DNA of 64,000 nucleotides. Origin: Shinella zoogloeoides (GTDB lineage Bacteria > Pseudomonadota > Alphaproteobacteria > Rhizobiales > Rhizobiaceae). The translations under genes and the position numbers were made by a program. The stretch covers positions 186,001-250,000 of the forward strand of contig NZ_QNUJ01000005.1 in assembly GCF_003574625.1 (NCBI RefSeq), given 5' to 3'. Under the pieces are notes generated by a model. The model searched no databases and was not told where the DNA came from. It saw only the letters and a list, made by a program, of their open reading frames with translations. Shown one piece after another: positions 1 through 64,000 of the stretch. Numbering within the stretch: the stretch's first letter is position 1; every line of letters starts with the position of its first letter.

Positions 1-30
1 GTGGCCGCCCGCTTGTTGTTGGGTAATTAA

Positions 31-44
31 TTGGATCGTTCCAA
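31..44. promoter_or_regulatory. LacI-type operator 1 inside a leftward promoter
   Basis: The 14-mer TTGGATCGTTCCAA is a near-perfect palindrome centred on CG, the usual form of a LacI-family operator. On the minus strand it lies in the 17-bp spacer between TTGACA (48-53) and TTAATT (25-30), a good sigma70 promoter that would read leftwards out of the window. A second copy lies at 197-210. The repressor is probably encoded beyond the left edge; that is inference. Confidence 0.6.
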
Positions 45-196
45 ATTTGTCAAGCGTGAATTCGGGCGATGGCGTGCCGGCTTCGACTGCTTTCCATCTC
101 CCCTTCGCTCATGCAGATCCGCCGGCCTCGGCGGCGCCCTTGGCGTATTGATCTTCTCCGTGCGCCGAGCGCTGCCCTCAAAATCACCCTTGAAAT

Positions 197-210
197 TTGG
201 AACGATCTAA
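197..210. promoter_or_regulatory. LacI-type operator 2 upstream of DUF993 gene
   Basis: TTGGAACGATCTAA, centred on CG, is the inverted counterpart of the site at 31-44 (the arms share AAATTTGGAACGATC). It starts just after a TTGAAA (190-195) that could be the -35 box of a rightward promoter for the gene at 244. The two sites are 166 bp apart centre to centre. The stretch between them holds no convincing gene. Confidence 0.6.
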
Positions 211-243
211 ATTATTGCCCTTCCAAACCCTCGGGAGGACTCC

Positions 244-1410
244 ATGCCGATCAGCCTTTCCCTGCCGCGCGCCGATGGTGGCGTCGAAGCCTATGCGCTC
301 GTGGGCACGCCGACGGAGCGTCCCGCCGCCGCACCGCGTTTCAGCCGCATCGCCTATGCCGCCGCCCATGTGGTTTCCGATCCGCGCCGCGACACGCGCC
401 CATGGGAAGCGCCGGCCGTCGACTGGGAACGCACGATGGCCTTCCGGCATCATCTCTGGTCGCTCGGTTTCCGCATCGCCGAGGCGATGGACACCGCGCA
501 GCGCGGCATGGGGCTCGACTGGGCCGGCGCGCAGGAGCTGATCCGCCGCTCGCTTGCCGAAGCGAAGACGGTGCCCGGCGCGGATCTTGCCTGCGGCGCC
601 GGCACGGATCACCTCAACCCCGCCGATGCCCGCTCGCTGGATGACGTCGTCAGGGCCTATGAGGAGCAGATCGGCTTCGTCGAAAAGCACGGCGGCCGGG
701 CGATCATGATGGCGAGCCGCGCGCTGGCCCGCATCGCGCAGTCGCCGGACGATTACCGCAAGGTCTATGGCCGCATTCTCGGCCAGGCGAAGGACAAGGT
801 CGTGCTGCACTGGCTCGGCGATATGTTCGATCCGCAACTTGGGGGCTATTGGGGCTCCGACACCTTCGAGCCGGCGCTCGATGCGGTGCTTTCGATCATC
901 GAGGAGAACCGCGATAAGGTCGAGGGCATCAAGATCTCCCTGCTCGACAACGCCTGTGAAGTGGCGCTGCGCAACCGGCTGCCGGAGGGCGTGCTCTGCT
1001 TCACCGGCGACGATTTCAACTATGCCGAACTGATCGAGGGCGACGGGCGCAGGTACAGCCACGCGCTGCTCGGCATCTTCGATGCGGTCGCGCCGCAGGC
1101 CTCCAGGGCGCTGGCGTCTCTGGCGGCGGGCGATGTCGCCACCTTCCGCGCCGTTATCGAGCCGACCGTGCCGCTGTCGCGGAAAATCTTCGAGGCGCCG
1201 ACGCAGTATTACAAGGCGGGCGTCGTGTTCCTGGCCTGGCTGAACGGCCATCAGGATCATTTCACGATGCCGGCCGGCATGCAGTCCGCCCGCGGTGTCA
1301 CGCATTATGCCGATGTCTTCCGCCTGGCCGACAAGGCGAATGTGCTCGACAAGCCCGACCTTGCCGCCGCGCGCATGAAAAACCTCATGGCGGTGCTCGG
1401 CGTCGCCTGA
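244..1410 (+). CDS. DUF993 family protein (dihydrodipicolinate synthase-like fold)
   Basis: This 388-residue protein resembles the DUF993 family, described as distant relatives of the dihydrodipicolinate synthase/N-acetylneuraminate lyase TIM-barrel aldolases. The enzymatic reaction of the family is not established to my knowledge. The start is supported by GGAGG about 7 bases before the ATG. Full family length is present without frameshift. In rhizobia such genes usually sit with LacI regulators, Gfo/Idh dehydrogenases and sugar isomerases. Here the partners may lie left of the window, because a divergent promoter with a matching operator precedes it. Role in sugar or polyol catabolism is inferred from that context. 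The following ung gene has its own ribosome binding site and is probably unrelated. Confidence 0.8.
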   Translation: MPISLSLPRADGGVEAYALVGTPTERPAAAPRFSRIAYAAAHVVSDPRRDTRPWEAPAVDWERTMAFRHHLWSLGFRIAEAMDTAQRGMGLDWAGAQELIRRSLAEAKTVPGADLACGAGTDHLNPADARSLDDVVRAYEEQIGFVEKHGGRAIMMASRALARIAQSPDDYRKVYGRILGQAKDKVVLHWLGDMFDPQLGGYWGSDTFEPALDAVLSIIEENRDKVEGIKISLLDNACEVALRNRLPEGVLCFTGDDFNYAELIEGDGRRYSHALLGIFDAVAPQASRALASLAAGDVATFRAVIEPTVPLSRKIFEAPTQYYKAGVVFLAWLNGHQDHFTMPAGMQSARGVTHYADVFRLADKANVLDKPDLAAARMKNLMAVLGVA

Positions 1411-1489
1411 GATTAGCTGTGGATGACCGGCGGTTTGGCCGGCCCTTGCCGCCGTGCGGCGCTAAACTCTCCCCGTCAAGGAGAGCACG

Positions 1490-2185
1490 ATGGCAGCGAC
1501 GGATATCAAAATCGGCGAGAGCTGGAAGGCGCCGCTGGCGGCGGAATTCTCCAGCCCCTACATGGCCGATCTGAAGAGCTTCCTTCTGGAGCAGAAACAG
1601 GAGGGGCGGCGCATCTTCCCGAAAGGCGCGGAATATTTCCGCGCACTCGACCTGACGCCGCTCGACGAGGTGCGCGTCGTCATCCTCGGGCAGGATCCCT
1701 ATCATGGCGAGGGGCAGGCGCATGGGCTGTGCTTTTCCGTGCAGCCGGGCGTGCGCACCCCGCCCTCGCTCGTCAACATCTACAAGGAAATGCAGTCGGA
1801 CCTCGGCATCGCGCCGGCCCGCCACGGTTTTCTCGAACATTGGGCAAGACAGGGCGTGCTGCTGCTCAACAGCGTGCTGACGGTGGAGATGGGCCGCGCG
1901 GCCTCCCATCAGGGGCGTGGCTGGGAGCGCTTCACGGATGCGGTCATCCGTGCGGTCAACGAGCAGGAAAAGCCCGTCGTCTTCATCCTCTGGGGCTCCT
2001 ACGCCCAGAAGAAGGCGGCTTTCGTCGACAGGAGCCGCCATCTCGTGCTGCGTTCGCCGCATCCTTCGCCGCTCTCGGCGCATAACGGCTTCTTTGGCAC
2101 GCGGCCGTTTTCCAAGGCGAACGAATTCCTCGAAAAGCACGGCCGCACGCCGATCGACTGGCAGTTGCCGGAGACGGTGGACTGA
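1490..2185 (+). CDS. ung: Uracil-DNA glycosylase, family 1
   Basis: Removes uracil from DNA as the first step of base excision repair in the cytoplasm. The 231-residue protein carries the water-activating loop [10 protein letters not shown] (residues 68-77, catalytic Asp69), the uracil-recognition segment LLLN (Asn127) and the Leu-intercalation loop HPSPLS (191-196, catalytic His191). Length matches family 1 enzymes. AAGGAGAG lies just upstream of the ATG. It stands alone, facing the converging nucleoside hydrolase gene across a palindromic repeat. Confidence 0.97.
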
Positions 2186-2198
2186 CGGGGAGGAACGG

Positions 2199-2284
2199 CC
2201 CCTCATCCCCCTGCCGGGACCTTCTCCCCGCAAGCGGGGGGAAGGGGGGTGTTGCACCGGCGTCATAAAGGCAGGTGAGGGGCG
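2199..2284. repeat. Rhizobial intergenic palindromic repeat (CCTTCTCCCCGC type)
   Basis: The stretch begins CCCCTCATCC and contains CCTTCTCCCCGCAAGCGGGG, ending with GTGAGGGGC, so the ends are inverted and the middle forms a hairpin. The same unit occurs twice, inverted, at 52159-52323. Such elements are common between genes in Rhizobiaceae genomes. Here it separates convergent ung and nucleoside hydrolase genes and might also act as a terminator. Confidence 0.7.
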
Positions 2285-2296
2285 GCTACGTCCGCT

Positions 2297-3247
2297 TCAG
2301 CGCACCAGCGTCTCGTCCAGCAGCGCCATCACCTTTTCCGCATCGATACCGATGCAGGCGTGCTGGCTCGGCAGGCTGTCCCAGTTGCCGGGCGGGAAGC
2401 TGCGGGCGTCGGGCTTCTGGATGGTCTGGCCGTCGGCGATGCCGCCGGCGACGACGCGGATCGCGCCCGGGCGCGTTTCGAAGAGTTCCGGCGCGACGAG
2501 GTAGATGCAGGCGCAGCTGTCGTGCACCACCATGCCCTCGTCCTTCACGTGCTGGCCGTAGAAATCGATATAGAACTGCGAGATGTCGGAAAGCAGCTTG
2601 AGGTGCCTGCCGTTCTTCGCGGTCAGTTCTGCAAGGCGCTTGCGCGTCATCACGGTCTTCATCGTTACGTCGAGGCCGACGACGATCACCTTCCAGGCCG
2701 CGCCCATCACCACGTCGGCGGCTTCCGGATCGCCGTGGATATTGGCTTCGGCGGCGGGCGTGATGTTGCCCGGCACGTCGAAGGCGCCGCCCATGATGAT
2801 GACCTGCTTGACGAGGCCGGCGATATCGGGGTCTTCCTTCAGCGCATAGGCAAGGTTCGACATGCGGCCGACGGCGATCAGCGTTACCTCGCCGGGATTG
2901 GCGCGCACGGTTTCGATGATGAAGCGATGCGCCGGGCGCGGATCGACGGGCAGGTCGATCGTCTCCGGCACGTCGATATTACCGAGACCGTCATGGCCGT
3001 GGATCATCACCGGCCAGTCGGTGGGGTTGCGCATCGGGTTGTAGGTCTTGCCCTCGCCGCGGGCGACCGGCGCGTCGATGCCCCATTCGCGCTTGAGGAA
3101 CAGCGCGTTGCGCGTCGTGGTCTCGATGGCGGCATTGCCGAAGACGGTGGTGATGCCGATCAGGTCGATTTCCGGATGGTTGTGCAGGAAAAGCAGCGCC
3201 ATGGCATCGTCGACGCCGGGATCCGTGTCGAAAATAACCTTATGCAT
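2297..3247 (-). CDS. Nucleoside hydrolase (IunH family)
   Basis: Hydrolyses the N-glycosidic bond of nucleosides to free base and ribose, in the cytoplasm. The 316-residue protein opens with the calcium-binding DTDPGVDDA motif (residues 7-15) that defines the family, and has the active-site histidine in VVHDSC (His242). Length is normal. It follows the FAD oxidase gene by 33 bases on the same strand and is probably cotranscribed. Substrate preference (purine or pyrimidine ribosides) cannot be read from the sequence. The ribosome binding site is weak (AAAGAAA). Confidence 0.9.
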   Translation of the reverse strand: MHKVIFDTDPGVDDAMALLFLHNHPEIDLIGITTVFGNAAIETTTRNALFLKREWGIDAPVARGEGKTYNPMRNPTDWPVMIHGHDGLGNIDVPETIDLPVDPRPAHRFIIETVRANPGEVTLIAVGRMSNLAYALKEDPDIAGLVKQVIIMGGAFDVPGNITPAAEANIHGDPEAADVVMGAAWKVIVVGLDVTMKTVMTRKRLAELTAKNGRHLKLLSDISQFYIDFYGQHVKDEGMVVHDSCACIYLVAPELFETRPGAIRVVAGGIADGQTIQKPDARSFPPGNWDSLPSQHACIGIDAEKVMALLDETLVR

Positions 3248-3280
3248 GGTCGGTTTCTTTCTTTTTATTGTTCTGGGAAC

Positions 3281-4516
3281 TTACTGGAAGCGGGCGATGG
3301 AGAAGGGGGCGAGCGCGGCGTCCGTCTCACCGGAGAGGAGACGCGCGACATGGCGGCCGGTCGTTGCCGAAAGCGTCAGGCCGACATGGCCGTGGCCGAA
3401 GGCAAAGGCGATGCGCGGGTCGCGCGGATGCAGGCTGATGACGGGAAGCGAATCCGGCGTGGAGGGACGCCGGCCCATCCATTCCGTGCCGCCTTCCTCC
3501 TGGAGATCGGGCACGTAGCGGCGCATCTTGCGGCGCATGGCGGCGGCGCGCCTGTAGTTGGCGGGGGCTTCGGGCGAGGCGAGCTCGACCGCACCGCCGA
3601 TGCGCAGAGCATTTTCGAAGGGTGTGGCGACGAAGCCGTGCTCGGAGAAGAAGACCGGCATTTCCAGCGTGGTCGAAGGATTCATGAAGGTCGTATTGTA
3701 GCCGCGCTCGGTTTCCAGCAGCACCTTGAGCCCGAGATCGGCGACGAAGCGGCGTGACCAGACGCCCGAGGTGATCGCCAGCTTGTCGAAGGTGAATTCC
3801 CGGCCGCCCTCCGTGCGCACGACGATACCGCTTTCCGCCTGCGCCACCGAGGAAACGGTGGCGTCGAGCAACGTCGCGCGTTCGCGCAGCGCCGCCTGCA
3901 GCCGGCGCAAGAGGGTCAGCGGATATTCGAAGGTCTTATAGCCGTCGTTGAAGACCGCGCCGGCAAAGGCGCCCTGCAAGGCCGGCACGCGGCGGCGGGC
4001 CTCTTCGGCATCCAGCTTCTCGACATTGCAGCCGAGCAGCTTCGCATTCTCCGTCTCGTGGGCGAACGCCTTGTCGCGCGCCGCAGTGCTGTCGAAGATC
4101 GTCAGCGCGCCGGTGTCGCGGATATGGCCGGAAATGCCGGCCAGGGCGCCGAGATGGGCATGGTCGGCTTCCGCCGTCTTCATCAGCGTCAGAAGGGCGG
4201 CGCGGCCTTCCGCCACCTTGCCGGGGCGGGCGGAGAGCAGGAGGCGGACGAGCCAGGGCGTGAGCGCCGGCAGGTCCTGCCAGCGCAGCGTCAGCGGGCC
4301 CAGCGGGTCGAGCAGCCATTTCGGCACGGAAAGCAGCATGTCGGCCCGGGCGAGCGGGTCGATCTCGGGCACGGCGAGGATGCCCGCATTGCCGACCGAG
4401 GCCGGCAGGCCGCCCGCGTCCCGTTCGAGGATCGTGACGCTATGGCCCCGTTCCATGAGATTGAGCGCTGTGGCGCAGCCCATGAGGCCGCCGCCGACGA
4501 TACCGATATGCGCCAT
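3281..4516 (-). CDS. FAD-dependent D-amino acid dehydrogenase-like oxidoreductase
   Basis: The 411-residue protein has the N-terminal dinucleotide-binding fold GIVGGGLMGCATALNLMERG (residues 5-24) of the DAO/DadA family, which oxidises D-amino or N-substituted amino acids with FAD. The C-terminal part contains the family segment WMGRRPSTPDSLPVIS, near residue 346, which closes the FAD site. It lacks a DadX racemase neighbour and is instead followed by a nucleoside hydrolase, so the substrate is uncertain. The 28-bp palindrome upstream separates it from the sit operon. Confidence 0.85.
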   Translation of the reverse strand: MAHIGIVGGGLMGCATALNLMERGHSVTILERDAGGLPASVGNAGILAVPEIDPLARADMLLSVPKWLLDPLGPLTLRWQDLPALTPWLVRLLLSARPGKVAEGRAALLTLMKTAEADHAHLGALAGISGHIRDTGALTIFDSTAARDKAFAHETENAKLLGCNVEKLDAEEARRRVPALQGAFAGAVFNDGYKTFEYPLTLLRRLQAALRERATLLDATVSSVAQAESGIVVRTEGGREFTFDKLAITSGVWSRRFVADLGLKVLLETERGYNTTFMNPSTTLEMPVFFSEHGFVATPFENALRIGGAVELASPEAPANYRRAAAMRRKMRRYVPDLQEEGGTEWMGRRPSTPDSLPVISLHPRDPRIAFAFGHGHVGLTLSATTGRHVARLLSGETDAALAPFSIARFQ

Positions 4517-4586
4517 GCCGTCCCGTTGCGTTTGTGTTGATTTCGGCCGAAGCAGGCTGGCCGTTCGCGCCGGACGTTAGACGGAA

Positions 4587-4614
4587 ACCGGCCCTCTGTC
4601 GACAGAGGGCCGGT
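4587..4614 (-). terminator. 28-bp perfect palindrome after sitD
   Basis: Positions 4587-4600 and 4601-4614 are exact reverse complements (ACCGGCCCTCTGTC and its complement). It starts 5 bases after the sitD stop codon and, read on the minus strand, is followed by TTCC. It is therefore a plausible terminator of the sit operon with a short T run, or an RNA stability element for it. Confidence 0.6.
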
Positions 4615-4619
4615 GGCTC

Positions 4620-5462
4620 TCAGGCCGCCTGCGCGGGCCGGCGGTTCTGCAGCATCCGTCGGATGAAGGCGAGGACGAAGAGCATCGCCATCAGCAGCAC
4701 GATGGTCGGCGCGGGGGCGCTGTCGATCATGAAGCTCAGCCAGATGCCGCAGAAGGACGTGCCGAGCGCGACGGCGACGGCGACCATCAGCATGCTCGGA
4801 AAACGCCGCGTGAGAAGGGCCGCGATGGCACCCGGCGCGACCAGCATGGCGACGGCGAGGATGATGCCGACCGCCTTCAGCGCGCCGACCACGACGAGCG
4901 AGAGCACGGCGAGAAGGCCGTAGTGCAGGAGACGCACCGGCAGGCCGATGGCCGAGGCATGCTGCCGGTCGAAGGCCTGCACCAGAAGGTCCTTGCGGAA
5001 GAGGAGGATGAAGGCGGTCGAGGCGCTGGCGATGGCTATCGTCTCGACGAGATCGGAGGCCGCGATGCCGAGCATGTCGCCGAAGAGGATATGGTCGAGG
5101 TGGATATCCGGCTGGATCTTCACATAGAGCACGACGCCGAGGGCGAACATGCCGGAAAAGACGATGCCGAGGATCGTGTCCTCCTTCACCCGGCTGTTGT
5201 CCTTGAGGTAACCGGCGGCGAGCGCGCAGAAGAGGCCCGCGACGAAGGCGCCGGCCGCGAAGGGGAGGCCCAGGACATAGGCGATGACGACGCCGGGAAG
5301 CACGGCATGCGAGACCGCATCGCCCATCAGCGACCAGCCCTTCAGCACGAGATAGCAGGAGAGCAGCGCCATCGGCACGGCGATGACGAGCGTCACTAGG
5401 AAGGCGTTCTGCATGAAGGCGAGCTGGAAGGGCAGGAGCGCGAGTTCGAGCGTCTCGTTCAT
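4620..5462 (-). CDS. sitD: Manganese/iron ABC transporter permease (SitD-like)
   Basis: Inner-membrane subunit of a metal ABC importer. The 280-residue protein has eight or nine hydrophobic segments and the family motif in GWSLMGDAVSHAVLPGVVIA (residues 43-62). The start was set at the ATG that overlaps the preceding gene's stop codon (ATGA, 5459-5462); a longer reading frame exists upstream but lies over sitC in another frame. Last gene of a four-gene operon sitA-sitB-sitC-sitD. With two different permeases the transporter is of the SitABCD type, where the two subunits form a heterodimer. Confidence 0.92.
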   Translation of the reverse strand: MNETLELALLPFQLAFMQNAFLVTLVIAVPMALLSCYLVLKGWSLMGDAVSHAVLPGVVIAYVLGLPFAAGAFVAGLFCALAAGYLKDNSRVKEDTILGIVFSGMFALGVVLYVKIQPDIHLDHILFGDMLGIAASDLVETIAIASASTAFILLFRKDLLVQAFDRQHASAIGLPVRLLHYGLLAVLSLVVVGALKAVGIILAVAMLVAPGAIAALLTRRFPSMLMVAVAVALGTSFCGIWLSFMIDSAPAPTIVLLMAMLFVLAFIRRMLQNRRPAQAA

Positions 5463-6331
5463 GGCGTGCTGCCTTCCGTGGCATTGAGCGCCTGCCTGCC
5501 CCTGCGGCGCGCGGCGATGAGGCCGTGCTTGGGCGCGAAGAGGAAGGCGAGGAGGAAGATCGCGGTTTGCAGGACGACGATGATGCCGCCGGTCGCGCCG
5601 TCGAGGAAATAGGAGAGATAGGCGCCGGCAAGGCTGGTGCCGGCTCCGAGCGCGGCGGCGATGACGATGAGGCGCTGGAAGCGGTCGGTGAGGAGATAGG
5701 CCGTCGCGCCCGGCGTCACCACCATGGCGACGACGAGGAAGGCGCCGACCGTCTGCATGGCCGCGACCGTCGAGGCGCTGAGGAGGGTGAAGAACAGGAT
5801 CTTCAGGCCCGTCGGGTTGAGGCCGATGGAGCGGGCATGGTTCTCGTCGAAGAAGGCGACCATCAGGTCCTTCCACTTGAAGAGCAGGACGGCGAGCGTG
5901 ACCGCGCCGATGATGGCGAGCTGGATCGTGTCCTCCCGCGTGACGGCGAGGATATTGCCGAGCACGATGGTCTGGATGTTCACCGGCGTCGGCGAGAGCG
6001 AGACCATGAAGAGGCCGAGGCCGAAGAAGGAGGAGAAGATCATGCCGATGATCGCATCCTCCTTGAGCTGCGTCTGGCGGTTGAGGAAGAGCATGGCGGC
6101 GGCGGCGAGCCCGCCGGACAGGAAGGCGCCGGCCGCGAAGGGCAGGCCGAGCATGTAGGCCCCGGCGACCCCCGGCACGATGGAATGCGAGAGCGCATCG
6201 CCGATCAGCGACCAACCCTTGAGCATCAGATAGGCGGACAGGAAGCCGCAGATGCAGCCGACCAGCGCGCTCACCCACATGGCGTTGACCATGTAGCCGT
6301 AGCCGAAGGGTTCCAGCAGCGCGTCGATCAC
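5459..6331 (-). CDS. sitC: Manganese/iron ABC transporter permease (SitC-like)
   Basis: Membrane permease, 290 residues, with the same architecture as the next gene, including [20 protein letters not shown] near residue 39. Both ends overlap neighbours by four bases (ATGA at 6328-6331 with sitB and at 5459-5462 with sitD), which indicates translational coupling. It is predicted to pair with SitD to carry Mn2+ (possibly Fe2+) across the inner membrane. Confidence 0.92.
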
Positions 6332-7188
6332 GGTTTCTTCTCCTCGCCGTAGATGACGAAGGGGCGCTCGTCGTCGGTGATGACCTTGACCGAGCGCCTG
6401 TCCTCGTCGTCGTGCAAGTCGCGGCCGCCGAGGATGAAGTGGCGCAGCACGCCGCCGAAGGCGCGCTCCAGATTGGCCTCGGTGAAGGTCTCCGCCGTCG
6501 GGCCGGAGGCGATGACGGTGCCCTTGACGAAGACCGTGCGGTCGCAGAAATCCGGCACGCTGCCGAGATTGTGGGTGGAGACGAGCATGACGCGACCCTC
6601 GTCGCGCAGCTTGCCGAGCAGCTCGATGATCTGCTCCTCCGTGGTCACGTCGACGCCGGTGAAGGGCTCGTCGAGCAGGATCACCTGTCCCTCCTGCGCC
6701 AGGGCGCGGGCGAGGAAGACGCGCTTCCTCTGCCCGCCGGAGAGCTCGCCGATCTGGCGCTTGCGGAATCCGGCCATGTTGACCCGCGCCAGCGCCTCCT
6801 CGACCATCTCGTGGTCGCGTTTCGTCGGAATGCGCAGCCAGTTCATATGGCCGTAGCGGCCCATCATCACCACGTCCTCGACGAGCACGGGGAAGGTCCA
6901 GTCCACCTCCTCGGCCTGCGGCACATAGGCGACGAGGTTCTGCCTCAGCGCCTCGCGCACGGACAGGCCGAGGATCGTCACCTTGCCTCCCGCGACCGGT
7001 ACGAAGCCCATGATCGCCTTGAAGAGAGTGGACTTGCCCGCGCCGTTGACGCCGACCAGCGCGGTGATCGTGCCCTTCGGCACGGAGAAGCTGGCATGGC
7101 GCAAGGCCGTCAGGCCGTTGCGGTAGGTGACGGTCACGTCCTCGGCGACGATGCCGTCGACCGTCTTCGGCTTGCCGCCCATCCTCAT
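6328..7188 (-). CDS. sitB: Manganese/iron ABC transporter ATP-binding protein (SitB-like)
   Basis: Cytoplasmic ATPase of the importer, 286 residues. Walker [10 protein letters not shown], signature LSGGQRKR, Walker B VILLDEPF and the switch histidine in STHNLG are all intact. The start at 7188 (MRMGGKPK) overlaps the sitA stop by four bases; an apparent longer frame reaching back over sitA is a shadow. After the ATPase core there is a short charged tail ending GEEKKP. Confidence 0.93.
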
Positions 7189-8075
7189 TGCGAAAGACCT
7201 TTCACGATGGTTTCGGATGTCACGCGCAGGAGGTCGAGATAGGTCGGCACGGGGCCGTCCGCCTCGCTCAGGGAGTCGACATAGAGGACGCCGCCGTAAG
7301 CCGCGCCGGTTTCGGCCGCGACCTGCCTGGCGGGATCGGCGGAAACGGTGCTCTCGCTGAAGACGACATGGATATTGTGCTCGCGCACTGCATCGATCAC
7401 CGCCTTCACCTGCTTGGGCGTGCCCTGCTGGTCGGCGTTGATCGGCCAGAGGAAGAGCTCCTTGAGGCCGAAATCGCGGGCGAGATAGGAGAAGGCGCCC
7501 TCGCTGGTGACGAGCCAGCGCTTTTCCTCCGGCAGCGCGCCGATCTTGGCTTTCATCTCTTCGCCCAGAGCCTTGATCTTCTCGCCATAGGCCTTGGCGT
7601 TGGCGTCGTAGGTCGCGGCATTGGCGGGGTCGAGTGCGCCGAGCGCCTTGCGGATGTTCTCGACATAGATCAGCGCATTGTCCGGCGACATCCAGGCATG
7701 CGGGTTCGGCTTGCCCTGATAGGGGCCTTCCACGATGCTCATCGGCGCGACGCCGTCGCTGACCGTGACGTTCGGCACGTCGCCGAGATTGGCGAGGAAC
7801 TTCTGGAACCAGAGCTCCAGGTTGAGGCCGTTCCAGAGCACCAGCTTCGCATCCTGCGCCTTCAGGATATCGCGCGGCGTCGGCTGGTAGTTGTGGATCT
7901 CCGCGCCCGGCTTGGTGATGGATTCCACCGTGGCCGCATCGCCTGCCACATTCGCCGCGATGTCGGCGATGATGGTGAAGGTCGTCACCACCTTGGGCTT
8001 TTCCTGCGCGAAGGCGGGGGCGGTGGCCAGAAGCGGCAGGCTGAGAAGCAGGGCATTGAAGGAACGGCGGAGCAT
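7185..8075 (-). CDS. sitA: Manganese/iron ABC transporter periplasmic binding protein (SitA-like)
   Basis: Cluster A-I (ZnuA/PsaA-type) metal-binding lipoprotein-like or periplasmic protein of 296 residues with a Sec signal peptide ([17 protein letters not shown]). Likely metal ligands are His in EIHNYQP, His in NPHAW, Glu in TSEGAFSY and Asp in YVDSLSE. The His-His-Glu-Asp set is the one found in manganese-type members such as PsaA, whereas zinc types use three histidines. The start at 8075 is chosen because CAGGAGAG lies just upstream; an in-frame ATG at 8111 lies inside the operator. First gene of the operon. Confidence 0.92.
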
Positions 8076-8095
8076 CGGCTCTCCTGAGCTGCTTT

Positions 8096-8163
8096 TGCGA
8101 ATGAGTTGCAATAAAATATAGAGCGGTTTTGAAGCCTGTCAACGCAATTGCAAATCATTCGCA
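8096..8163 (-). promoter_or_regulatory. sitA promoter flanked by two inverted 16-bp operators (probable Mur/Fur sites)
   Basis: On the minus strand TTGACA (8137-8142) and TATATT (8115-8120) are 16 bases apart, a strong sigma70 promoter. A 16-mer TGCGAATGAGTTGCAA at 8096-8111 lies downstream of the -10, and the same sequence with one mismatch (TGCGAATGATTTGCAA, minus strand) lies at 8148-8163 upstream of the -35. Rhizobial sit operons are repressed by the Fur-family manganese sensor Mur. Assignment of these sites to Mur is inference from location and gene function. Confidence 0.7.
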
Positions 8164-8286
8164 GAAATGGCCCGAAATCGGACAGGCGGGTTTAAAACTT
8201 CCGAAACGCCCGCAGGCTACAGTGCGGCACGTTCGCGCGCTCTCGGCGCGTTCCCTGTTCTGCGTTCAAAGAGAAGTTCGTCGCCC

Positions 8287-8967
8287 GTGAAGTTCCTTCC
8301 GACCTCGTTCCGCCTGTCCCGGAAGCTGCTGATCATCGCCGCCGGCGTGCTGGTCCTGACCGGCGCCTCGGGCGCTGCCGCGATCTTCGTCGGGCGCGAC
8401 GTGCTGCTCGGCCCGTCGACGGAAACGGTGTCCGGCGCCGCCTGCACGACGGTGACCACCGTGCGCCTCGAACAGGACGGCCAGCAATGGCTGCGCAAAT
8501 ATGTGCGCTCGGATGCCACGGACGGCGAGGTGCGCGTCAAGACGGCGCTGCGCGTCGCCGGGGCCGTCTCGAATGCCGAGGACGCCGATCTCTACCAGAT
8601 CATCCTGATCGATGCCGCCGGGCCCGAATATCGCGCCGACATGCGCGGCCGGGCCATCGGCGCGGAAGTGCTCTTCGCCCGCGATCCCTCCGCCGTTCCC
8701 GGCATGAGCGCGCCCTTCGTCGCGCGCTATACGGATGGCGTGCCGGCCGCCAACGGGGAATTCTACGGCGAGCGCAAGGAGCTTTCGCTCGACGAGATCA
8801 AGACCATCGTCACGGCGATGAAGGAACGGACGGACTGCATCGACCCGAATGCGGTCGAGACGGCGGCCTCCGGCCATGGCGAGGCCAAGGAGGAAGGCGG
8901 CCATGGCGCGGAAGGCGAGCATGCCGCCGCCGAAGGCACGCACGAGGTCGCGTCCAGCGGTCACTGA
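8287..8967 (+). CDS. Hypothetical membrane-anchored protein with His/Glu-rich tail
   Basis: I do not recognise a family. From the GTG at 8287 the protein is 226 residues: a basic N-terminus, one membrane segment (KLLIIAAGVLVLTGASGAAA, about residues 13-32), a soluble domain of about 160 residues, and a tail rich in His, Glu, Ala and Gly with five histidines in the last 33 residues. The frame is open back to an ATG at 8167, but that part overlaps the sitA control region, and AAAGAGAAG precedes the GTG, so the shorter form is preferred. It is divergent from the Mn importer and upstream of glyS. The tail could bind metal; this is inference. Confidence 0.7.
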   Translation: MKFLPTSFRLSRKLLIIAAGVLVLTGASGAAAIFVGRDVLLGPSTETVSGAACTTVTTVRLEQDGQQWLRKYVRSDATDGEVRVKTALRVAGAVSNAEDADLYQIILIDAAGPEYRADMRGRAIGAEVLFARDPSAVPGMSAPFVARYTDGVPAANGEFYGERKELSLDEIKTIVTAMKERTDCIDPNAVETAASGHGEAKEEGGHGAEGEHAAAEGTHEVASSGH

Positions 8968-9052
8968 CCGCGCTCGTCTCTGCCGTACGGCATATTTGCC
9001 GTTGTACAGCACCACCTAACTTTGCTAGCAGAGAGCACGATTTTCACCCCAT

Positions 9053-9092
9053 ACCGGCACGCTCGTGCCGACCCTTCCCGAGAGGGGAGGGT
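9053..9092. repeat. Short palindromic unit before glyS
   Basis: The stretch holds GGCACG-CT-CGTGCC followed by CCCTTCCCGAGAGGGGAGGG, two adjacent hairpins immediately upstream of the glyS ribosome binding site. It resembles rhizobial intergenic mosaic elements but has no second copy in the window. Confidence 0.4.
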
Positions 9093-9105
9093 GAGGAAAG
9101 TTGAC

Positions 9106-11325
9106 ATGCCCGATCTCCTGCTTGAACTCCGCTCCGAGGAAATTCCCGCCCGCATGCAGCGCAAGGCGGCCGGCGACCTGAAGAAGCTCGTCACCGACGC
9201 GCTCGTCGAGGCTGGCCTCACCTATGAAGGCGCGCGCGAATACTGGACGCCGCGCCGCCTGACGCTCGATATCCGCGGCCTCAACGCCCGTTCGAGTGAT
9301 GTGCGCGAGGAGATCAAGGGCCCGGCAACCTCCGCCCCCGAACAGGCAATCCAGGGCTTCCTGCGCAAGGCGGGCCTCGGCTCGGTTTCCGAAGCGCATG
9401 TGCATTCCGATCCGAAGAAGGGCGATTTCTACGTCGCCCATATCGTCAAGCCGGGCCGTACGGCCGACGAGATCATCGCCGAGGTGATGCCGGGCATCAT
9501 CCGCAATTTCCCCTGGCCGAAGTCGATGCGCTCGGGTGCGGCCTCTGCAAAACCCGGCGCGATTCGCTGGGTGCGTCCGCTGCAATCCATCGTCTGTACC
9601 TTCGGCTCGGAGACGGAGGAGACGCGCGTCGTGCCCTTCGAGGTCGACGGGCTTACTGCCGGCAACGTCACCTACGGCCACCGCTTCCATGCGCCCGAGG
9701 CCATCACCGTGCGCCGCTTCGAGGACTATGTCGCCAATCTGGAGAAGGCGAAGGTCGTTCTCGATGCCGAGCGCCGCAAGCAGATCATCGCGACGGATGC
9801 CAACAACATCGCCTTCGCCAGCGGCCTCGAACTGGTCGAGGACGAGGCCCTGCTGGAGGAGGTCTCCGGCCTCGTCGAATGGCCTCAGGTGCTGATGGGC
9901 ACCTTCGACGAGGAGTTCCTGGCGATCCCCTCGGAGATCATCCGCCTCACCATCAAGACCAACCAGAAATGCTTCGTCACCCGCAAGCCGGGCGCCGATA
10001 CGCTCTCCAACCACTTCATCCTGATCTCGAACATCGAGGCGAAGGACGGCGGCAAGGAGATCGTGCATGGCAACGGCAAGGTGGTGCGTGCCCGCCTTTC
10101 GGACGCCAAGCACTTCTGGCTGCGCGACCAGCACGACCTGCCCGACCTCGACACGCTGAAGGCCTCGGCCGAAAAGTTCGGTCTCGATCTTAAAAAGCCG
10201 CTCGACCAGCGCATGGCCAAGCTCGACGCGCTGAACGTCACCTTCCATGCCAAGCTCGGTACGCAGGGCGAACGCGTCACGCGCATCCGCAAGCTCGCTG
10301 CCGAGCTTGCGAAGGTCACCGGCGCCGATGCCGCTCTCGTCGATCGCGCCGTGGTGCTCGCCAAGGCGGACCTGCGCACGGAAGCCGTCGGCGAATTCCC
10401 GGAACTGCAGGGCATCATGGGCCGCAAATATGCGCTCCTGCAGGGCGAGGACGCCGCTGTCGCCGAAGCCATCGAAGATCATTACAAGCCGCAGGGCCCT
10501 TCCGACCGCGTGCCGGGCGGCAAGGTGGGCCTCACCGTAGCGCTCGCCGACAAGCTCGACACGCTGATCGGCTTCTGGGCCATCGACGAGAAGCCGACCG
10601 GCTCGAAGGACCCCTATGCGCTGCGCCGCGCCGCCCTCGGCGTCATTCGCATGTTGCTGGAGGGTGGCCTTCGCCTTTCGCTCGGCTCTGCCTTCGGCGC
10701 CTGGGCCGATGCGCAGGCTTATGACGGCGGCGTTCTGGTCTCCAAGCGTTATGGTGGCGGCACGCAGACCAGCGTTCTGGAGCGTGCGGCGTTTGATGAG
10801 AAATGCGCAGATCTGCTTGCCTTCTTCCATGATCGCCTGAAGGTCTATCTCCGCGACATGGGCGCGCGCCACGACCTCATCGACGCCGTGCTGACGCCGG
10901 AGGCCGACGATCTCCTGACGGTTGCCCGCCGCGTCGAGGCGCTGACGGCCTTCATCACCTCGGAGGAGGGACAGAACCTGCTCGCCGGTACCAAGCGCGC
11001 GACGCAGCTTCTCGCCTCCGAGGAGAAGAAGGGCACCGTCGTCGAGGGCGCCGTCTCGGTCGACCTTCTGAAGCTGGATGCCGAGAAGGCGCTTCACGCG
11101 GCCGTTGAAACCGCCTCGAAGGATGCGGCCGCGGCCGTCGCCGGCGAGGATTTCCGCGCGGCCATGGAAGCCCTCTCGACGCTCCGCGCGCCGGTGGACC
11201 AGTTCTTCAACGACGTCCTCGTCAATGACGAGGACCCGGCCATCCGCGCCAACCGCCTCGCGCTGCTCTCCGCCATCCGCGCGGCGACCGGCACGGTCGC
11301 GGATTTCTCCAGGATCACGGGGTAA
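9106..11325 (+). CDS. glyS: Glycyl-tRNA synthetase beta subunit
   Basis: Tetrameric (alpha2beta2) bacterial glycyl-tRNA synthetase needs this beta chain for tRNA binding and aminoacylation. The protein (739 residues from the ATG at 9106) begins with the typical [15 protein letters not shown] segment and is full length, somewhat longer than the E. coli chain. An in-frame TTG/ATG-like start further upstream (9022) would extend into palindromic sequence and is rejected; AGGAAAG precedes 9106. The alpha-subunit gene glyQ, which in many relatives lies close upstream, is not in this window. Confidence 0.96.
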
Positions 11326-11338
11326 GGGGCGGGCGCTG

Positions 11339-11833
11339 ATGGCCGGCAGGATCCTCATCAGCGCTTGTCTTGCCGGTCTGCCGGTCCGCTACAACGGGTC
11401 GGCCAAGCCGCTCGTCCATGCGGCCGTCGACCGCTGGATGGCGGAGGGGCGGCTGGTGACGCTCTGTCCGGAGCTTGCGGGCGGCTTCCAGGTGCCGCGG
11501 CCGCCGGCGGAAATCGAGAACGGGCTCGATGGCGACGACGTGCTCGACGGACGGGCGCGGGTGCTGGAAATTTCCGGCGGGGACGTGTCCGCCGCCTATA
11601 TCGACGGCGCGCGCATCGCGCTCGACGTCGCGCGAAAGAACGATTGCCGCCATGCGCTTCTGATCGACGGCAGCCCGTCCTGCGGCTCCGGTTTCGTCTA
11701 TGACGGTTCGTTTTCGGGTAGCCGGCATGCCGGGCAGGGCGTGACGGCGGCGCTGTTGCGGCGCAGCGGCATTGCCGTCTATTCCGACCGCGAGGTCGAC
11801 CGGCTCGTCAGCGATATGGGGGAGAGCGGCTGA
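11339..11833 (+). CDS. DUF523 domain-containing protein
   Basis: A 164-residue protein of the small DUF523 family, function unknown. Family hallmarks are visible: ILISACLAGLPVRYNG at the N-terminus, a CPE motif followed by PRPPAEIE, and DGSPSCGSG near residue 117. The conserved cysteines suggest metal or cluster binding, but no activity is established. It begins 13 bases after glyS and may be cotranscribed with it. A GC-rich hairpin follows. Confidence 0.85.
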   Translation: MAGRILISACLAGLPVRYNGSAKPLVHAAVDRWMAEGRLVTLCPELAGGFQVPRPPAEIENGLDGDDVLDGRARVLEISGGDVSAAYIDGARIALDVARKNDCRHALLIDGSPSCGSGFVYDGSFSGSRHAGQGVTAALLRRSGIAVYSDREVDRLVSDMGESG

Positions 11834-11839
11834 TACGCG

Positions 11840-11867
11840 TGCGCCCCTGCTTGAGGTCAGGGGCGCA
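11840..11867 (+). terminator. Hairpin after DUF523 gene
   Basis: TGCGCCCCTG (11840-11849) pairs with CAGGGGCGCA (11858-11867) across an 8-base loop. There is no T run after it, so it is only a possible terminator or RNA-stability hairpin. Confidence 0.4.
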
Positions 11868-11934
11868 GACGTCCGCTTTCGCGGATTCCTGTCAGCCTGG
11901 AGGGACTGAGAGGCAGGGCCTCCCTAATATGGGG

Positions 11935-12393
11935 TCAATCCAGCCGAAGTTCAAATTTTCCCGGATCAAACTCGCGTGAAGAGGCGATCGCGGCCGTTTT
12001 CGCATGCCGTGCCGCGCCTTCGTCGAGCGCGCCGGTCTGGGTGCCGGCATCCACGGTCACCGCATTCTCTTCGGTGTCCGTGCTTGCGGCCTGCGTGGTC
12101 TCTGCCGGCGCCTTGCTGACGAAGACCACGGGCGAGCCGCCCATCCAGGCTTCCGTGCGGAAGATCTTGCGCTCGCCGTTCTCCTCGCGGACCTCGACCT
12201 TCTGCGTGCCGGGCGCAATGGCGTCGACATGATAGGTCGCGGCCTTGATCTTGGGCTTCAGCGCCGGGCAGTCGCCGCACCGGATCGTCTCGATGCTGTC
12301 CGCCGAGACGGCATCCTCGACGGGACGGATCGAACCCGCAAAGGCGGGGGCGGCAAGAAGCGCGAAGGCAAGGGTCGGCAACAGGATACGCAT
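11935..12393 (-). CDS. Small secreted protein, HPE1-like domain
   Basis: A 152-residue protein with a clear signal peptide (LLPTLAFALLAAPAFAG, about residues 4-20). The mature part contains SIETIRCGDCP, GTQKVEVREENGERKIFRTE and AWMGGSPVVFVSKAP, which resemble the rhizobial family annotated as plant virulence effector HPE1-like. The CGDC pair may form a disulfide or bind metal. Function unknown; an effector role should not be assumed from the family name. AGGAGA precedes the ATG. It is a single gene convergent with the glyS-DUF523 unit. Confidence 0.7.
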   Translation of the reverse strand: MRILLPTLAFALLAAPAFAGSIRPVEDAVSADSIETIRCGDCPALKPKIKAATYHVDAIAPGTQKVEVREENGERKIFRTEAWMGGSPVVFVSKAPAETTQAASTDTEENAVTVDAGTQTGALDEGAARHAKTAAIASSREFDPGKFELRLD

Positions 12394-12497
12394 CGACGGT
12401 TCTCCTCATCGGTGAGGGGAGAATAGCGCCCGTCGGTTACGAGCCCGTCAGGGGAAATGGTAAAATTTGATGAAACGGCGTTTTTCGCCGGTTGCCG

Positions 12498-13769
12498 TCA
12501 GGCCCTTTCGCGGGCGACCGCGCGCCAGCCGATGTCGCGGCGGCAGAAGCCGTTTTCCCATTTCACCCGGTCAAGCGCCGCATATGCCGCCTTTTGCGCC
12601 TCGGCGACGGTCGGCGCGACGGCGGTGACGTTCAGCACGCGCCCGCCGGTCGCCACGAGCTGGCCGTCCTTCAGCGCTGTGCCGGCATGGAACACCTTCG
12701 TCGCGGCGTCGTCGGCCGGCAGCGATAGGATCGGCGTCGCCTTCTCGTAGGCGCCGGGATAGCCCTTCGAGGCCATGACCACGGTGAGCGCGGGGTCGTT
12801 GCGCCATTCGGCGGAAACCTTGTCAAGCCGGCCGATGGCGGCAGCGTGGAGGATCGGCAGCAGGTCGCTTTCGAGCCGCATCATCAGCACTTGGCACTCC
12901 GGATCGCCGAAACGCACGTTGTATTCGATGAGCTCGGGGCCCTTGGCGGTGATCATCAGGCCGGCGAAGAGCACGCCCTGGAAGGGATGGCCGTCCGCCG
13001 CCATGCCGCGGATCGTCGGCTCGATGATCTCCTTCATCGTGCGCTCGACCATGCCGGGGGTCATCACCGGGGCCGGCGAATAGGCGCCCATGCCGCCGGT
13101 GTTCGGGCCGGTATCGCCGTCGCCGACGCGCTTGTGGTCCTGCGCGGAGGCGAGCGGCAAGGCGTTCACGCCGTCGCAAAGGCAGAAGAAGCTCGCCTCC
13201 TCGCCGTCGAGAAAGGCTTCCACGACGACTTCCGCGCCGGCCGCACCGAAAGCGCCGTCGAAGCAGTCGTCGACGGCCGCCAGAGCCTCGGGCAGCGTCA
13301 TGGCGACGGTCACACCCTTGCCGGCGGCAAGCCCGTCCGCCTTGATGACGATCGGCGCGCCCTCGGCCTCGATATAGGCTTTGGCGGAGGCGGCGTCGGT
13401 GAAGCGCTGGTAGGCGCCGGTCGGGATGTCGTATTTGGCGCAGAGGTCCTTGGTGAAGCCCTTGGAGCCTTCGAGCTGGGCGGCGGCCGCCGAAGGCCCG
13501 AAGACATCGATGCCGGCCGCGCGCAGCACGTCGGCAAGGCCCGCGACGAGCGGGGCTTCCGGGCCGACGACGACGAAGGAGATGCCGTTCTCGCGGCAGA
13601 AGGCGGAGACCGCCGCATGGTCCTCGATATCGAGGGAGACCAGCGTCGCGCATTCGGCGATGCCGGGATTGCCGGGGGCGGCGTAGAGCGTGGTGAGGAG
13701 GGGCGATTGCGCCAGCTTCCAGGCAAGGGCGTGCTCGCGTCCGCCCGATCCGATCAACAGAACCTTCAT
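12498..13769 (-). CDS. purD: Phosphoribosylamine-glycine ligase
   Basis: Joins glycine to phosphoribosylamine with ATP in the second step of de novo purine synthesis. The 423-residue protein shows the N-terminal [17 protein letters not shown] motif, the ATP-grasp core and the substrate loop [20 protein letters not shown]. Length is standard. It is monocistronic here, with about 270 bases before the next divergent gene. Confidence 0.97.
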
Positions 13770-14041
13770 GCCCGTACCCTCGACCTGATGCTTGTTGCTG
13801 GCGGGTTAAGGGGACGGGGGCGAAAGGTCAAGGGCCGCGGCGCTCGGGAGCATTGCGGCGCCCTTTTCCTCGGTGGTACGATGAAGGAATTCCCGCTCGG
13901 TGCCGGGAATTCGAACGAATCGTTTCACCTTCGAAAGCTGGCGAATGGTTAGCGAATCGGTAATGAAACGTGGCTAATGTTCGTGCAATCAAAGGTTTCG
14001 GCGCCCCGCGGCGGGTGCGCCGGCAAAGCGAGGATTGTGTC

Positions 14042-14851
14042 TTGAGTATCCGTTTCCCGGCCGCAATGACTGCGGCCGCCCTTCTTCTTGCGCCCATTTC
14101 CGCCCTTGCAGGCGACGGCGAGCACTTCTGGTCCGGCGACTGGTATCTGAAGGTGGGGGCCGCCGGCTTCGCCGCGCCGCGCTATGAGGGCGCCAAGGGC
14201 CATCTGTTCCAGGTCACGCCGCTGATCTCGCTCGGCAAGGCCGGCAGCACGGTGCGCTTCTCCTCGCGCAACGACAATCCCTCCTTCGCGCTGATCGACA
14301 ACGGCGCTTTTCGCGCAGGGGCGACCGGCAAGCTGGTCATGCCGCGCGACGAGGATGACAGCGCCGACCTCAAGGGCCTGACGCCGGTGAAGCTGGGTGG
14401 CGAACTCGGTGCGTTCGCGGAAGCCTATCCGACGGACTGGCTGCGCGTGCGCGGCGAGGTGCGCCATGGCATCCGCAGCCACCACGGCATCGTGGCGGAT
14501 GTGGCGGCCGACGCCTTCGTCGATATCACGCCGGACGTGCGCCTGTCCGCCGGTCCGCGCCTTACCGTCGCGTCGAACGACTATATGGACGCCTATTACC
14601 GGGTGAAGCCGAGCCAGGTCGCGGCCTCCGGCCTTGCCGCCTACGATCCGGGCGGCGGCATCCAGTCGGTCGGCGCGGGCGCGGCGATCACCTGGCAGGT
14701 CAATGAGAAGATCGAGACCAGCGCCTTCGCCGAATACAAGCGCCTCATGGGCCCGGCGGCGGATTCGAGCCTCGTCAAGCAGCGCGGCGAGCGCGATCAA
14801 TTCCTGATCGGCGTTGCAGCCACCTACCGCTTCGATTTCACGCTGCGCTGA
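14042..14851 (+). CDS. MipA/OmpV family outer membrane protein
   Basis: Predicted outer-membrane beta-barrel related to MipA (MltA-interacting) and OmpV. A signal peptide (PAAMTAAALLLAPISALAGD) is followed by WSGDWYLKVGAAGFAAPRYE, repeated amphipathic strands and a C-terminal YRFDFTLR strand typical of porin-like barrels. The start is placed at TTG 14042 because GCGAGGA precedes it and it gives a normal signal peptide; a GTG at 13970 would give 293 residues and has no ribosome binding site. Ligand unknown. Confidence 0.82.
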   Translation: MSIRFPAAMTAAALLLAPISALAGDGEHFWSGDWYLKVGAAGFAAPRYEGAKGHLFQVTPLISLGKAGSTVRFSSRNDNPSFALIDNGAFRAGATGKLVMPRDEDDSADLKGLTPVKLGGELGAFAEAYPTDWLRVRGEVRHGIRSHHGIVADVAADAFVDITPDVRLSAGPRLTVASNDYMDAYYRVKPSQVAASGLAAYDPGGGIQSVGAGAAITWQVNEKIETSAFAEYKRLMGPAADSSLVKQRGERDQFLIGVAATYRFDFTLR

Positions 14852-14910
14852 ATCCCATCTGCGGCCATGCGCCGGCTTGACCGGGGCGTGGCCGCTTGCG
14901 ATCTAGGTGC

Positions 14911-15864
14911 ATGATCAGCACCTCCTCCGATTCCGGCCGCGTTTCCGACGCGCCTTCCGATAACTGGGTCTACCGCGTCCTGCCGCGCGGGGCCTGGCCC
15001 TATGCGCAGCTTGCCCGCTGGGACCGGCCGATCGGCTGGCAGCTGCTGATGTGGCCCTGCTTCTGGTCGGCGGCGCTGGCGGCCAATGTCGCGGCGGCGG
15101 CCGGCAGCTTCGACTGGCTGCGGTTCCTCGCGCATCTCTTGCTGTTCTTCATCGGCTCGGTCGCCATGCGCGGGGCGGGCTGCACCTATAACGACCTCGT
15201 CGACCACGATATCGACCAGGCGGTCGCCCGCACCCGCTCGCGCCCGCTGCCGTCCGGCCGCGTCACGCGCCGCCAGGCGAAGATCTTCATCGTGCTGCAG
15301 GCGCTCGTCGGCCTCGTCGTCCTCCTGCAGTTCAATCTCTTCTCCATCGGGCTCGGCGTGGCCTCGCTGCTGATCGTCGCGGTCTATCCCTTCGCCAAGC
15401 GCTTCACCGACTGGCCGCAGTTCTTCCTCGGCATGGCCTTTTCCTGGGGCGCGCTGATGGGTTGGGCGGCGGTCTTCGGCGCGCTGTCGCTCGCGCCCGT
15501 CGCGCTCTACATCGCCGCGATCGCCTGGACCATCGGCTACGACACGATCTATGCCCACCAGGACAAGGAGGACGACGCGCTGATCGGCGTGCGCTCCACC
15601 GCCCGCCTCTTCGGCGAGAAGACCCGGCAATGGCTCGTCGGCCTCTACGGCCTGACGGTGGCGCTCATCGCGCTGTCCTTCTGGCTGGCCGGCGTCGGCG
15701 TCATCGGCTGGCTCGGCCTTGCGGCCGCCGCTTTGATGCTCGCCTGGCAGATCCGATCGCTCGATATCGACGATCCGGTGCAGTGCCTTGCGCTGTTCAA
15801 GTTCAACCACGTCGTCGGCTTCGCCATCTTCCTCGCGCTGGCGGTCGCCATTCCCTTCGCCTGA
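14911..15864 (+). CDS. ubiA: 4-hydroxybenzoate octaprenyltransferase
   Basis: Integral membrane prenyltransferase that attaches the polyprenyl tail to 4-hydroxybenzoate in ubiquinone synthesis. The 317-residue protein has about eight membrane segments and both aspartate-rich metal-diphosphate motifs: YNDLVDHDID near residue 90 and YDTIYAHQDKEDD near residue 210. The start at ATG 14911 follows AGG; an upstream TTG adds only five residues. It ends in a bidirectional terminator shared with the converging gene. Confidence 0.95.
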   Translation: MISTSSDSGRVSDAPSDNWVYRVLPRGAWPYAQLARWDRPIGWQLLMWPCFWSAALAANVAAAAGSFDWLRFLAHLLLFFIGSVAMRGAGCTYNDLVDHDIDQAVARTRSRPLPSGRVTRRQAKIFIVLQALVGLVVLLQFNLFSIGLGVASLLIVAVYPFAKRFTDWPQFFLGMAFSWGALMGWAAVFGALSLAPVALYIAAIAWTIGYDTIYAHQDKEDDALIGVRSTARLFGEKTRQWLVGLYGLTVALIALSFWLAGVGVIGWLGLAAAALMLAWQIRSLDIDDPVQCLALFKFNHVVGFAIFLALAVAIPFA

Positions 15865-15876
15865 GCCGGACGCGGA

Positions 15877-15905
15877 AAAGCCGGCCGCAGGGAACGGCCG
15901 GCTTT
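15877..15905. terminator. Bidirectional terminator between ubiA and DUF6101-like gene
   Basis: AAAGCCGGCCG (15877-15887) pairs with CGGCCGGCTTT (15895-15905) across a 7-base loop. It sits between two converging genes and has A and T runs on the respective sides, so it can serve both. Confidence 0.8.
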
Positions 15906-15931
15906 CCGGAGGTCAAATCGTCATCGCAGGC

Positions 15932-16495
15932 TCAACGGCGGGCGATGATCTCCCGGCCGTCGATCTTCATCTGGACGCCGAGCTTGCCGGTCGTGCGGCG
16001 CACCAGGAAGCGGGGGCGACGATCCGCGAAGTAGGAATGGCGGCGGCGCGGTTTCGCGGGGCGGCTGCCGACCGTCAGGTTGTCGTCGAGCGGGCGGGCG
16101 ACGCCGTCGGCTTCCACCATCAGCATGGGAATGCGGTAGGCCTCGGCCCAGCTGCGCCAGTCGGCGGCGATGTCGCAGAGATCGTGCGCCACCAGAAGCG
16201 GGATGCAGAGGTCCGGGTCGTCGTGATGCAACTCGAGCGTGACGGTCACGTCGCCGTCGCCATGGTCGATGGCGCGGGCGGCGACGCCCTTGAAGGCGCG
16301 GGCCGGCAGTGCGATGGACAGCGGCAGGCCGCTGGAGGGAAGCACCTTGCGCAGCACGGCGCCGCGCTCGTCGAGGGTGATCGTGGCGTCGGTTCCCTCG
16401 GTGCGCAGCTCGAAGGTCACCTGCTGCGGGAAGCGCTTGGGATCGAGCCGGAGCGTGCTGCCGGCCCAGGCCGGCTTGGAAACGGTATTCAGCAT
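15932..16495 (-). CDS. DUF6101-like hypothetical protein
   Basis: The 187-residue protein from ATG 16495 starts MLNTVSKPAWAGSTLRLDP and has a basic C-terminus (RPAKPRRRHSYFADRRPRFL). It resembles a short uncharacterised rhizobial family (DUF6101, assignment from memory). No enzyme motif, signal peptide or membrane segment is visible. The central part alternates strands as in a PilZ-like or beta-sandwich domain, but this is weak. The frame remains open upstream to 16642, where residues look non-coding. Confidence 0.65.
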   Translation of the reverse strand: MLNTVSKPAWAGSTLRLDPKRFPQQVTFELRTEGTDATITLDERGAVLRKVLPSSGLPLSIALPARAFKGVAARAIDHGDGDVTVTLELHHDDPDLCIPLLVAHDLCDIAADWRSWAEAYRIPMLMVEADGVARPLDDNLTVGSRPAKPRRRHSYFADRRPRFLVRRTTGKLGVQMKIDGREIIARR

Positions 16496-16789
16496 GTCTT
16501 TCGCCCTTGTTTTCCTTGAGAGCCGGTGTCCGGTCTTCTCATCGGGACTTTGCGTCCTCTGAGGGGGAGAATAGGCGCGCCCCCTTCCATGCCGCTTAAA
16601 AATCGCGGTTAAGAAAACTTTGCAGTTCCTGATGGTTAGCAAAACCGCACGGGTCAGGGTTTAGGAGAGGTGAACGCGGGCCGGCGCATTCGAGCCATGG
16701 CCCGACAGGCCGGGACAAGCCTCGCGGGCGACAATGGCGCCGATCGGCCCCTGCGCGCGCGGCCGGTGACTGGAAGGAACGGTTTCCCG

Positions 16790-19114
16790 ATGCTGTCGAC
16801 CTATACGAGCTACAACCTCATCGCGAAGGACATGCTGAAGTCGCTGAACCGCACCGCGGCCGAGGCGACCAACGCGCGCGATGCCGATTACTACAGGGAG
16901 AATATCGGCAAGGTTTCCTCGGTCGACGAATTCCTCGACGACTACCGGCTCTATTCCTATGCCATGAAGGCCTATGGCCTGGAGGAGATGACCTATGCGA
17001 AGGCCTTCATGCGCCAGGTGCTGGACAGCGACCTGACGGATGCCAACAGCTTCGCCAACAAGCTGACGGACACGCGCTACCGCGATTTCGCCAGCGCCTT
17101 CAGCTTCACGCCCTCGACCGCGACGGCGCAGACCGAAACGCAGCTCGATTCCATCATCGGCCTCTATTCCGCCACCGCCGCCAATGCCGGCGCGGCGCTC
17201 AAGGAGGAGACCCGCTATTACAATGTCGTCATCGACACGGTGACGAGTGCCGACCAGCTCATCAACAACGACCGCCTGCGCAACTACGTGTTCACCGCCT
17301 TCGGCATCGACCCGAACACCTATTCGCGGGAGGTGGTGCGCGGGGTCCTCGGCAGCGATCCCGACGATCCGGCCAGCTATTTCAGCACCGAGTTCGGCGC
17401 CCGCGAGACGGATGCCGTGGCGGCGATCCAGGCTGCGAACAGCGAGCTGTCGACCCTTCCTTCCAACGATGCCAACAAGGCGCGGATCGCCGAGCTCAAG
17501 GCGGAAATCAGCCGGCAGAGCGCCATCATCGTCACGGCCGAGAAATATCGCGCGCTGGCGGAAGCCTACAATTTCGCCAGCGACGGGACGGCGACGGCCG
17601 GCACCGTGCAGGACGCGGACCAGAAGGCGGCCACGAACCAGCTCTACACGCTCTCCAATCCGCGCGTGACCTCCGAGGCGGCGCTGATCAACAAGGACTA
17701 TTTCGAAAGCCGCATCGGCAGCGTGACGACGGCGAGCGAGCTCGTCAACGACCCGCGCCTGCTGAACTACATCAAGGTCGCCTTCGACCTCAACAAGGCG
17801 TCCGTCGTCAGCTCCACGATCGCCAATATCCTGACGAGCGACCCCGACCCGGACAACGCGACCAGCTACATCAACCTGTTCGGCGGTGCCGACAAGGCGA
17901 AATACGTCGCGCTGCGCGCCGCCTTCAACTTCCAGGAGGACGGCACGCTCGCCGCCGGCCAGGCCGCGCAGACGGCGGCGCAGACCGCCACCGCCACGAA
18001 CGCCTACATGATCCATTACAACGACAAGGACGACGAGGCCGACGCGACCGCCATCAAGCAGTTCAAGAGCCAGATCGGCGCGGTGAAGACCGTGAAGGAC
18101 TTCGTCGGCGAAGCCTCCATCTATAACTTTGCGTTGAAGGCCTTCGGCATCGATCCGGCGAAGGTTTCCGCCTTCACCATCAAGAAGGTGATGCAAAGCG
18201 ACCTCAACGATCCCAAGAGCTATGTGTACCAGCTCAAGGACGATCGTTTCGTCCAGCTCGCCAAGGCGTTCAATTTCGGTTCGGACGGCAATATCACCGC
18301 GCCGAAGCTGGCACAGTCGGAAGCCGAAATCCTCGTCATGTCCCGCGCCTATGTGACGGTGAAATCCCGTTTCGGAACGGAGGATGACAAGAAGAAGGCG
18401 GAAGAGGAGGCCAAATATTACTCCACGCAGATGCAGAAGGTGGAGTCCGTCGAGGATTTCCTTGCCGACGACCGCCTCGTCTCCTTCGTGCTGACGGCGA
18501 ACGGCATCGATCCGGAAAGCGTCGACGCCACCTTCATGCAGAAGATCTTCACCTCCGACCTCGACGACCCGAAGAGTTTCGCCAACCAGCAGGCGGACCG
18601 CGCCTATCGCAAGATCGTCGCCTCCTTCAACTTCAATGCCGAGGGCAAGGTCACGCAGCCGGACGACGCGGAGATCCAGTCGCGCCGCGGCATCTACGAG
18701 ACGATCGACAGCCATGTGCAGCAGATGCTGGAGGAAGAGGCCGGCGACGACAATGCCGGCGTGCGCCTCGCGCTCTATTTCCAGCGCAAGGCCGAGACGA
18801 TCACCAGCCCCTACGACATCCTCGCCGACGACGCGCTGTTCGAGGTCTTCAAGGTGATCTACCAGCTGCCCGACGAGATCGGCAGCGCCGATATCGATGC
18901 GCAGGCGGAGATGATCAAGCGCCATCTCGAGCTCAAGGACCTGCAGGACCCCGAAGCGGTTTCGAAGATGATCGTGAAGTTCTCGGTCCTCTACGACCTC
19001 GACAACCAGACGAATACCGATCCCGCCCTTTCGGTGCTGACCAGCTCCGGCTCCTCCGGCATCAGCGCCGACCTCATGATGTCGCTGGCGCAGCTGCGCC
19101 CGGGCGGGTCCTGA
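16790..19114 (+). CDS. Large DUF1217 repeat protein (six repeats)
   Basis: A 774-residue protein built from about six DUF1217-like repeats starting near residues 34, 141, 302, 422, 541 and 660. Each has a YY..I..V.S..EFL.D.RL pattern, then AFGID or a variant, then SDL.DP.SF and often AFNF. DUF1217 proteins in rhizobia are usually encoded in flagellar clusters, but no flagellar gene is near here. There is no signal peptide or membrane segment. AAGGAA lies 10 bases before the ATG. It abuts the converging oxidase gene with no spacing. The role could be motility- or surface-associated; this is inference from the family. Confidence 0.8.
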   Translation: MLSTYTSYNLIAKDMLKSLNRTAAEATNARDADYYRENIGKVSSVDEFLDDYRLYSYAMKAYGLEEMTYAKAFMRQVLDSDLTDANSFANKLTDTRYRDFASAFSFTPSTATAQTETQLDSIIGLYSATAANAGAALKEETRYYNVVIDTVTSADQLINNDRLRNYVFTAFGIDPNTYSREVVRGVLGSDPDDPASYFSTEFGARETDAVAAIQAANSELSTLPSNDANKARIAELKAEISRQSAIIVTAEKYRALAEAYNFASDGTATAGTVQDADQKAATNQLYTLSNPRVTSEAALINKDYFESRIGSVTTASELVNDPRLLNYIKVAFDLNKASVVSSTIANILTSDPDPDNATSYINLFGGADKAKYVALRAAFNFQEDGTLAAGQAAQTAAQTATATNAYMIHYNDKDDEADATAIKQFKSQIGAVKTVKDFVGEASIYNFALKAFGIDPAKVSAFTIKKVMQSDLNDPKSYVYQLKDDRFVQLAKAFNFGSDGNITAPKLAQSEAEILVMSRAYVTVKSRFGTEDDKKKAEEEAKYYSTQMQKVESVEDFLADDRLVSFVLTANGIDPESVDATFMQKIFTSDLDDPKSFANQQADRAYRKIVASFNFNAEGKVTQPDDAEIQSRRGIYETIDSHVQQMLEEEAGDDNAGVRLALYFQRKAETITSPYDILADDALFEVFKVIYQLPDEIGSADIDAQAEMIKRHLELKDLQDPEAVSKMIVKFSVLYDLDNQTNTDPALSVLTSSGSSGISADLMMSLAQLRPGGS

Positions 19115-20545
19115 TCAGCCGGCCACGACCTTGCCGGGATTCATGATGCCGGCGGGGTCGAAGGCGTGCTTGACCCTTCGCATCAGGTCCATCTCGATCG
19201 GCTCGCGCACGGCGGCAAGCTCGTCGCGCTTCAACTGGCCGATGCCGTGCTCGGCGGAAATCGAGCCGTGATATTTCAGCACGATGCCGTGGACGAGATG
19301 GTTGATCTCGCGCCAGCGGTCCAGGAAGGCCTGCTTGTCCGCGCCCACGGGCTGGGAAATGTTGTAGTGGATATTGCCGTCGCCCATATGGCCGAAGGAG
19401 CAGATGCGCGCGCCGGGGATCGCCGCCATCACGGCCGCATCCGCCTCGGCCATGAAATCCGGGATGGAGGAGACCGGCACGGAAACGTCGTGCTTGATCG
19501 AGCCGCCCTCGGGCTTCTGCGCCGGCGACATGCTCTCGCGCATGTGCCACAGGGCCTTGCGCTGCTCTTCGCTCGAGGCGATGACGGCGTTCTCCACCAG
19601 CCCCGCCTCGACGCCTTCGGCCAGCAGCGCCTCCATCATGCGCGTCGCCGTCTCGGCGGCGTCGGAGGTCGATATGTCGATCAGCACGTACCAGTCGTGC
19701 CGCGTCGCGAGCGGATCGCGCACGCCGGGAATGTGCCGCGTGGTGAAATCGACGCCGAGGCGCGGCATCAGCTCGAAGCCGGTGAGTGCCGTGCCGCAGC
19801 GGCTGGAGGCGCGTTCGAAAAGGGCGAGCGCGTCCTTCACCGACTTCAGGCCGGCAAAGGCGACCTCGTGGCCGAGCGGGCGGGGGAAGAGCTTCAGCAC
19901 CGCGCCGGTGATGACGCCGAGCGTGCCTTCCGCGCCGATGAAGAGGTCGCGCAGGTCGTAGCCGGTATTGTCCTTCTTCAGCCGGCGAAGGCCGTTCCAG
20001 ACTTCGCCGGTCGGCAGCACGACCTCGAGGCCAAGGCAGAGGTGACGCATGTTGCCATAGGCGAGCACGGCGGTGCCGCCGGCATTGGTGGAGAGGTTGC
20101 CGCCGATCTGGCAGGAACCCTCCGAGCCGAGCGACAGGGGGAAGAGCCGGTCGACGGCCTCGGCCGCCTTGTGAATCTCCGCCAGCACGCAGCCGCCGTC
20201 CGCGACGATCACGTTGCCGACCGGATCGACGTCGCGGATGCGGTTGAGGCGGGAGAGCGAGAGCACCACGTCCGCCGCCCCCTCGCGCGGCACGCTGCCG
20301 CCGACATGGCCGGTATTGCCGCCCTGCGGCACGATGGCGGTGCGCGTTTCGGTGGCGAGCGCGAGGATCGCCGAGACTTCCCGCACCGAGCCCGGCCGCA
20401 GCACCAGCGGCGATGTGCCGTGATAGAGCCCGCGGCTTTCGACGAGATAGGGAGCGATGTCCCTGTCGTCGGAGAGCGCATAGCCGGGGCCGGTGATGTC
20501 CGCGAAGCGGGCGATGAGATCGGGGGAGAGCTTTGCCTGGACCAT
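19115..20545 (-). CDS. FAD-binding oxidase, D-2-hydroxyacid dehydrogenase type
   Basis: A 476-residue flavoprotein of the FAD-linked oxidase family (glycolate oxidase GlcD, D-lactate and D-2-hydroxyglutarate dehydrogenases). FAD-binding segments VPQGGNTGHVGGSVP, GGNLSTNAGGTAVLAYGN and FIGAEGTLGVITGA are present, and the C-terminal domain has SFGHMGDGNIHYN and AEHGIGQLKRDE with the metal and substrate histidines. The substrate within the 2-hydroxyacids is not resolved. It starts 10 bases after the Sua5-type gene and forms an operon with it. Its 3' end touches the DUF1217 gene. Confidence 0.9.
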   Translation of the reverse strand: MVQAKLSPDLIARFADITGPGYALSDDRDIAPYLVESRGLYHGTSPLVLRPGSVREVSAILALATETRTAIVPQGGNTGHVGGSVPREGAADVVLSLSRLNRIRDVDPVGNVIVADGGCVLAEIHKAAEAVDRLFPLSLGSEGSCQIGGNLSTNAGGTAVLAYGNMRHLCLGLEVVLPTGEVWNGLRRLKKDNTGYDLRDLFIGAEGTLGVITGAVLKLFPRPLGHEVAFAGLKSVKDALALFERASSRCGTALTGFELMPRLGVDFTTRHIPGVRDPLATRHDWYVLIDISTSDAAETATRMMEALLAEGVEAGLVENAVIASSEEQRKALWHMRESMSPAQKPEGGSIKHDVSVPVSSIPDFMAEADAAVMAAIPGARICSFGHMGDGNIHYNISQPVGADKQAFLDRWREINHLVHGIVLKYHGSISAEHGIGQLKRDELAAVREPIEMDLMRRVKHAFDPAGIMNPGKVVAG

Positions 20546-20555
20546 CTTGTTTCTC

Positions 20556-21530
20556 TCAGTTTCTCGGGGCGGCGGCGCGCTGCAGGCGGTCGTTGATCGC
20601 TTCGCCGAGGCCGGTCGCCGGGATCGGCGAGAAGGCGATGGAGCGCGCGCCCACGGCATCGGCCTTCTTCATGTAGCCGAAGAGGTTGGTGGCGGCTTCG
20701 GCAAGGTCGCCGGCCGGGCTGAGGTCGAGCACCAGCGCGGCTTCGGCCTCGCCGGGAAGCGCCTTGCCGCCGAAACGAATGAGCACCTCGCCGGGTTTCA
20801 CGTCGCTTGCGTCGAGCCGCACCGGCGCATCGGGGGCATAGTGCGAGGCGAGCATGCCGGGAGCCACGATCGTCGCGCCAGCCTTGTCGTTGCGCGTGAC
20901 GGGGCGGCCGATGACGCGCTCGATCTCGGCGGCGTCGAGCCCGCCGGGCCGCAGCAGCCGGATCGTCTCGCCCTCGACCTTGAGGATGGTGGATTCGAGG
21001 CCGACTTTCGCCGCGCCGCCGTCGAGCACCAGTTCCAGCCGGTCGCCGAAATCGTCGGCGACGTGGCGGGCGGTGGTTGGGCTGATGCGGCCGGAGGTGT
21101 TGGCGCTCGGGGCGGCGAGCGGCCGGTCGAAGGCGGCGAGCAGGCGGCTGGCGATGCCGGTCGGCACGCGGATGCCGACGGTGTCGAGCCCGGCGCGGGC
21201 CAGCGGATGGATGGGGCTTTCGGGGCGGACGGGCACGACCAGCGTCAGCGGGCCGGGCCAGAAGGCTTCGGCGAGGCGGCGCGACAGCGGGTCGAAGACC
21301 GCGTGCCGCTCCGCCATGGCGAGATCCGCCATGTGGCAGATCAGCGGGTTGAAGCGCGGGCGGCCCTTCATTTCATAGATGCGGGTGATCGCCTGCGGAT
21401 TGGTGGCGTCGGCGGCAAGGCCGTAGACGGTCTCCGTCGGAATGGCGACGGGCACGCCCCGCCCGAGGATTTCCACGGCGCGCGCCAGCGCCGTCTCCGC
21501 ATCCGTCCGCGTATCAACGATATCCGCCAT
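20556..21530 (-). CDS. L-threonylcarbamoyladenylate synthase (Sua5 type)
   Basis: Makes threonylcarbamoyl-AMP from threonine, bicarbonate and ATP for the t6A37 modification of ANN-decoding tRNAs. The N-terminal YrdC domain shows PVAIPTETVYGLAADA and YEMKGRPRFNPLICH. With 324 residues it has the additional C-terminal Sua5 domain that short TsaC proteins lack. Operon with the downstream oxidase appears to be positional only. Confidence 0.95.
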   Translation of the reverse strand: MADIVDTRTDAETALARAVEILGRGVPVAIPTETVYGLAADATNPQAITRIYEMKGRPRFNPLICHMADLAMAERHAVFDPLSRRLAEAFWPGPLTLVVPVRPESPIHPLARAGLDTVGIRVPTGIASRLLAAFDRPLAAPSANTSGRISPTTARHVADDFGDRLELVLDGGAAKVGLESTILKVEGETIRLLRPGGLDAAEIERVIGRPVTRNDKAGATIVAPGMLASHYAPDAPVRLDASDVKPGEVLIRFGGKALPGEAEAALVLDLSPAGDLAEAATNLFGYMKKADAVGARSIAFSPIPATGLGEAINDRLQRAAAPRN

Positions 21531-21686
21531 GTCGTCCTTCCGTCGCTTTCGGCTTCCTTTACAGGGCTTTGGCCGGCAATGCCAAGGCCGAAGCGCTTGG
21601 CTAAAATTCGAGCGACCGGATTAGAGCGGTCGAAAGAGCCGCCTGTTATGGAAGGCTGAGAATTCCCGCAGGCAGGTTCCCGTCCC

Positions 21687-22751
21687 ATGGCTCAGAAGAA
21701 ATCCTCGACGACCGATATCACGCTCCGGATCGCAGCGGCGATGAAGCAGATGGGCATCGACGGCCTGCCGCGCAATTACGAGCTGGTCTACGAGGCCTAT
21801 GCGGGCAGCAATCCGGATCTCGTGCGCGATTTCATCGCGCTCGGCAAGTACAAGACCCAGGCGGCGCTCGACGAGCTCGGCCGCAAGTACCTGCCGCACC
21901 AGCACGAGGCGAGCGTTTTGCAGCGCTCGGCGGGCGCCATCAGCAACGAGATGAGCAACTTCATGGACCTGCTCAGCCAGGAACGGTCCTCGCTCAACGA
22001 TTATGGCCGCCTGATCGGCGAGGCCTCGCAGGTCATCCGCAATGCCGGCGGCCTTGGCGAGGGCGCGCTCGGCAGCTCGCTCGAAGCCCTGCAGCGGGCG
22101 ACGGAGCTGCGCGTCAGCCACACGGCGGAAATGGCGGAGAAGGTCGCCGCGCAATCGGCCGTGATGGACGGCATCCAGAAGGAGATGGCGGAATTCGAGG
22201 CGATGAAATTCGTCGATCCGCCGACGAAGCTCGGCAACCGCCGCGCCTTCAACAAGGCGCTCGCCCGCGTCTATGCCAATCCCGAGCTGCCCATGCTCTG
22301 CGGCGTGGCGATCGCCGAGGTCGATGCCGAGCGCCGCTTCACGTCCGGCCAGATCGAGGCGCTTTCGGACCATCTCGTGACCTTCTACGGCGGGCTCATC
22401 CGCCAGGCCTTCCCGGCAAGCGACCTTGCCGTGCGCTTCGACGGCCTGCGCTTCGGCTTCCTCTTCCAGACGGCGGACGAGGGCGAGGCGACGCGGCTCG
22501 TCGATCTCCTGCGCGCGGCCTTCCAGACCGTGGCGCTGCGCGATCCGCGCACCGGGCGCAATCTCGGCAACCTCACGCTGTCGACGGGGCTTTGCATGTC
22601 GGACCGGGCGGAAAGCGCGCTCGACCTGACATCCGCCTGCGAGCGGGCGCTTGCCGAGGCGAAGGCGGCGGGCGGCGACCAGACGGTCGTCTACGGCCGC
22701 GGCGACGAGGTGCCGGCCGGCAAGGAATGGATGCTCTACCGGGCGTCGTGA
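21687..22751 (+). CDS. Degenerate GGDEF-domain protein
   Basis: A 354-residue soluble protein. The N-terminal 150 residues are helical. The C-terminal part begins with DPPTKLGNRRAFNKAL (about residue 173), matching the D.LT.L.NRR.F entry of GGDEF domains. Where the signature RYGGDEF should stand, near residue 250, the sequence is VRFDGLRFGFLF. The catalytic GGDEF residues are thus lost, so it should not make c-di-GMP; it may bind a nucleotide or act as a signalling partner. No membrane segment. Its 3' end is 5 bases from the converging gene. Confidence 0.8.
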   Translation: MAQKKSSTTDITLRIAAAMKQMGIDGLPRNYELVYEAYAGSNPDLVRDFIALGKYKTQAALDELGRKYLPHQHEASVLQRSAGAISNEMSNFMDLLSQERSSLNDYGRLIGEASQVIRNAGGLGEGALGSSLEALQRATELRVSHTAEMAEKVAAQSAVMDGIQKEMAEFEAMKFVDPPTKLGNRRAFNKALARVYANPELPMLCGVAIAEVDAERRFTSGQIEALSDHLVTFYGGLIRQAFPASDLAVRFDGLRFGFLFQTADEGEATRLVDLLRAAFQTVALRDPRTGRNLGNLTLSTGLCMSDRAESALDLTSACERALAEAKAAGGDQTVVYGRGDEVPAGKEWMLYRAS

Positions 22752-22756
22752 ATGGA

Positions 22757-23362
22757 CTACAGCGTCTGGATGACCTTGCGCAGCGCCTCGTCGCGCGCGC
22801 CGAGCATCAGCACGTTCTTCATCGCCAGCTTCGGATCGTCCGTGCGGAAGATCACGCCGTTGCCGCGCACCGTGCGGTCGATCGTGAGGCGACCTTCCTC
22901 CTGCGTCGGGGCGATGGCGACGGCGAAATACATGCGGCCGGGCTTGCGCGATATGCCGGCGAAGAACTGGTCCTCGTCGCCGATCTCGGCCAGGAAATTG
23001 GCCATGTAGAAGGCCCATTGCACGTTTTCGAATTCCGCGAAGCGGCTGTTGGCGACGGTGATGTGGCAATAGCCGAGATGCGGCGTCCCGGCCAGCGTGC
23101 GGTGGAAGACCAGCTTGGGAAAGCGGATCGACCGATGGAAGCCGTTGATGCGCTCATGGGTGATGTCGCCGGCGCGCTCCAGCTTGCGGCCGGTGCGCTC
23201 GGCCACTTCCTGGTAGCTGAGATAGCGCTTCTCGCTCGGGCTCCAGGCGATGCTCCGGTCGATGCGGCCGGTGCGCAGGAACTCCGTGTGCACGGCGGAT
23301 CGGGGCGGATTGGCCCGCTTGAAGGCGACGGCGTCGTAGTACCGGAATTTCGTCTGCTGCAC
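22757..23362 (-). CDS. Hypothetical protein, about 201 residues
   Basis: I do not recognise the family with confidence. The protein (from GTG 23362, preceded by GGAG) is soluble, basic and lacks signal or membrane segments. A recognisable middle part reads FPKLVFHRTLAGTPHLGYCH and a later one FLAEIGDEDQFFAGIS. Composition and codon use match the neighbours, so it is a real gene. A TTG at 23398 would add 12 residues. Confidence 0.7.
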   Translation of the reverse strand: MQQTKFRYYDAVAFKRANPPRSAVHTEFLRTGRIDRSIAWSPSEKRYLSYQEVAERTGRKLERAGDITHERINGFHRSIRFPKLVFHRTLAGTPHLGYCHITVANSRFAEFENVQWAFYMANFLAEIGDEDQFFAGISRKPGRMYFAVAIAPTQEEGRLTIDRTVRGNGVIFRTDDPKLAMKNVLMLGARDEALRKVIQTL

Positions 23363-23664
23363 GCCTCGGGCACTCCATCCACGCGTCCTGTCCGGCAAAA
23401 GTTTATGGAAACGTCGTTAAGTATTTGTTTCAACCCGCGACGTCGCAAACCCGTAAGGAATATGGTCGCAATATGACAAGGGTCGTCGCTCCGGTGCCGG
23501 TGGGTCGAAAGAGCGGGAAAAGCTCCCGGATTTGAAGCCTATCCATATGAGATATCAGGTGAAATAGAGGCCGGAGGTATCGATCTCCATGGTTGTGGCC
23601 TGTCGTCAAATCAAGAGGCCGTGTCGTTTTCCGGCATGCCGTTCGGGCGTAGTTGCGCTTAGAT

Positions 23665-23845
23665 AGGTCTACTCAAGGCGTCACCCTCGGCAGAGGGCGC
23701 GAAAATTGGGAAGCCGGTTGAATTCCGGCGCTGCCCCCGCAACGGTGTTGGAGGCGTGGAGAGGCCGACGGAGGAGGAACCCGGAAGGCGCCGCGACAGT
23801 CCCGAAAGGACGCTCCTCAGCCCGGAAACCAGCCTGGAGGAACGA
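23665..23845 (+). ncRNA. Cobalamin riboswitch
   Basis: The stretch contains the conserved aptamer core: GGGAAGCCGG (23708-23717), the B12 box CCGGCGCTGCCCCCGCAAC (23725-23743) and the 3' part CAGCCCGGAAACCAGCCTG (23818-23836). These match the cobalamin riboswitch consensus in order and spacing. The aptamer ends at GGAGG (23836-23840), a ready-made Shine-Dalgarno, which could be masked when cobalamin binds. It lies in the leader of the Rieske oxygenase gene at 23955, with no other gene between. Ligand binding normally lowers expression of the gene downstream. Confidence 0.93.
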
Positions 23846-23849
23846 TCGT

Positions 23850-23909
23850 GACGGCTGCGGCGGGCGGCCGGGAAGCGTGCAGTTCCGGGCCTGGCGCCCG
23901 GGGGCCGTC
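23850..23909 (+). promoter_or_regulatory. GC-rich hairpin in the riboswitch expression platform
   Basis: GACGGC (23850-23855) pairs with GCCGTC (23904-23909), and CGGGCG (23861-23866) with CGCCCG (23895-23900), forming a long stem between the aptamer and the oxygenase start. There is no T run. It may control read-through or ribosome access to the GAGGA before 23955. Confidence 0.5.
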
Positions 23910-23954
23910 TCCTTCCGTACGCCTCGGCGAATTTGGATATCTGAGGATCCCGGC

Positions 23955-25199
23955 ATGGACATTCGCAGCGACGTGCTCCGCAAGCTCAAGAACCGGCGCG
24001 AAGGCTACAGCCTCGAGCAGGCCTTCTACACCGACCCCGATTACTACAAGCTCGACCTGGAGACGATCTGGTACCGCGACTGGCTGTTCGTCGGCCACGA
24101 TTGCGAGATCCCGAAGGCCGGCAACTATTTCACCGTGCAGGTCGGCGACTATCCCGTCGTCATCACCCGCGACCGCGCTGGCACCGTGCGCGCGCTGCAC
24201 AATGCCTGCCGCCATCGCGGCTCGCGCGTCTGCTCGCAGCACAGGGGCAGCGCCGCCAAGCTCGTCTGTCCCTATCACCAGTGGACCTATGAACTCGACG
24301 GTTCGCTGCTCTTCGCCCGCCACATGGACGAGAATTTCGACAAGAGCGAGCATGGCCTGAAGCCGGTCCATTGCCAGACGGTCGGCGGCTACATCTTCAT
24401 CTGTCTCGCCGAGGAAGCGCCGGACTTCGCGCCCTTCGTCTCGCTCGTCGAGCCCTATATCGCCCGCCACCGTCTCGGCGAGACGAAGATCGCCTTCGAA
24501 AGCACCATCGTCGAGAAGGGCAACTGGAAGCTCGTCTGGGAGAACAACCGCGAGTGCTACCACTGCGCGGCCAACCATCCGGAGCTCTGCCGCACCTATC
24601 CGGAAGCGCCGAGCGCGACCGGCGTGCAGGGCGCGCAGGACGATCCGGAAATCTCCGGCCACTGGGCCAAGTGCGAGGCCGCCGGCCTGCCGAGCCAGTT
24701 CCGCATGTCGCCGACCGGCCAGTTCCGCGCCGCGCGCATGCCGCTCATCCAGGACGCCGAGAGCTACACCATGTCCGGCGCCCGCGCCGTGCAGCGCCCG
24801 CTCTCCAGCGACGTTCTGGAAAGCCATATCGGCGCGCTGCTGCTCTTCCACTATCCGACGACTTGGAACCACGTTCTGGCCGACCATGCCATCACCTTCC
24901 GCGTGCTGCCGCTCGGTCCCGAACTGACCCAGGTCACGACCAAGTGGCTGGTCAACAAGGATGCGGTGGAAGGCGTCGACTACCGTCTCGACGAGCTCAC
25001 CCATGTCTGGACCGAGACCAACGACCAGGACCGCCGGATCGTCGAGGAAAACGCCTTCGGCATCCGCTCCCCGGCCTACGAGCCCGGCCCGTACTCGCCC
25101 GTCGACGAAGGCGGCGTCATGCAGTTCGTCGAATGGTATTCGAACTTCATGGTCGACCGGCTCGACGGCTCGAAGCAGACGCTCTCGCGGGTAGCATGA
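23955..25199 (+). CDS. gbcA: Rieske oxygenase, glycine betaine demethylase-like alpha subunit
   Basis: A 414-residue aromatic-ring-hydroxylase-type oxygenase closest in pattern to GbcA, which demethylates glycine betaine to dimethylglycine with release of formaldehyde. Rieske cluster ligands are Cys85, His87, Cys105 and His108 (CRHRG ... CPYHQW). Catalytic iron ligands are in NRECYHCAANHPEL (His203, His208). The reductase follows one base after the stop. The frame is open upstream into the riboswitch, but GAGGA before ATG 23955 and the family N-terminus set the start. Related stachydrine or carnitine oxygenases are possible alternatives for the substrate. Confidence 0.85.
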   Translation: MDIRSDVLRKLKNRREGYSLEQAFYTDPDYYKLDLETIWYRDWLFVGHDCEIPKAGNYFTVQVGDYPVVITRDRAGTVRALHNACRHRGSRVCSQHRGSAAKLVCPYHQWTYELDGSLLFARHMDENFDKSEHGLKPVHCQTVGGYIFICLAEEAPDFAPFVSLVEPYIARHRLGETKIAFESTIVEKGNWKLVWENNRECYHCAANHPELCRTYPEAPSATGVQGAQDDPEISGHWAKCEAAGLPSQFRMSPTGQFRAARMPLIQDAESYTMSGARAVQRPLSSDVLESHIGALLLFHYPTTWNHVLADHAITFRVLPLGPELTQVTTKWLVNKDAVEGVDYRLDELTHVWTETNDQDRRIVEENAFGIRSPAYEPGPYSPVDEGGVMQFVEWYSNFMVDRLDGSKQTLSRVA

Positions 25200-25200
25200 C

Positions 25201-26301
25201 ATGAGTGCCAGCCACTTCCGCCACTTCGACGAACTCCATCCGTGGAACGACCGGCAGAACCTGCTGGAATGCATCGCCGCCACGGTGGAGACGGCGGACG
25301 TGATGACATTCACCTTCCGCTCCGATCGCGACAACTGGTTCCGGTATCTGCCGGGCCAGTTCGTCACGCTCGAACTGCCGGTCTCGGAAGACGAGCCGGT
25401 AATGCGGACCTATACGCTGTCCTCGACGCCCTCCCGCCCCTATGCCGTCTCCGTGACGGTGAAGGCGCAGAAGAACTCGATCGGCACGCGCTGGATGTTC
25501 GACAATCTGCGCCCCGGCGTGAAGCTGAAGGCCTTCGGGCCGCTCGGCGACTTCTCCTTCGTGCGCCATCCGGGCGAGAAATACCTCTTCATCTCCGCCG
25601 GCTCCGGCATCACGCCGATGATGTCGATGACGCGCTGGATGGCCGATTGTGCGCCGCAGTCCGACGTCGCCTTCGTCACCTGCGCCCGCAAGCCGGAGGA
25701 TCTCCTGTTCAAGGGGGAGCTCGAATATATCGCCGCGCACATGCCGCAGCTCTCGCTCGGCTTCGTCGTCGAGGGACATAACCCGCGCGACGGCTGGCAC
25801 GGGCTGCGCGGCCGCATCGATGCGGCGCGGCTGACGCTGATGGCGCCCGATTTCCGCGAGCGCACCATCTTCTGCTGCGGGCCGGAGCCCTTCATGCGCG
25901 GCGTTCGCGACATGCTGAAGGTCTGCGGCTTCGACATGGAGCGCTACCACGAGGAGAGCTTCCAGCCGGCCGCCGCGCCCGCCCCGGAAGAGATCGCCAT
26001 CCGCGCCGGCGCCGGCGAGGCGGAGGTGGATGCCGACGCGGTCGCCACCATCACCTTCACCATGGCCGGCAAGGAAGCCAAATGCCCACCCGGCCAGACC
26101 ATCCTGCAGACGGCCCGCGCGGCGGGCGTGCGCATCGGCGCGGCCTGCGAGGGCGGCCTGTGCGGCACCTGCCGCGTCATGAAGGTCTCGGGCGAAGTCG
26201 ACATGCGCCACAATGGCGGCATTCTCGATGACGAGATCGAGGAGGGCTATATCCTCGCTTGCTGCTCGCGGCCCATCGGGGATGTCTCCATCGAGGCGTG
26301 A
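25201..26301 (+). CDS. gbcB: Ferredoxin-NAD(P) reductase partner of the Rieske oxygenase (GbcB-like)
   Basis: A 366-residue electron-transfer protein that passes electrons from NAD(P)H to the oxygenase. It has an FAD domain (MRTYTLSSTPSRPY), an NAD-binding domain (GSGITPMMSMTRWM), and a C-terminal plant-type [2Fe-2S] ferredoxin domain with CEGGLCGTC and a later CC pair. The order FAD-NAD-2Fe2S is that of GbcB and of hybrid-cluster-protein reductases. It is adjacent to gbcA and in the same transcript, downstream of the cobalamin riboswitch. Confidence 0.87.
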   Translation: MSASHFRHFDELHPWNDRQNLLECIAATVETADVMTFTFRSDRDNWFRYLPGQFVTLELPVSEDEPVMRTYTLSSTPSRPYAVSVTVKAQKNSIGTRWMFDNLRPGVKLKAFGPLGDFSFVRHPGEKYLFISAGSGITPMMSMTRWMADCAPQSDVAFVTCARKPEDLLFKGELEYIAAHMPQLSLGFVVEGHNPRDGWHGLRGRIDAARLTLMAPDFRERTIFCCGPEPFMRGVRDMLKVCGFDMERYHEESFQPAAAPAPEEIAIRAGAGEAEVDADAVATITFTMAGKEAKCPPGQTILQTARAAGVRIGAACEGGLCGTCRVMKVSGEVDMRHNGGILDDEIEEGYILACCSRPIGDVSIEA

Positions 26302-26329
26302 GGCCGCGCTTCCTCTTCCATCGGCGTGG

Positions 26330-26378
26330 TCATGCCGTGCGGATGGATGCTCGGGTCGAGCCCGAGCATGACGAAGGA
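26330..26378. repeat. Palindromic repeat (GCTCGGGTCGAGCCCGAGC type)
   Basis: The centre GCTCGGGTCGAGCCCGAGC is a hairpin flanked by CATGCCGTG and ATGACGAAGGAGAAG. Related copies lie at 26480-26575 and 46455-46506. This is a family of short intergenic repeats widespread in Rhizobiales. Confidence 0.6.
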
Positions 26379-26404
26379 GAAGGGACAGGGCGTCGTTAAG
26401 CAAG

Positions 26405-26433
26405 AAGGCCGCGGAGCAACCCGCGGCCTTTTT
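26405..26433 (+). terminator. Intrinsic terminator of gbcAB
   Basis: AAGGCCGCGG (26405-26414) pairs with CCGCGGCCTT (26421-26430) across AGCAAC, followed by TTT. This is a standard rho-independent terminator 104 bases after the gbcB stop. Confidence 0.85.
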
Positions 26434-26479
26434 CGTTATGAAGACGCTCTCTTGCGGTGAGCCTCGCCTCACTCACTGC

Positions 26480-26575
26480 CGTCATCCTCGGGCTCGACCC
26501 GAGGATCCACGTCACGAGCGAGGCCATGCCGTGGGGATGCATGGTCGGGTCAAGCTCGACTATGACGAAGGGGAG
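26480..26575. repeat. Second copy of GCTCGGG-type palindromic repeat
   Basis: The sequence contains CCTCGGGCTCGACCCGAGG and later GGTCGGGTCAAGCTCGACTATG, then GACGAAGGGGAGG. It resembles the element at 26330-26378 in reverse arrangement, and lies downstream of lysS. No gene is present in 26302-26605. Confidence 0.6.
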
Positions 26576-26605
26576 GACGCGTCCTCCCTTCCGCAACGAA
26601 GCGTG

Positions 26606-28099
26606 TCAGTCCGCCTTCGCCCGGCGCGCCGGGAAGAGGATGACGTCGCGGATCGACGGCGCGTTGGTCAACAGCATGATCAGGCGGTCGACGCCGATGC
26701 CGAGGCCGCCGGCGGGCGGCATGCCCTGGTCGATGGCGTCGAGGAACTCGTCATCGAGCTGCTTGGCCTTCTCGCCGCGGGCATGGGCCTGCTCAAGCTG
26801 CTCGACCATGCGGGCGCGCTGCTCTTCCGGGTCGTTCAGCTCGGAGAAAGCGTTGCCGAGTTCCCAGGTGTTGCAATAGGTCTCGAAACGCTCGACGAGG
26901 CGCGGCTCGCCCGGCACTTCCTTGGCGAAGGGCGAGATGTCCTTCGGGAAATGCGTGACGTGGCTCGGCTGGATCAGCGCCGGCTCGACCTTCTCCTCGA
27001 AAATGAAGGCGAGGCATTCGCCCCAGGTCCAGTCCTTCTCGATCTCGAAGCCGGCGGCCCTGGCGGCGGCGCGGGCTTCCTCGTCCGTCTTGATGGCGAG
27101 GAAGTCGATGCCGGTTACTTCCTTCACCGCATCGGGCATCGGCACGCGCTTGAACGGACCCTTGAAGGAGATTTCCTTGTCGCCATAGGCGAATTCGGTC
27201 GAGCCGTGGATCTTCACCGCAAGCTCGGCGAACAGGCGTTCCACGAGGTCCATGATGTCCTCGTAGTCGGCATAGGCCCAGTAGCACTCCATCATCGTGA
27301 ATTCGGGATTGTGCCTTGTCGACACGCCCTCGTTACGGAAGTTGCGGTTGATCTCGAACACCTTGTCGGTGAGGCCGGAGACCAGCGTGCGCTTGAGGAA
27401 CAGTTCCGGCGCGATGCGCAGGAACATGTCCAGCTTCAGCGTGTTGTGGTGCGTCTTGAAGGGCTCGGCCGTCGCGCCGCCATAGACCGAATGCAGCATG
27501 GGCGTCTCGACTTCCATGAAGCCGTCGTTCTCCATGAAGCGGCGGATGCCGGAAACGATCTTCGAGCGCTGCTGGAAGCGGAGCTTGGACTCCTCGTTGC
27601 TCATGATATCGAGGTGGCGCTTGCGATAGCGGATCTCGATGTCGGCAATGCCATTCCACTTCTCCGGCATGGGAAGAAGCGACTTCGTCAGCATGACGAT
27701 CTCATGGGCATTGATCGTCAGCTCGCCGCGCTTGGTGCGGCGCACCGCGCCGGTCACGCCGATAATGTCGCCGAGGTCGATCATCGGCAGCAGGTTGCGG
27801 GCCTCCTCCGGCGTCGTGTCCTTGTGGCTGAAGATCTGGATCTTGCCCGAGGCGTCATGGATATCCATGAACATGCCGGAATTGCGCGAGGAATAGACGC
27901 GGCCGGCGACGGTCACGATGTCGCCGCTCTCCGTGTCGAGCTCCAGGCCCTCGTATTTTTCCGCAAGCTCCGCATTGGTCATCGTGCGGTGGAAATGCGC
28001 CGGATAGACGTCGCCGATCGTCTCGCGCAGCTGGGCGAGCTTCTGGCGGCGGACTTCCGTCGGATCGGAGGAGAGGGCGGTTTCTGTCTTGTCGTTCAT
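26606..28099 (-). CDS. lysS: Lysyl-tRNA synthetase, class II
   Basis: Charges tRNA-Lys. The 497-residue protein has the N-terminal anticodon-binding OB fold and class II motifs including HNPEFTMMECYWAYADYED (motif 2) and GLGIGVDRLIMLLT (motif 3, near the C-terminus). Length is normal for class II LysRS. It begins 13 bases after gltX ends, so both form an operon. Confidence 0.97.
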   Translation of the reverse strand: MNDKTETALSSDPTEVRRQKLAQLRETIGDVYPAHFHRTMTNAELAEKYEGLELDTESGDIVTVAGRVYSSRNSGMFMDIHDASGKIQIFSHKDTTPEEARNLLPMIDLGDIIGVTGAVRRTKRGELTINAHEIVMLTKSLLPMPEKWNGIADIEIRYRKRHLDIMSNEESKLRFQQRSKIVSGIRRFMENDGFMEVETPMLHSVYGGATAEPFKTHHNTLKLDMFLRIAPELFLKRTLVSGLTDKVFEINRNFRNEGVSTRHNPEFTMMECYWAYADYEDIMDLVERLFAELAVKIHGSTEFAYGDKEISFKGPFKRVPMPDAVKEVTGIDFLAIKTDEEARAAARAAGFEIEKDWTWGECLAFIFEEKVEPALIQPSHVTHFPKDISPFAKEVPGEPRLVERFETYCNTWELGNAFSELNDPEEQRARMVEQLEQAHARGEKAKQLDDEFLDAIDQGMPPAGGLGIGVDRLIMLLTNAPSIRDVILFPARRAKAD

Positions 28100-28112
28100 T
28101 CTTGTTCGTTCC

Positions 28113-29570
28113 TTACTTTCCGCTGCCGACCATGGAGGCCACGACCTGCGCGGCGACCTTCAGGCGCTGGCGCACGACGGAGCGGCCAAGGATGGCCATC
28201 GAGTCGAAGAGCGGCAGCGAGCGCGACGAGCCGGAGACGGCGACGAAGAGCGGGGCCACCACGACCTTGAGCTTCTTGCCGAGCCGGTCGGCGCTTGCGC
28301 GCAGTTCCGCCTCGATGCTCTCGACGGTCCATTCCGGCATCTTTTCGAGGTCCGGCTGCACCTGGTTCAGCACTTCGAGGATTTCTTCCGGCGTCGACTT
28401 CACCTTGGCGAAGGCCTCCGGCGTCAGGCCGAGGTCCGACTTCAAGAGGAAGCCGGCAAGGTCCGGCAGCTCGCCGAGCTTGGAAATGCGCGACTGCGAC
28501 AGCTTGAGGCCGTCGCGGATGCGGTTGTTCTCCATCGCCCATTCCAGCACGCGCTGCATGAAGTCTTCTTCGGTGAGCTGCTCGCGCAGCCAGCGGCCGT
28601 TCAGCCAGTCGAGCTTCTGGATGTCGAAGATCGCGCCGGCCTTGGAAAGGTTCTCCGGGTCGAACTTTTCGGCGAGCTGATCCATGGTCAGCAGTTCTTC
28701 GCCTTCGGAGATCTGGATGAAGAACAGGCCGAGGAAGTTCATCAGCGCTTCCGGCAGGTAGCCGAGCGCCGAATAGTAGGAGATCGAGGTCGGGTTCTTG
28801 CGTTTCGAGAGTTTCGACTTGTCGTGATTGCGCATCAGCGACAGGTGCATGAAGACCGGCGGCTCGAGGCCGAGATATTGATAGATGAGGATGTGCTTGG
28901 GCACCGAGGCGAGCCATTCCTCGCCGCGCGCCACATGGGTGATCTTCATCAGGTGGTCGTCGACCACGTTCGCCATGTGGTAGGTCGGCATGCCGTCGGC
29001 CTTCAGCAGAACCTGCATGTCGACCGCATCCCACGGAATCTCCACCGGGCCGTAGACGCCGTCGACGAACTTGCACGAGCCTTCGGTGGGGATCTTCATG
29101 CGCACGACATGCGGCTCGCCGGCGTCGACGCGCTTCGTCACTTCCTCGGCGGAAAGGTGGAGGCACAGGCCATCGTATTTCGGCGGCTTGCCGGCGGCGC
29201 GCTGCGCCTCGCGCATCTGCTCCAGCCGCTCGGGCGTGCAGAAACACTTGAAGCCGTGGCCGTTGGCGACGATCTTGTCGACATAGGGACGGTAGATATC
29301 CTTGCGGTCGGACTGGCGATAGGGACCGTAGGGGCCGCCGATATCGGGGCCTTCCGACCATTCCAGGCCACACCATTTCAGCGCGTCCAGCACCTTCTGC
29401 TCGAATTCCGGCGTCGAACGCGTGGCGTCCGTGTCCTCGATGCGCAGGATGAAGGTGCCGTTGTTCTTCTTGGCGAAGAGGTAGTTGAACAGCGCGATAT
29501 AGGCGGTGCCGACATGCGGCTCGCCGGTCGGAGAGGGTGCGATGCGGACGCGAACGCCGGAAGTGCTCAT
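28113..29570 (-). CDS. gltX: Glutamyl-tRNA synthetase
   Basis: Class I synthetase (485 residues) that charges tRNA-Glu. Visible are PSPTGEPHVGTAYIALFNYL (HIGH-like signature HVGT), KLSKRKN (KMSKS-like signature) and the C-terminal anticodon-binding domain. Rhizobia often have two glutamyl-tRNA synthetases, one acting on tRNA-Gln for later amidation; which of the two this is cannot be told here. Operon with lysS. Confidence 0.95.
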   Translation of the reverse strand: MSTSGVRVRIAPSPTGEPHVGTAYIALFNYLFAKKNNGTFILRIEDTDATRSTPEFEQKVLDALKWCGLEWSEGPDIGGPYGPYRQSDRKDIYRPYVDKIVANGHGFKCFCTPERLEQMREAQRAAGKPPKYDGLCLHLSAEEVTKRVDAGEPHVVRMKIPTEGSCKFVDGVYGPVEIPWDAVDMQVLLKADGMPTYHMANVVDDHLMKITHVARGEEWLASVPKHILIYQYLGLEPPVFMHLSLMRNHDKSKLSKRKNPTSISYYSALGYLPEALMNFLGLFFIQISEGEELLTMDQLAEKFDPENLSKAGAIFDIQKLDWLNGRWLREQLTEEDFMQRVLEWAMENNRIRDGLKLSQSRISKLGELPDLAGFLLKSDLGLTPEAFAKVKSTPEEILEVLNQVQPDLEKMPEWTVESIEAELRASADRLGKKLKVVVAPLFVAVSGSSRSLPLFDSMAILGRSVVRQRLKVAAQVVASMVGSGK

Positions 29571-29702
29571 GGTTGGGCCTGTCTTGACATTTCAGGAGGG
29601 GAGAGCCCGGTTTTTCGCCGTTTCGAATGGCGGCAAAAGGCTATCCATTGGGCTGGGTGAGACCATATTCAGCCCGGCGCGTCAAGAAAAACTCGGGCCC
29701 GG

Positions 29703-31475
29703 CTACTGCACCGGCCAGACGTAGAGCAGTGTCGGTACGCTGACGATGACGATGAGGACGGAGAGCGGCAGGCCGACGCGCGGATAGTCGGCGAACTTGT
29801 AGCCGCCCGGGCCCATGACCAGCGTGTTGCACTGGTGGCCGACGGGGGTGAGGAAGTCGCAGCCCGCGCCGATCGCCACGGCCATCAGGAAGGCCTCTGG
29901 CCTGTAGTGCAGGGCTCCTGCGAAGCTCGCCGCGATGGGCGCCATCACCAGCACCGTCGCGGCATTGTTGAGGAAGGGCGTCACCGCCATCGCGGTCAGC
30001 AGGATGAGAGTGAGCGCGCCGAAGGGCGGCAGATGCACGGCGATGTCGCCGAGCCAGCCGGCGATGAGTTCGCTGGCGCCCGTCGTGCGCAGGCTGTCGG
30101 AAACGGGGATGAGCGCGGCCAGCATGACGAGGATCGGCCCGTCCAGCGCCGCATAGGCCTCGCGCAGCGGCACGGCGCGGAACAGCACCATGGCAACGGC
30201 GGCGGCGAAGAAGCCGGTGGCGACCGGCACGAGGCCGAGCGCGGTGGAGGCCATGGCGGCGATCAGCACCAGGACGGGGATGATCGCCTTGCGCGGCGCG
30301 CCGAGCAGGATCTCGCGCTGGGCGAGGGGGAGCAGGCCGAGTTCAGGCAGCAGCGTCGGCAGCGCCCGGTTGTTGCCCTGCACCACGATCACGTCGCCGG
30401 GGCGAAGGCGCACCTCGGAAAGCTTTTCGCGCAGGCGCTGGCCCTGCCGGCTGACGGCGAGCAGGTTGATGCCGTAGGAATGGAACAGCGCGATGGAGCG
30501 CGCGGAAATGTCGATGAGGCGGGACTCGTTGCCGACGACGACCTCGATGGCGCTGATCTCGCCGGCCTCGCCGCGCCCGGCACGGATCGGCTGGCCGGAG
30601 AGCGTCAGGCCGGCGGTGGAGACGACCTTGTCGAGGGCGCTCGCGGTGCCTTCCATGAGGATCGTGTCGTTCGCCATGAGGCGCACGTCCGGCAGGGGCG
30701 TCAGATGCACATGGCCGCGGATGATCGAGGTCGCGATCACGTCGCCGTCGCCGTTGCGCAGCACCTCGTTGAGCGACTTGCCGATGGCGGGCGAGCCTTC
30801 CACCACCGTCGCGTCGGAGGAATAGGCGGCCGCTTCCAGCGATTCCTCGATGCTGGCGTTCTTGTTGGTGCGCTCGGGCACGATGCGGTTGAAGAACAGC
30901 ATGAAGAGGATGCCGCAGACCGTCAGCGTCGCGCCGACCGGCGTGAAGTCGAACATGGTGAAGCTCTCGCCGCCGATCTCCTGGCGAAGGCGCGAGACGA
31001 CGATGTTGGGCGAGGTGCCGATCTGCGTCATCAGGCCGCCGAGGAGGGCGGCGAAGGCCATCGGCATCAGGAACTTCGAGGCGGGCGTGCCGGATTTGCG
31101 GGCAAACTGGAAGGCGAGCGGCATCATGATGGCGAGCGCGCCGATATTCTTGATGAAGGCCGAGAGCACCGCGACGGAGACCAGCAGCAGGGCGAGCTGG
31201 CTGCGCTTGGAGGTGAGGTTCGGGAAGAAGCGCTTGACCGCGAGGTTGACGATGCCGGAGCGGGCGACCGCCGCGCTCACCATCAGCGCGCTGCCGACGA
31301 TGATGACGATATCGTCGGAAAAGCCGGAAAACGCCTTGTCGAAGGGCACGATGCCGACGGCGAGCGCCAGCAGCAGCGAACAGCAGGCGACGAGATCGTA
31401 GCGGAACCTTCCCCATATGAACGCCGCCATCATGAGCCCGATGACGACGAAGGCGGAGGTCTGCTCAAGGGTCAT
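29703..31475 (-). CDS. SLC13-type permease with TrkA-C domains
   Basis: A 590-residue inner-membrane protein of the divalent anion/sodium symporter class. Two hydrophobic blocks (about residues 5-190 and 400-585) flank a cytosolic middle with two TrkA-C (RCK-C) domains, around SLNEVLRNGDGDVIATSIIR and RSIALFHSYGINLLAVSRQG. Such proteins are often annotated as sulfate/dicarboxylate or unknown anion transporters. Substrate is unknown. Single gene. Confidence 0.85.
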   Translation of the reverse strand: MTLEQTSAFVVIGLMMAAFIWGRFRYDLVACCSLLLALAVGIVPFDKAFSGFSDDIVIIVGSALMVSAAVARSGIVNLAVKRFFPNLTSKRSQLALLLVSVAVLSAFIKNIGALAIMMPLAFQFARKSGTPASKFLMPMAFAALLGGLMTQIGTSPNIVVSRLRQEIGGESFTMFDFTPVGATLTVCGILFMLFFNRIVPERTNKNASIEESLEAAAYSSDATVVEGSPAIGKSLNEVLRNGDGDVIATSIIRGHVHLTPLPDVRLMANDTILMEGTASALDKVVSTAGLTLSGQPIRAGRGEAGEISAIEVVVGNESRLIDISARSIALFHSYGINLLAVSRQGQRLREKLSEVRLRPGDVIVVQGNNRALPTLLPELGLLPLAQREILLGAPRKAIIPVLVLIAAMASTALGLVPVATGFFAAAVAMVLFRAVPLREAYAALDGPILVMLAALIPVSDSLRTTGASELIAGWLGDIAVHLPPFGALTLILLTAMAVTPFLNNAATVLVMAPIAASFAGALHYRPEAFLMAVAIGAGCDFLTPVGHQCNTLVMGPGGYKFADYPRVGLPLSVLIVIVSVPTLLYVWPVQ

Positions 31476-31737
31476 ATGTCAGTCCGTGCGGCGGGGTGAG
31501 GCGCGGCATGAATTCCCTTGAGGCCCTGCCGGTTCCGCTGCGATCAGCGCAACCGTCCAAAACTTTCGCGGAACAATCCACCCGTCCGAAGATTTGCCAA
31601 GAGAAGGCGGGCCGTGTCAACCGGACACGACGGAGATGGAGAACACGGGGATTTTTCCGGTTTCTCCCCGTGGCCGACGAAACGGCAGGCGAGCTCCCAA
31701 CCCGTCCGGCCCGTCTTCGACGGTTCCCAAAACAAAC

Positions 31738-31759
31738 CGGCGGGGTGAAGGCCCCGCCG
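31738..31759 (-). terminator. Terminator of the TerC gene
   Basis: CGGCGGGG (31738-31745) pairs with CCCCGCCG (31752-31759). On the minus strand it is followed by GTTTGTTTTGGG, a T-rich run, so it terminates the terC transcript. Confidence 0.8.
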
Positions 31760-31767
31760 TTCCTGTT

Positions 31768-32517
31768 TCAATGGCCCGCGCCCCTGCTCTTCTGCCGGGC
31801 ATTGCGCGAGAGCATGTTCAGCAACTCGACGAGTGCCGAGAAGGCCATGGCGGCGTAGATGTAGCCCTTGGGCACATGGAAGCCCATGCCTTCGGCGATC
31901 AGCGTCGTGCCGATCATCAGCAGGAAGGCCAGCGCCAGCATGACGATGGTCGGGTTCTTCTCGATGAAGTTGGCGAGCGGCGTCGCGGCCAGCAGCATGA
32001 CGGCGACGGCCACGAGCACGGCGACCACCATGATCGGCAGGTGCGGCGTCATGCCGACGGCGGTGATGATGCTGTCGATCGAGAAGACGAGGTCGAGGAT
32101 CAGGATCTGGCCTATGGCGGCGGCGAACGACGTGGTGACCGCGCCGCCGACCATGTCCTCCTTGTGGTCGACCGGGTCGACATTGTGGTGGATCTCCTTC
32201 GTCGCCTTCCAGACGAGGAAGAGGCCGCCGGCGATCAGGATCATGTCCTTCCACGAGAAGCCGTGGTCGAACAGCGTGAAGACCGGCGTCGTCAGCTGGA
32301 CGATCCAGGCGACGGTGCCGAGCAGCGCAAGACGCATGACAAGCGCAAGGCCGATGCCGATGCGGCGGGCCTGCACGCGATGTTCGGCGGGCAGCTTGTT
32401 GGTCAGGATCGAGATGAAGATGAGGTTGTCGATGCCGAGAACCACTTCCATCACGACGAGCGTGACGAGTGCGATCCAGGCGGCCGGGTCTTGCACGAGC
32501 GCAAGAATGCTGTCCAT
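31768..32517 (-). CDS. TerC family integral membrane protein
   Basis: A 249-residue multi-spanning protein of the TerC family. Several members export manganese or insert metals for exported proteins. The acidic intramembrane motifs are present: [17 protein letters not shown] near residue 20 and [12 protein letters not shown] near residue 125. GAGGAAAG precedes ATG 32517; an ATG six codons upstream lacks a ribosome binding site. No yybP-ykoY riboswitch is visible upstream. Confidence 0.9.
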
Positions 32518-32651
32518 CCGGTCTTTCCTCTCCATGAATACGGGTATGGACTTCCGTATTTATGCAGAATCCGGCCGCTGACAAGCGAGCGGGCCGCCGT
32601 TCCGGCGAATATCACGATTTCGTCATCCGATGCGCGGGTTTCCGGCGCTTC

Positions 32652-33311
32652 TCAAGGCTTCGCGCCGTAGGCGGCGAGGAACATGCGGATGGCGGAGGTG
32701 ACGTTCTTCTCGATCGTCGCCCGCGACGGCACCTCTTCCATCGCGCCGAAGATGCGCGGCTTGAAGAGGCCGACCGTGGTGAGCTCGATGAACTGCTTGG
32801 CGGCATGCGTGGTATCCTCGCATGCGATGATGCCCTCGGCCGCCTGGCGGTCGAGATATTCCTGCAGCACCGAGACGGGATTGATCGGCGTCGCGGAAAA
32901 GAAGCGACTACAGAGCATCGGCAGGCGATGGTTGGCGGCGATCACCATGCGCATGGCGCGGATCGTCTGGTCCGCCGTCATGTGGGTGGCGAAGAGCACG
33001 CCGAAATCGGCCAGCGTCTCGGTGATCGGCTTCTTTCCGTCGAGCACGTGGCGGACCGTCTCGGTGATCCGGTTGCGCTCGCGCTCGATCATGTAGCCGA
33101 ACAGGTCTTCCTTGTTCTCGAAATAAACGTAGATCGTGCCCTTGGAGACGCCGGCGGCGCGCGTGATGTCGTTCATGCTGGCCGCTTCGAAGCCCTGCTC
33201 CATGAACACGCGCTTGGCCCCGTCGAGGATCTGCTCGCGCTTGGCGGGGTCCTCGCCCGCCACGCGGCGACCCGCATGGGGGGCAGCCATCTTGTCTTCC
33301 GTCGTATGCAT
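32652..33311 (-). CDS. TetR/AcrR family repressor
   Basis: Dimeric DNA-binding repressor, 219 residues from ATG 33311. The N-terminal helix-turn-helix domain shows [19 protein letters not shown] and [20 protein letters not shown] (about residues 24-65), and the C-terminal part resembles the TetR_C ligand domain. It is divergent from the EmrAB-like pump, with two palindromes in the shared region (33349-33364 and 33405-33420), so it most probably represses both. Another in-frame ATG (33290) is a possible start. Confidence 0.9.
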
Positions 33312-33348
33312 CTCCGTTCCCGTGCGCAAAGCCTGATGTGAAGTATTT

Positions 33349-33364
33349 CGAACCACCCGGTTCG
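33349..33364. promoter_or_regulatory. TetR operator 1
   Basis: CGAACCACCCGGTTCG has perfect 6-bp arms CGAACC/GGTTCG around ACCC. It lies 38 bases before the TetR gene start, where it can block that promoter. Confidence 0.65.
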
Positions 33365-33404
33365 ATTTCACTTGATATGCGGGAAAAAGAGGACTATGTC
33401 AAAT

Positions 33405-33420
33405 CGAACCGAACGGTTCA
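33405..33420. promoter_or_regulatory. TetR operator 2
   Basis: CGAACCGAACGGTTCA repeats the GAACC-N4-GGTTC pattern of the site 56 bp away, about 40 bases before the emrA-like start. It is followed by a half-site copy, GTTCAG. Confidence 0.65.
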
Positions 33421-33459
33421 GTTCAGTTAATTTTTAAATTTCACCCCGAGAATGGTGGC

Positions 33460-34671
33460 ATGCGCATGTCGACTTCCCATGGCGCCGGCACGGCGAAGGT
33501 TCGCCCGGTCAACGACGATTTTGAGGCCGAGACCGCGGAGGCCCGGCCGGTGACGACGGCGGAGGCCGCGGCGCCCGAGGCCGTGGCCGCGCAGCCCGAG
33601 AAGAAGAAGGGCGGCCGCCGCATGATGCTGCCGATCCTCGGTCTTGCGTTGCTCGCCGCCGCCGGCTGGTACGGCTACCAGTGGTGGACGCATGGTCGCT
33701 TCATGATCTCGACCGACGACGCCTATATCGAGGGCGACATCGCCTCGATCTCGCCGAAGGTCTCCGGCTATGTGGCCGCGGTCAATGTCGTCGCCAACCA
33801 GACGGTCAAGGCGGGCGAGCCGCTCGTCACGCTCGACGACGGCGACTATCGTCTTGCCAAGGAGCAGGCCGAGGCGCAGATCGCCACCCAGAAGCTCGCG
33901 CTCGACCGCATCGACGCGCAGATCGACGGCGCGAAGGCGAGCCTTGCCCAGGCGGAAGCCCAGAAGACCGCCTACCAGGCCGCGCTCAACGGCGCGGAAG
34001 TCGCCGAAAAGCGCGCCAAGGAACTGAATGCCAAGGCCGTCGGCACAACCGCCTCGCTCGACAGCGCCACGGTGGCGCTCGACCAGGCCAAGGCGAACCT
34101 CGTCGGCGCGGATGCCAATATCGTGTCCGCAAAGGCGAATATCGCTGTCCTCCAGGCCCAGCGCGCCGAATCCGAGAGCGGCATCCGCACGCTCGAGCTT
34201 GCCCGCGACAAGGCCGCGCGCGACCTCGGCTTCACCGTGCTGAAGGCGCCCTATGACGGCGTCGTCGGCAATGTCTCCGTGCAGGTCGGCGATCTCGTCT
34301 CGGCCGGCCAGCGCCTTGCCGCGCTGGTTCCGGTGACGGACCTCTATGTCGAGGCGAACTTCAAGGAAACGCAGATCGCCCATCTCGTGCCCGGCTCGAA
34401 GGTGCACCTGCATGTCGACGCCTATGAGGACGATGACATCCTCGGCACCGTGTCCTCGATCGCGCCGGCTTCCGGCTCGGTCTTCTCGCTGCTGCCGGCG
34501 GAGAACGCGACGGGCAATTTCACCAAGGTCACGCAGCGCGTGCCGGTCCGCATCGCCCTTCCGAAGGAAGCGCTGGACAGCGGCAAGCTTCGTGCGGGCC
34601 TGAGCGTGGTCGTCGATGTCGACAGCCGCACGGCCCCCGCGGGCTCGGCGGTCGCCGCGACGGCCGAGTAA
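33460..34671 (+). CDS. HlyD/EmrA-type membrane fusion protein
   Basis: Periplasmic adaptor of a three-part efflux pump, 403 residues. It has a cytosolic N-terminus rich in Ala and Glu, one membrane segment (MLPILGLALLAAAGWYGYQW, about residues 57-76), then a barrel-sandwich domain (DDAYIEGDIASISPKVSGYV), a long alpha-helical hairpin of about residues 135-250 and a C-terminal beta barrel. It precedes the DHA2 exporter and is controlled by the divergent TetR gene. The start has two ATGs three codons apart (33460 and 33466). Confidence 0.92.
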   Translation: MRMSTSHGAGTAKVRPVNDDFEAETAEARPVTTAEAAAPEAVAAQPEKKKGGRRMMLPILGLALLAAAGWYGYQWWTHGRFMISTDDAYIEGDIASISPKVSGYVAAVNVVANQTVKAGEPLVTLDDGDYRLAKEQAEAQIATQKLALDRIDAQIDGAKASLAQAEAQKTAYQAALNGAEVAEKRAKELNAKAVGTTASLDSATVALDQAKANLVGADANIVSAKANIAVLQAQRAESESGIRTLELARDKAARDLGFTVLKAPYDGVVGNVSVQVGDLVSAGQRLAALVPVTDLYVEANFKETQIAHLVPGSKVHLHVDAYEDDDILGTVSSIAPASGSVFSLLPAENATGNFTKVTQRVPVRIALPKEALDSGKLRAGLSVVVDVDSRTAPAGSAVAATAE

Positions 34672-34692
34672 CTTTCGGATCCAACGTTTACC

Positions 34693-34732
34693 GCATCCTG
34701 CGGCCGGGTGACGACACCCGGCCGCAGGATGC
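34693..34732 (+). repeat. 18-bp-stem hairpin between emrA and emrB
   Basis: GCATCCTGCGGCCGGGTG (34693-34710) is the exact complement of 34715-34732 with the 4-base loop ACGA. It is in the 82-base gap between the two pump genes and has no T run, so it is more likely an RNA-processing or stability element than a terminator. Confidence 0.85.
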
Positions 34733-34753
34733 TCCAGCAAGGGAGCGCGGGCT

Positions 34754-36346
34754 ATGGCCGCGACCGCTCAACCGACTGCCGGCGCATTTGCGGGCGCGCC
34801 CGCCCATGCCGACAAGGTTCCCGTCCGCCGCGTCATCGCGTTCTTCGCGATGGTCTTCGGCATGTTCATGTCGATCCTCGACATCCAGATCGTCTCGGCC
34901 TCGCTGTCGGAGATCCAGGCGGGCCTCGGCGCGGGCGCGGACGAGATCGCCTGGGTGCAGACCTCCTACCTGATCGCCGAAGTCATCATGATCCCGCTGT
35001 CCGGCACGCTGGCGCGCATCGTCTCGACGCGCGTGCTGTTCAGCTTCTCGGCCGCCGGCTTCACCATCGCCAGCGCCCTTGCGGCGACCGCGACGAATAT
35101 CGACCAGATGATCGTCTACCGCGCCATCCAGGGCTTCATCGGCGGCGGCATGATCCCGTCGGTCTTCGCGGCGGCCTTCACCATCTTCCCGCCCTCCAAG
35201 CGTTCCGTCGTCTCGCCGATGATCGGCCTCGTCGCGACGCTCGCGCCGACCATCGGCCCGACGGTCGGCGGCTATCTCAGCCATGCCTTCTCCTGGCACT
35301 GGCTGTTCCTCGTCAACATCATTCCCGGCATCATCGTCACGGTCCTGACCTTCAACCTGATCGATTTCGACAAGCCGGAATTCGGCCTGATGAAGCGCTT
35401 CGACTGGTGGGGGCTCATCTCCATGGCGGTGTTCCTCGGCTCGCTCGAATACGTGCTGGAAGAGGGCAACAACAAAGACTGGTTCAGCGACGAGCATATC
35501 GTGCTCGGCTCTGTCGCCGTCGCCATCGGCGCCATCGTCTTCTTCTGGCGGGCCTTCAAGGTGCCGTTCCCGGTGGTGGACCTGCGCGCCTTCGCCAACC
35601 GCAACTTCGCCTTCGGCTCGGTCTTCTCCTTCGTCATGGGCATCGGGCTCTATGGCCTCACCTATCTCTATCCGCTCTATCTCGGGCGCATCCGCGGCTA
35701 CGATTCGCTGATGATCGGCGAGACGATGTTCGTCTCGGGCCTTGCCATGTTCTGCACCGCGCCGATCGCCGGCATGATGTCTTCGCGGCTCGATCCGCGC
35801 GTCATGATGATGATGGGCTTCGGCGGCTTTGCGCTCGGCACATGGTCGATGACGCAGCTCACCGCCGACTGGGATTTCTACGAGCTGCTTGTGCCGCAGA
35901 TCCTGCGCGGCGTCTCGCTGATGATCTGCATGGTGCCGATCAACAACGTGGCGCTCGGCACGCTGCCGCCCGACCGCATCCGCAATGCGTCCGGCCTCTT
36001 CAACCTGACGCGAAACCTCGGCGGCGCCGTGGGCCTTGCGGTCATCAACACCATCCTCACCCAGCGTTCGCAGGAGCATTATCTGCGCCTGTCCGAGCAT
36101 GTGCAGTGGGGCAATCCGGTCGCCGTCGAGCAATTGCGCAACATGGCCTCGAACTTCTCCGCCCATGGCCTCGACGGGCCGACCATCGCCATCAAGCAGA
36201 TGGCCGGCATGGTGCAGCAGCAAGCCTATATCCTGTCCTTCATCGATATCTTCCTGCTCCTGACCGTCCTCTTCGGCTCGCTCGTCGTCTGCGCCTTCGC
36301 GATCAGCAAACCGCAATCGGGTGTCGGGGGCGGGGGCGGGCACTGA
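34754..36346 (+). CDS. DHA2-family MFS drug exporter (EmrB-like)
   Basis: A 530-residue inner-membrane proton antiporter with 14 predicted membrane segments (MFS motif region LDIQIVSASLSEIQAGLG near residue 40; IPLSGTLARI near residue 80). It works with the fusion protein upstream to export hydrophobic toxins. Substrates are unknown. The ATG is preceded by GGAGCGCGGGCT. Repeated glycines end the chain (GGGGGH). Confidence 0.92.
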   Translation: MAATAQPTAGAFAGAPAHADKVPVRRVIAFFAMVFGMFMSILDIQIVSASLSEIQAGLGAGADEIAWVQTSYLIAEVIMIPLSGTLARIVSTRVLFSFSAAGFTIASALAATATNIDQMIVYRAIQGFIGGGMIPSVFAAAFTIFPPSKRSVVSPMIGLVATLAPTIGPTVGGYLSHAFSWHWLFLVNIIPGIIVTVLTFNLIDFDKPEFGLMKRFDWWGLISMAVFLGSLEYVLEEGNNKDWFSDEHIVLGSVAVAIGAIVFFWRAFKVPFPVVDLRAFANRNFAFGSVFSFVMGIGLYGLTYLYPLYLGRIRGYDSLMIGETMFVSGLAMFCTAPIAGMMSSRLDPRVMMMMGFGGFALGTWSMTQLTADWDFYELLVPQILRGVSLMICMVPINNVALGTLPPDRIRNASGLFNLTRNLGGAVGLAVINTILTQRSQEHYLRLSEHVQWGNPVAVEQLRNMASNFSAHGLDGPTIAIKQMAGMVQQQAYILSFIDIFLLLTVLFGSLVVCAFAISKPQSGVGGGGGH

Positions 36347-36422
36347 GCCCGCCCGAAACCCTCTTGCCGGGACATCGGTCCGTCCGCCAGAATGGCGGCG
36401 TGATCGATGCCCGGAGGCCCGC

Positions 36423-37535
36423 ATGCCGTTCAATCCCACCCGCCGCCATCTCCTGACAGCCGCGGGCGGCCTCGGCCTTTCCCTCGCCCTGCCGAGGCTC
36501 GCGATTGCCGCCGGGGCGCAGCGTCCCGTGACGGACGCGACCTTCCTCTTCTCCTGCGATGTCCATGCCTGCCTCGTTTCCGCTGACGGCCTCAGTCCGG
36601 ATTGCGCGGCCGAGGGCAAGACGGATGCCGCGCTGCTGCGGCATGTCGCGGCGGTCAATGCGGTCGGCGGCCTCGTCTGGCCGGCGGTCATCGACGGCAA
36701 GCCCTCCGGCCTTGCGAGCGCCGGCGCGCCCATCGCCGCGCCCCTCGGCCTCGTGCTTGGCGGCGACATGACGGATGATGGCGGCGGGCAGGTGAAGGTG
36801 CCGGGCGAGGGGTGGCAGCTCCAGCAATTCACCAGCCGCTACCAGCAGGGCACCGGGCCGGATCGGGTGCACTACCCGGTCTATAACGGCCTCGGCAATC
36901 ACGACCTCGACCAGGACGGCGTGCCGCCACATGTCGACTGGTATCGCCGGGAGCTGCGCGACTATGTCGAGCTCAACCATCGCTCCACGGTCTTCTATAA
37001 GGCGCCGGTGCCGGTGACGAACTACGATCTCGATTCGGACAACTATTCCTGGGACTGGGGCGGGCTGCACCTCATCCAGCTCCAGCGCTTCGGCGGAGAC
37101 GATACGAAGGGGGCGATCAGCGGCCTCAACTGGCTGCAGCAGGACCTTGCAACCTATGCCGCAGACGGCCGGCCCGTCGTGCTCTTCCAGCATTACGGCT
37201 GGGACCATTTCTCCACCGAGCACTGGGACCCGGCGGCGAAGACCTTCGATCCGACCGGCGCGGGTCCCGCGCACTGGTGGAGCGACGAGGAGCGCGCCGC
37301 CCTCCTTGCCGCCCTCAAGGGCTACAATGTCGCCGGCATCTTCCATGGCCACGAGCATCCGACGCCGATGATCTACAACCGCGAGGGCTACGATATCTTC
37401 AAGCCCATCGCCGCCTTCCTCGGCGGCCTCGCGCTGGTGCGCGTCACCGACACCTTCATGGACGTCGCCCTGGCGAAGGCCGGCGAGAACCCCGCCGATC
37501 TCCTCTTTACCCACGCCTTCAGCAAGCGTCTCTAG
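36423..37535 (+). CDS. Tat-exported metallophosphoesterase
   Basis: A 370-residue calcineurin-like phosphoesterase. The N-terminus TRRHLLTAAGGLGLSLALP is a twin-arginine signal. Metal-binding motifs include LFSCDVHACL, GLGNHDLDQDG (GNHD), LFQHYGW and HGHEHPTP (GHEH). The substrate (phosphodiester, phospholipid or nucleotide) is unknown. CGGAGG precedes the ATG. It is a single gene between the pump and the xylose operon. Confidence 0.88.
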   Translation: MPFNPTRRHLLTAAGGLGLSLALPRLAIAAGAQRPVTDATFLFSCDVHACLVSADGLSPDCAAEGKTDAALLRHVAAVNAVGGLVWPAVIDGKPSGLASAGAPIAAPLGLVLGGDMTDDGGGQVKVPGEGWQLQQFTSRYQQGTGPDRVHYPVYNGLGNHDLDQDGVPPHVDWYRRELRDYVELNHRSTVFYKAPVPVTNYDLDSDNYSWDWGGLHLIQLQRFGGDDTKGAISGLNWLQQDLATYAADGRPVVLFQHYGWDHFSTEHWDPAAKTFDPTGAGPAHWWSDEERAALLAALKGYNVAGIFHGHEHPTPMIYNREGYDIFKPIAAFLGGLALVRVTDTFMDVALAKAGENPADLLFTHAFSKRL

Positions 37536-37575
37536 GGCCCGTAAAACCGGCCTCCGGACCTTGCCTGAAAATTTC

Positions 37576-37591
37576 TGATTTACGTACATCA
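37576..37591. promoter_or_regulatory. LacI-type operator before the xylose operon
   Basis: TGATTTACGTACATCA is a palindrome centred on CG (14 of 16 positions), 34 bases before the regulator start. It suggests autoregulation of the lacI-xylB-xylA operon. Confidence 0.7.
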
Positions 37592-37625
37592 AAAAATCCT
37601 CTAAGGCTCTCGCCACGGAGGAGAG

Positions 37626-38669
37626 ATGAGACCCACGGTTCACGATATCGCCGACAAGGCGGGCGTCAGCCTCGCCACGGTCGACCGCGTCCTGAACGAC
37701 CGGCCGGGCGTGCGCGGCGTCACGCGCGCGAGGGTGGAGGCGGCGATCGCCGCGCTCGGCTATGTGCGCGACGTCGCGGCGGCGAACCTTGCCAAGAGCC
37801 GCGTCTACCCGCTCGTCTTCATCCTGCCGGAGGGCGACAATCCCTTCATGCGCGGGCTGGAGGCGGAGGTGCGCCGCGCCGGCCTCCATTCCGCCGCCGA
37901 GCGCACCCGCCTTTCCGTGGCGACGGTGCCGGCCTTCGACGCGGCGGCGCTGGCGAAGGCCATCGATGCCGCCATCGCCGAAGACGTTTCCGGCATTGCC
38001 GCTGTTGCCGTGGATGCGCCGGAGGTCTCCGACGCCATCGCCCGCGCGCATGAGGCCGGCATTCCCGTCGTCACCCTCGTTTCCGACCTTGCTGCTTCCG
38101 GCCGCGATCATTTCGTCGGTGTCGACAACATCGCCGCCGGCCGCACCGCCGGCAGCCTGATGGGCCGCTTCCTCGGCGGCCGGCCCGGCCCGGTCGCGGT
38201 GCTCGCCGGCTCCATGCGCGTGCGCGACCATGGCGAGCGTCTCGAAGGCTTTCTCGCCGCCATGTCGGCCATGCCGGAGGCCCGCGCCATCCTGCCGGTG
38301 CTGGAAGGGCAGGACGATCCGGAGCTTTCCTTCTCGCTGATCGCCGATTGCCTCGCCAATGTGCCGGACCTTGCCGGCATCTACAGCCTCGGCGCCGGTA
38401 ATCGCGGCCTGCTTGCAGCGCTCGCGGAAAGCGGCAGGAGCGATCTCTGCGTGATCGTGCACGAGTTGACGGGCGAGACCCGGGCGGCGCTGGAAAGCGG
38501 CGTCGTCGATGCCGTGCTCAACCAGGATGCCGGCCATGAGGTGCGCAGCGCCATCCGCGTGCTGCGCGCCAAGGCGGATGGCCTGCCGGTCAATGCCGCG
38601 CAGGAGCGCATCCGCCTCGACATCTTCATCAAGGACAACCTCCCGGCCGGCCCGGACGAGGAAAACTAG
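37626..38669 (+). CDS. LacI family regulator of the xylose operon
   Basis: 347-residue repressor with an N-terminal helix-turn-helix (VHDIADKAGVSLATVDRVLN, residues 5-24), a hinge region and a periplasmic-binding-type sugar domain. It is first in an operon with xylB and xylA (9-base gap to xylB), so its ligand is probably D-xylose or a close relative, in the cytoplasm. GGAGAG precedes the ATG. The palindrome at 37576-37591 is the likely binding site. Confidence 0.9.
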   Translation: MRPTVHDIADKAGVSLATVDRVLNDRPGVRGVTRARVEAAIAALGYVRDVAAANLAKSRVYPLVFILPEGDNPFMRGLEAEVRRAGLHSAAERTRLSVATVPAFDAAALAKAIDAAIAEDVSGIAAVAVDAPEVSDAIARAHEAGIPVVTLVSDLAASGRDHFVGVDNIAAGRTAGSLMGRFLGGRPGPVAVLAGSMRVRDHGERLEGFLAAMSAMPEARAILPVLEGQDDPELSFSLIADCLANVPDLAGIYSLGAGNRGLLAALAESGRSDLCVIVHELTGETRAALESGVVDAVLNQDAGHEVRSAIRVLRAKADGLPVNAAQERIRLDIFIKDNLPAGPDEEN

Positions 38670-38678
38670 GAGACAGCC

Positions 38679-40133
38679 ATGTATCTCGGGATCGACCTCG
38701 GCACGTCGGGCGTGAAAGCCATGCTGATCGATGGGGACCAGCGGGTCGTCGGCTCGGCCTCCGGCAAGGATGTCGAGACCGCGCGCCTGCATGCCGGCTG
38801 GTCGGAACAGGATCCGGCCGACTGGATCCGCGCCACGGAGGAGGCGATCGCCAGCCTTCGCGCCACCCACCCCGCGGAATTCTCCGCCGTGCGCGGCATC
38901 GGCCTTTCCGGCCACATGCACGGCGCGACGCTGATCGATGCGGATGACAAGGTGCTGCGCCCCTGCATCATGTGGAACGACACGCGCAGCCACAAGGAAG
39001 CCGCCGCGCTCGACGCCGATCCGCGCTTCAGGAAAATCACCGGCAATATCGTCTTCCCCGGCTTCACCGCGCCGAAGCTTGCCTGGGTGAAGAACAACGA
39101 GCCCGATACCTTCGCGAAAGTCCGCTGGGTGCTGCTGCCCAAGGATTATCTCCGCCTCTGGCTGACGGGTGAGCACCTCTCCGAAATGTCCGATTCCGCC
39201 GGCACCTCCTGGCTCGATACCGGCGCGCGCAAATGGTCCGCCGAACTGCTGGCCGCGACCGACCTCGAAGAGCGCCAGATGCCTGGTCTCGTGGAAGGCA
39301 CCGAGCCGGCCGGCACGTTGCGGCCGGAACTTTCGTCGAAATGGGGCCTCGGCGAAGGCGTCGTCGTCGCCGGCGGGGCAGGGGACAACGCGGCCTCGGC
39401 CTGCGGCATGGGCACGGTGCGCGAGGGCACGGCCTTCGTTTCGCTCGGCACGTCCGGCGTGCTCTTCGCGGCGAATGCCAGCTACCTGCCGAACCCGGAA
39501 AGCGCCGTGCACGCCTTCTGCCACGCACTGCCCAATACCTGGCACCAGATGGGCGTCATCCTTTCGGCGACCGATGCGCTCAACTGGCATTCCCGCGTCA
39601 CCGGCGCTTCCGCCGCCGATCTCACGAAGGAACTCGGCGAGGCGCTGAAGGCGCCGTCCAGTGTCACCTTCCTGCCCTATCTCTCCGGCGAGCGCACGCC
39701 GCACAACGATGCCACCATCCGCGGCGCCTTCCTCGGCCTCGGCCATGAGAGCGGCCGTCCGGTGCTGACGCAGGCGGTGCTGGAGGGTGTGTCCTTCGCG
39801 CTCCGCGACAATCTCGAAGCGCTGAAATCCGCCGGCACGCGCCTGTCGCGCGTCACCGCCATCGGTGGCGGCTCGCGCTCGCGCTACTGGCTGAAGTCCA
39901 TCGCGACGGCCCTCGACCTTCCCGTCGACCTGCCGGCCGATGGCGATTTCGGCGCCGCCTTCGGTGCCGCCCGCCTCGGCCTCATCGCCGCGACGGGCGC
40001 GAACCCGATGGAGGTGCTGACCGCGCCCGCCACCGCCGAAACCATCGAACCCGAGGCCGCGCTCACCGCCGCCTACGAGGATGCCTACCAGCGCTACCGC
40101 CGCCTCTATCCGGCGATCCGCGCCGCCTACTGA
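38679..40133 (+). CDS. xylB: Xylulokinase
   Basis: FGGY-family kinase, 484 residues, that phosphorylates D-xylulose to xylulose-5-phosphate for the pentose phosphate pathway. N-terminal YLGIDLGTSGVKAMLID and C-terminal GAGDNAASACGMG phosphate-binding motifs are present; the GGSRSRYW near residue 400 is a typical ATP-site segment. Second gene of the operon, with AGGAGACAG before the ATG. Confidence 0.95.
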   Translation: MYLGIDLGTSGVKAMLIDGDQRVVGSASGKDVETARLHAGWSEQDPADWIRATEEAIASLRATHPAEFSAVRGIGLSGHMHGATLIDADDKVLRPCIMWNDTRSHKEAAALDADPRFRKITGNIVFPGFTAPKLAWVKNNEPDTFAKVRWVLLPKDYLRLWLTGEHLSEMSDSAGTSWLDTGARKWSAELLAATDLEERQMPGLVEGTEPAGTLRPELSSKWGLGEGVVVAGGAGDNAASACGMGTVREGTAFVSLGTSGVLFAANASYLPNPESAVHAFCHALPNTWHQMGVILSATDALNWHSRVTGASAADLTKELGEALKAPSSVTFLPYLSGERTPHNDATIRGAFLGLGHESGRPVLTQAVLEGVSFALRDNLEALKSAGTRLSRVTAIGGGSRSRYWLKSIATALDLPVDLPADGDFGAAFGAARLGLIAATGANPMEVLTAPATAETIEPEAALTAAYEDAYQRYRRLYPAIRAAY

Positions 40134-40160
40134 TCAACGACCATTCAAGAGGAGACACCC

Positions 40161-41471
40161 ATGGCCACCGGCTTCTTCGGCGATATCGCCAAGATCAAGT
40201 ATGAAGGTCCCGAGAGCACCAATCCGCTCGCCTTCCGTCACTACAATCCCGACGAGATCGTCATGGGCAAGCGCATGGAGGATCACCTGCGCTTCGCCGT
40301 CGCCTACTGGCACACCTTCGTCTGGCCGGGCGGTGACCCCTTCGGCGGCCAGACCTTCGAGCGCCCGTGGTTCGAGGATACGATGAAGGCTGCGAAGCTG
40401 AAGGCCGATGTCGCCTTCGAATTCTTCCAGCTCCTCGGCGTTCCCTTCTACTGCTTCCATGACGCCGACGTGCGCCCGGAAGGCAAGGACTTCGTCGAAA
40501 ACACGAAGAACCTCAACGAGATCGTCGACTACTTCGCTGAAAAGCAGGCCGCGACCGGCGTCAAGCTGCTCTGGGGCACGGCGAACCTCTTCTCCAACCG
40601 CCGCTACATGGGCGGCGCCGCGACCAATCCGGACCCGGATGTCTTCGCCTTCGCCGCCGCGACGGTGAAGACCTGCATCGACGCGACGCAGCGCCTCGGT
40701 GGCGACAACTACGTGCTGTGGGGCGGCCGCGAGGGCTACGAGACGCTGCTCAACACCAATATCGGCCAGGAGCTCGACCAGCTCGGCCGCTTCGTCAACA
40801 TGGTGGTGGAATACAAGCACAAGATCGGCTTCAAGGGCGCGATCCTCATCGAGCCGAAGCCGCAGGAGCCGACCAAGCACCAGTACGACTACGATGTCGC
40901 GACGGTCTACGGCTTCCTGAAGAAGTACGGCCTGGAAAACGAGGTGAAGCTCAATATCGAGCAGGGCCATGCGATCCTCGCCGGCCATTCCTTCGAGCAC
41001 GAGCTGGCGCTCGCCAATGCGCTCGGCGTCTTCGGCTCCATCGACATGAACCGCAACGACTACCAGTCCGGCTGGGATACCGACCAGTTCCCCAACAACG
41101 TGCCGGAAATGGCGCTCGCCTATTACCAGGTCCTCGCCGGCGGCGGCTTCACGACCGGCGGCACCAATTTCGACGCCAAGCTGCGCCGCCAATCGATCGA
41201 CCCGGCGGATCTGCTCATCGGCCATATCGGCGGCATGGATTGCTGCGCGCGCGGCTTGAAGGCGGCGGCGAAAATGGTCGAGGACAAGGCGCTCTCCGGC
41301 CCGCTCGCCGAGCGCTATGCCGGCTGGCAGAAGCCGGATGCGCAGAAGATCCTTTCCGGCGGTTCCTCGCTGGAAGCGCTGGAGGCCTATGTGCTTTCCG
41401 GCGGCATCAACCCGCAGCCGCGCTCCGGCCGGCAGGAACTGCTGGAAAACGTGGTCAACCGCTACGTTTGA
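40161..41471 (+). CDS. xylA: Xylose isomerase
   Basis: Isomerises D-xylose to D-xylulose using two divalent metal ions. The 436-residue TIM-barrel protein shows [14 protein letters not shown] (catalytic His and metal ligands near residue 100), [17 protein letters not shown] and [17 protein letters not shown]. Length is standard for group II enzymes. Last gene of lacI-xylB-xylA; no xylose transporter is encoded next to it. Confidence 0.97.
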
Positions 41472-41492
41472 GTGGCTTTGCGATATCGAGAG

Positions 41493-41515
41493 GGGCGCCG
41501 AATGGCGCCCTTTTT
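41493..41515 (+). terminator. Intrinsic terminator after xylA
   Basis: GGGCGCC (41493-41499), loop GAAT and GGCGCCC (41504-41510) followed by TTTTT. A textbook terminator 21 bases after the xylA stop. Confidence 0.92.
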
Positions 41516-41580
41516 CGTTGCGGGCTGAAACATTCGCCGCAGATACCCTCTCTGGCCCGCACCCATGCCGGCTGAGACAG

Positions 41581-42624
41581 CTACCGCTTCAAAAACCGCC
41601 GCGCCGGGGTGGAGACGGAATTGCGCACGATGAGGTCCGGCGTCAGCAGGATTTCGGCTTCCGGCGGTTCGCTCCCCGAAAGCAGCTCCAGCAGAAGCGC
41701 CATCGAGCTCTTGCCGATGGCGGTGCGCGGCTGGCGGATCGTGGTGAGGGAAGGCGACATGAAGGTCGCCTGCGGCACGTCGTCGAAACCGGTCACGGAA
41801 AAGTCCGTCGGAATGTCGTAACCGCGCGCGCCGAGGCCGATCATCACGCCGATGGCCGTCTGGTCGTTCACGCACATGAAGGCGCTCGGCAGCGTGTCGC
41901 GCATGAAGAGCTGTTCGAGTGCGAGGCGCCCGCTCTCGATGGTGCCGTCGCCTTCGAGGATGAGGCGGTCGCGCGGCGGCACACCGGCGGCGTCCAGCCC
42001 CTCGTCATAGCCCTGCCGGCGGCGGCTATAGGCAAGGCGCGTGCGCGAATCGCCGATGAAGGCGATCTTGCGGTGGCCCTCGGCGATCAGCAGGTCGACG
42101 GCCTTGCGCGCGCCCTCGATATCGTCGACGCCGACATAGGGGATGCCGCCATTATAGACCGGCTCGAAGACGCCGACGCTGGGCGGCAGGCGCGCGGTCA
42201 TGCTCTGGTGGCCGAAGGGCAGGATGCCGGTGAAGAGGATCAGCCCCGCCGCCTGGTTGGAATTCAGGAACTTCAGATATTCGAGGCCGCGCTGCGGATC
42301 GTTCTGCGTATGGCCGATGAGGATGCCGTAGCCATGCGCCCGTGCCTCGTTTTCCAGGCCCACGAGGATGTTGGAGAAGTTCGGGTCGCCGATATCGGGC
42401 GCCACGACGAGGATCATGTTCGACCGGCCGAGGCGAAGGCTGCGCGCCATCGCATTGGTCGTGTAGCCGGTGATGGCGATGGCCTGGTTGACCTTCAGCC
42501 GCGTCGAGTTCGCCACCTTTTCCGGGGTATGGATCGCCCTTGAAACGGTCGCGATCGAGACCTGCGCGATGCGCGCTACATCCTCGATCGTGGCAGGGCT
42601 GGACGTCGACAAACTGGCTCTCAC
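41581..42624 (-). CDS. LacI family regulator divergent from the sugar ABC operon
   Basis: 347-residue repressor with an N-terminal helix-turn-helix (ATIEDVARIAQVSIATVSRA, about residues 11-30) and a sugar-binding domain. It begins at GTG 42624, and the initiation site has no strong Shine-Dalgarno. It is divergent from the importer genes at 42820-46398 across a 195-base region containing a perfect inverted repeat. The inducer is unknown, probably the sugar or polyol handled by the neighbouring genes. Confidence 0.9.
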   Translation of the reverse strand: MRASLSTSSPATIEDVARIAQVSIATVSRAIHTPEKVANSTRLKVNQAIAITGYTTNAMARSLRLGRSNMILVVAPDIGDPNFSNILVGLENEARAHGYGILIGHTQNDPQRGLEYLKFLNSNQAAGLILFTGILPFGHQSMTARLPPSVGVFEPVYNGGIPYVGVDDIEGARKAVDLLIAEGHRKIAFIGDSRTRLAYSRRRQGYDEGLDAAGVPPRDRLILEGDGTIESGRLALEQLFMRDTLPSAFMCVNDQTAIGVMIGLGARGYDIPTDFSVTGFDDVPQATFMSPSLTTIRQPRTAIGKSSMALLLELLSGSEPPEAEILLTPDLIVRNSVSTPARRFLKR

Positions 42625-42742
42625 TTAGCGATGGCAGGTCCGGGAAGACGCCCGAAACCGCGTCAAACAAACGAAGTGCGGGGGACACTACACAGACTGG
42701 CCCGAGGGTCAAACGGCGCTTGGTGAAAATTCCTGATATCCA

Positions 42743-42785
42743 ATGATGTAAACCTTTACATAGCCAGTGTAAAGGTTTACATCAT
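42743..42785. promoter_or_regulatory. Double LacI-type operator, 43-bp perfect inverted repeat
   Basis: Two 18-bp arms (ATGATGTAAACCTTTACA at 42743-42760 and its exact complement at 42768-42785) surround a 7-bp spacer. Each arm contains TGTAAACC-TTTACA, a LacI-family-type half palindrome. It is 34 bases before the start of the ATP-binding gene, so it is placed to repress it. Confidence 0.8.
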
Positions 42786-42819
42786 GCTCAAGCGGTAGGG
42801 AGCCGCAGGGAGAAAATCG

Positions 42820-44346
42820 ATGAATCCGGACGCTGCCGACGGGGCTCCCGTCGTTCTCGCTGCACGCCGTATCAGCAAGTCTTTCAATGGCGTACAGGTT
42901 CTGTTCAGCGTCAATTTCGAGCTTCGCGCCGGCGAGATCCACGCGCTCATGGGCGAGAACGGCGCCGGCAAGTCGACGCTGGTGAAAATCCTCTCCGGTT
43001 TCGAGCAGCCGACCTCCGGCGAGATCCTGCTGGACGGCCAGCCGGTGAAGCTGCCGCCGAACGGGCAGGCCGAAGCGCTCGGCATCGTCATCATCCATCA
43101 GGAATTCAATCTCGCCGAACATCTCACCGTCACCGAGAGCCTGTTCCTCGGCCGCGAGGTCACGCGCTTCGGCGTGCTCGACCGCAAGTTCATGCGCGCC
43201 GAGACGCGCCGCGTGCTCGACCAGCTCGGCTCCCATGTCGATGAGAATGCGCTGATCAGCTCGCTCTCCATCGCCGACAAGCAGATGGTGGAGATTGCGA
43301 AAGCCATCAGCCGTGACGCGCGTATCATCTTCATGGACGAGCCGACGGCCGTCCTCTCCCGCGAGGAGACGAACTACCTCTTCCGCCAGGTGCGCAAGCT
43401 GCGCGAAAAGGGCACGTCCTTCGTCTTCGTCTCGCACAAGCTGGACGAGGTGATGGAGCTGACCGACCGCGTCACGGTGCTGCGCGACGGCCAATGGGTG
43501 AAGACGGCGCCGACCAGCATTCTGGATGGCGAATCCATCGCCCAGCTCATGGTCGGCCGCGAGCTTTCCAGCCTCTATCCCGCCAAGCAGGAGCCGAGCG
43601 TCGACGAGGAAGTCACGCTCGCCGTCGAGGGGCTTTCGACGGGTTATGTCAAGGATGCGAGCTTCGAGGTCCGCAAGGGCGAGATCCTCGGCTTTTCCGG
43701 CCTGATCGGCTCCGGCCGCTCGGAATTGATGGAGGCCGTTGCGGGTCTTCGGGCGCGCACAGCCGGCGAGGTCAGGCTGCGCGGCGAGAGCGTGCCGGGC
43801 GGTGACGTCCATGCCGCCAACCGCGTCGGCATCGCCTATATGACCAAGGACCGCAAGCACAAGGGCCTGCTGCTGAACTCCCGCATGACGGCGAACCTCA
43901 CGCTGCAATCGCTGGAGAAGCACGGCAGCTACGGCTATCTCAGCCCGAAGAGCGAGGCGACCGCGCTGGAGCGCGCCCGCCGCCGCTTCGATATCCGCGT
44001 GCGCGACGGGCGCGTCGTCGCCGGCCGCATGTCGGGCGGCAACCAGCAGAAGCTGCTGCTCGCCAAGGTCATGGAGACCGAGCCCGACGTCATCATCATC
44101 GACGAGCCGACGCGCGGCATCGATGTCGGCACCAAGCAGCAGATCTACCATTTCATCTCGGCGCTCGCCCGTGACGGCAAGTCGATCGTCGTCGTCTCCT
44201 CGGAGATGCCGGAGATCATCGGCCTGTGCACGCGCGTCGCCGTCATGCGGGAAGGGCGGATCGTCGGCATTCTCGAAGGCGAGGAGATCTCCGAGCAGGA
44301 GATCATGCGCTATTCGGCCGGCCTCAAGAAAAAGACCGCGGCCTGA
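42820..44346 (+). CDS. Sugar ABC transporter, ATP-binding protein
   Basis: A 508-residue protein with two fused ATPase domains, as in RbsA/XylG. Domain 1 has Walker A GENGAGKST (about residue 44) and Walker B IIFMDEPT. Domain 2 has the degenerate Walker A IGSGRSEL and the signature MSGGNQQK with IIIDEPTRGID. Energises import of a sugar through the permease encoded next. GGGAGAAA precedes the ATG. First gene of the operon. Confidence 0.93.
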   Translation: MNPDAADGAPVVLAARRISKSFNGVQVLFSVNFELRAGEIHALMGENGAGKSTLVKILSGFEQPTSGEILLDGQPVKLPPNGQAEALGIVIIHQEFNLAEHLTVTESLFLGREVTRFGVLDRKFMRAETRRVLDQLGSHVDENALISSLSIADKQMVEIAKAISRDARIIFMDEPTAVLSREETNYLFRQVRKLREKGTSFVFVSHKLDEVMELTDRVTVLRDGQWVKTAPTSILDGESIAQLMVGRELSSLYPAKQEPSVDEEVTLAVEGLSTGYVKDASFEVRKGEILGFSGLIGSGRSELMEAVAGLRARTAGEVRLRGESVPGGDVHAANRVGIAYMTKDRKHKGLLLNSRMTANLTLQSLEKHGSYGYLSPKSEATALERARRRFDIRVRDGRVVAGRMSGGNQQKLLLAKVMETEPDVIIIDEPTRGIDVGTKQQIYHFISALARDGKSIVVVSSEMPEIIGLCTRVAVMREGRIVGILEGEEISEQEIMRYSAGLKKKTAA

Positions 44347-44382
44347 TCGCCGCCAGAACAACGAATTACGTCGGGGACGAAC

Positions 44383-45387
44383 ATGACGGAAGACGCAGTC
44401 GAAACGAAGCCGCGGGGCCGAAGCTGGCGGGATGTGGATCTGAGGGCCGTCGCGCCCTTTGCCGCGCTCGCGCTGCTCCTCATCGTCGGCGCGCTGGTGA
44501 ACCCCAACTTCATCGGGCTCAACAACCTCGCCAATGTCGCGACGCGCAGCGCCTTCATCGCGATCATCGCGGTCGGCGCGACCTTCGTCATCTCCTCGGG
44601 GGACCTCGACCTCTCGGTCGGGTCGATGGTGGCCTTCGTCGCCTCGATCATGATCCTCTTCATGAATTCGGGCGTGATCGCCGATCCCGGCATGATGCTT
44701 GCCGCCGCCGTCGTGCTGACGCTGGTCATCGGCGCGGTCTGCGGCCTTGCCAACGGCCTCATCACCACGGTCGGCAAGATCGAGCCCTTCATCGCCACGC
44801 TCGGCACGATGGGCATCTATCGCGGCCTCACCACCTGGCTGTCGCAGGGCGGCGCGATCACGCTGCGCGAGCCGGAACTGCAGGCGATGTATCGCCCGGC
44901 CTATTTCGGCTACATCCTCGGCGTGCCGGTGCCGATCGTCGTCATCCTCGTCGTCACGGCCATCGCCGCTTTCGTGCTCTACCGCACGCGCTACGGCCGT
45001 CATGTCGTGGCGGTCGGCTCGAACAGCGACGTCGCGCGCTATTCCGGCATCCCGGTCAACCGCGTGCGCACCATCGCCTTCGTCATCCAGGGCCTGTGCG
45101 TCGCCATCGCCGTGCTGCTCTATGTGCCGCGCCTCGGCTCGACCTCCGCCACCACGGGCATCCTGTGGGAATTGCAGGCGATCACCGCGGTCGTCGTCGG
45201 CGGCACGGCGCTGAAGGGTGGGGCGGGCCGCGTCTGGGGCACGATTTGCGGCGCCTTCATTCTCGAGCTGGTCGGCAACATCATGCTGCTCTCCAACTTC
45301 ATCAGCGAATATCTGATCGGGGCCATCCAGGGCGCGATCATCATCATTGCGATGCTCGTCCAGCGCTCGCTGGTGCGGAAGTCGTAG
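44383..45387 (+). CDS. Sugar ABC transporter, permease
   Basis: Inner-membrane permease of the BPD_transp_2/RbsC family, 334 residues with about nine membrane segments. The family signature occurs in SSGDLDLSVGSMVAF (near residue 68) and in GGTALKGGAGRVWG. A single permease gene implies a homodimer, matched with the fused ATPase upstream. Confidence 0.92.
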   Translation: MTEDAVETKPRGRSWRDVDLRAVAPFAALALLLIVGALVNPNFIGLNNLANVATRSAFIAIIAVGATFVISSGDLDLSVGSMVAFVASIMILFMNSGVIADPGMMLAAAVVLTLVIGAVCGLANGLITTVGKIEPFIATLGTMGIYRGLTTWLSQGGAITLREPELQAMYRPAYFGYILGVPVPIVVILVVTAIAAFVLYRTRYGRHVVAVGSNSDVARYSGIPVNRVRTIAFVIQGLCVAIAVLLYVPRLGSTSATTGILWELQAITAVVVGGTALKGGAGRVWGTICGAFILELVGNIMLLSNFISEYLIGAIQGAIIIIAMLVQRSLVRKS

Positions 45388-45447
45388 GACTAGCCGGGTC
45401 AACGGGTCGCCCGGTCAGAAAACAGACCTGCTTTTGGGAGGAAACTC

Positions 45448-46398
45448 ATGCGCAAGAAACTTTTGGGCCTGACGGTCGCCGCCATGGCGCTCATCGCCGG
45501 CGCCGTGCACGCAGAAGACAAGAAGGTGACGATCGGCGTGTCGATCCCGGCCGCCGACCATGGCTGGACCTCCGGCGTCGTCTACCATGCCGAGCGCGTC
45601 GCCAAGCTCCTGATGGAGCGCAATCCGGGCCTCAACGTCATCGTCAAGACCTCGCCCGATCCGGCAAGCCAGGCGAATGCCGTGCAGGACCTGGAAACGC
45701 AGGGCATCGACGCGCTCGTCATCCTGCCGACCGACCCGGATCCGCTCGTCAACGCCATCAAGGAAGTCAAGGGCAAGGGCACCTTCGTCGCGCTGGTCGA
45801 CCGTGCGCCGAGCACCAACGACAATTCCGTGCGTGACCTCTATGTCGCCGGCAACAACTTCGCCCTCGGCCAGACAGCCGGCGAATATATCAAGACCACG
45901 ACGCCGGATGCCGAAGTCGTCGTCATCCGCGGCATGGCGATCCCGATCGACCAGCAGCGCCAGGATGGCTTCGACAAGGGCATCGAAGGCTCGGGCGTCA
46001 AGATCCTCGATCGCCAGTACGGCAACTGGAACCGCGACGACGCCTTCAAGGTCATGCAGGACTACCTGACCAAGTACCAGAAGATCGACGTCGTATGGTG
46101 CCAGGACGACGACATGGCCGTCGGCGTCCTCCAGGCCATCGAGCAGGCCGGCCGCACGGACATCCAGTATGTCGTCGCCGGCGCAGGCTCGAAGGACATG
46201 ATCAAGAAGGTCATGGACGGCGACAAGATGATCCCGGTCGACGTGCTCTATCCGCCGGCAATGGTCGGCACCGCGCTCGAAATGACCGTCGCCAACTTCT
46301 ACGGCCAGGTCCCGGTCCGCGGCGTCTACACCATCGACGCCACGCTGGTGACGAAGGACAACGCGAAGGACTTCTACTTCCCGGATTCCCCGTTCTGA
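45448..46398 (+). CDS. Sugar ABC transporter, periplasmic binding protein
   Basis: 316-residue protein with a signal peptide (LLGLTVAAMALIAGAVHAE) and a periplasmic-binding-protein type 1 fold. GVSIPAADHGWTSGVVYHAE opens the mature chain, and QNAVQDLETQGIDALVI-type and PTDPDPLVNAIKE segments follow. It should bind a pentose, hexose or polyol; which one is not visible. GGGAGGAAA precedes the ATG. Confidence 0.9.
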   Translation: MRKKLLGLTVAAMALIAGAVHAEDKKVTIGVSIPAADHGWTSGVVYHAERVAKLLMERNPGLNVIVKTSPDPASQANAVQDLETQGIDALVILPTDPDPLVNAIKEVKGKGTFVALVDRAPSTNDNSVRDLYVAGNNFALGQTAGEYIKTTTPDAEVVVIRGMAIPIDQQRQDGFDKGIEGSGVKILDRQYGNWNRDDAFKVMQDYLTKYQKIDVVWCQDDDMAVGVLQAIEQAGRTDIQYVVAGAGSKDMIKKVMDGDKMIPVDVLYPPAMVGTALEMTVANFYGQVPVRGVYTIDATLVTKDNAKDFYFPDSPF

Positions 46399-46415
46399 TC
46401 TGACGACGAAGCGAG

Positions 46416-46443
46416 CCGCCCGGGTTTTCGGCCCGGGCGGTTT
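46416..46443 (+). terminator. Hairpin separating transporter genes from catabolic genes
   Basis: CCGCCCGGG (46416-46424) pairs with CCCGGGCGG (46432-46440) across TTTTCGG, followed by TTTG. It may terminate most transcripts and lower expression of the isomerase and dehydrogenase, or merely stabilise the transporter mRNA. Confidence 0.7.
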
Positions 46444-46454
46444 GTCCATGACCG

Positions 46455-46506
46455 CGCCACGTTCTCCTTCGTCGTGGTCGGGTCAAGCCGACCACGACGA
46501 AGGAGA
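46455..46506. repeat. Palindromic repeat after the binding-protein gene
   Basis: CTCCTTCGTCGTGGTCGGG and CCGACCACGACGAAGGAG are exact reverse complements around TCAAG. The motif is related to the repeats at 26330-26575. It forms a strong hairpin downstream of the terminator at 46416. The remaining sequence to 46698 holds no convincing gene. Confidence 0.65.
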
Positions 46507-46698
46507 GATGGTAGGATGTGGCGAACACTGCCGGATATCCGTGCCGCGTCATCCATCGCCTCACATTCCACCGACATCGATAATTCCGCATTGCCCGCCC
46601 GGCCAAAGGCCGATAGCTTTCCACGCTCTGCGGTACGTACCGCAAAAATATCATCGACTGGCCGCGACCATGGCCAGCTCCATGGGAGGAAGCCGAAA

Positions 46699-47751
46699 AT
46701 GAAGACGATCAAGGGCCCCGGCCTGTTTCTCGCACAGTTCGCCGGCGATGCCGCGCCGTTCAATTCCTGGGACTCGATCACCAAATGGGCGGCCGATATC
46801 GGCTACAAGGGCGTGCAGGTCCCGACCTGGGATGCGCGCCTGATCGACCTGAAGAAGGCGGCGGAATCCAAGGCCTATTGCGACGAGTTCGCCGGCAAGG
46901 CGCGCGAGAACGGCGTCGAGATCACCGAGCTTTCCACCCATCTGCAGGGCCAGCTCGTCGCCGTGCATCCCGCCTATGACGAGGCCTTCGACGGCTTTGC
47001 GGCGCCGCAAGTGCGCGGCAATCCGAAGGCGCGGCAGGCCTGGGCCGTCGAGCAGGTGAAGATGGCGCTGACGGCGTCGAAGAACCTCGGTCTCAATGCG
47101 ATGGCCAGCTTCTCCGGCGCGCTCGCCTGGCCCTTCGTCTATCCCTGGCCGCAGCGCCCCGCCGGCCTCGTCGAGACCGCCTTCGACGAACTGGCGAAGC
47201 GCTGGAAGCCGATCCTCGACCATGCCGAGGAGAACGGCGTCGACATCTGCTACGAGATCCATCCGGGCGAGGACCTGCACGACGGCATCACCTATGAGAT
47301 GTTCCTGGAGCGTACCGGCAACCATGCCCGCGCCTGCATGCTCTACGATCCCTCGCATTATGTCCTGCAGTGCCTCGACTATCTCGACAATATCGACATC
47401 TACAAGGACCGCATCCGCATGTTCCATGTGAAGGATGCCGAGTTCAACCCGACGGGCCGGCAGGGCGTCTACGGCGGCTACCAGAGCTGGGTCAACCGCG
47501 CCGGCCGCTTCCGTTCGCTCGGCGACGGCCAGGTCGATTTCGGCGCCGTCTTCTCCAAGATGGCCGCCAACGATTTCGCCGGCTGGGCCGTGGTCGAATG
47601 GGAATGCGCGCTGAAGCATCCTGAAGACGGCGCCCGCGAAGGGGCCGAATTCGTCAAGGCACACATCATCCGCGTGACGGAAAAGGCCTTCGACGACTTC
47701 GCCGACGCCGGCACGGACCAGGCCGCCAACCGGCGCATGCTCGGGCTTTGA
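46699..47751 (+). CDS. Sugar phosphate isomerase/epimerase (AP endonuclease 2 fold)
   Basis: A 350-residue TIM-barrel protein of the xylose-isomerase-like family. Candidate metal ligands lie in CYEIHPGEDLHDG (near residue 190), YDPSHYVLQ, FHVKDAEF and VVEWECAL. It acts on the sugar or polyol brought in by the upstream transporter, probably as an epimerase or dehydratase; the reaction is inferred from neighbours. GGGAGGA lies 8 bases before the ATG. It is paired with the Gfo/Idh gene, a combination typical of inositol or rare-sugar pathways. Confidence 0.88.
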   Translation: MKTIKGPGLFLAQFAGDAAPFNSWDSITKWAADIGYKGVQVPTWDARLIDLKKAAESKAYCDEFAGKARENGVEITELSTHLQGQLVAVHPAYDEAFDGFAAPQVRGNPKARQAWAVEQVKMALTASKNLGLNAMASFSGALAWPFVYPWPQRPAGLVETAFDELAKRWKPILDHAEENGVDICYEIHPGEDLHDGITYEMFLERTGNHARACMLYDPSHYVLQCLDYLDNIDIYKDRIRMFHVKDAEFNPTGRQGVYGGYQSWVNRAGRFRSLGDGQVDFGAVFSKMAANDFAGWAVVEWECALKHPEDGAREGAEFVKAHIIRVTEKAFDDFADAGTDQAANRRMLGL

Positions 47752-47764
47752 AGGTCGGGGATAC

Positions 47765-47896
47765 CCCCCTCTGCCCTGCCGGGCATCTCCCCCACAAGGG
47801 GGGAGATCGGATGCGGCGGGGTGTTGCCATATCCGACATGGCACCAGTCAATCTCCCCCCTTGTGGGGGAGATGTCACGAAGTGACAGAGGGGGGT
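47765..47896. repeat. Inverted pair of TCTCCCCC-type palindromic repeats
   Basis: Left unit 47765-47808 contains CATCTCCCCCACAAGGGGGG and right unit 47850-47896 contains TCTCCCCCCTTGTGGGGGAG, then GTCACGAAGTGACAGAGGGG. The two are inverted copies separated by about 40 bases. The whole pair sits between the isomerase and dehydrogenase genes and could form a large RNA hairpin. Confidence 0.75.
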
Positions 47897-47932
47897 GAGC
47901 CTCCCGTAGCAACACCTAGGAGGAAACACCCA

Positions 47933-49117
47933 ATGGCAATCGAAGGAAGCGCAAACGAAACGCGGGAGCGCCGCATCCGGCTCGGCATGGTCGGTGGCGG
48001 CTCGGGCGCGTTCATCGGTGCGGTGCACCGCATCGCCGCCCGGCTCGACGATCATTACGAGCTTGTCGCCGGCGCGCTCTCGTCCTCGCCGGAAAAGGCC
48101 GAGCAGTCGGCGCGCGAACTCGGGCTCGACCCGTCGCGCAGCTATGGCAGCTTCAAGGAGATGGCGATCCGCGAGGCCAAGCTGAAGAACGGCATCGAGG
48201 CGGTGGCGATCGTCACGCCGAACCATGTGCATTACGAGGCCGCGAAGGAATTCCTGAAGCGCGGCATCCACGTCATCTGCGACAAGCCACTGACCTCGAC
48301 GCTGGCCGACGCGCGCAAGCTGAAGAAGCTCACGGAAGAGAGCGACGCCCTCTTCGTGCTCACCCACAACTACACCGGCTATCCGATGGTCCGGCAGGCC
48401 CGCGAGATGATCCGGAACGGCGAGCTCGGCGCGATCCGCCTCGTGCAGATGGAATATCCGCAGGACTGGCTGACCGAGGATATCGAGAGCAGCGGCCAGA
48501 AGCAGGCCGCCTGGCGCACCGACCCCACGAAATCCGGCGCGGGCGGCTCCACCGGCGATATCGGCACCCATGCCTACAATCTCGGCTGCTTCGTCTCCGG
48601 CCTCGAGCTGGAGGAGCTTACCGCCGATCTCGACAGCTTCGTGCCCGGCCGCCGGCTGGATGACAACGCCCATGTCATGATGCGCTTCAAGGAGAAGGAC
48701 GGCGTGCGGGCGAAGGGCACGCTCTGGTGCAGCCAGGTCGCGCCCGGCCATGAGAACGGCCTCAAGGTCCGCGTTTACGGCACCAGGGGCGGCCTCGAAT
48801 GGGTGCAGGCCGATCCGAACTATCTCTGGTACACGCCCTTCGGCGAGCCGAAGCGCCTCATTACCCGGGGCGGCGCAGGCTCCGGCCCGGCCGCCGCCCG
48901 CGTCAGCCGAGTGCCCTCGGGCCACCCGGAAGGCTACCTCGAAGGCTTCGCCAATATCTATTCCGAGGCCGCCCGCGCCATCCATGCCAAGCGCAGCGGC
49001 GCGAAGGTCGATCCGGCCGTCACCTATCCGACGGTCGATGACGGCCTCAAGGGCATGCTCTTCGTCGATGCCTGCGTGCAGTCGTCGAAGAAGAACGGGG
49101 CCTGGGTAAAGGTGTAA
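47933..49117 (+). CDS. Gfo/Idh/MocA family oxidoreductase
   Basis: NAD(P)-dependent sugar or polyol dehydrogenase, 394 residues. The Rossmann entry LGMVGGGSGAFIGAVHRIA (residues 18-36) is followed by CDKPLTST, the DKP variant of the family EKP motif with catalytic Lys, and GGSTGDIGTHAYNL carries the catalytic histidine. AGGAGGAAA precedes the ATG. It completes the operon that begins with the ABC transporter, so it should oxidise the imported sugar, a keto-sugar product or an inositol-type polyol. Confidence 0.9.
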   Translation: MAIEGSANETRERRIRLGMVGGGSGAFIGAVHRIAARLDDHYELVAGALSSSPEKAEQSARELGLDPSRSYGSFKEMAIREAKLKNGIEAVAIVTPNHVHYEAAKEFLKRGIHVICDKPLTSTLADARKLKKLTEESDALFVLTHNYTGYPMVRQAREMIRNGELGAIRLVQMEYPQDWLTEDIESSGQKQAAWRTDPTKSGAGGSTGDIGTHAYNLGCFVSGLELEELTADLDSFVPGRRLDDNAHVMMRFKEKDGVRAKGTLWCSQVAPGHENGLKVRVYGTRGGLEWVQADPNYLWYTPFGEPKRLITRGGAGSGPAAARVSRVPSGHPEGYLEGFANIYSEAARAIHAKRSGAKVDPAVTYPTVDDGLKGMLFVDACVQSSKKNGAWVKV

Positions 49118-49123
49118 GGCGGC

Positions 49124-50023
49124 TTAGTCGGCGAAGATGCCGCCGAGGCGGATGACCATCTTCTTGTCGAAGAGCTGTTCGCGGTCGAACATCCAGTTCA
49201 GCGCGTCCCTGGCGGTCCAGGGACGCTTGTAGGGGCGGGTGCTCGTCAGGGCCTCGAAGACGTCGCAGACCGTGGCGAGACGGATTTCGGGGCCGATCCT
49301 GTCGGCCTTGAGCCCGGCCGGGTAGCCGCTGCCGTCAAGCGCCTCGTGATGATACCGGCAGATGTCCAGGATTATCTCCGAGACATTGCCCTGTTCCTTC
49401 AGCAGGCGATAGCCGATTTCCGGATGGTTGCGCACCACCCGCCGTTCCGCCGCCTCCAGCCCGCCGTTCTTGTTGAGAATGGCGTTGGGCACCATCAGCT
49501 TGCCGACATCGTGCAGCAGCCCGGCGACGCCGAGCTCGCGCATCGCGTCCTCGGCATAACCGAGCGCGCGGGCAAGCCGCATCATCAGCGCGCTCACCGC
49601 CAGCGAATGCACATAGGTGCCCTTGTCCTTGCTCTTGAGGCGCGTGACCTTGAGGAAGATATCGGGCGAAGCCTCGATCCGGTCGGAAATCTCGTCCGCG
49701 ACCGGGTTCAGCGCCTCCACCTGCAATTGCCCCATGCGAACCGCATCGAAGCTTCCGCGCAGCGTTTGCGTCGCTTGCGCCACGGTCTCGATCGTGCGCT
49801 GGCGCTCTTCCGCCTGCAATGTCGAGGGAGCGGCACCGTCGATATCGACAGTACTCTTCTGCGGATTGACCAGCGCATAGGTGGCCGAGGTGGCTAGGAT
49901 GGCGCGCAGCGTGTCGTCGGACTGGACGAGGAAGCGGCGACCGGAAAATTCGGTATCGGGGCATTCCACGGATTCGATGAACATGCCCTTGCGAACGAGA
50001 TGTTTCGGAATTCGCCGTACCAC
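49124..50023 (-). CDS. HD-GYP domain c-di-GMP phosphodiesterase
   Basis: A 299-residue protein with an N-terminal DUF3391 domain (VVRRIPKHLVRKGMFIESVE) and a C-terminal HD-GYP domain. The metal-binding GLLHDVGKLMVP and the signature YHHEALDGSGYPAGL are complete, so it is probably active in hydrolysing c-di-GMP. The start is the GTG at 50023, preceded by GGAGA. Single gene, near the convergent end of the sugar operon. Confidence 0.93.
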   Translation of the reverse strand: MVRRIPKHLVRKGMFIESVECPDTEFSGRRFLVQSDDTLRAILATSATYALVNPQKSTVDIDGAAPSTLQAEERQRTIETVAQATQTLRGSFDAVRMGQLQVEALNPVADEISDRIEASPDIFLKVTRLKSKDKGTYVHSLAVSALMMRLARALGYAEDAMRELGVAGLLHDVGKLMVPNAILNKNGGLEAAERRVVRNHPEIGYRLLKEQGNVSEIILDICRYHHEALDGSGYPAGLKADRIGPEIRLATVCDVFEALTSTRPYKRPWTARDALNWMFDREQLFDKKMVIRLGGIFAD

Positions 50024-50771
50024 GCATCTGTCTCCAGCCACCCCGGCATTTTGAGGGTGAATTCCTAATCGTTGTTTAAGTGACCGCTGTTTTTCCCGCG
50101 GCCTCGCACCGGCCGCCAGGAAAAATCGCGGCACGATTTTCCCCGCCCTCCGAAGCTGTGCCTACAATCCCCCCATCCCGCCACGGATACACTGCAAGGC
50201 GTTGCAGCGAGGCGGGGTCGGCGCGGGGCGGGAGGGGAAGACGCAGAACCTCTCGCACCGGGCTCGCGGAAAATGGTCTCCCTCCGGCGACACGGGGGAA
50301 GCGGCAGGGCCTCGGACCAACCCTTTCGCTTCACGCCCCGAACGGCGCGCCGGGCGTGCCTGTGCGGCACACAAGGGGGCAGGAGACGGCGGATGCGTCG
50401 GCATCGTCCGCCGGGATGGGTACCGTCCGGAAGGAAACCCCTTCCGTCCGTTTCGCCATGGAGCGCTGGGCGGATGCAAAAACGGAAAGGCCCATGCCGG
50501 AAACCGGCGAGCAACATCCTCTTCTTCCGCCCTTGCAGAGGGACCCAAGTCGCGAGCACAAACCGCTGAACGGGGCGCTGAAAGGTGCCACACTAAACCA
50601 TTTCAGATGAGGCAGCTTCCAGCGCCCCGTCCGATGGCAGAACATCCACCCGGCGTTTCGGCGTGCGGGCCGTTCGGTATGCTTCGCGATTGACTTTTCA
50701 TGAAATGGCGATACTGCAACGTTACAGGTGCCGTTCACACGGCAAAAACCCTCCCGGCACAGAGAAGACCG
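50024..50771. other. Gap of about 750 bases without a recognised gene
   Basis: I see no convincing protein gene on either strand: possible frames are Arg- and Pro-rich and lack ribosome binding sites. The stretch is GC-rich and contains a perfect 11-bp stem at 50570-50630 and a LacI-type palindrome at 50714-50727. It could carry the beta-glucosidase control region and an RNA, but no RNA family is recognised. Confidence 0.6.
50714..50727. promoter_or_regulatory. LacI-type operator before the beta-glucosidase gene
   Basis: CTGCAACGTTACAG is centred on CG and palindromic at 12 of 14 positions. It is 44 bases before the GH1 start and near TTGACT (50690-50695). The regulator is not in the window. 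Confidence 0.55.
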
Positions 50772-52145
50772 ATGATCGACCCCAAGACCCTTGCCGACCG
50801 CTTTCCCGGCGATTTCCTCTTCGGCGTGGCGACCGCCGCCTTCCAGATCGAGGGCGCGGCGAAGATGGACGGCCGCAAGCCGTCGATCTGGGATGCCTTC
50901 TCCAACATGCCGGGCCGCGTCTTCGGCCGGCATAACGGCGATGTCGCCTGCGATCACTACAACCGGCTGGAGGAAGACCTCGATCTCATCAAGTCGCTCG
51001 GCGTCGAGGCCTATCGTTTCTCCATCGCCTGGCCGCGCATCGTGCCCGAGGGCACGGGACCGGTGAACGAGAAGGGGCTCGGTTTCTATGACCGCCTCGT
51101 CGACGGCCTGAAGGCGCGCGGCATCAAGGCCTATGCCACGCTCTATCATTGGGACCTGCCGCTGATGCTGGCGGGAGAGGGCGGCTGGACCGCGCGGCAG
51201 ACCGCCTATGCCTTCCAGCGCTACGCCAGGACCGTCATCGCCCGCCTCGGCGACCGGCTGGATGCCGTGGCGACCTTCAACGAGCCCTGGTGCTCCGTCT
51301 GGCTCAGCCACCTCTACGGCATCCACGCGCCCGGCGAGCGCAACATGGATGCGGCGCTGCACGCCCTGCATTTCACCAATCTCGCCCATGGCCTCGGCGT
51401 CTCGGCCATCCGCGCCGAGCGGCCGGACCTGCCCGTCGGCCTCGTGCTGAACGCCCATTCGATCTATCCGGGCAGCAAAAGCCCGGCGGACAAGGCGGCC
51501 GCCGACCGCGCCTTCGATTTCCACAACGGCGTCTTCTTCGGCCCGGTCTTCAAGGGTGCATATCCGGAACGCTTCCTCTCCGCCCTCGGCCATCGCATGC
51601 CCGCCATCGAGCCCGGCGACATGGAAACGATCGCCCAGCCGCTCGACTGGTGGGGCCTCAACTACTACACGCCCATGCGCGTCGCCGACGATCCGGCTGA
51701 AACCGCGGAGTTCCCGGCGACCGTGCCGGCCCCGCCGGTGGCGGATATCAAGACGGATATCGGCTGGGAGGTCTATGCGCCTGCCCTTGGCGATCTCGTG
51801 CGCAAGTTCAATGCCGACTACACGCTGCCCGACTGCTACATCACGGAAAACGGCGCCTGCTACAATATGGGCGTGGAGAACGGCACGGTGGACGACCAGC
51901 CCCGCCTCGACTACATCGCCGACCATCTCGGCGTGACGGCGGACCTCATCAACGAGGGCTACCCGATGCGCGGCTATTTCGCCTGGAGCCTCATGGACAA
52001 TTTCGAATGGGCGGAAGGCTACCGCATGCGCTTCGGCATCGTGCATGTCGATTACGAGACGCAGGTGCGCACGGTGAAGAAGAGCGGCCACTGGTATGGC
52101 GCGCTGGCGGGGCAGTTCCCGAAGGGCAACCATCGCGCGGGCTGA
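50772..52145 (+). CDS. GH1 family beta-glucosidase
   Basis: Glycoside hydrolase family 1 enzyme, 457 residues, a TIM barrel that cleaves beta-glucosides or 6-phospho-beta-glucosides in the cytoplasm. The acid/base residue is in ATFNEPW (near residue 170) and the nucleophile in ITENGA (near residue 360). The N-terminus FLFGVATAAFQIEGA is typical. No signal peptide or PTS partner is present, favouring non-phosphorylated beta-glucosides. An in-frame upstream ATG at 50700 lies in the control region and is rejected. Confidence 0.95.
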   Translation: MIDPKTLADRFPGDFLFGVATAAFQIEGAAKMDGRKPSIWDAFSNMPGRVFGRHNGDVACDHYNRLEEDLDLIKSLGVEAYRFSIAWPRIVPEGTGPVNEKGLGFYDRLVDGLKARGIKAYATLYHWDLPLMLAGEGGWTARQTAYAFQRYARTVIARLGDRLDAVATFNEPWCSVWLSHLYGIHAPGERNMDAALHALHFTNLAHGLGVSAIRAERPDLPVGLVLNAHSIYPGSKSPADKAAADRAFDFHNGVFFGPVFKGAYPERFLSALGHRMPAIEPGDMETIAQPLDWWGLNYYTPMRVADDPAETAEFPATVPAPPVADIKTDIGWEVYAPALGDLVRKFNADYTLPDCYITENGACYNMGVENGTVDDQPRLDYIADHLGVTADLINEGYPMRGYFAWSLMDNFEWAEGYRMRFGIVHVDYETQVRTVKKSGHWYGALAGQFPKGNHRAG

Positions 52146-52158
52146 GCAAATGGGGATG

Positions 52159-52323
52159 CCCGCCCCTCATCCCGCTGCCGCGACCTTCTCCCCGCAAGCG
52201 GGGCGAAGGCGCAGGAGGCACGCCTTTCCCATCACGAAAGGCTTGTGGTTGGAAACAGGCATTGCATCCGTCCCTTCGCCCCGCTTGCGGGGAGAAGGTG
52301 CCGGCAGGCGGATGAGGGGCGGC
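52159..52323. repeat. Inverted pair of CCTTCTCCCCGC-type palindromic repeats
   Basis: The left unit 52159-52209 contains CCTTCTCCCCGCAAGCGGGG, and the right unit 52272-52323 is its inverse (CCCCGCTTGCGGGGAGAAGG). They are 62 bases apart. A single copy lies at 2199-2284. The pair forms a long hairpin between the convergent GH1 and trhO genes. Confidence 0.75.
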
Positions 52324-52332
52324 TTCCCGCCG

Positions 52333-53271
52333 CTATTTCCCCAGATGCCGCTCGCCGCGCTTCTTCGCGAGGTCCATCTGCTTCTGCCGCTGGCGGAAGC
52401 GCATCCGGTCTTCCTCGCTGCGCTCGCTATGGCAATGCGGGCAGGAAACGCCGGCCTCGTAGAGCGGGGAGGTGATTTCCTCCGCGGTCAGCGGATGGCG
52501 GCAGGCGCGGCAGAGCTTGTGCTCGCCTTCTTCGAGGCCATGGGTGACGGAGACGCGCTCGTCGAAGACGAAGCAGGCGCCCTCCCACAGGCTTTCCTCC
52601 GGCGGCACGTCCTCGAGATATTTCAGGATGCCGCCCTTGAGGTGGTAGACCTCGTCGAAGCCCTCGGCCTTCATGAAGGCGGTCGCCTTCTCGCAGCGGA
52701 TGCCGCCGGTGCAGTACATGGCGATCTTCGGCTTGTTGTGCAGGCCGGTGTTCTGGCGCACCCAGTCCGGGAATTCGCGGAAGGTCTTGGTGTTCGGATC
52801 GACCGCGCCCTTGAAGATGCCGATGGCCGTCTCGTAGTCGTTGCGCGTGTCGATGACGATCGTGTCGGGATCGGAGATCAGCGCGTTCCAGTCCTTCGGC
52901 GCCACATAGGTGCCGACGGAGCGGTTGGGATCGATATCCTCGACGCCCATGGTGACGATCTCCTTCTTCAGCCGCACCTTCATGCGCAGGAAGGGCATGT
53001 CGCCGGCGCGGCTTTCCTTGTGCTCCAGCCCGGAAAATTCCGGCTGGGCGCGCAGGAAGGAAAGCACGACCTGGACGCCGGCATCCGGCCCGGCGATGGT
53101 GCCGTTGATGCCTTCATGGGCGAGCAGCAGCGTGCCGCGCACGCTATGTTCCTCGCAGAGCGCCTGCAGGGGACCACGCAGTTCGGCAAAGCGGGGAACC
53201 GAGACGAAATGATAGAGCGCGGCGACGAGGAAGCCGTCGTTTCCAGCGGGCGAAGAGATCGTGTTTGTCAT
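52333..53271 (-). CDS. trhO: Oxygen-dependent tRNA uridine-34 hydroxylase (rhodanese domain)
   Basis: A 312-residue protein (formerly UPF0176/YceA) that forms 5-hydroxyuridine at position 34 of tRNA using oxygen. The central rhodanese domain carries VIDTRNDYE and the catalytic cysteine in [12 protein letters not shown]. The C-terminal zinc-like CRAC...SCPHCHSE is a family feature. It converges on the GH1 gene across the repeat. GTG 53280 is an alternative start. Confidence 0.92.
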
Positions 53272-53325
53272 GGCCGCCACATACAGCTTTGGCGCATTTC
53301 AGGCAATGCGGCGCGGTGTAACGGA

Positions 53326-53817
53326 TCAGGCGAGCTGGCGAAGGCTCGCGCCATTGCTGATGCCGAGCGCCATGGACTGGTTGGAATAGCGGCTTTCACC
53401 GGTCACTTCCCGGCCCACCCAGTTTGGCAGTTCCGGCTCGTCGTGGATCGAGGAGAGCTCGACCTCGGCGATCACCAGGCCACGATGGGCGCCGTCATAG
53501 ACGTCGACCTCCCAGACATGGCCTTCATGGGGCACCTTGTAGCGCACCTTCTCGATGACCTTGCCGACTGCATGGCGCAGCATGTCCTCGGCCTCGTCGC
53601 GATCGATGTCGAATTCGTATTCGTCGCGCACCAGCGCGGCATGGCCGACCTTCAGCGTGATGCGCGCCCGTCCGTCGCCATAGAGGCGAACCCGCAGCGA
53701 CCGGTCGTCCTGCGCGACGATATAGGCCTGCCTTATGGCGATGCCCTCGTTTGCAGAGCTGCGCCATCGTTGCCCCGATACCAGGAACTTCCGCTCGATC
53801 TCTTTTGCCATAGGCAT
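53326..53817 (-). CDS. CYTH domain-containing protein
   Basis: A 163-residue CYTH-fold protein (triphosphate tunnel metalloenzyme class). The N-terminal EIERKFLV is the ExExK signature, and alternating Lys/Arg and Glu residues along the chain line the tunnel. Members hydrolyse inorganic triphosphate or are adenylate-cyclase-related; the substrate here is unknown. ATG 53817 (MPMAKEIER) is preferred; a longer start exists at 53856. Confidence 0.88.
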   Translation of the reverse strand: MPMAKEIERKFLVSGQRWRSSANEGIAIRQAYIVAQDDRSLRVRLYGDGRARITLKVGHAALVRDEYEFDIDRDEAEDMLRHAVGKVIEKVRYKVPHEGHVWEVDVYDGAHRGLVIAEVELSSIHDEPELPNWVGREVTGESRYSNQSMALGISNGASLRQLA

Positions 53818-53964
53818 GCTTTCGCTGTTGGAGATGGGCTTGGGCGAGGCAAACACTACACGATAAGTGTGTCATGACAAGGCCATGAATCATGCTTTAG
53901 GCTCGACACGACGTCGCGGACGCGGTATGCCGCTCTCATTTCAATCGTTTTAAAAGGTGGTGCC

Positions 53965-54603
53965 ATGCGCGAGAAAAACGCCAAGCTCCTTTCCGTCCTG
54001 AAGCTGCAGCCGGTGGTGCCGGTGCTGGTCGTCGACGACGTCAAGACGGCGGTTCCGCTCGCGCGGGCGCTGGTCGCCGGCGGGCTGAAGGCCATCGAGA
54101 TCACCCTGCGCACGACGGCCGCACTGGAGGCGATCCGCGCGGTCGCCAACGAGGTCGAGGGCGCCGTCGCCGGTGCCGGCACGATCCTCAATGCCGCGCA
54201 GTACGAGGCGGCGGTCGAGGCGGGCTCGCAGTTCATCGTCAGCCCCGGCACGACGCAGGAATTGATCGATGCGGCGGCGGATTCCGAAATCCCGCTGCTG
54301 CCGGGCGCGGCCACGGCCAGCGAGGTCATGGGCCTTCGCGAGGAGGGCTATCAGGTCATGAAGTTCTTCCCGGCCGAGCAGGCGGGCGGAGCGGCCTATC
54401 TCAAGTCGCTGTCCTCGCCGCTCGCCGGCACGCTGTTCTGCCCGACGGGCGGCATCTCGCTTTCCAATGCGCGCGACTATCTCTCGCTGCCGAATGTCGT
54501 TTGCGTCGGCGGCTCGTGGGTCGCGCCGAAGGATCTCGTCGCCAAGGGCGACTGGGCGGGCATCGAGAAGCTTGCCGCGGAAGCCGCCGCCCTCAAGGGC
54601 TGA
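53965..54603 (+). CDS. eda: KDPG/KHG aldolase
   Basis: Splits 2-keto-3-deoxy-6-phosphogluconate into pyruvate and glyceraldehyde-3-phosphate in the Entner-Doudoroff pathway. The 212-residue TIM barrel shows KAIEITLRT (catalytic Glu), GAGTILN, and [12 protein letters not shown] with the Schiff-base lysine. Gene stands alone (no edd next to it) and is followed by a strong hairpin. Confidence 0.95.
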
Positions 54604-54625
54604 AGGCAGGATCGACGGAATTGCG

Positions 54626-54650
54626 GACGGGCGGCCATCGGCCGCCCGTC
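54626..54650 (+). terminator. Hairpin after eda
   Basis: GACGGGCGGCC (54626-54636) pairs perfectly with GGCCGCCCGTC (54640-54650) around ATC. It is followed by ATGCATTTG, with a short T run, so it is a probable terminator. Confidence 0.7.
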
Positions 54651-54731
54651 ATGCATTTGTAATTTGAAGGGGGCACTCCTATCTTGCCTTGCAGCCGGCT
54701 TCTTGCCGCGACAGGAGAAACGGAGACGCCC

Positions 54732-55424
54732 ATGTTCGACCCCAAGACGTTGCTCGACCAGTTCCTCGGCTCGCAGGTGCCGGGCGCGGGCGGAACCGTG
54801 CGCGACCGCGCCGGCCAGGTCACCCAGCTCGCCAAGGACAATCCGCTTGCCACCATCGCCATTGCCGGCGTGCTGCTCGGCACGGATGGCGGGCGCAAGG
54901 TCGCGGGCTCGGCGCTGAAGCTCGGCAGCCTCGCCGCCATCGCCGGCCTCGGCTACCAGGCCTACAAGAATTATCGCGACGGGCAGAACCCGGCGGATAC
55001 CGCGCAGGCCGGCACGCCGGAGCTCCTGCCGCCGCCGGCCGATTCCGGCTTCCATCCCGAGGCGGTCGGCACCGATTTCGCCCTCGTCCTCGTGCGTGCC
55101 ATGATCGCCGCCTCGCGCGCCGACGGCCATATCGACGATGCCGAGCGCGCCCGCATCATGGACAAGCTGAAGGTCTCCGGGCTCGGCGCCGATGCCGCCC
55201 GGTTCCTCGAGGACGAGCTTGCCAATCCGGTCGATCTCGACGCGATCGTCGCGGCCGCGACGACCGAGGAACAGCGTGTCGAGCTTTATACCGCCTCGCG
55301 CCTTGCCATAGAGCCGAAGACGCGCGCCGAGCGCGGTTATCTCGATCTTCTCGCCGGGCGCCTCGGCCTTGCCGATGCGCTGGTCGACCATATCGAGGCG
55401 ACGGTTTCGGCCGCGACCGTCTGA
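54732..55424 (+). CDS. TerB-like protein (DUF533)
   Basis: 230-residue cytoplasmic or membrane-associated protein of the DUF533 family. A hydrophobic segment (LATIAIAGVLLGTDGG, about residues 39-54, and the helix after it) is followed by a TerB-like helical domain (ALVLVRAMIAASRADGHIDD, near residue 118), which is related to tellurite-resistance TerB. Function not established. CGGAGA precedes the ATG. Confidence 0.85.
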   Translation: MFDPKTLLDQFLGSQVPGAGGTVRDRAGQVTQLAKDNPLATIAIAGVLLGTDGGRKVAGSALKLGSLAAIAGLGYQAYKNYRDGQNPADTAQAGTPELLPPPADSGFHPEAVGTDFALVLVRAMIAASRADGHIDDAERARIMDKLKVSGLGADAARFLEDELANPVDLDAIVAAATTEEQRVELYTASRLAIEPKTRAERGYLDLLAGRLGLADALVDHIEATVSAATV

Positions 55425-55432
55425 CATTTACG

Positions 55433-55459
55433 GGGAGCGGCCGAACGCCGCTCCCTGCT
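55433..55459 (+). terminator. Terminator after the TerB-like gene
   Basis: GGGAGCGGC (55433-55441) pairs with GCCGCTCCC (55447-55455), then TGCTTT. A reasonable rho-independent terminator. Confidence 0.7.
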
Positions 55460-55521
55460 TTGCCGATTGCTTCGGCCCGCCGGCTGTTCTATCCCTTCGG
55501 CAAGACCGAAGGAGGATTTTC

Positions 55522-56214
55522 ATGCGCGATCTCAAGGACTGGAAAGGTTGCCCGCCGCCGGCGCCGGTGACGCTCGAAGGGCGCACTGTGCGCATCGAGC
55601 CCTATGATCGCGCCAAGCACCTCCAGCCGCTCTGGGATGCCTTCGGCGGCATGGCGATCAACCCGCTGCTGCGCTACTTCACGCAGGCCGACTTCTCGGG
55701 CATCGAGGGTTTCGACACGTGGTCGGAAGGCGCGATCAGGTCCGGCTGGGTGCGCGAGGTCATCGTCGACAAGGCGAGCGGCAAGCCGGCCGGCATGGCG
55801 CATTACATGCGGCCGGATCCGGCCAACGGCGTCGTCGAGATCGGCGGCATCGCCCATGGCGGCGGCATGTCGCGCTCGCCGCTCTCCACCGAAGCGCAGT
55901 ATCTCCTCGCCAAGCATGTCTTCGAGGATCTCGGCTACCGCCGCTACGAGTGGAAATGCCACAACGACAACGCGGCCAGCAAGCGCACCGCCACCCGCCT
56001 CGGCTTCACCTTCGAAGGCGTCTTCCGCCAGCATATGCTCTCCAAGGGCGAGAACCGCGATACCGCCTGGTTCTCGATCATCGATAGCGAATGGCCGGTC
56101 GTCGCCAAGGCCTTCGATGCCTGGCTCCTGCCGGAGAACTTCGATGCCGAGGGACGGCAGAAGCGCAGGCTGGAGGATATCCGCGCCGAGATCGCCAAGG
56201 CGGACGCGGCGTGA
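55522..56214 (+). CDS. GNAT family N-acetyltransferase
   Basis: A 230-residue acetyltransferase of the RimJ/RimL-type GNAT class. The N-terminus LEGRTVRIEPYDRAKHLQPL and the later KCHNDNAASKRTATRLGFTF (acetyl-CoA and helix region) are characteristic. The target (protein N-terminus or small amine) is unknown. GGAGGATTTT precedes the ATG. Its stop codon overlaps the next start by four bases. Confidence 0.88.
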   Translation: MRDLKDWKGCPPPAPVTLEGRTVRIEPYDRAKHLQPLWDAFGGMAINPLLRYFTQADFSGIEGFDTWSEGAIRSGWVREVIVDKASGKPAGMAHYMRPDPANGVVEIGGIAHGGGMSRSPLSTEAQYLLAKHVFEDLGYRRYEWKCHNDNAASKRTATRLGFTFEGVFRQHMLSKGENRDTAWFSIIDSEWPVVAKAFDAWLLPENFDAEGRQKRRLEDIRAEIAKADAA

Positions 56215-56423
56215 GCGGCGAGGCCAAGGGAAAGTCGGCGGCGCTTGCGGCGCTGCTCATCCTGCTCGGCACGGGTGTGGTGTTCTATTTCCTGCCGCGC
56301 ATGATGGTCGCGCTCGGCAATGTCTCGCCGTGGCTGGCGGGCGCCTTCGGCGCACTGCTGGTGCTCGGCTTCTTCCTCGTCTTCTGGCTCAGGGCGCGCT
56401 ATCAGCGCAAGCGCGGCAACTAG
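56211..56423 (+). CDS. Small two-span membrane protein
   Basis: A 70-residue protein starting at the GTG of a GTGA overlap with the GNAT gene, so translation is probably coupled. It has two membrane segments (ALAALLILLGTGVVFYF and LAGAFGALLVLGFFLVFWL) with a basic C-terminus (RARYQRKRGN). No known family. Confidence 0.75.
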   Translation: MSGEAKGKSAALAALLILLGTGVVFYFLPRMMVALGNVSPWLAGAFGALLVLGFFLVFWLRARYQRKRGN

Positions 56424-56483
56424 AACGTCTGTTTCAACGCAATTCCGAACGCAAAACCGCTTCGCACTTTTGCTGGAATTGCT

Positions 56484-57473
56484 TTAGCCCTGCAGCGAGG
56501 CTCCGAGCAGGAGCAGCCCCATGATCATCACCAGCGCCGCCCCGGTGATCTCGATGGCGGTGCCGACGCGCAGCGCCGCCGAGCCGTTGCCGGCGAAGCG
56601 CACGGCCGCGCCCTTGGCGGTGACGGCGAGCGTAGCGAGGGTCGAGACCGTGATGGCCGTGCCGATCGACATGGCGAGCACGGCGAGCACGCCGCCGAGA
56701 TAGAGGCCGTTCAGAAGCGCGAAGCTCAGCACGATGAGCGCGCCCGAGCAGGGGCGCAGTCCCACGGCGACGATGGCCGACCACGCCTCGCGCAGCGCGA
56801 AGCGATCGCCCTTCAGCAGCGACGGGTCCGGCGCATGGGCGTGGCCGCAGGTCGAGCAGACTTCGCCCGCATGATGGTGATGATGCGCATGGCCGTGCAC
56901 CTCGACTGCCTGCACGCCGAGCCTGGAGACGCGGGGGGCGGGGCGGAGCTTGCGGAAGAGAAGCCAGGCTCCGAAGAGGGCGATGAGGGCATAGCTGCCG
57001 GTTTCCAGCGCCCGCGTCGCATCCGTCATCGAGACCGTGGTGCCGCGCAGGAAGAGATAGGCGGCGCCCACCAGCAGGATGGCGACGACGCCCTGCAGGA
57101 TGGAGGAGAGGAAGGAAAGCGCGACACCGCGCTTCAACTCCACCTCGTTTGCCAGCATGTAGGAGGAGATGACCGCCTTGCCGTGGCCGGGGCCGGCGGC
57201 ATGGAAGACGCCGTAGGCGAAGGAAAGGGTCACGAGCGTCGAGGCCGCCCAGGGGTTCTGGCGCATATCCTTCAGTGCGCCGGTCATCAGCCGGTAGAAG
57301 CCCTGCTGCTGCGCGTTGATCCAGGCAAAGAGGCCGCCGAAGGCGCCGGTCGTGTTGAAGCCGGGCTCCGCCGAGCCGATGCCGAGCGGCGACTGGGCGT
57401 GGGCGAGGGTTGCCGTCGCCGCGACGGCAAGAGCCAGCGTGACGAGCGAAAGGGCACGGCCGCGACTCAGCAT
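56484..57473 (-). CDS. NicO-type nickel/cobalt transporter
   Basis: 329-residue membrane protein of the NicO/RcnA family, an exporter or permease for nickel, cobalt or other divalent metals. Signal-like N-terminus, then GVFHAAGPGHGKAVI (HX4D-like region with conserved His) and GLRPCSGALIVL; the cytosolic loop contains HGHAHHHHHAGEVCSTCGHAHA, a His/Cys metal-binding stretch. It overlaps the upstream DUF1007 gene by 7 bases, which suggests a two-gene operon with translational coupling. Confidence 0.88.
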   Translation of the reverse strand: MLSRGRALSLVTLALAVAATATLAHAQSPLGIGSAEPGFNTTGAFGGLFAWINAQQQGFYRLMTGALKDMRQNPWAASTLVTLSFAYGVFHAAGPGHGKAVISSYMLANEVELKRGVALSFLSSILQGVVAILLVGAAYLFLRGTTVSMTDATRALETGSYALIALFGAWLLFRKLRPAPRVSRLGVQAVEVHGHAHHHHHAGEVCSTCGHAHAPDPSLLKGDRFALREAWSAIVAVGLRPCSGALIVLSFALLNGLYLGGVLAVLAMSIGTAITVSTLATLAVTAKGAAVRFAGNGSAALRVGTAIEITGAALVMIMGLLLLGASLQG

Positions 57474-58108
57474 GTGACCTCCAGCCGGGTGGCGAAGAGT
57501 TTCGACATGTCGGTGCCGGTCGGGTCGTTGAAGAAGGCGTCGGTCAGGCTGCTCTGGTTCTGCGAGAGCACTTCGTCGGGATCCGGCCGCACCACCTGGT
57601 GCTTGCAGGCATCGAGCTTGTCGCCGACGGTCACGAGGTCGCTATCGGAGGCGAAGTCCATCGAGGCATACATGGTGGGATCGTAGACGCCGAAGGTGAG
57701 CTTGCCCTTGAGCGGCATGACTTCGCCGGGCTTGACCGTGAAGAACATCAGGAGCTGGCCGTCCTTGAAGTCGACATTGATGACGTCGGGCTTGGCGACC
57801 TTCAGCGTCCTGCCGTCCTCGGTGATCGTCGTGTAGTAGTTGAACTCCTCCAGCGATTCGAGCACCGTCTTGCCGACCTCGGCCAGTTCGTCCGGATCGA
57901 GCTGGCCGTTGCTGTTCTTGTCGAAATCCATGACGACGCTGGCCGAGAACATCTCGTCGAAGCGCCAGACATTGCGCAGCTCGCTGATCGTGCCCCCTTC
58001 ATCCGCGACCACCTCCAGCCGGGCTTCGGCGAAGATGTGCGGATGCGCCAGCGCGGCGACGGGGGCAAGAAGGGCCGTGCCGGCGACGAGAAGAGGAAGG
58101 AATCGCAT
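57467..58108 (-). CDS. DUF1007 family periplasmic protein
   Basis: 213-residue protein with a signal peptide (FLPLLVAGTALLAPVAALAHPH). The mature chain starts HPHIFAEARLEV with two metal-binding-looking His, and carries an EF-hand-like DFDKNSNGQLDPDE. DUF1007 proteins are found next to NicO transporters and are thought to feed metal to them; the direct role is not proven. First gene of the operon. Confidence 0.87.
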   Translation of the reverse strand: MRFLPLLVAGTALLAPVAALAHPHIFAEARLEVVADEGGTISELRNVWRFDEMFSASVVMDFDKNSNGQLDPDELAEVGKTVLESLEEFNYYTTITEDGRTLKVAKPDVINVDFKDGQLLMFFTVKPGEVMPLKGKLTFGVYDPTMYASMDFASDSDLVTVGDKLDACKHQVVRPDPDEVLSQNQSSLTDAFFNDPTGTDMSKLFATRLEVTC

Positions 58109-58182
58109 GGGTTTTCAAACCTCCCGGGCGGCGTGAATCGGCCGGATGAATGGAACGGAAATGGGTCGGAATTGGGACCTTG

Positions 58183-59088
58183 CTATGCTTCCACGCCCGG
58201 ATTGCGGCGGAACCAGGCGTGCAGGAAATCGACGAATGTGCGCACCTTGGCCGGCAGGTAGCGCCGGTGCGGATAGATCGCATAGATGCCGCGGTCCGTC
58301 GGAAGATAATCCTCCAGGATCGAGACGATGCGGCCCGAATCGAGGCACGGGCGGGCGATGAAGGCCGGCACCTGCGCGACGCCGAGGCCGCTTGCCGCCG
58401 CGCGCACGGCCGCCGTCGGGCTGTTCACCTCGATATGGCCGGCGACCGGAACGGAAAAGCTTGCGCCCTTGTCGTCGATGAAGCGCCAGTTACTGTGCGA
58501 CCTGCCGTTGGTGTCGATGATGCAGGGCAGGCGGGCGAGATCGCTCGGATGGTTGATCGGGCCGGCATGTTCGAGGAATTCCTCGGTCACGCAGATCTTC
58601 AGGTAGAAGTCGCCGAGCTTGCGGGCGATGAGGGCGGAATCCTCCAGCCGCGTGATGCGGATCGCCACGTCGAAGCCTTCCTCGACGAGATCGACGAAGC
58701 GGTCGTCCGAGACGATCTCCAGCGAGAGTTCGGGATGCTCGCGGCCGAAATCGATCAGCGACTGGCCGATATCGGCATCGACGAAGGTGCGGGGGGCGGA
58801 GACCTTCAGCTTGCCGCGCAGGTCCGTGTTCTTCTCGCGCACGAGATCGGCGAGGTTGTCGATCTCCTTCAGGATGTCGGAGGCGGTGCGGTAATAGGTA
58901 TGGCCCGCCTCGGTCATCGAGAACTGGCGGGTGGTGCGGTTGAGCAGGAGCGTTCCCAGCTCGTCCTCCAGTTCGCGCACATATTTCGACAGCAGCGCCT
59001 TGGACCGGCCGGTCTTGCGCGAGGCGGCGGAAAAGCCTTCGGCGTCGACGACGTCGATAAAGGCCCGGATTCGGGTCAGTGTATCCAT
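58183..59088 (-). CDS. LysR family transcriptional regulator
   Basis: 301-residue regulator with N-terminal winged helix-turn-helix (LTRIRAFIDVVDAEGFSAAS, about residues 4-23) and a substrate-binding C-terminal domain (LIARKLGDFYLKICVTEEFL). It is of the CrgA/YafC-like group that often acts on nearby genes. Divergent from the decarboxylase at 59690, but 600 bases lie between. ATG 59088 is preceded by GGGGA. Confidence 0.9.
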   Translation of the reverse strand: MDTLTRIRAFIDVVDAEGFSAASRKTGRSKALLSKYVRELEDELGTLLLNRTTRQFSMTEAGHTYYRTASDILKEIDNLADLVREKNTDLRGKLKVSAPRTFVDADIGQSLIDFGREHPELSLEIVSDDRFVDLVEEGFDVAIRITRLEDSALIARKLGDFYLKICVTEEFLEHAGPINHPSDLARLPCIIDTNGRSHSNWRFIDDKGASFSVPVAGHIEVNSPTAAVRAAASGLGVAQVPAFIARPCLDSGRIVSILEDYLPTDRGIYAIYPHRRYLPAKVRTFVDFLHAWFRRNPGVEA

Positions 59089-59340
59089 GTATCCCCACTT
59101 GGCTGCCCGCGCCCATCCCGGCGGGATGCGAGGTCGGCGAGCCTCCGGCCGAAATGCGGTGGCCGGCATGTTATAAACGATCTTCGAAAACCAGTCCGGC
59201 GAATGTCGTGGCTGTCACAATATTTTCAATAGCAGCCTGCAAAAAACCTCTTGATTACGACAGCGATTCTTCTTATCTCCGCGCTTGCCCAAAGTCGCAC
59301 GTGCCTGTGGGTGTCCGCCGACCCTCGATTTGGTGAGGAT

Positions 59341-59689
59341 CATCGGTAAGGTACCTGGACCTAACCGCTCCAGTCGCTATTCCGGCCAACCGGGAAATGC
59401 GAGGACATCTTGAAGCAACGACGGTGCGGGCCTTTCTGGTGTCTGCCGGCTTTCCATCAGCCGGGGTTACTGAAGAGGCACACCTTCATTGCCGGAAGTG
59501 CGGTCGGGTTTCCCACCAATCCATGGCAGACAAAGCCGAATTGAAGCCTAGGCGGGCTTTGGTTCACCGTTCGCGCATTTGCGCATGCTTGGTTCCGGGG
59601 TCTCCACCGGCTGGTTCCAGAGCGTTGCCGCATCTGCCCTTTGTCCTCTGGGGTTTCCCCGGAGCAACCTGGATATGGGGAATACCGAG
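59341..59689 (+). ncRNA. Structured leader RNA of the decarboxylase gene (speF-type)
   Basis: The 600-base gap before the ornithine/lysine decarboxylase gene holds no supported gene. Near its 3' end it has CCGGCT-ttccatc-AGCCGG (59446-59464), a competing pair CAAAGCC (59531-59537) or AAGCC (59544-59548) with GGCTT(TG) (59555-59561), and a stem CTCTGGGG-ttt-CCCCGGAG (59646-59664) close to the start codon. Alphaproteobacterial ornithine decarboxylase genes are known to carry the speF RNA motif in this position. Assignment is from context and secondary structure, not from a covariance search. Confidence 0.6.
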
Positions 59690-60823
59690 ATGGCTTCTGC
59701 ACGTATTATCGACTTTCTGAACACCCGACGTCCCGACGGCCCGTGCCTCGTGGTCGACCTCGATGTCGTGCGCGACAACTTCAAGGCCTTCCGCCATGCG
59801 TTGCCCGACAGCGCCATCTACTATGCCGTGAAGGCCAACCCGGCGCCGGAAATCCTGCGCCTCCTCGCCTCCATGGGCTCCAACTTCGATTGCGCGTCCG
59901 TCGCCGAAATCGAAATGGCGCTCGATGCCGGCGCGACCGCTTCGCGCATCTCCTTCGGCAACACGATCAAGAAGGAACGCGACGTCGCCAAGGCGCATGC
60001 GCTCGGCGTCTCGCTCTTCGCCGTCGACAGCCATGAGGAAGTCGAGAAGATTTCGCGTGCCGCCCCCGGCGCCCGCGTGTTCTGCCGCGTCCTCACCGAT
60101 GGCGAAGGCGCGGAATGGCCGCTGTCGCGCAAGTTCGGCTGCGTGCCGCAGATGGCCGTCGACGTGCTCGTCTACGCGCACCAGCTCGGCCTCACGTCCT
60201 ACGGCGTCTCGTTCCATGTCGGCTCGCAGATGACGAAGCTCGACGCCTGGGATTCGGCCCTTGCCGATGCCAAGCGCGTCTTCGTGCAGCTTGCCAAGCA
60301 GGGCATCGAGCTGAAGATGGTCAACATGGGCGGCGGCTTCCCGACGAAGTACCTGCGCGACGTTCCGTCCGCCGAAGCCTATGGCCAGGCGATCTTCGGT
60401 GCGCTGAAGAAGCACTTCGGCAACCAGATCCCGGAAACCATCATCGAGCCGGGCCGCGGCATGGTCGGCAATGCGGGTGTGATCAAGGCGGAAGTCGTCC
60501 TCGTCTCGAAGAAGTCGGACAACGACAACCACCGTTGGGTCTTCCTCGATATCGGCAAGTTCGGCGGCCTCGCCGAAACCATGGACGAGGCGATCCGCTA
60601 CCCGATCCGCACCGAGCGCGACGCGGACGAGATGGAGCCCTGCGTGCTCGCCGGCCCGACCTGCGATTCGGCCGACGTGATGTACGAGAAGAACATGTAT
60701 CCGCTGCCGATCACCCTTTCGATCGGCGACGAGGTTCTGATCGAGGGCACCGGCGCCTATACGACGACCTATTCGGCCGTCGCCTTCAACGGCTTCGAGC
60801 CGCTCAAGGCTTACGTCATCTGA
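59690..60823 (+). CDS. odc: Ornithine/lysine decarboxylase, type III (alanine racemase fold)
   Basis: PLP enzyme that decarboxylates ornithine (and often lysine) to putrescine (cadaverine) in polyamine synthesis. The 377-residue protein has the PLP lysine in YYAVKANPAPEIL (near residue 45), HVGSQMTKLDAW, EPGRGMVGNAG (phosphate grip) and the catalytic cysteine in AGPTCDSADVMYEKN. It ends EPLKAYVI, as in rhizobial homologues. A start 15 bases upstream (59675) is possible. It is followed by a hairpin and a GNAT gene. Confidence 0.94.
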   Translation: MASARIIDFLNTRRPDGPCLVVDLDVVRDNFKAFRHALPDSAIYYAVKANPAPEILRLLASMGSNFDCASVAEIEMALDAGATASRISFGNTIKKERDVAKAHALGVSLFAVDSHEEVEKISRAAPGARVFCRVLTDGEGAEWPLSRKFGCVPQMAVDVLVYAHQLGLTSYGVSFHVGSQMTKLDAWDSALADAKRVFVQLAKQGIELKMVNMGGGFPTKYLRDVPSAEAYGQAIFGALKKHFGNQIPETIIEPGRGMVGNAGVIKAEVVLVSKKSDNDNHRWVFLDIGKFGGLAETMDEAIRYPIRTERDADEMEPCVLAGPTCDSADVMYEKNMYPLPITLSIGDEVLIEGTGAYTTTYSAVAFNGFEPLKAYVI

Positions 60824-60829
60824 CGACCG

Positions 60830-60855
60830 GGCGCTCCCGTCCCTGCGGGAGCGCC
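60830..60855 (+). terminator. Hairpin after odc
   Basis: GGCGCTCCCG (60830-60839) pairs with CGGGAGCGCC (60846-60855) around TCCCTG. No T run, so a weak terminator or processing site ahead of the GNAT gene. Confidence 0.5.
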
Positions 60856-60912
60856 AGCTTCACAATCAGTTTTCGATACCGTTTGAATCGGTTTTGAGTT
60901 CGGGAGGCCAAG

Positions 60913-61500
60913 ATGGCCACTGTTCTTGATTCTGTCCGCGCGTTCTTCGCGCATGCCGCCTTCACCATCGACCGGGAAAATGCCGGCGACGTCGTCGCGC
61001 GCGAGCGCCTGCTCGACCGCGTCATGGGCGAGGCCCGCTTCCGCAAGTCCTCGGAAAAGCTGCGCCGGGGCCGCCTGCCGGCCGAAGGCCTCGCCCTCGT
61101 CGCGCGCGATGCGGATGGCCATGTCATCGGGACGGTGCGCCTGTGGGATGTCGAGGCGGGTGTCGATGCCGATGGCAATGCCGTGCCGGCCTTGCTGCTC
61201 GGCCCGCTCGCCGTCGATTGCGCGCATGAGGGCAAGGGCATCGGCGGTGCGCTGATGCGCGCGGCGATCACCGAGGCCCGCGACCGCGGGCACGGCGCGG
61301 TGCTGCTGGTCGGCGATCCGGAATATTACGAGCGCTTCGGTTTCTTCGCCGACAGGGCGCAGCATTTCGTCATGCCCGGCCCCTTCGAGCGCCGCCGCTT
61401 CCTGGCGCTGGAGCTGAAGGACGGCTGGCTGGCCGGCGCGGCCGGCATGCTCGTCGCAAGCGGCCGGCGTCTTTCGGCGCCGTTGCGCAAGGCGGCTTGA
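60913..61500 (+). CDS. GNAT family N-acetyltransferase (YhbS-like)
   Basis: 195-residue acetyltransferase. VARDADGHVIGTVRLWDVEA precedes the acetyl-CoA motif in GLGxG form (AHEGKGIGGALMRAAITEAR), and LLVGDPEYYERFGFFA is the typical YhbS-like strand. It follows odc by 90 bases, so it may act on a polyamine or related amine; this is inferred only from position. GGGAGG precedes the ATG. Confidence 0.88.
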   Translation: MATVLDSVRAFFAHAAFTIDRENAGDVVARERLLDRVMGEARFRKSSEKLRRGRLPAEGLALVARDADGHVIGTVRLWDVEAGVDADGNAVPALLLGPLAVDCAHEGKGIGGALMRAAITEARDRGHGAVLLVGDPEYYERFGFFADRAQHFVMPGPFERRRFLALELKDGWLAGAAGMLVASGRRLSAPLRKAA

Positions 61501-61689
61501 CCCCGCGCAATTTGACTTTTCCGGTTTGCTGCGTTATCAGGACGGCAGGGTGAGAGCCCCTGCCGTCCGCGAGCGCAAGCTTTGGTGAAGTCTCTCTCAG
61601 AAACGATCGGTCTTCCAGCATCAGGCATGCGAACCGGCGGCAATGCGGACTCCCTCCGAAACGACGCATGCACCGACTGGAGAGACGAC

Positions 61690-62136
61690 ATGCGTCCATC
61701 ATCGACGCCACTACCATCCCTCGACGCCCTGAAGGACCAGGCGAAGCGGCTGCGCGCGCGCTTTTCCGCCGAGGGGCAGGACATTTCCCATTCCCGCGCA
61801 CTGGAGCTGATCGCCGCGCAATACGGCTTTCGCGACTGGAACACGCTGCATGCCGCCGTCGGCAACCGGCCGCCCTTCGATCCGTGGATGCTGGGCTCGC
61901 GCGTGCGGGGCCACTATCTCGGCCAGCCGTTCGATGCGGAGGTTCTCGGCATTCAGGCGATCACCAGCCAGCCGGGCCGCTACCGCATGACGCTGCATTT
62001 CGACGAGCCGGTGGATGTGGTGACCTTCGAAAGTTTCTCGGCCTTCCGCCAGCGCGTGAGCTGCACCATCGACGAGACGGGGCGGACCATCGAGAAGACC
62101 TCGAACGGCCGGCCGCATCTCGAACTCGAATGGTGA
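61690..62136 (+). CDS. Glyoxalase-related protein domain protein
   Basis: A 148-residue protein from ATG 61690 (GGAGAG just upstream). The segment LDALKDQAKRLRARFSAE, then ISHSRALELIAAQYGFRDWNTLHA resembles the N-terminal domain of a small glyoxalase-superfamily-related family found in Proteobacteria. No metal-binding or catalytic residues of true glyoxalases are evident. Function unknown. A longer frame from 61582 looks non-coding. Confidence 0.75.
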   Translation: MRPSSTPLPSLDALKDQAKRLRARFSAEGQDISHSRALELIAAQYGFRDWNTLHAAVGNRPPFDPWMLGSRVRGHYLGQPFDAEVLGIQAITSQPGRYRMTLHFDEPVDVVTFESFSAFRQRVSCTIDETGRTIEKTSNGRPHLELEW

Positions 62137-62139
62137 GCC

Positions 62140-63306
62140 TCAGAACGAGCCCGAGAGCCGCATCGCGAGGCCGTCGACCTTGAAGTCGGCGGCCTTGTCC
62201 GTTTCGCGGCGGACGAGGTGGCTGTATTCCAGCGCCACGGCCGCGCCCTTCGCCAGCGTATAGGTGAGGGTCGCGGTCGTCGCGGTCGTGTGGGTGCGGT
62301 AGTCGTAGTAGAGCCAGTCGCTATAGGCGTGTTCGAAGGCAAGGCCGAGCTTGAGCTTTTCCGTCAGCGCCGTTTCCAGCGAGAGGCCGACCGTGCGCAC
62401 GTCCTCGCCGAGCGGGTCGTCGATATCGGCGAGCTGGATGTCGCGCGCGAGCTTTGCCTTGAAGATGGTGTCGCGCGGGAGCTGGACGGCAAGTTCCGCT
62501 TTCAGGAAGGGGCGGCTTTGCTCGACCGTCCTGCCGAGTTCCGGGCTGCCGATGCGCAGGACGCCGGCCTCGGCCATCAGCGTGACGGCCTCGGCGAAGG
62601 TGCGGCCATAGGCCAGCGAGCCGCGCAGCGCATGGGCGGGATAGCGGCCGAGCCGGTCCTGCTGGCCGGCGGGGATGCGGTTCGTGCGATACTGCAGCGT
62701 CGCGCCGATCTCGCCGCCGAGAAGCGGCCGGATATGGCCGGCGGTGAGGTCGAAGAGCCGGTTGTCGGCCTCGAGCTGCGTGCGGGGCAGGCCGGCCAGC
62801 GTGAAATCCACCTTGCCCCGGTCGAGGCTGGAAAGGGCGGCGGTGAAATGGCTCTTGCCGCCGCCATGCTCGGCGGTGATGCCGGCGCTCGCGGCGCCGG
62901 CGATATCGGCCTTGCTGTAGCCGATCAGGAGGCCGGGCAGGGCGAGGAAGAGATCGCCGTCCCGCCGGTGCTCGATACCGGCCTTGAGGGTGAGCTTCAC
63001 GCCCTCGCCGAGCTCGCGCATATAGCCGATCTCGACGCCCGCCCGCCGCTCGTCGGCGAAATGGTAGCGCGCGATGCGCCGGACGCTCGCCGTCAGGCCA
63101 TAGGCGAGCTGCGCGTCCTCCAGCGAAAGGCTGCCGCGAAAGGCGAGCTTCGCCTCGCCGAAAGGAGAGGAAAGCAGTGTCGGATCCTTGAAAACATTCG
63201 AGGTGCGCCCGCCGCCTATACTGTAATCGACGGTTGAATCGGCAATTGCCGGGTTGCAGAAAGCGACGATCAATGCCGCACAAAGCAAGCCATGAAGAGA
63301 ACGCAT
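62140..63306 (-). CDS. Predicted outer-membrane beta-barrel protein
   Basis: 388-residue protein with a signal peptide (MRSLHGLLCAALIVAFCNPAIAD). The mature part is a series of amphipathic strands with many Leu/Tyr alternations and ends LAMRLSGSF, consistent with an outer-membrane barrel. The pattern SIGGGRTSNVFKDPTLLSSP near the N-terminus is found in rhizobial proteins of unknown role. It converges on the glyoxalase-related gene with only 3 bases between. Confidence 0.7.
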   Translation of the reverse strand: MRSLHGLLCAALIVAFCNPAIADSTVDYSIGGGRTSNVFKDPTLLSSPFGEAKLAFRGSLSLEDAQLAYGLTASVRRIARYHFADERRAGVEIGYMRELGEGVKLTLKAGIEHRRDGDLFLALPGLLIGYSKADIAGAASAGITAEHGGGKSHFTAALSSLDRGKVDFTLAGLPRTQLEADNRLFDLTAGHIRPLLGGEIGATLQYRTNRIPAGQQDRLGRYPAHALRGSLAYGRTFAEAVTLMAEAGVLRIGSPELGRTVEQSRPFLKAELAVQLPRDTIFKAKLARDIQLADIDDPLGEDVRTVGLSLETALTEKLKLGLAFEHAYSDWLYYDYRTHTTATTATLTYTLAKGAAVALEYSHLVRRETDKAADFKVDGLAMRLSGSF

Positions 63307-63462
63307 CGGTTTCTGCCCCTGTCCGTTTCTGGAACGGAATCCTAGGGTTGCATGGTTAAAAATTCTTCCAATGGTTGAAATTCAACCGTGTAATGCAATT
63401 TTATATACTATAAATTGTATGAGGTCAGGAATTGTTAAACTTGTCGACGTTATGGTTAACTC

Positions 63463-63480
63463 TTTGCCATGATTGGCAAA
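63463..63480. promoter_or_regulatory. Palindrome upstream of small secreted protein
   Basis: TTTGCCATGATTGGCAAA has perfect 7-bp arms TTTGCCA/TGGCAAA around TGAT, in an AT-rich stretch (63307-63555). It is 75 bases before the next start, a position suited for a regulator site. Regulator unknown. Confidence 0.5.
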
Positions 63481-63555
63481 TCGGGTTGAGTAAAGCGGTG
63501 CTTATATTACTCTCGATTGTGCATCAATGAGGTGCACAACCAAAGGAGAGAGATC

Positions 63556-63858
63556 ATGAACAAGACCCGCATCATCGTCATCGCAACCGTCATCGCTCTT
63601 GCCGGCGCCAGCCAGGCTTCCGCCGGCGGCCTGCTCGGCCTCGGCATCCTCAGCGGCAACAACACCAAGGCGGGCGGCATCGTCATCGCCCCCAGCGTCG
63701 GCGTCGGCAATATCCTCAGCGACAACGACAATAACAAGGTGCTGAACGGCGTGCTCAACAACAGCCTCAACGGCACGCTGTCGGGCATCCTGAACGGCAA
63801 TGCCCTCGGCATCCTCGGCGGCGGCAGCGACTGCGGCTGCAAGTCCCGTAAACACTGA
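63556..63858 (+). CDS. Small secreted Gly/Asn-rich protein
   Basis: A 100-residue protein with a signal peptide (IIVIATVIALAGASQASAGG) and a low-complexity mature part rich in Gly, Asn, Leu and Ile, with repeating NGVLNN, NGTLSG and NGNALG, ending in DCGCKSRKH with two cysteines. AAGGAGAG precedes the ATG. The repeats (N-G-x-L-x-G) suggest a self-assembling or surface-layer-type fold, but no family is recognised. A strong terminator follows. Confidence 0.75.
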   Translation: MNKTRIIVIATVIALAGASQASAGGLLGLGILSGNNTKAGGIVIAPSVGVGNILSDNDNNKVLNGVLNNSLNGTLSGILNGNALGILGGGSDCGCKSRKH

Positions 63859-63895
63859 CCGCACCTCCCCCCGCCCTGTCCCTGCGGCCAGTGGG

Positions 63896-63924
63896 CCCGG
63901 GAGAGCTCCGCTCTCCCGGGTTTT
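63896..63924 (+). terminator. Intrinsic terminator, 10-bp stem
   Basis: CCCGGGAGAG (63896-63905) pairs with CTCTCCCGGG (63911-63920) around CTCCG, followed by TTTT. It ends the small secreted protein transcript and could also serve the converging gene. Confidence 0.88.
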
Positions 63925-63943
63925 CGATTGCCGGGGAGGGGGA

Positions 63944-64000
63944 TCAGTCGATCCGCTGGTCCATCGTCACGGCCGGCATCTCGCCGGCGCCGTGGGTGCG
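63944..64000 (-). CDS. 3' end of a gene running off the window (unknown)
   Basis: The minus-strand frame ends with a stop at 63944-63946, coding ...RTHGAGEMPAVTMDQRID. It is open to the right edge. Nothing here identifies the product; codon choice resembles the neighbours. Confidence 0.45.
   Translation of the reverse strand, partial: RTHGAGEMPAVTMDQRID

Follow-up and report, generated by a model that had tools for sequence, protein, structure and literature searches.

The cobalamin riboswitch standing ahead of a GbcAB-like oxygenase and reductase pair in the Rhizobiaceae occurs together with the genes of a corrinoid-dependent demethylation route (mtg genes), the two have been lost together repeatedly, and in Shinella zoogloeoides the switch is present with a damaged aptamer. 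We consider it probable that these observations have one explanation as a whole, a vitamin-controlled choice between the GbcAB and the corrinoid routes, with the switch decaying in this species. The leader, in Rhizobiaceae and other alphaproteobacteria, would be an OFF riboswitch, both the binding of B12 and the direction of control being what we infer. With plentiful cobalamin the aptamer would bind it and a kissing contact between L5 and L13 would shut the gbcAB messenger, while the corrinoid route (MtgB/MttB with the corrinoid protein MtgC and MtgD) would demethylate betaine and hand the methyl groups to tetrahydrofolate. With scarce cobalamin this route would fail, the switch would open and the oxygen-dependent Rieske system GbcAB would take over, the methyl groups then leaving as formaldehyde. 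This would transfer the metE/metH arrangement to the demethylation of betaine. In S. zoogloeoides the corrinoid route would have been deleted and gbcAB retained, leaving the switch to decay under relaxed selection.

The window, i.e., the whole stretch of 64,000 nucleotides analysed, is part of contig 23 of a genome of 5.38 Mb. A first-pass annotation of its sequence had proposed a cobalamin riboswitch in front of a GbcAB-like pair, to be checked with the corresponding covariance model. This proposal was borne out by cmscan, which gave a full-length match to RF00174 above the gathering cut-off of 31.5 bits, with the gene pair directly downstream (Table 1). The start given at first pass (23665) was six bases late. 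Between the end of the aptamer and the ATG of the gbcA-like gene there are 103 bases. We preferred this ATG (23955) to a TTG at 23706 because it is conserved in every aligned leader; the longer TTG frame, which runs through the aptamer, was rejected as the gene. The window also contains, at 59287-59595 (+), an ar45 sRNA (168.6 bits) with a speF leader immediately behind it (120.8 bits) and, at 31605-31712, the Rhizobiales sRNA Atu_At1 (120.4 bits).

Table 1. Features of the gbcAB-like locus, in positions of the window.
Feature	Position	Strand	Evidence
Cobalamin riboswitch aptamer (RF00174), conserved positions damaged	23659..23851	+	64.8 bits, E 1e-13; 7/79 conserved columns changed
Segment which we take to be L5, GCTGCCCCCGCAACGGT, intact	23730..23746	+	sequence; leader comparison
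Core hairpin with damage, GCCGACGG...CCCGGAAGGC; in most congeners GCCACTGG...GGGAAGGC	23764..23789	+	leader alignment
3' segment which we take to be the "B12 box", GCCCGGAAACCAGCC, intact	23820..23834	+	sequence; leader alignment
P13/L13 hairpin, its loop GCGGCGGGC able to pair with L5; candidate switching element	23852..23870	+	loop motif in 52/55 leaders, covarying stem
Shine-Dalgarno-like GAGGAT	23943..23948	+	sequence
gbcA-like gene, Rieske non-heme iron oxygenase (quaternary-amine demethylase family)	23955..25199	+	NCBIfam, Pfam, solved relatives
gbcB-like gene, FAD/NAD/2Fe-2S reductase, after a 1-base gap and presumably in one operon with gbcA	25201..26301	+	ORFs, NCBIfam, Pfam

In known cobalamin riboswitches a kissing contact between P13/L13 and L5 forms on ligand binding. 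The loop of the hairpin that follows the aptamer here can base-pair with the L5 segment (GCCCCCGC), and its motif GCGGYGGGC is found in 52 of 55 leaders, the window's included. The stem covaries at its third pair (GC in 27 leaders, AT in 25) and at its second (CG in 23, TG in 18, TA in 9, unpaired in 2). By analogy, this hairpin would be P13/L13 and play the kissing-loop role. Across leaders the start codon lies 80–164 bases beyond the loop. RNAalifold, run on the leaders whose post-aptamer stretch (with 30 coding bases) was shorter than 190 bases, found the P13 hairpin alone to be conserved. Neither a terminator nor a sequestering fold shared by these leaders came out, and the predicted block may act on translation or on transcription.

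The two products have 414 and 366 residues, with the Pfam domains Rieske and Ring_hydroxyl_A in the first and FAD_binding_6, NAD_binding_1 and Fer2 in the second. The GbcA/GbcB pattern noticed at first pass holds for the gene pair, the oxygenase and reductase families and the domain architecture, but not at the level of the curated equivalog scores. The NCBIfam GbcA model gave 514 bits to the first protein (cut-off 670) and the GbcB model 383 bits to the second (cut-off 500), while ten homologues scanned with the GbcA model gave 354–545 bits, 0/10 reaching the cut-off; for this reason we speak of GbcAB-like proteins. These scores fail to settle the substrate, glycine betaine being the candidate that we favour. 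Alternatively, the same B12-gated choice could concern another quaternary amine (proline betaine, carnitine or gamma-butyrobetaine) with a different MttB-family partner. The GbcA scores, which do not separate the homologues, are compatible with this, as are the nearest solved structures, 3n0q (553 bits) and 3vca/4qup (529 bits), the latter presumably a stachydrine demethylase. However, 3vca is nearly identical to a Sinorhizobium meliloti pSymA protein that has no switch, and the switch-bearing gene of S. meliloti is a different one; being only ~56% identical to the window's protein and devoid of a switch, the pSymA protein was rejected as the gene itself. The partner locus bears on the same alternative. 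Members of the MttB family act on several quaternary amines and use TMA, carnitine and gamma-butyrobetaine (PMC8604678, in the text available), and glycine betaine is for that reason the presumed rather than the proven substrate of the rhizobial MttB partner. Yet the partner locus of congeners resembles one characterized for glycine betaine: in Ruegeria pomeroyi the B12-dependent counterpart is MtgBCD, with MtgB belonging to PF06253, and mtgC and mtgD are required for growth on glycine betaine, as stated in the accessible part of PMC12478193. In a congener (G002) the single MttB gene adjoins genes for a corrinoid protein, DUF1638, an MTHFR paralogue and a pterin-binding methyltransferase, a set that matches the mtg set of R. 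pomeroyi. Taking both sides together, we regard a different amine as distinctly unlikely. A MttB copy ~52 kb from gbcA in genome G003 was also considered as the partner and rejected, since none of the ten neighbours that were scanned belongs to a betaine-related family; the mtg locus, with its corrinoid and MtgD-like proteins, is the better candidate.

The survey of gbcAB leaders across Rhizobiaceae that the first-pass annotation had suggested showed that the switch is widely kept. Within the genus the gene was found in 21/21 genomes, with RF00174 ahead of it in each, and within the family the switch was present in 37 of the 53 genomes with a GbcA orthologue (calls made by the Rfam gathering score; for 16 loci E values as high as 0.05 were admitted). 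At each of the 20 loci L007-L026 RF00174 lies ahead of the gene, with 64.8–118.5 bits, and L028, L030 and L031 have it too. We also built a custom covariance model, R1, from 28 leaders picked among the 44 under 190 bases (56 leaders, 11 set aside; L026 entered 15 bases short at its 5' end). Applied to 20 of the named switch-positive loci, among them Labrys, Rhodospirillales MAGs, Roseibium and Ruegeria, R1 matched every one. It gave no match on G144 or on the leaders of the 15 family genomes without switch and MttB. Chance is excluded as the source of the aptamer match, because all of L007-L026 carry RF00174 and R1 finds matches in Ruegeria, Labrys and Rhodospirillales.

Some loci of this survey deserve separate mention. 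Second cobalamin-riboswitch-like matches to R1 were seen near gbcA at L169:3309-3481 (-) and L183:8590-8764 (+), with 64.6 and 48.3 bits, and a weak one (30.6 bits) at L166:2621-2729 (+), ~1.3 kb ahead of the gbcA of a Hyphomicrobiales MAG that we count as switch-less. A gammaproteobacterial MAG contig (L177) has a gbcA homologue and a switch (132.5 bits), possibly by transfer or misbinning. Two records titled Bacillus subtilis SK6B4 (L157) and Marinicella sp. W31 (L160) have a rhizobial-type gbcA (68% identity) and are probably mislabelled or contaminated, and a S. meliloti record labelled pSymB (L191, CP090106.1), carrying switch and gene, is 3.7 Mb long, which suggests a chromosome and a possibly wrong label.

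The association with the corrinoid route was studied in a family sample of 151 genomes, in which MttB (counted as one family, all subfamilies together) was present in 110 and DUF1638 in 109. GbcA matched 72 of them with E values no higher than 1e-60; in 19 the best match did not exceed 58% identity and was treated as a paralogue, and the remaining 53, with an orthologue of at least 66% identity, include two members of the genus (G000, the window's genome, and G015). Switch and MttB/MtgB (PF06253) were both present in 35 of the 53 and both absent in 15, with the switch alone in two (G000 and G136) and MttB alone in one (G144, L073), the only one of the 53 with MttB, DUF1638 and the gbcA orthologue but without the switch (Fisher p 3.3e-10, kinship ignored). 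DUF1638 splits the 53 genomes identically. Thus 35/37 switch-bearing genomes have the B12-dependent counterpart, and 15/17 genomes with the gene and without MttB have no switch, the other two (G000 and G136) having damaged aptamers. A second sample was made of named genomes, 80 being the best matches listed, with matches of 58–60% identity included. Among these 80 the switch was found by motif scan in 50 (22 confirmed with R1, 28 by motif scan alone), and MttB was present in 50/50 of them. The 30 switch-less genomes among the best 80 listed comprise 21 without MttB (Agrobacterium, Rhizobium ruizarguesonis, R. aethiopicum, R. mongolense, Brucella, Ochrobactrum, Pseudochrobactrum, Martelella and others) and nine with it (Ciceribacter lividus, Methylocapsa sp. 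S129, Mesorhizobium sp. CA8 and six MAGs), seven of the nine lying outside Rhizobiaceae. The two samples overlap (e.g., L107 = G006, L150 = G016) and are therefore not independent.

Such an association could also arise without a functional link, from kinship or from linked deletion, since both traits cluster on the tree and the samples include near relatives. We built a careful tree of GbcA (a gene tree, not a species tree) with 72 rows, the 53 orthologue genomes plus 19 further genus genomes, and each trait changes on it at least 10 times. Eight independent pairs could be drawn through supported branches (six on a quick GbcA tree), in which both traits differed the same way in 6.9 pairs on average, the opposite way in 0.0 and without difference in 1.1 (median p 0.016). 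Against such a by-product speak the number of changes that each trait requires, the supported pairs, which never went opposite ways, the gene staying while the leader alone is lost, and the mtg site and gbcA being on separate contigs (C22 and C23) in the window's own genome. With this evidence a by-product is hardly credible.

The same losses bear on whether gbcAB might belong to the supply side of B12, the conversion of betaine to glycine feeding 5-aminolevulinate, hence the corrin precursor, with cobalamin shutting its own precursor supply by feedback. In the available text, betaine is described in the medium of S. meliloti B12 fermentation (PMC5948670) and cobalamin riboswitches as widely governing synthesis and transport genes (PMC3766115), both of which would fit. 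But feedback of this type predicts no dependence on MttB, and the switch was repeatedly lost with MttB and DUF1638 while other cobalamin riboswitches were kept: the 15 genomes lacking both switch and MttB all retain at least one other cobalamin riboswitch above cut-off, so that the loss is specific to the gbcA leader and B12 sensing was not simply abandoned. We find the supply-side origin very unlikely. The first-pass annotation had read the locus as a switch that turns on oxygen-dependent demethylation when B12 is low, the corrinoid route sufficing otherwise. At the level of the lineage this logic is strongly supported by the comparative data, i.e., the oxygenase would be held down when the B12-dependent route is available. 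It does not hold for the window's own genome.

MttB was found neither in that genome nor in a second genome of the species, and DUF1638 was not found in the former. The site syntenic to the mtg locus, at ~176.3–177.6 kb of C22 (176296-177545), has kept the VWA, sigma-factor, NAGPA and formyltransferase genes at 71–92% protein identity, and searches of three stretches of the genome gave no match to mtgB, mtgC, DUF1638, the PF13769 gene, metF2 or mtgD. The flanking genes and one intervening gene having been kept, the site looks like the piecewise loss of one module. The aptamer has changed at 7 of the 79 columns that are conserved in at least 95% of the other leaders. It lacks the near-invariant core of its relatives, the strings CCACTGG and GGGAAGG, which 50 and 51 of the 56 leaders, respectively, contain, being absent from it. 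With one of two identical leaders removed, 51 of 55 leaders had 0–3 changes in the conserved columns, and the other switch-bearing family genome without MttB (G136) had 18/79. G104 (a degenerate switch with 12 changed columns) and G126 (7 changed) break this pattern of decay because both carry MttB. The damage is most simply read as the outcome of relaxed selection once the partner had been lost, and the switch of the window is probably a decaying relic of one working in relatives. It could be argued that it still functions and controls gbcAB by cobalamin for a reason unrelated to the mtg route, given its score of 64.8 bits, the intact B12 box, L5 and L13, and its presence in both genomes of the species. 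Against this stand the changes in the near-invariant core and the missing partner genes, and we hold a still-working switch to be unlikely.

Besides that of the window, the genome has three further cobalamin riboswitches above cut-off and two weak ones. Judging the ORFs by eye, the three precede a thioesterase with a MetR-like regulator, nrdHIEF-like genes and a btuF-like transporter gene, and one of the weak matches precedes cobU/cobW-like genes. The gbcAB switch thus sits in an otherwise ordinary regulon. Just upstream of the riboswitch that precedes nrdHIEF there are a GbcA paralogue (33% identity) and a metF-like gene, the latter identified by eye (G000:C1:645-3242, L002).

Rodionov et al., in 2003, reportedly named ardX-frdX as unexplained genes of the B12 regulon of alphaproteobacteria. 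These may be the gbcAB-like pair described here, in which case the function and the mtg partner would be the new part; the two names appeared in no relevant paper among those listed by our literature search, which covered few subscription journals. The first-pass annotation had held the arrangement not to be a standard described case, which is correct only in part. In S. meliloti a cobalamin riboswitch ahead of smc00982 was predicted and listed in 2007 (PMC2245857), with a table row in 2008 (PMC2573895), although the accessible text of both gives a prediction only, without function, partner or explanation. SMc00982 is described as "likely encoding a dioxygenase" (PMC2848018) and SMc00981 as a "putative ferredoxin protein" (PMC12542648) in the excerpts available. 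In S. meliloti Ak57 the homologous pair with its switch adjoins genes for threonylcarbamoyl-AMP synthase and a FAD-binding oxidoreductase, and ORFs resembling these two (by eye) lie upstream of the switch in the window. From name, gene order and product, rather than from a comparison of sequences, the smc00982 leader is very probably the same as the one in the window. Among the papers listed by our search, which covered few subscription journals, and as far as their text was accessible, none proposes betaine demethylation as the target of a B12 riboswitch or links it to mtg genes. The GbcAB systems of Pseudomonas and Chromohalobacter are, like the pair in the window, an oxygenase plus a reductase, acting in glycine betaine demethylation. 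The window's pair differs from them in falling below the curated equivalog cut-offs, and riboswitch control goes unmentioned for them in the available part of PMC12478193. MtgBCD of R. pomeroyi is the B12-dependent route, with a counterpart locus in Shinella congeners, but is the partner and not the element found here, and MttB and DUF1638 are missing from the window's genome.

We lean, by a small measure, towards a broader reading, in which a vitamin-gated betaine branch, old in Alphaproteobacteria (Rhizobiaceae, Labrys, Rhodospirillales, Roseibium, Ruegeria), would decide the fate of the methyl groups, methyl-tetrahydrofolate and methionine when B12 is plentiful and formaldehyde when it is scarce. 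It would give a function to a hitherto unexplained member of the B12 regulon, and would have been dismantled repeatedly upon deletion of the corrinoid route, with S. zoogloeoides in the middle of the loss. If true, the use of betaine by soil and marine bacteria would be tied to vitamin supply and oxygen. The riboswitch listed in 2007, to which the accessible text assigns no function, would also gain a candidate one. The repeated joint loss of switch and partner amounts to a natural experiment, of which S. zoogloeoides, beside its congeners, is a concrete decaying example.

The nearest known systems are metE, with metH, and the nrd genes, which are found under a cobalamin riboswitch alongside the B12-dependent nrdJ. 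As in these, RF00174 at gbcAB precedes the gene of a B12-independent enzyme, and a B12-dependent one would be able to perform the same task. The differences are that metE and nrd serve the synthesis of methionine or deoxyribonucleotides, whereas gbcAB would serve a catabolic demethylation, and that the alternative to gbcAB is a multi-protein corrinoid system, the two routes releasing the methyl group in different forms. Isozymes of B12-dependent enzymes are a published category of cobalamin riboswitch targets (PMC3766115; PMC2211319, both from the text available). The gbcAB switch would belong to this known kind, that of metE, and would extend its logic, if the explanation is true, from the synthesis of methionine and deoxyribonucleotides to the breakdown of a common osmolyte.
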